DNA of 13,814 nucleotides from an uncultured Nitrososphaerales archaeon (lineage in GTDB: Archaea > Thermoproteota > Nitrososphaeria > Nitrososphaerales > JAAOZN01). The stretch lies in NCBI GenBank assembly GCA_938029515.1, contig CALJAQ010000150.1:1-13814 (forward strand), in the 5' to 3' direction. Positions 1 to 13,814 of this stretch are shown in pieces. Position numbers and translations under genes: made by a program. The stretch's first letter is position 1. Each line of letters begins with the position of its first letter. A model generated the notes under the pieces. That model was not told where the DNA came from. It searched no databases and saw only the letters and a list, made by a program, of their open reading frames with translations.

Positions 1-1
1 A

Positions 2-811
2 ATAGAGGAAGTGGGTAAAATGGCTAAAACTGCAAGACATACAGCGGCAAACCCAGCGTGGGCTGTTGAAAGAACTCTATCTGCAGCGAAACAAGCAAAG
101 AGCGTCGAAGAAGCGGTTGAAGCTGTCATCAAAGAAGCTGAAAGTATAGCTGAAGAAGATATCGAAGCCTGCAGAAAGATAGGGGAATACGGCTCAACGC
201 TACTAAGAGACGGAGACACGGTGCTCACACAGTGTAATGCAGGCGCGCTTGCAACAGTAGGCTACGGTACAGCGCTGGGTGTCATAAGATCTGCTTGCGA
301 GAAAGGTAAATGTATCAAGGTTATAGTACCAGAAACCAGACCAGCACTACAAGGAGCTCGGCTAACGGCGTATGAGCTTCATAACGACGGTATAGATGTT
401 ATGCTTATAGCGGACACATCAGTAGGCTTCGTTATGAAGAAAAAACTTGTGGATAAAGTAGTTGTAGGTGCTGATAGAATAACAGGCGATGGACACATCT
501 TCAACAAGATAGGCACGTATCAAGTAGCGGTTTTAGCCTCTGAGCACGGCATACCATTCTACGCTGCAGCACCTAAATCAAGCTTCGACCTAAAGAGCAA
601 GGCTGAAGATGTTATGATAGAGGAGAGAAGCCCAAACGAAATCGTCAAGATCAAAGGGCAGAGGATAGCGCCTAAGGGGGTCAGGGTCTATAACCCAGTA
701 TTCGACTTAACACCACCAAACCTAATAACCGCAATTATAACGGAGAAAGGTATCATAAAGCCGCCGTACGAAAGAACCATAAAACACACATTAATGGAGC
801 CATCGCATTAA
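2..811 (+). CDS. mtnA: S-methyl-5-thioribose-1-phosphate isomerase, 3' part (5' end outside window)
   Basis: Cytosolic enzyme that converts 5-methylthioribose-1-phosphate to 5-methylthioribulose-1-phosphate in methionine salvage. The frame is open to the left edge. The visible 266 codons from GTG 11 begin at the region matching the family's TRPTAVNL segment, so roughly 100 N-terminal residues lie upstream and GTG 11 or ATG 20 are unlikely to be true starts. Counting from GTG 11, the catalytic Cys is in QCNAGALATVGYG (C75) and the catalytic Asp in GADRI (D155); ETRP, QGARLT, NKIGTY and the C-terminal DLTPPNLITAIITEKG are also family hallmarks. The related archaeal ribose-1,5-bisphosphate isomerase/eIF2B-like proteins share the fold, but these motifs are closer to MtnA. 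The stop is only 7 bases before the tRNA. The TRP of the family motif is changed (ARHTAANPAW), a divergence in the substrate-side loop. Confidence 0.88.
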   Translation: MEEVGKMAKTARHTAANPAWAVERTLSAAKQAKSVEEAVEAVIKEAESIAEEDIEACRKIGEYGSTLLRDGDTVLTQCNAGALATVGYGTALGVIRSACEKGKCIKVIVPETRPALQGARLTAYELHNDGIDVMLIADTSVGFVMKKKLVDKVVVGADRITGDGHIFNKIGTYQVAVLASEHGIPFYAAAPKSSFDLKSKAEDVMIEERSPNEIVKIKGQRIAPKGVRVYNPVFDLTPPNLITAIITEKGIIKPPYERTIKHTLMEPSH

Positions 812-818
812 GCAGCGA

Positions 819-897
819 GGGCCCGTGGCCTAGCATGGATCAAGGCGTCGGCCTTCGGAGCCGGAGAACAGGGGTTCAAATCCCCTCGGGCCCACCA
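819..897 (+). tRNA. tRNA-Arg(TCG), with encoded CCA
   Basis: A full cloverleaf can be folded. The acceptor stem GGGCCCG (819-825) pairs with CGGGCCC (887-893). The D arm uses GCC/GGC (828-830, 844-846). The anticodon stem 848-852/860-864 carries loop CTTCGGA (853-859), giving anticodon TCG (854... read as T34 C35 G36, bases 855-857), which decodes CGA as arginine. The T stem AGGGG/CCCCT (870-874, 882-886) carries loop TTCAAAT. The discriminator is A894, followed by a genome-encoded CCA (895-897). No intron is seen. It starts 7 bases after the mtnA stop, so its promoter must overlap the end of that gene. Confidence 0.95.
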
Positions 898-903
898 CCT
901 TCT

Positions 904-929
904 AGGGGTTCAAATGCCTCTCTTGGGGG
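904..929 (+). repeat. Partial duplicate of the tRNA-Arg T-arm/3' end
   Basis: Bases 904-915 (AGGGGTTCAAAT) repeat bases 870-881 of the tRNA exactly, and the following bases to 929 are a degraded match to the tRNA 3' end. The second copy lies 34 bases downstream of the first, just past the CCA. Elements that integrate at tRNA 3' ends in archaea leave such partial copies as attachment-site scars; here it may also be a simple local duplication. No integrase was recognised nearby. Confidence 0.55.
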
Positions 930-1303
930 AAGATGCTCATACACTCTTTTATCTCCACCTCTTGTGCATCAATGTTTTAGGTAAAGAGATTGGATCTAGA
1001 ACATCCATTCTGAAGCGTCGACAATCTTCGTATGGAACACACTTTAAGATTGAAAGGTTTATAGCGCGGTAGGTAGTGAAGGTGAAGCTAGCATAAAGTA
1101 GGAAAGAGCTCTGTTGGAAAGACGTATGTCTCCCCAACCTGACCGGAGACAAGCGTTAAGGTGTTACTGATCTTGTGGGTAGAGCCGTTTTAGCGGCAGT
1201 AAAGCGATATAAGCTTAACTATAAGCCGTCTAAGTTAAAAGTAAGCAAGCGTTGGGTATATTCCAGATTCGACTCAAATATTACGATCTATCAAAAATTA
1301 TAA
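914..1303 (+). pseudogene. Possible decayed ORF of unknown family, three in-frame stops
   Basis: From ATG 914, inside the duplicated T-arm and preceded by AGGGG at 904-908, a single frame runs 52 codons to TAG 1070-1072. It then continues in the same frame through two further stops (TAA after 1093 and near 1156) to TAA 1301-1303. The translated pieces look protein-like: the first ends KIERFIAR, and the last contains KVSKRWVYSRFDSN. I do not recognise a family. A true gene would need readthrough of both TAG and TAA, so decay is more likely. Alternatively the first 52 codons could be a small gene by themselves, or the frame could be chance. Confidence 0.22.
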
Positions 1304-1444
1304 ATAAACTTCTGCGACGGCACACAGGAATCCCAGTAGCTTGACTACCTCTCAACTCGCCTAAACAAAGATAGAATCTCCACGCTAACTTTTTGATCAT
1401 AGAAGTGAATCGAAAATGTCTTTAGTCTTACAGAGCTTTTAGGT

Positions 1445-1557
1445 TAGTGGAGTGTTTGAGAATAGCGAAGATCAAGTTGATAATGTGACAAGATCACCAG
1501 TCCCAGTACATCATAGTGCTACCTTGTGAGCTTCTCCATTGATCAAACACTCTTCTA
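1445..1557. repeat. 15-base inverted repeat enclosing about 83 bases
   Basis: Bases 1445-1459 (TAGTGGAGTGTTTGA) match the reverse complement of 1543-1557 at 13 of 15 positions, with a perfect 10-base core GAGTGTTTGA/TCAAACACTC. The enclosed stretch has no ORF. It could be the ends of a tiny non-autonomous element or a long-range RNA stem. No target-site duplication is visible outside the ends. Confidence 0.45.
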
Positions 1558-1671
1558 TAGTAGATGCAGAGCTTGTAGTGAGCCAGCTTAAGATATGTTA
1601 AGCAAAGGCAAGCCTACCATACTTACTGCTGAGCCTGGGGGCAGGTTTAGGCTCTACATTATTTAGCACAG

Positions 1672-1711
1672 AGTAGAAGGAAACACTCTACATCAAAGTA
1701 GAAGGAAACAC
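1672..1711. repeat. Two direct copies of AGTAGAAGGAAACAC
   Basis: The 15-base unit occurs at 1672-1686 and 1697-1711, 25 bases apart start to start. AGAGT at 1670-1674 and ACTCT at 1685-1689 can also form a small stem around the first copy, and a GAGCCT/AGGCTC hairpin (1631-1636, 1649-1654) lies just upstream. Only two copies exist and the gap is 10 bases, so this is not a CRISPR array. Confidence 0.4.
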
Positions 1712-1881
1712 AATCTGGCTAAGGAGATGCTAATCAGAGCCTTACACCCATCTTCGATGAGGCAGCAGTCAATCAAAACGAATCATAGAGGGGTGTGCTA
1801 AACAGTTAGCATCGATTAGATGACAAGGTTCTCTCAAGGAATGGGGGTTGGAATCACGACAAACCCTGCTTGACTTGAGTA

Positions 1882-1892
1882 ATATATTTAAG
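1882..1892 (+). promoter_or_regulatory. TATA box for the thioredoxin-like gene
   Basis: ATATATTTAAG lies about 45 bases before ATG 1933, which puts transcription start near 1912. This leaves a leader of about 20 bases that contains GGGTGA (1922-1927) five bases before ATG 1933. It rules against the upstream ATG 1894, which would overlap the box. Confidence 0.6.
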
Positions 1893-1932
1893 TATGTTAA
1901 TCTGTTTTAAAAAAAGGATGCGGGTGAGAAAA

Positions 1933-2196
1933 ATGGGGAATAAAGTCTTAGGTGTAGTGAAGGTGCTTGGGCCTGGATGCCCTCGTTGCCAAGAAACGAA
2001 GAGGCTTGTGATAAACGCTCTAGCCGAGCTTCAGATCGCTGCAGACGTGCAAGAAATTAAAGACCCTAAGGAGATAGCGAAGCTTGGTGTAATGTTCACA
2101 CCAGCTGTCATCATAAATAATCAACTTGTCTCTCAAGGTAGAGTGCCAAGGTATGAGGAAGTGAAGAAGTGGTTCACAGATAGAGCGCCTAAATAG
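1933..2196 (+). CDS. Thioredoxin-like redox-active disulfide protein (CPRC)
   Basis: An 87-residue cytosolic thioredoxin-fold protein of the small redox-active disulfide protein 2 (MTH895-like) type. The active site is GPGCPRCQ with Cys16 and Cys19, and the cis-proline loop is FTPAV (Pro57). The C-terminal EEVKKWF helix is typical of the family, and length fits. The start ATG 1933 is chosen because GGGTGA lies five bases upstream and the TATA box fits; ATGs at 1894 and 1918 are in frame but poorly placed. Family members are often found next to ArsP/YraQ-type permeases, and one lies two genes downstream here. It could reduce a metalloid substrate or a disulfide on a partner. It is separated from DUF169 by 123 bases with its own promoter, so co-regulation rather than co-transcription is likely. 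Confidence 0.85.
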   Translation: MGNKVLGVVKVLGPGCPRCQETKRLVINALAELQIAADVQEIKDPKEIAKLGVMFTPAVIINNQLVSQGRVPRYEEVKKWFTDRAPK

Positions 2197-2265
2197 TAAG
2201 CCTATGTTATAGCAGAAGGATTAGGGGTGACGGATGGGGTAATGAGGTTCCGGTTGCTTCAGTTA

Positions 2266-2293
2266 ATATCAACATATTTAAATAGTTGGATAT
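2266..2293 (+). promoter_or_regulatory. TATA box inside a 28-base dyad (putative operator)
   Basis: The TATA-like core ATATTTAAATA (2274-2284) lies at the centre of an ungapped dyad from 2266 to 2293. Eleven of 14 base pairs are symmetric, with ATATC on the left arm answering GATAT on the right. A regulator bound here would block TBP. The box is about 40 bases before the GTG start, giving a leader of about 15 bases that includes AGGGGGT (2307-2313). Winged-helix regulators of the ArsR type bind such sites, but no regulator gene is seen in the window. Confidence 0.5.
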
Positions 2294-2319
2294 GTATCTG
2301 ATACTTAGGGGGTAAGATT

Positions 2320-3036
2320 GTGAAGACAGAATACCCTAGCATCCAAAGGAAGCTTACTGATATTCTTGGTTTAAAGTTCCCTCCAGTGGCTGTAGCGTTG
2401 ATTAGGAGGGCAGGTGATATTCCTCAAGGTGTGGCTGAGCTCGATAAGCCGATGTTCTACTGCGGCATGATAAAGTATGCGATGCTCGGAAACATATTCT
2501 ACGCCAAGGAGGATAAGCATAGCTGCAGGAGAGGAGCAGCAGCACTAGGAATGATCAGCATCCCAGAGGATGAGCTGACAGGAGAGTTCTACCTCAACAA
2601 GGCATCCTGCAGCTCCCTAAGGGCTGCTACAAGGTTTGTGGTAGAGTCGCCGAGCCTTGAGCCTAGAAGCATCTACGCAACACTACTCTCACCACTAGAG
2701 AAGACGCCCGTTGACCCTGATGTAGTAATCATGGAGACGATTCCAAGAAGAGCCTTCGAAGTCATGCATGCATCCATATTCGATACAGGTGGTATGGTAG
2801 AAAGCTGGATGTCTGCTCCAAGACAGATCTGCTCCGCATCAACAGTAAGACCATACTTAGGTAAGTTGAACATAACCTTCGCCTGCGAGTTTGCAAGGAT
2901 AGCTGCGAAAGCCTTCGGGGCTGAATATATGGATGAAGGTGTCATCATCGGTATACCTGGTGAAATGCTTCAAACAATTGCGGAGAACATCGATAGAATA
3001 GGCTATGTGAAGAAGAGGCTTGCAGCTACTACTTAA
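2320..3036 (+). CDS. DUF169 family protein
   Basis: A soluble protein of 238 residues of the DUF169 family, whose biochemical role is unknown. The family signature is visible: LKFPPVAV near residue 20, FYCGMI around Cys48, HSCRRGAAALGM (His67, Cys69), NKASCSS (Cys97), and Cys171 and Cys189 towards the end. These spaced Cys residues could bind a metal or cluster, which is inference. The GTG start follows AGGGGGT by six bases. The stop TAA is directly followed by the GTG of the permease gene, so the two are almost certainly co-transcribed. There is no signal peptide or membrane segment. Length matches the family. Confidence 0.85.
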   Translation: MKTEYPSIQRKLTDILGLKFPPVAVALIRRAGDIPQGVAELDKPMFYCGMIKYAMLGNIFYAKEDKHSCRRGAAALGMISIPEDELTGEFYLNKASCSSLRAATRFVVESPSLEPRSIYATLLSPLEKTPVDPDVVIMETIPRRAFEVMHASIFDTGGMVESWMSAPRQICSASTVRPYLGKLNITFACEFARIAAKAFGAEYMDEGVIIGIPGEMLQTIAENIDRIGYVKKRLAATT

Positions 3037-4098
3037 GTGTTAGTGGATATGTATCTAAGAATAGGCGCTTTAGAAGGTTGGCGCCTACTTCGCACAGGCC
3101 TGCTGCTTGCATTTATAATCTCAGTCATTGCTGGCTTAGTCTACTCTAGGATTATGGCTTATTCACTCGCGCCAACCTTGAGCGTAGCAGATCTTCATGG
3201 GCTTCCAATATGGCTTATTCCAATAGCTTACCTTATAGACTACTTCAGCCATGGGTGGATCTGCCTCCTCTTCGCCTTCATAGCTGCTGGTCTAATCTAT
3301 GAGCTTATACCCAAGCATTTAATTACAACGTATATGAGGAGAGGTAGATCAGCAGGGTACCTACTAGCACTTGCTGCAGCACCCTTCCTAACAGTCTGCT
3401 CATGCACAATGGTTCCTCTTTTCGCTGGAGTGCTCTATAGCGGAGCTGGTATAGGGCCAGCGATCACCTTCCTCTTAATGGCACCCTCAGCTAACATACT
3501 TGCTATACTTCTCACAGGAGACATGCTATACTGGGAGCTGGCTTGGGTGCGTCTAGCGGTATCGATTATAGTCGCTCTTTCAGCGGGTATCGTTGTTTCT
3601 AAAACACCTTGGGGCAGGTCGGTTGAAAGAGAGTGCCATAACACCGCGCAAACCGCTGTTGCGGTTAGTGGTGTGGAGCGGCATCTAGACGAAAAGCTGT
3701 GGGCTGCTTTGAAGTTCGGAGGGTATTTAGCTAAGCAGATCCTACCCTACTTTATCATCGGGTTAATCGCTGTAAGCTATCTTGAGGCTTATCTACCTAC
3801 AGATATAGTAGGTAGATACTTAACTGGAGTTGGTGGCGTCTTGATAGCATCGGTACTTGGGGGGCCTCTCTACACACCTACCCTTGTGGAGATCGTTGTA
3901 GGTAAGGGTCTATGGAGCTTAGGCATGTCGAAAGGTGCTCTGTTGGCTTGGCTTATGGGTCAACCTTATGACGTCGCAAACGCATTAGCGGTATCTAAGA
4001 TAGCGAAGTGGAGGGTCGTATTAACATATATGGTGATAGCGTGGTTAGGCAGCGTAGTATTTGGTCTCCTATATGGGGTGTTAAGTGGAAGCCTCTAG
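3037..4098 (+). CDS. ArsP/YraQ-type permease (DUF318)
   Basis: A 353-residue integral membrane protein with about eight to ten hydrophobic segments in two halves. These lie roughly at residues 22-38, 57-90, 106-134, 137-160 and 168-187, then, after a charged loop (190-220), 225-250, 265-290, 300-320 and 327-348. The hallmark is VCSCTMVPLF with Cys121 and Cys123, followed by APSANI at 149-154. In characterised ArsP proteins such cysteines serve export of trivalent methylarsenicals, while other members are annotated only as permeases. The start abuts the DUF169 stop; GTG 3037, GTG 3043 and ATG 3049 are all in frame, and the first is taken for coupling. The gene downstream starts nine bases after its stop. 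The substrate here is unproven. Confidence 0.85.
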   Translation: MLVDMYLRIGALEGWRLLRTGLLLAFIISVIAGLVYSRIMAYSLAPTLSVADLHGLPIWLIPIAYLIDYFSHGWICLLFAFIAAGLIYELIPKHLITTYMRRGRSAGYLLALAAAPFLTVCSCTMVPLFAGVLYSGAGIGPAITFLLMAPSANILAILLTGDMLYWELAWVRLAVSIIVALSAGIVVSKTPWGRSVERECHNTAQTAVAVSGVERHLDEKLWAALKFGGYLAKQILPYFIIGLIAVSYLEAYLPTDIVGRYLTGVGGVLIASVLGGPLYTPTLVEIVVGKGLWSLGMSKGALLAWLMGQPYDVANALAVSKIAKWRVVLTYMVIAWLGSVVFGLLYGVLSGSL

Positions 4099-4107
4099 GT
4101 TATCTTT

Positions 4108-4869
4108 ATGTCTGAAGCGAAGATTCGTAAAATACAGCCCCCGCCTGAGTACCCACCTGAAGAAGGTAGATACTTAAGGGGTAACGATCTTTCTCCAGCA
4201 GCCGTCTGCGTGCTACTGCACACCTTCTACGACCAGATACCAGATTGGATGCAGGCTTTAGTTAGGGTAGGTGTTGAAAGCGGCGCAGCCCTAGCAGGTT
4301 TCCTCCAAACCGAAAATATCGGGATAGAGAAGATAATCTGCAACGTAGTTGCGAACCCGAATATACGCTATCTGATCGTATGTGGAGTTGAATCTATGGG
4401 TCATCAGCCAGGACAGGCTCTGCAGGCTCTAGTGGATAACGGTGTTGACGATAAGTGGAGGATAATAGGAGCTGCAGCACCTACCCCCTACCTTTACAAC
4501 ATACCTCTAGATGCTATTGAACGCTTCAGAAAGCAGATAAAGTTGGTGAATCTGGCTCTTCTTGATGATGTCACGTTAGCGAGGAAACCTGAGGTGATAA
4601 GGGAGGCTATTAGATGCTGTTATCAAGAGGAGCCTACAAAATTCCTGCAATGGACCTTATATGACCCAGGCGCATATCCTGCTAAACCTATGTGTTTTAA
4701 AATCACTTGGCGTATCGAAAGACCATGGGCAGTCTTTTCAGAGAGGGAGGAGGAGGTGTTAAGGAAGATTGCTGAAGCTGCTAGTAAAGAAAGAGAAAAG
4801 GAGAAGCGTCGAAAAGAAGCCGAAGAGCTACTAGAGCTGCTTGGCTTTAAGAAAAACGGTGGGAATTAG
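4108..4869 (+). CDS. Soluble MtrA-like corrinoid-binding protein
   Basis: A 253-residue protein homologous to subunit A of tetrahydromethanopterin S-methyltransferase, the corrinoid-carrying subunit. Residues 20-145 align well with methanogen MtrA: GRYLRGNDLSP, TENIGIEKIICNV, NPNIRYLIVCG, and GHQPGQALQAL, whose His99 matches the cobalt-ligating His84. NGVDD, RIIGA and NIPLDAIERF follow. Unlike membrane MtrA, the C-terminus has no transmembrane helix but a charged, probably coiled-coil tail (about 211-247, rich in Glu/Lys/Arg). No other mtr gene is in the window. It starts nine bases after the permease stop and is probably the last gene of the operon. It also carries a longer insertion near residues 38-56 (TFYDQIPDW). 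A likely role is carrying a methyl group on a corrinoid for a reaction other than methanogenesis; the partner is unknown. Confidence 0.88.
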   Translation: MSEAKIRKIQPPPEYPPEEGRYLRGNDLSPAAVCVLLHTFYDQIPDWMQALVRVGVESGAALAGFLQTENIGIEKIICNVVANPNIRYLIVCGVESMGHQPGQALQALVDNGVDDKWRIIGAAAPTPYLYNIPLDAIERFRKQIKLVNLALLDDVTLARKPEVIREAIRCCYQEEPTKFLQWTLYDPGAYPAKPMCFKITWRIERPWAVFSEREEEVLRKIAEAASKEREKEKRRKEAEELLELLGFKKNGGN

Positions 4870-5170
4870 CAATCTAGCTGCATCAAGGGGTTTCTACATA
4901 ATATTCCAGAAGGTTTCAACTTATGAGCCTACATCGTAAAATAAGAGAAAAGGCCGATCTAGACAAAATAAGATGCGGATAATAAGGTTAGGTTAAGCGT
5001 TTTGAAAGAAGTGTCGTCTTTTGGGTTGCTTTCCATACAACGTTTGCGTTGTCTCTTTCTGTAAACTTGCTATCTCGTGGACGAGCACCTGAAGTAGCCT
5101 TCAGAAGAGATACCATTTGGCGTGTTATATGGGTAGTTGTTGGATTATCATTTGGAGATACATCTTTTGA
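4870..5170. other. Intergenic stretch, no recognised gene
   Basis: Nothing intact is seen. On the minus strand a frame is open from 5206 to the stop at 4988-4990. It has an ATG at 5116-5114 giving 42 codons, and its translation (containing SGARPRDSKFTERDN) looks protein-like but matches no family I know. The forward strand of the same bases reads as a hydrophobic frame without a start. Either may be a relic of the DNA brought in with the neighbouring transposase. Confidence 0.3.
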
Positions 5171-5885
5171 TACTATGGTTATGAAGAGGTGTTGAAGTAT
5201 TACTGCTTACGTGATGATGTCAAGATAAGGTTTGACTCTTCTGTTGGGGTGTTTGATTTACTCTTTCTTATCTTGGCTCTTCTGATGTCGGCTTATGTCT
5301 GCCTTTGACCTTCTCTTAGATAGGTTAGGGGTTCAGGGCTCTTTAGGAGGGGTAAAGTGCCTCTGGAGAGTAAGGTTCTTGCTGCTCTGATCTACTTCTC
5401 TGGGCTATAGGAGGGTCTCTTCATTGGGAGGCTTCTCCTATGAAGCGTTAAGCTATGGTATAATGTGTTGAAGAGTATGTTACCTGAGCTTGAAGATGTG
5501 TAGCTGCGGATGAGAGTAAGGCGAAGCTCAGTAAGTTGCAGATCTGTATCTGGGCTGCTAGGGGTGTTGATGGTATGGAGGTTCTCGCCTTCAGACGCTC
5601 CTTCACCAGATCATCACCGAGCTCATCCTCAAAGATGTGCTGCGATACTGTAGCCCCTGATCCTTGTAGGTAAAGGGCCTTGATATAGAGGTGCCTTGGA
5701 GAGGCTTGGGTCGATGTGTCAGCATCAGACCTTCAGTGAGAAGAACAGATCGAAAGATGGTTTAAAGCACTCAAGGCGAAGCTCAAAACCTTCTACAACA
5801 GCTCCCAGCCAACACAACTATAGCGACGATAAGAAGGTTCCTCGAATGCTTATATAATTTCATCCCACTGAGGCACTTATCTTGA
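5171..5885 (+). pseudogene. Decayed DDE transposase (IS6/IS240-like, tentative)
   Basis: An IS remnant with several stops and frameshifts. In the frame of GTG 5357, VPLESKVLAALIYFSGL is followed by a stop, then KLWYNVLKSMLPELEDV and another stop. After a frameshift come ADESKAKLSKLQI, WAARGVDGMEVLAF, then in another frame LILKDVLRYC and PLILVGKGP with a stop where Trp is expected. Next are ERWFKALKAKLKTFYN and, after one more shift, [19 protein letters not shown], ending at TGA 5883-5885. These are the ordered segments of an archaeal DDE transposase: the first Asp is in ADESK, the second Asp has become Gly in LILVGKG, and the Glu is in ERWF. The 5171-5356 part, also with stops, probably belongs to the N-terminus but is less certain. 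No terminal inverted repeats were found. Confidence 0.82.
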
Positions 5886-5910
5886 CATCATCCTTTTCCC
5901 CAAAGGCAAC

Positions 5911-5920
5911 TAATATATCA
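5911..5920 (+). promoter_or_regulatory. TATA box for ilvD, probably leaderless
   Basis: TAATATATCA is centred about 26 bases before ATG 5942, so transcription would start at or next to the start codon. There is no good ribosome binding site before that ATG, consistent with a leaderless mRNA. The box lies just after the dead transposase. Confidence 0.55.
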
Positions 5921-5941
5921 AAGGTGTGCGAGATAGAGAGT

Positions 5942-7615
5942 ATGATCTATTTGAGTAGTAAGATTAAGACAGGTGTGGATAGAGCGCCGCATCGAAGTCT
6001 TCTAAGAGCTGTAGGGGTTAAAGATGAGGATATGCAGAAGCCCTTCATAGGCTTAGCGAACTCATACACCGACATAGTTCCAGGCCATATTCACCTCAGG
6101 AGGTTAGCTGAGGTTGTTAAGCAGTCTGTGAGAGAAGCCGGTGGTGTGCCATTCGAATTCGACACGATAGCTGTAGATGACGGCATAGCTATGGGGCATC
6201 TAGGGATGAGATACTCCTTACCATCTAGAGAGCTGATAGCAGACTCTGTAGAAACGATGGTTAAAGCGCACTGCTTTGACGCCTTAGTCTGCATAGCGAG
6301 CTGCGACAAAATAGTTCCCGGGATGCTTCTAGCAGCGGTTAGGCTTAACATCCCAACGATCTTTTTAAGCGGCGGGCCTATGCCAGCAGGTAGGTTGAAA
6401 GATGGTAAAGCAGTTGACTTTTCAACCGTCTACGAAGCGGTAGGAGCATACTATAAGGGGCATATTACGCTGGAAACGCTTAAGGAGATTGAGGAGGCTG
6501 CTTGCCCAACCTGCGGCTCATGTGCTGGGCTGTTTACCGCCAACTCGATGAACTGCGTCTCTGAGGCTCTAGGAATGGCGTTTCCAGGAAACGGGACCTT
6601 GCTATCAACCTCTTCTGAGCGGTTGGATCTGGCTCGTAGAGTTGGGCAGAGTATTGTAAGGTTATGGGAGTTGAATCTGAAGCCTCTTGATATAATAACT
6701 GAAAGAGCGCTCGATAACGCGTTTGCCTTAGATCTGGCTATAGGAGGTTCAACAAACACTGTCTTACACCTGTTGGCTTTAGCTAACGAAGCTGGAATAG
6801 ATTACCCATTAGATAGGGTTGATAAGTTGTCCAGCCGCGTTCCCCAGCTATGCAAATTAAGCCCAGCATCGGACTTTCATCTGGAGGACTTTGCTGCCGC
6901 TGGTGGTGTAAGCGCGGTGCTCCAAGAGTTAAGTAAGCTCGATAAAGTGGTTGACCTGAAGCAGATTACGGTAACAACTAAAACACTTGGAGAAAATATT
7001 GAAGGCGCTGAAATCTGTGATAGTAGGGTGATAAGACCTGTTGAGCAGCCATACAGTAGTAGCGGGGGGATAGCTGTATTATTCGGAAATCTAGCTCCTG
7101 AAGGGTCTGTCGTTAAGGTTGGTGCGGTAGATCCATCTATTAGGGTGCATAGAGGGAAAGCTGTTGTATTTAACTCAGAAGATGAGGCGCTTATAGGCAT
7201 CAAGGAGGGTAAGATCAGCAGAGGTGATGTAGTTGTGATCAGATACGAAGGGCCTAAAGGTGGGCCTGGGATGCCTGAAATGCTCGCCCCCACTTCTATG
7301 ATCGTGGGGATGGGTCTAGGGAAAGAAGTTGCCCTGATAACTGACGGACGCTTCTCAGGAGCAACAAGAGGAATATGCGTGGGACACATCTCGCCAGAGG
7401 CCGCTGTAGGAGGGCCGATAGCGCTCATCAAAGACGGTGACATCGTAAAGATAAATCTGGAGGAGAAGTCTATTACCGTTGAACTTTCACCTGAGGAGAT
7501 GAAGAAGCGTAAGGCTGATTGGAAGCCTATTGAACCACGCTTCAGGTCAGGATACCTAGCAAGATACTCTATGTTAGTAGGCTCAGCTAGCAAAGGTGCC
7601 ACGCTGAATCCTTAG
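5942..7615 (+). CDS. ilvD: Dihydroxy-acid dehydratase
   Basis: Cytosolic Fe-S enzyme of isoleucine and valine synthesis that dehydrates 2,3-dihydroxy-acids to 2-oxo acids. With the start at ATG 5942 it has 557 residues, the normal family length; the frame is open back to TTG 5882, but those 20 extra residues run into the transposase remnant and lack family similarity. Motifs: [13 protein letters not shown] near the start, SCDKIVPGM (Cys121, and Lys123 that binds Mg), [19 protein letters not shown] (Cys188, 191, 194), and [10 protein letters not shown] with the catalytic Ser near the C-terminus. The FVPGH-type segment (IVPGHIHL) replaces the PC of the Cys-triad [2Fe-2S] type, as in E. coli IlvD, which suggests an oxygen-sensitive cluster; that is inference. 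Upstream TATA box at 5911-5920. It leads the branched-chain gene block. Confidence 0.95.
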
Positions 7616-7660
7616 TTTGACGAAAACCCTAAAAAAAGACTTGGTTAACTGTTATGGGAG

Positions 7661-8308
7661 ATGGATGCAGCCGCCTTCCTTCTTAAGGTGCGTAAAGATC
7701 TTAGCGAAGAGAACAAGAAGATAGTAGATCACCCCTTCATCAAAGATGCGGAGACAAGGAGCCTCACTGAAGAGAAGATTAAGCTCTTTGTCTTGCATCA
7801 AAATTATATTGTGGCGCATGACCTACGCTCTCTGGCGTTAATGCTTACGAGAAGCGTAAACCAAGATGAGGCTGAGTTCTTCCAACTACTAATTCAAGGC
7901 GACGCAGAAGCGTTAAGGAGGCTACATAGTTTTGCTGAAGAGCTCAGCTTGAAAATGGAAGACCTCGGATCACAGCCAATTATACCCGAAGCAGTATCAT
8001 ATACTCACTACCTCGCTTGGTTAGCCATCTACGCAAACGCTGGTGAACAAGCCGCCGCCTTAACAGTCAACCTCCCAGTCTGGGGTGAGGCGTGTAGGAG
8101 GCTTGGCGCAGCCTTAAAAGCGCAGTACGGCTACAGGAAACTCGGCTTCTTTGAGCTCTTCTCAGAACCCTTTGATGCTATAGAGGCTGCAGCACATAAG
8201 GTTATGGGTAGATATATCGAAGTATCTTATGTAAATATGGTGAAGTGTGCAAAGATGATCCAACGATATGAGCTGATGTTCTGGGACGGCATCTATAGGT
8301 GCATCTGA
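7661..8308 (+). CDS. TenA-family protein lacking the catalytic Cys and Asp
   Basis: A 215-residue all-helical protein of the TenA/PqqC-like family. Aligned to the neighbouring TenA, the catalytic Cys position is Asn137 (in TVNLPVWGE), the substrate Asp is Gln47 (in VLHQNYI) and the first active-site Tyr is Ile50. Tyr114 (SYTHYL) and Glu204 (RYELMFWD) are kept. It is therefore unlikely to be a normal thiaminase/aminopyrimidine aminohydrolase. It could be a structural partner of the next gene product or a related enzyme with other chemistry. Start ATG 7661 is 45 bases after the ilvD stop with GGGAG immediately before it, an unusually short spacing. Its 3' end overlaps the next gene by ten bases, which implies coupled translation. 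Confidence 0.8.
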   Translation: MDAAAFLLKVRKDLSEENKKIVDHPFIKDAETRSLTEEKIKLFVLHQNYIVAHDLRSLALMLTRSVNQDEAEFFQLLIQGDAEALRRLHSFAEELSLKMEDLGSQPIIPEAVSYTHYLAWLAIYANAGEQAAALTVNLPVWGEACRRLGAALKAQYGYRKLGFFELFSEPFDAIEAAAHKVMGRYIEVSYVNMVKCAKMIQRYELMFWDGIYRCI

Positions 8309-8982
8309 GATTGACGCACAGATCTTTTACAGAAGACCTTTGGTCTTCGATCAAAGGCATCTTCGACTCGATCCTAACTCATCCTTTCGTAAAAGGGCTT
8401 GTCGACGGCAGCCTTGAGGAAGAAAGGTTCAAGTTCTATGTAATACAAGACAACCTTTATTTAAGTGAGTACGCTAGAACCCTAAGCTTAGCTGCAGCCA
8501 AAGCACCGTTAGACAAATGGTTTCTTGCATTTAACGAGCACGCTAAATTGGCGCTAGTTGTTGAAAGGGCTCTGCATGATAGCTTCTTTAGAGGCTGGGG
8601 TTTAAGTGAAGAGCAGCTTCGCTCCACACCGATGATGCCAACGAACCTCGCCTACACATCTTATCTTAAAGTTGTTGCCATTACGGAACCATTCTACGAG
8701 GTAGTAGCGGCGCTGCTACCTTGCTACTGGGTCTACTGGGAGGTTGGTAAAGAGCTGGAGAGGAGGGGCTCTAAAAACCCCCTCTACCAGAAGTGGATAG
8801 AAACCTATTCTTCGAAAGAGTTTGGCAGTATATGTGGAGTTGTCGTAGAGATCACTGATGAGTTGTCAAAGAACCTCACACAAGAGCAGAAGGAGGGTAT
8901 GAAGAAGCACTTCACCACCGCAAGCAGATATGAGTACATGTTCTGGGATGCAAGCTATAGGATGGAGCGGTGGCCCATCTAA
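8299..8982 (+). CDS. tenA: TenA, aminopyrimidine aminohydrolase (thiaminase II)
   Basis: A cytosolic enzyme of thiamine salvage, 227 residues from GTG 8299. All known TenA active-site residues are present and each lies seven positions after its Bacillus subtilis equivalent: Asp51 (D44), Tyr54 (Y47), Tyr119 (Y112), nucleophile Cys142 in LLPCYWVYWEVG (C135), Tyr170 (Y163) and Glu212 in RYEYMFWD (E205). It hydrolyses degraded or intact thiamine pyrimidines to release the hydroxymethyl pyrimidine for reuse. The start overlaps the end of the upstream paralogue; TTG 8311 is an alternative. Being in an ilv block fits supply of thiamine diphosphate to acetolactate synthase, which is inference. Confidence 0.88.
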   Translation: MHLRLTHRSFTEDLWSSIKGIFDSILTHPFVKGLVDGSLEEERFKFYVIQDNLYLSEYARTLSLAAAKAPLDKWFLAFNEHAKLALVVERALHDSFFRGWGLSEEQLRSTPMMPTNLAYTSYLKVVAITEPFYEVVAALLPCYWVYWEVGKELERRGSKNPLYQKWIETYSSKEFGSICGVVVEITDELSKNLTQEQKEGMKKHFTTASRYEYMFWDASYRMERWPI

Positions 8983-9020
8983 TAAACCAGCACCCCAATC
9001 CGTAAACCACAGCGTTAAAC

Positions 9021-9060
9021 TTATATTAGAAGCATAGGTAGAGTAAGGTTCAACAGAGGT
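9021..9060 (+). promoter_or_regulatory. TATA box and ribosome binding site of the cimA-type gene
   Basis: TTATATTA (9021-9028) predicts transcription start near 9050. GAGGT (9056-9060) follows and ends seven bases before ATC 9068, the same spacing as the GAGGT before the GTG of hdrA in this window. This is the main support for translation starting at 9068. Confidence 0.5.
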
Positions 9061-9067
9061 AAACGGA

Positions 9068-10690
9068 ATCGATTCAAAAGTCGATATACTTGACACAACG
9101 CTAAGGGATGGCGCACAGACCTACGGTATATCATTTACCCTTCAAGACAAATTAAGTATAGCTCAAAGGCTTGACGAGCTAGGAGTAAAGTATATCGAAG
9201 GAGGCTGGCCTTCATCAAATCCAAAGGATTCAGAATTCTTCAACGCTGCTAAAGTGTTCAAATTAAAGTGCTCAGAGATAGTAGCGTTCACAAGCACGAA
9301 GAATAAACGTGCACAAGCAGATAAGGATGTAAACCTAAGAGCAGCACTATCCTCAGGGGTTAAGACTGTCGTGGTCTTCGGAAAAGCCTGGGATCTGCAC
9401 GTTAACTCCGTGTTGAAGATCAGCCTAAAGGATAACCTTGACCTCATAAGGGAATCTATTCTGTTTCTGAAAGAAAGGGGGGTGAATGTAATCTTCGACG
9501 CCGAGCATTACTTCGACGGATATAAAGCTGATCAAAACTACGCACTGGAGGTGCTGAAGGCGGCTGAAGAAGCAGGAGCCAACACATTAGTGTTATGTGA
9601 CACTAACGGCGGAACCTTACCGCAAGAAGTCCACGCAATAGTGCAGAGAACCAAGGAGGAGATAAGAAGTAAATTAGGGATCCACGCCCACAACGACTCA
9701 GGGCTAGCTGTTGCTAACACCGTTATGGCTGTATATGCAGGTGTGAGGCACGTTCAATGCACGGTAAACGGATTAGGTGAAAGATGCGGTAACGCTGACC
9801 TCTGCCAGATACTACCAATCCTCCACTTTAAAATGGGCTTCACCGTCTTAGATTCTGACAAACCAAGAGACCAACAGCTAATGGGGTTAACCGCCCTATC
9901 AGAGTACGTATATGATCTACTCAACCTCCCAGCAGTAGCAAATCAACCCTATGTTGGTAGGAACGCCTTCAGACATAAGGCTGGCGTGCACATCGACGCC
10001 GTAACAAAGGTACCTACAGCATACGAACATATCGACCCATCATTGTTAGGTAATACTCGAGGGATATCTGTCTCCGAGCTCTCAGGGAGGGCAAGCATCG
10101 TAAGCTTAGCGTCTGAACTCAACTTCGACCTGAGCAAAGACGACAATCTAGTCTATGAAGTTCTGAAAGAAATTAAGGAGCTTGAAGCAAAAGGCTACCA
10201 CTTCGAAAACGCCAAGGCAAGCGCGCATCTAATCCTCCTTAGAAAAGCCGGTCTACTACAAACACCATTCAGATTAATTTCTTGGAACGCCTCATCTAAA
10301 ATGAATGGAGAGAGTCGGTGCGCAGCAGAGGTGACAGTTGAATTCTCCGGAGAAATCTATAGGGAAAAGGCGGCAGGTGTAGGCCCGGTTCACGCACTAG
10401 ATGTAGCCTTTAGGCAAGCGGTTCTACGCAAATACCCACAACTTTCAAGCACTAAACTCGTCAACTATAAGGTAACAGTAGTTGATAGCGTGAAAGCGAC
10501 TGCCTCTGAGGTGAGGGTCTTCATAGAATTTGAGGGCGACGGTAGAAGGTGGGCAACAACTTCAGTCTCACCGAATATAATTGAAGCAAGCATAAAAGCG
10601 TTGGCTGAAGGATACACGTACAAACTAGTCTTAGACACATTAAACACAGAGAGGACCCTAAAATCGACTCATAAATCAAATCATAGGTGA
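9068..10690 (+). CDS. cimA: Citramalate synthase-type acyltransferase (LeuA/CimA family), apparent AUC start
   Basis: Cytosolic Claisen-type enzyme of the isopropylmalate/homocitrate/citramalate synthase family; the sequence fits the citramalate synthase group, which condenses pyruvate and acetyl-CoA for isoleucine. From 9068 it has 540 residues: DTTLRDG at residues 9-15, YIEGGWPSSNPKD, metal-binding HAHND (His206, His208), LGERCGNADLC near 237-247, and a complete C-terminal LeuA-type regulatory domain (about 420-530). Homologous sequence clearly begins upstream of the first GTG in frame (9254, mid-domain). The frame back to TAA 9044-9046 contains no ATG, GTG or TTG. ATC 9068 fits the GAGGT spacing; a base error is the alternative. 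It sits between tenA and ilvC. Substrate choice within the family is not proven by sequence. Confidence 0.85.
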   Translation: MDSKVDILDTTLRDGAQTYGISFTLQDKLSIAQRLDELGVKYIEGGWPSSNPKDSEFFNAAKVFKLKCSEIVAFTSTKNKRAQADKDVNLRAALSSGVKTVVVFGKAWDLHVNSVLKISLKDNLDLIRESILFLKERGVNVIFDAEHYFDGYKADQNYALEVLKAAEEAGANTLVLCDTNGGTLPQEVHAIVQRTKEEIRSKLGIHAHNDSGLAVANTVMAVYAGVRHVQCTVNGLGERCGNADLCQILPILHFKMGFTVLDSDKPRDQQLMGLTALSEYVYDLLNLPAVANQPYVGRNAFRHKAGVHIDAVTKVPTAYEHIDPSLLGNTRGISVSELSGRASIVSLASELNFDLSKDDNLVYEVLKEIKELEAKGYHFENAKASAHLILLRKAGLLQTPFRLISWNASSKMNGESRCAAEVTVEFSGEIYREKAAGVGPVHALDVAFRQAVLRKYPQLSSTKLVNYKVTVVDSVKATASEVRVFIEFEGDGRRWATTSVSPNIIEASIKALAEGYTYKLVLDTLNTERTLKSTHKSNHR

Positions 10691-10705
10691 GCATACTCCA
10701 AAAAG

Positions 10706-10746
10706 CTTTTAACTCATCTAACCTTTATATCAGCAAACCGCGGTGA
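10706..10746 (+). promoter_or_regulatory. Promoter and ribosome binding site region of ilvC
   Basis: Two TATA-like sites are present: CTTTTAACT (10706-10714) and CTTTATAT (10723-10730). GGTGA (10742-10746) lies five bases before TTG 10752. The first box would give a leader of about 16 bases containing GGTGA; the second would give a leaderless message. Both may act. Confidence 0.4.
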
Positions 10747-10751
10747 ATTAG

Positions 10752-11753
10752 TTGGCTAAAATCTGGTATGATAAAGATACTTCTATTGATGCATTAAAGC
10801 AGGAGGTCGTAGCTGTAATAGGATACGGCAGCCAAGGCTCAGCCCAAGCGAGTAACCTGAAAGATTCAGGGTTAAACGTGGTAGTGGGGCTGAGAGAAGA
10901 AGGTGCAAGCTGGAGTAAAGCTGTAAAAGATGGGCACAGAGTAGTCAAAATCAATAAGGCTGTGGAAGAAGCAGACATAATCCACATACTAGTGCCAGAT
11001 ATGATTCAGAAAACACTTTACGAAAAGGAGGTAGCGCCAGCATTAAGAGGAGGGCAAGCGTTAAGCTTCTCACACGGAGCATCCATACACTGGGGGTGGA
11101 TTAAACCACCAGAATATGTAGACGTAATTCTGCTAGCGCCTAAGGCACCTGGTCAAAGAGTTCGGGAACTCTACCTAGAAGGTTTCGGCACACCAGCCCT
11201 AGTAGCTGTGCATCAAGACTACTCTAAAAAGGCTTGGCCTAGGGTTTTAGGGTTAGCTAAGGGTGTAGGCTGCACACGCGCAGGTGTGATAGAAAGTACA
11301 TTCAAAGAAGAAGTTGAAACCGACTGGTTCGGGGAGCAGGTAGACCTATGTGGCGGTGTTGACAGACTTATCAGAACCGCCTTCGAGGTCTTGATAGAGA
11401 ACGGCTACCAGCCTGAAGTAGCCTACTTCGAATGCCTACACGAGTTGAAGCTGATTGTAGACCTTATCCAAAGGTTCGGAATAAGCGGGATGTATAGAAG
11501 GGTGAGTGAGACAGCACGATACGGTGGATTAACCAGAGGCGGCTTAGTGGTGGATCAGCAGACAAAACAGAAGATGCAGGTAATACTCGATGATATACGC
11601 TCAGGCAAGTTTGCCGAAGAGTGGTATAACGTCTACGCTAAAGAAGAGGCATCTTCATTTAACAAATACCTGGATGAGCTTCAAAAGCATCCTATAGAGC
11701 AAGTAGGGCTTAAGCTGAGAAGAATGATGTGGCCTGAAGGAGATGTCAGCTAA
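10752..11753 (+). CDS. ilvC: Ketol-acid reductoisomerase (class I)
   Basis: Cytosolic enzyme that isomerises and reduces acetolactate and acetohydroxybutyrate for valine and isoleucine. It has 333 residues, the class I length. The Rossmann motif GYGSQG is at residues 24-29. The Mg-binding residues are Asp191 and Glu195 in ETDWFGEQ and Glu227 and Glu231 in FECLHEL; Ser252 follows. Departures from the usual consensus are KAPGQ for KGPG, SHGASIHWGW for AHGFNIHF, and ETDW for ETDL. The cofactor loop reads GLREEGASW, more acidic than usual. Starts at TTG with GGTGA upstream. It is 61 bases after the cimA-type gene, so the block can be one unit with an internal promoter. Confidence 0.94.
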   Translation: MAKIWYDKDTSIDALKQEVVAVIGYGSQGSAQASNLKDSGLNVVVGLREEGASWSKAVKDGHRVVKINKAVEEADIIHILVPDMIQKTLYEKEVAPALRGGQALSFSHGASIHWGWIKPPEYVDVILLAPKAPGQRVRELYLEGFGTPALVAVHQDYSKKAWPRVLGLAKGVGCTRAGVIESTFKEEVETDWFGEQVDLCGGVDRLIRTAFEVLIENGYQPEVAYFECLHELKLIVDLIQRFGISGMYRRVSETARYGGLTRGGLVVDQQTKQKMQVILDDIRSGKFAEEWYNVYAKEEASSFNKYLDELQKHPIEQVGLKLRRMMWPEGDVS

Positions 11754-11763
11754 ACACATAACA

Positions 11764-11774
11764 GTTAAATTTAA
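11764..11774 (+). promoter_or_regulatory. TATA box for rpl21e
   Basis: GTTAAATTTAA is centred about 35 bases before TTG 11804, giving a short leader of roughly eight bases. It lies in the 50-base gap after ilvC, so the ribosomal/RNA polymerase pair probably has its own promoter. Confidence 0.5.
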
Positions 11775-11803
11775 GCCAAAACCGGCTTAGACGTAGACTG
11801 AGA

Positions 11804-12097
11804 TTGCCTAGATCACACGGATATAGAAGAAAGACAAGGAGGCTCTTAAAAGTAGATGGATTAAAGAGTAGGAACTTGACCCCCTTGCTAAGAGAGTACA
11901 AGGTTTCAGACAAGGTAGTTATAGACATAAACCCAACACAGGTGAAGGGAATGCCACATAGAAGGTTTCAAGGTAAGGTTGGGGTAGTAGAAGAGGTAGG
12001 GCGCAGAAGCTTGACAATAAGGGTACCGATAGGAGGAAAGGAGAAGAAGGTTATAGCTCGCTTAGAACACGTAAAGCCCCTTAAAGAGGTGGCTTAG
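11804..12097 (+). CDS. rpl21e: 50S ribosomal protein L21e
   Basis: Archaeal/eukaryal large-subunit ribosomal protein, 97 residues, normal length. The start reads (TTG)PRSHGYRRKTR, then REYKVSDKVVIDINPTQ, KGMPHRRFQGKVGVV and EHVKPL, all hallmark segments. The protein is strongly basic, as expected for an rRNA-binding protein. The pairing with rpo4 directly downstream is a conserved archaeal arrangement. The rpo4 ribosome binding site (GAGGTGG, 12086-12092) lies within its last codons. Confidence 0.96.
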   Translation: MPRSHGYRRKTRRLLKVDGLKSRNLTPLLREYKVSDKVVIDINPTQVKGMPHRRFQGKVGVVEEVGRRSLTIRVPIGGKEKKVIARLEHVKPLKEVA

Positions 12098-12098
12098 A

Positions 12099-12425
12099 TT
12101 GTCTGAACCGAAGATAAAGAAGCAGCCTATCACTATACCTGAAGCGAAAAAGATCTTAGAAAAGATCAACCTTGATCAAGCAGACCAGATACAGAAGAGG
12201 ACCATAGACTACCTCTCAAAGTTCTCCAAGACCACAGCTGAGAACGCCAAAAAGCTTGTCGAAGCGCTTATGGAAAAAGGTTTAACAGAGGAAGAAGCGG
12301 TTGAGCTGGTCAACAGCATGCCTAAAAGCATCGAAGAGATAAGAGTATTCGCCGCAGGGTGGAAGAAGTTCCTACCAACCGCAACCCTACAAGAAATACT
12401 TAACACGCTCAAGGGAGTTCATTAA
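12099..12425 (+). CDS. rpo4: DNA-directed RNA polymerase subunit Rpo4 (RpoF)
   Basis: A 108-residue homologue of Rpb4, which with Rpo7 forms the stalk of the archaeal RNA polymerase. TTG 12099 follows the L21e stop by one base and GAGGTGG by six, so translation is coupled. Recognisable parts are ITIPEAKKIL near the N-terminus, DYLSKFSKT in the middle, and a helical C-terminus with GLTEEEAVELVNSMP and EEIRVF. In many archaea a DUF655 gene and rsmA follow; neither is found here, and about 730 non-coding bases follow instead. Confidence 0.92.
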   Translation: MSEPKIKKQPITIPEAKKILEKINLDQADQIQKRTIDYLSKFSKTTAENAKKLVEALMEKGLTEEEAVELVNSMPKSIEEIRVFAAGWKKFLPTATLQEILNTLKGVH

Positions 12426-12484
12426 CGATCTTCTACATAAGCTCGACTTTTATGAGATCCGATAAAGTGGTAGCTAACATTATA

Positions 12485-12607
12485 TCGTCGCCGTAAAGCG
12501 ACTAGAATATTATCTGATTCCCCCTTTAGCCCACCGCCTATTAGATGGAAAACCGATAGGTTTAAGCGACGACACTGTATTTTACGTGCCTCCATGTCGA
12601 AGGCATG
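12485..12607 (+). other. Nested and adjacent hairpins, possible structured RNA
   Basis: TCGTCGC (12485-12491) pairs perfectly with GCGACGA (12566-12572). Inside it, CCTAT (12537-12541) pairs with ATAGG (12556-12560), separated from the outer 3' arm by five bases. GTCGC 12487-12491 can instead pair with GCGAC 12498-12502 across a six-base loop. Just downstream, CGTGCCT (12585-12591) pairs with AGGCATG (12601-12607) with one G-T pair. The strand is not certain. No known RNA family was recognised. Confidence 0.3.
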
Positions 12608-12742
12608 TAGCATGAGCGGCAACCATTACATCCCTTAAAGCGAAATAAAATTCTTCTACTTTAAACATTTAGCCTCATCATAACAAATATTCTGTCTAAA
12701 GGGGATGTTTACGATGTAATAGGCGCTTGATGAAGGAAAGAA

Positions 12743-12777
12743 AGCAGCTCGAATTAGTGTGGTTAGGTCGAGCTGTT
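12743..12777. repeat. Strong hairpin (8 perfect, 10 extended base pairs)
   Basis: CAGCTCGA (12745-12752) and TCGAGCTG (12768-12775) are perfect inverted copies, extended to ten pairs with one G-T at 12743-12777, and a 15-base loop. No T-run follows on either side, so it is not a classic terminator. It could be part of an RNA, a protein-binding site, or chance. Confidence 0.5.
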
Positions 12778-13107
12778 AAACGGTTGCAGAAATGTTTGTG
12801 AACAAAAGAGTAGTGAAGGACTCTTCTAAAAAGGGAATATAGCATAAAAGGATGTAGATTGAAGTTAAACTTGTCTGTCTTTACCCTTATCCACCGTTTA
12901 TTGAACTGTTTACTCATATCTAGTTGATTCCAACAACCCGCAGAACCACCCATCATCAATCAGATATGGGCGAAATATAATATATAGTGTATTGAGACAA
13001 GAATTAAATAATCTACAAGTAATATAGAGAATAGAATAGAGATGTAGAGGTAGATAGCTTTGAGCAGAATCAGAAGGAGTCTCCTTACACGTAATACGCT
13101 TCTCTAC

Positions 13108-13144
13108 CACAGCACCTTTAACAAACGTTTAACCTCTTGCTGTG
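13108..13144 (+). promoter_or_regulatory. Dyad with paired TTTAAC boxes upstream of hdrA
   Basis: CACAGCA (13108-13114) and TGCTGTG (13138-13144) are perfect inverted copies. They flank two TTTAAC copies (13117-13122 and 13128-13133) spaced 11 bases, one DNA turn, and an AAACGTTT palindrome lies at the same centre. The second TTTAAC is placed to act as a TATA element for a start near 13155. It looks like an operator overlapping the promoter of the hdrA transcript. Confidence 0.45.
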
Positions 13145-13155
13145 TTTGTGTTAAG

Positions 13156-13218
13156 ATGCCACTAGCAGAAGAGGCTGTGATGTTAGGTGTTGCTAAAGCC
13201 GCTAAAATTCTTAGCTGA
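13156..13218 (+). CDS. Possible 20-residue leader peptide or chance mini-ORF
   Basis: ATG 13156 to TGA 13218 encodes MPLAEEAVMLGVAKAAKILS, an amphipathic helix-like peptide. It sits 23 bases before the hdrA GTG and about 26 bases after the TTTAAC box, so it would be leaderless. I recognise no family. It may be a leader peptide, the remnant of a larger gene, or noise. Confidence 0.25.
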   Translation: MPLAEEAVMLGVAKAAKILS

Positions 13219-13229
13219 AAGTCAGAAGA

Positions 13230-13236
13230 GAGGTGA
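13230..13236 (+). promoter_or_regulatory. Ribosome binding site of hdrA
   Basis: GAGGTGA is a near-complete match to the anti-Shine-Dalgarno end of 16S rRNA and lies five bases before GTG 13242, which fixes the start. It serves as the local standard for judging the cimA start. Confidence 0.7.
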
Positions 13237-13241
13237 GTGTA

Positions 13242-13814
13242 GTGGGTAGTGAGGAGCCACGCATAGGTGTGTTTATCTGCCACTGTGGCGGCAACATATC
13301 TGACGTTGTGGATGTTGAGAAGCTTCGTGAAGCAGCTTCTAAAATGCCTGGTGTGGTTGTGGCTGAGACCAATAGGTATATGTGTAGCAAGACTGGTCTA
13401 GATCTTATAAAAGATTCTATAAGGAGGCATCGGCTCAATAGGGTTGTTGAAGCCTCATGCACACCTAGGATGCATCTAAACACCTTCAGGAAAGCTGTAG
13501 TCGATGCTGGGTTGAACCCCTACTTACTTGACATGGTTAACATAAGAGAGCACTGTAGCTGGGTCCACGTGGAGAAGGGTAGCGCTACAGAGAAAGCTAT
13601 AGCGATAGTTAGAGGCTCTGTGATGAGGGCTCATCATCTTGAGCCTCTTCAACCAGAGTATAGGCCTGTAGAGCGGTCTGTTATGGTGGTGGGTGGTGGT
13701 GTAAGCGGCATCTTCGCGTCTCTTGAGCTCGCTAATAAAGGCTACCAAGTCTACCTTGTCGAGAAGAAGCCTAGCATAGGTGGGAGGATGATGCAGCTCA
13801 GCAAGACCTTCCCC
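13242..13814 (+). CDS. hdrA: Heterodisulfide reductase subunit A, N-terminal part (runs off the window)
   Basis: The first 191 codons of HdrA, the FAD-containing, flavin-bifurcating subunit of cytosolic heterodisulfide reductase and related complexes. Visible order: FICHCGGNI with Cys13 and Cys15, MCSKTG (Cys48), ASCTPRMH (Cys73) and NIREHCSWVH (Cys105), the N-terminal cluster-binding domain. The FAD-binding VVGGGVSGIFASLELA (GGGVSG, 151-156) and VEKKPSIGGRM follow. The start is GTG 13242, set by GAGGTGA. Whether it belongs to a methanogen-type HdrABC, an Hdr-like sulfur system or an electron-bifurcating complex cannot be told from this part; the MtrA-like gene in the window shows that other methanogenesis-related folds occur in the organism. 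Confidence 0.93.
   Translation, partial: MGSEEPRIGVFICHCGGNISDVVDVEKLREAASKMPGVVVAETNRYMCSKTGLDLIKDSIRRHRLNRVVEASCTPRMHLNTFRKAVVDAGLNPYLLDMVNIREHCSWVHVEKGSATEKAIAIVRGSVMRAHHLEPLQPEYRPVERSVMVVGGGVSGIFASLELANKGYQVYLVEKKPSIGGRMMQLSKTFP

Follow-up and report, generated by a model that had tools for sequence, protein, structure and literature searches.

What does a methyl carrier of the methanogen MtrA type do beside a permease of the ArsP family? The question is raised by a stretch of 13,814 nucleotides from an uncultured Nitrososphaerales archaeon (contig CALJAQ010000150.1 of assembly GCA_938029515.1; hereafter the window), in which genes for a thioredoxin-like protein (1933–2196), a DUF169 protein (2320–3036), an ArsP_1 permease (3037–4098) and a soluble MtrA-like protein (4108–4869) follow one another on the + strand. 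A preliminary description had read them as a candidate system for handling methyl groups or metalloids, and this interpretation is partly supported. Here, we report that a soluble MtrA subfamily is strongly linked to ars genes, in operons that point to an undescribed oxygen-free handling of methylated arsenic.

Organization of the locus

The DUF169, permease and MtrA genes are packed with gaps of 0 (3036|3037) and 9 bases (4098|4108), and both the coordinates and the Pfam scores confirm the compact arrangement first described. The thioredoxin-like gene noted just upstream has a start readable at 1894, from which the ORF is open, or at 1933, and ends 123 bases before DUF169. In relatives this spacing shrinks to 16 bases (same-genus G001, 7802 to 7819) and 10 bases (G014, locus L149), and the gene is therefore regarded as part of the unit. 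Elements on the + strand that resemble a TATA box by eye lie upstream of the thioredoxin-like gene (AT-rich, 1881–1892) and of DUF169 (ACATATTTAAATAG, 2272–2285). A scan for sigma-70 promoters and terminators, a method unsuited to archaea, gave results near those of shuffled sequences.

The thioredoxin-like protein belongs to the MTH895/ArsE family by its CPRC (CxxC) motif and by scores above cut-off for TIGR00412 (84.3 bits, cut-off 62) and Pfam Thioredoxin_3 (86.1 bits, cut-off 24.8). The DUF169 protein (COG2043) scored 148.6 bits against PF02596 (cut-off 27), and its Cys48, Cys69, Cys171 and Cys189 are kept in 33, 34, 33 and 33 of 34 aligned sequences, the window protein included, out of 46 matches. 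Its predicted structure is confident (pLDDT 93.1), and comparison of the model with known folds gave no match. The permease has a CSC motif inside a hydrophobic segment and carries the ArsP_1 domain (PF03773, 152.7 bits, cut-off 32.3); it fell below the equivalog cut-offs of SaoE (76.1 against 325) and SO_0444 (82.2 against 300).

A soluble MtrA subfamily

The protein encoded at 4108–4869 contains the MtrA domain (PF04208, 135.3 bits, cut-off 25), and its predicted structure matched cobalamin-bound MtrA (5LAA) with an E value of 1.5e-16. It scored 178.9 bits for the PRK00964 subfamily NF002126 (cut-off 161) and 136.7 bits, below the required 249.15, for TIGR01111, the equivalog of the Mtr-complex MtrA. 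By hydropathy the C-terminal membrane helix is absent (19-residue maximum of 0.05 past residue 160), none of the tested homologs among the matches listed exceeded 1.6 at the C-terminus, and none of MtrB to MtrG occurred among the 10 window ORFs scanned. The protein shares the MtrA domain, the His/Glu/Thr/Asn cobalt site and the fold with the Mtr-complex MtrA and the cytoplasmic MtrA homologues of methanogens (5LAA, 5L8X; excerpts of PMC4915002), but differs in an insertion of about 11 residues, in a C-terminal extension with a D-x-G-A motif in place of the membrane helix, and in the meander segment, where GAIPYIEN has become APTPYLYN; with GAIPY replaced by APTPY, its methyl-transfer behaviour may differ.

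Comparison with homologs placed T68-E69-N70 (codons at 4309–4317, + strand) at Thr53, Glu54 and Asn55 of the M. fervidus protein, each kept in all 120 homologs listed out of 3606, and His99 (codon at 4402–4404, + strand) at His84, a cobalt ligand according to excerpts of PMC4915002. In two homolog lists the histidine was present in 120/120 and 119/120 and the cobalt-linked glutamate E69 in 120/120 of each. We infer that the protein binds a corrinoid in vivo. A corrinoid-free MtrA fold, serving for instance as an arsenic- or metal-binding chaperone that supplies ArsP, would accord with the altered meander and with homolog P0223, which has Arg at the ligand position; yet a histidine kept in 239 and a glutamate kept in 240 of the 240 homologs listed are hard to explain without cobalt, and we hold this explanation to be the least probable of those considered.

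HgcA is a mercury-methylating corrinoid protein of the CdhD type. It resembles the present proposal in that a corrinoid protein passes methyl on to a metal, but the window protein matched the MtrA family only, PF04208 being the sole domain detected at E ≤ 0.1.

Linkage to arsenic genes

The adjacency is not peculiar to the window genome (G000), as the full four-gene set recurs in G001, G036 and G014, in the last spread over two contigs. No ArsR, ACR3 or ArsA gene was found within 10 kb around the window MtrA, and the ArsR-type regulator and arsenite pump of an ars operon were not found in that span; in G036 and G014 an ArsR and an ACR3-type pump are attached to the set. Across 23 genomes a core ars gene lay within 6 kb of 17 of 24 window-type MtrA loci, a count biased towards ars neighbours because the query proteins came largely from the counted loci themselves and several were labelled by eye, against 2 of 16 for the MtrH loci that served as controls in those genomes (Fisher p 3e-4). 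Labels by eye concern ArsC, CcdA and MerR, and the HMA and P-type ATPase rows derive partly from plasmid annotation. The count was made on ORFs, among which some genes were hidden under longer antisense ORFs, and its repetition with tblastn gave identical totals. Free of the query bias is a Pfam search, in which 11 of the 23 genomes had ArsP no more than 7 kb from MtrA, against an expected 0.19, a value based on rounded genome sizes that ignores contig breaks and shared ancestry. Gene orders vary among these 11 genomes, and three of the 23 (G441–G443) were included through MtrA similarity and not by even sampling. Both the proximity of ArsP to MtrA and the linkage to ars genes exceed chance.

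Bacterial loci illustrate the modular composition: L087 reads Trx-ArsR-ACR3-MtrA-ArsP (ACR3 at 453.8 bits, cut-off 282.8), L086 reads ArsP-DGC-Trx-ArsR-MtrA-Trx-CcdA/DsbD-like, and L027 reads ArsP-Trx-ArsR-ArsC, a piece of ACR3, ArsD, pieces of ArsA, and lastly MtrA. L106 combines MtrA with two ArsR, a pump resembling ACR3 and an arsenite methyltransferase (359 bits, cut-off 263). All 13 ArsR proteins examined carry a CxC pair, 12 of them within an E/K-x-C-x-C motif. The metalloid side of the preliminary description is hereby sharpened to arsenic, which is indicated in relatives by CxC-type ArsR, ACR3, ArsA, ArsD and one ArsM. Surveyed ars-type systems have ArsP, small thioredoxins, CcdA-like proteins, ArsR, ACR3 and ArsA in common with the relatives of the window MtrA, and the main text of that gene survey contains 0 mentions of MtrA or DUF169. 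A search of the open-access literature returned no paper describing an arsenic-linked soluble MtrA system.

The expectation that MtrA would keep such company elsewhere holds for the 17 loci and fails for the other 7, which had core ars genes nowhere within 6 kb and which include G442b and G670, a bacterial pair. Of these seven, G094 has its locus on a contig of 6.2 kb and G716 on one of 3.7 kb, and those of G670 and G712 lie close to a contig end. The expectation fails likewise in same-genus G002 (99% complete), where the window MtrA had no match. DUF169 as a steady partner fared similarly: it recurs in the four-gene sets but occurs in only 9 of the 23 MtrA genomes, and only 6 of its 16 matches there adjoin ArsP. 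Four other DUF169 loci read individually (L138–L141) had no ars genes alongside. From the ars-less loci, G002 and the DUF169 count it follows that MtrA is not wholly tied to ars genes and that DUF169 is optional.

The same ars-less loci would suit a housekeeping C1 carrier, for example in methionine synthesis, retained where arsenic disables the thiol- or zinc-dependent enzyme that it replaces. A corrinoid protein has been proposed as donor for core-MetE (excerpts of PMC7005905), and a methyl-H4folate-type pterin-binding enzyme (PF00809) adjoins the long-form relative L076. However, no methionine-synthase gene was noticed by eye beside window-type loci, and ArsP and DUF169 would go unexplained, making such a role quite improbable.

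As to the MtrH controls, one of the two positives (L170) is the MtrA cluster of G036 itself, and the other (L165) is an ArsM-like match, perhaps to a general SAM methyltransferase.

Methyl source and direction of transfer

Methyl transfer could run towards arsenic, with methyl-Co(III)-MtrA methylating arsenite as a corrinoid substitute for ArsM, thioredoxin reducing what is formed to MAs(III), which ArsP would export as waste or weapon. The ArsP protein of C. jejuni reportedly exports trivalent organoarsenicals but does not export arsenite (excerpts of PMC6205960). In methanogens, MtaA has a side reaction in which arsenic is methylated by methylcobalamin, described as incidental and not arsenic-regulated (excerpts of PMC13262295). 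The side reaction shares a corrinoid-borne methyl group and arsenic with the system proposed here, whereas the relatives of the window MtrA stand with ArsR regulators. MtrH, a possible methyl feed, occurs in 13 of the 17 archaeal genomes but is missing from G000, from G001 (98% complete) and from 5 of 6 bacteria; in its absence G001 has no evident methyl-pterin feed, and the missing partner sets G000 and G001 apart from the methanogen Mtr system. ArsM scored over the cut-off in 13 of the 23 MtrA genomes against 1 of 14 control genomes, so that a second methylase would be unneeded in those 13, and at L106 it stands beside MtrA. The known ArsM-ArsP systems for methylarsenicals share ArsP with the window locus, which has a corrinoid-type and not a SAM-dependent protein. 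Among the 11 genomes with ArsP near MtrA, 5 have ArsM over the cut-off and 6 (one of them 72% complete) do not; the latter fit a methylating role equally, and the presence of ArsM does not settle the direction. We consider methylation of arsenite unlikely, though less so than the other alternatives.

Clues on the reductant are the ferredoxin-MtrA fusion P0104 and ferredoxin-like genes recognized by eye near MtrA or ArsP at L108, L110 and L111, two of which scored 16.3 and 17.4 by Pfam, below the cut-off of 25. Fusion and neighbours fit a reductive activation of the corrinoid.

Proposed function

We tentatively favour, at somewhat less than even confidence for the cassette as a whole, a corrinoid methyl carrier that is linked to arsenic and acts on methylarsenicals, with demethylation the more likely direction. 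The soluble, vitamin-B12-type MtrA would have been recruited into the archaeal version of a modular cassette for arsenic detoxification, comprising the thioredoxin-like protein, DUF169 and ArsP, joined in relatives by ArsR, ACR3, DGC and others. A low-potential iron-sulphur donor would hold the corrinoid as Co(I), which would strip the methyl group from methylated arsenic; a pentavalent substrate would fit best, its demethylation leaving As(III). The four cysteines of DUF169 may hold or present the arsenical, the small thioredoxin may keep thiols or arsenic reduced, ArsP would export escaping trivalent methylarsenicals, and ACR3, where present, the arsenite product. The arsenical substrate, the direction of transfer and the role of DUF169 are inferred.

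This reading is favoured by an additional DUF169 gene in G036, which has methyl-CoM-reductase genes on one side and a URO-D gene (corrinoid:CoM methyltransferase family) on the other. Knowledge gaps set out in parts of PMC10579292 and PMC10439189 are consistent with it. Methyl transfer from arsenic to a corrinoid protein has already been proposed for methylotrophic methanogens; that proposal relies on known methyltransferases and coenzyme M, and the excerpted text of PMC6776024 and PMC10579292 names neither MtrA nor DUF169 nor an ars-operon gene. The C-As lyase ArsI, a dioxygenase (excerpts of PMC10579292), resembles the outcome proposed here in taking the methyl group off arsenic, but the MtrA-like protein is of a different family. 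We give about an even chance to an arsenic-regulated, oxygen-independent C-As methyl transfer by soluble MtrA with DUF169 handling the arsenical, an anaerobic counterpart of ArsI or, in the reverse direction, a corrinoid counterpart of ArsM, that has spread between archaea and bacteria. The corrinoid-type carrier found in operons alongside CxC-type ArsR offers a concrete candidate gene, DUF169 as an uncharacterised family gains a testable setting, and MtrA would, if this is true, be used outside methane metabolism.

More distant relatives

Three groups, assigned to other subfamilies, lie outside the 24-locus count: two described next and the long MtrA forms of Nitrospirota treated below. Twenty weak matches occur in order-mates, and the two contexts read (L062, L063) were without ars genes. 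Nine longer-MtrA loci, with E values from 8e-42 to 6e-32, are spread over 7 further genomes of the phylum, and the 8 contexts viewed (all but L053) contained no ars operon. A further search over the genomes already sampled added no window-type locus, and a scan of viral contigs with a bacterial MtrA as query gave no relative.

The true substrate might also be an element other than arsenic, such as antimony, mercury, lead or selenium, or organometals of several kinds, the ars genes merely sharing a metal-resistance island. On Planococcus plasmids, long relatives combining MtrA with a pterin domain stand with ArsR/SmtB, an HMA cation transporter and a heavy-metal P-type ATPase (the ATPase appears in 2 of the 3 records), and a P-type ATPase lies close to MtrA in G094, G271 and G776. 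Among 14 Nitrospirota long-MtrA loci, viewed with 1.5-kb flanks, ArsR adjoins 2, together with a MerT-like gene, and MerR adjoins 1. Window-type MtrA genes nevertheless have neighbours of the arsenic type (ACR3, ArsA, ArsD, ArsM and CxC-type ArsR), and we judge a different element improbable. The assignment of a pterin domain to the long form comes from scans of two proteins, L093 and L094. A ParA-like gene (by eye) adjoins 9 of the 14 Nitrospirota loci, and the window protein and the Planococcus protein, each used as a query against plasmids, retrieved the identical 4 records.

Results and Discussion

Of the 24 window-type MtrA loci, 17 have a core arsenic-resistance (ars) gene within 6 kb; ArsP, ACR3, ArsA, ArsD, ArsC, ArsM and ArsR were counted as core, and 15 loci still qualify when ArsR is disregarded. 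The 24 loci, spread over 23 genomes, comprise the subfamily as recovered by searching the window MtrA against 61 genomes (its own and relatives; any match in 24), 398 genomes of the phylum (14 at E ≤ 1e-30), the 256 genomes of G084's class, Bathyarchaeia judging by the names of homologs (12 at E ≤ 1e-45), and 245 of the phylum of G441 (19 at E ≤ 1e-12), with three bacterial genomes picked by similarity. At 16 matched control loci of MtrH, another methyl-transfer gene, in archaeal genomes of the same set, the count was two on both measures (Fisher p = 3e-4 for any core ars gene, 2e-3 for non-ArsR), and one of these two positives is the MtrA cluster of G036 itself. A Pfam search gave 23 ArsP_1 matches in 18 of the 23 MtrA genomes; within about 7 kb of MtrA, ArsP_1 was observed in 11 genomes against about 0.2 expected.

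The block proposed in the preliminary description as a candidate methyl- or metalloid-handling system was confirmed in the window by open reading frames, coordinates and Pfam: a thioredoxin of the MTH895/ArsE family by profile match (1933–2196), DUF169 (2320–3036), a permease of the ArsP_1 family scoring below the cut-offs of the named equivalogs SaoE and SO_0444 (3037–4098) and a soluble MtrA (4108–4869), all on the forward strand. The MtrA passes the subfamily model NF002126 (178.9 vs 161) and does not reach the Mtr-complex equivalog TIGR01111 (136.7, below 249.15). Nor is the block confined to one genome, DUF169-ArsP-MtrA being found again in G001, of the same genus, and in G014 and G036, with MtrA proteins 74 to 86% identical to that of the window. 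The thioredoxin gene lies 16 bases before DUF169 in G001 and 10 bases before it in G014 (L149), and is also found in G036; G014 and G036 further share an ArsR gene 3′ of mtrA and a divergent ACR3-type pump at the opposite end of the set. The window's draft genome is 72% complete. A search of the 99% complete genome G002, of the same genus, with the window MtrA gave zero matches, and the four-gene set is therefore regarded as accessory.

Gene order varies among the loci. The window type is ArsP-MtrA; other arrangements are Trx-ArsR-ACR3-MtrA-ArsP (L087), ArsP-DGC-Trx-ArsR-MtrA-Trx-CcdA/DsbD-like (L086), DGC-MtrA-ArsR with an adjoining divergent ArsP (L047) and MtrA-ArsR-ACR3-GcvH-DGC-OsmC-ArsM (L106). 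With 359 bits, the ArsM of L106 exceeds the arsenite methyltransferase cut-off of 263, and ACR3 exceeds its cut-off of 282.8 in L087 and falls slightly below it in L046 (267.8) and L106 (271.2). All 13 ArsR-family proteins from MtrA loci carry a CxC pair, in 12 of them within a motif of the type ELCVCD, KMCVCE or ERCVCD, where classic ArsR has its As(III) site; the thirteenth, of L108, reads DMCPCVL. At the MtrA locus L027, in a bacterial draft genome, the ars operon (5311–7375) contains a short piece of ACR3, and its ArsA is split. Also encoded there are an ArsC of the LMW-phosphatase type, an ArsD scoring 132.3 bits and an ArsR, outside the set of 13, with ELCVCN. GcvH-type lipoyl proteins, whose dithiol might bind arsenic, recur in the Bathyarchaeial ArsR-MtrA clusters L048, L106 and L109, where a secreted-looking protein (with a CBM96 match in L106) is encoded immediately upstream of MtrA.

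Seven of the 24 loci (G084, G094, G416, G442b, G670, G712 and G716) had no core ars gene within 6 kb of MtrA. Among them, G670 lies at a contig end, G712 near one and G716 on a 3.7-kb contig; in G094, on a 6.2-kb contig, a P-type ATPase adjoins MtrA. In a tree of 22 MtrA loci, whose root is unsure and whose outgroup branches are long, ars linkage was complete in the window clade and in one bacterial clade (5/5 each), partial in a Bathyarchaeial clade (4/8) and the G416/G852 pair (1/2), and nil in the bacterial sister pair G442b/G670 (0/2).

In the crystal structure of MtrA, as excerpts of its report describe it, His84 is the cobalt ligand and Glu54 links it to a "meander" of consensus GAIPF (PMC4915002). 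The equivalents of Thr53, Glu54 and His84 are each present in 120 of 120 homologs listed of 3606 in the window search, and in 119, 120 and 119 of 120 listed of 1622 in a bacterial-type search. The window-type meander is PTPYLxN, Thr replacing the canonical Ile in 117 and 118 of the 120 listed proteins, respectively. Unlike canonical MtrA, the window-type protein has an insertion near residues 40–50 and a C-terminal extension in place of the membrane helix; Asp186 and Gly188 of this extension are found in 120 of 120 proteins of each listed set. Its AlphaFold2 model (pLDDT 82.7) matches cobalamin-bound 5LAA with an E value of 1.5e-16 and a target TM of 0.86. One homolog (P0104) is a natural fusion of an N-terminal two-cluster ferredoxin, with two four-cysteine motifs, to the MtrA domain. 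Small ferredoxin-like genes were noted by eye close to MtrA or ArsP in L108, L110 and L111; the two scanned scored below the Pfam cut-off.

As the chemistry suggests, Co(I) would take the methyl group from methyl-As(V) species and leave As(III); in the reverse reaction methyl-Co(III) would donate its methyl to As(III). Since ArsM scores over its cut-off in 13 of the 23 MtrA genomes and MtrH was not found in G001, we lean, tentatively, towards demethylation. Six of the 11 genomes having ArsP by MtrA show no ArsM over the cut-off, a point in favour of methylation, which we rate as rather improbable. Our search of open-access literature, with most subscription papers outside its scope, did not find MtrA or DUF169 genes tied to arsenic. 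Passages of two papers propose a corrinoid protein taking methyl from arsenic in methylotrophic methanogens (PMC6776024, PMC10579292).

A longer form of MtrA, with a Cys-rich N-terminus and a PterinBD-DUF4346 portion after the MtrA domain (domains scanned in two proteins), widens the link to metals. On three Planococcus plasmids (L094, L095, L096) this metal-linked corrinoid-pterin protein follows ArsR/SmtB, an HMA cation transporter and a heavy-metal P-type ATPase, the last annotated in two of the three records; on a Paraburkholderia plasmid (L097) a like protein stands opposite a MerR-like gene, as judged by eye. The substrate may therefore not always be arsenic. An ISL3 transposase is also present on the Planococcus plasmids.

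Close relatives of the window DUF169 bear the names Methanosuratincola, Methanophagales, Hadarchaeum and others. Four cysteines are conserved in the protein, and its structure model is confident; structure comparison gave no match. Among 398 genomes, eight DUF169 matches were obtained at E ≤ 1e-30, and six contexts were read besides the window. In five of these (L131–L135, family f20), a second type of DUF169 cluster, an SBF-family pump adjoins DUF169, with DGC in three and ArsP in two, and window-type MtrA was not seen; in the sixth (L136, a weaker match) no SBF-family pump, DGC or ArsP was found. The 23 MtrA genomes gave 16 DUF169 matches, six of them by ArsP (G000, the window's own genome, G001, G014, G036 and two in G776); with 10 of the 16 contexts read, the four others (L138–L141) had no ars genes alongside. 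In L138 (G036:C53, 526–7994) the second DUF169 of G036 is flanked on one side by genes of methyl-CoM reductase (Pfam: alpha, gamma and mcrD) and on the other by a URO-D gene, URO-D being the family of corrinoid:CoM methyltransferases. From these contexts, DUF169 is therefore linked to ArsP-type pumps over part of its range and, in one case, to methyl-transfer genes. With its methyl-CoM-reductase genes, G036, of the window's order, appears to be a methane- or alkane-type archaeon.

Elsewhere in the window, a LeuA/citramalate-synthase-like gene remains open upstream of its first ATG/GTG/TTG (9050–9254); this part includes the stretch VDILDTTLRDG, and an unusual start codon or an altered region is therefore suggested. 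Two TENA/THI-4 family genes stand in tandem at 7661–8982, overlapping by 10 bases.
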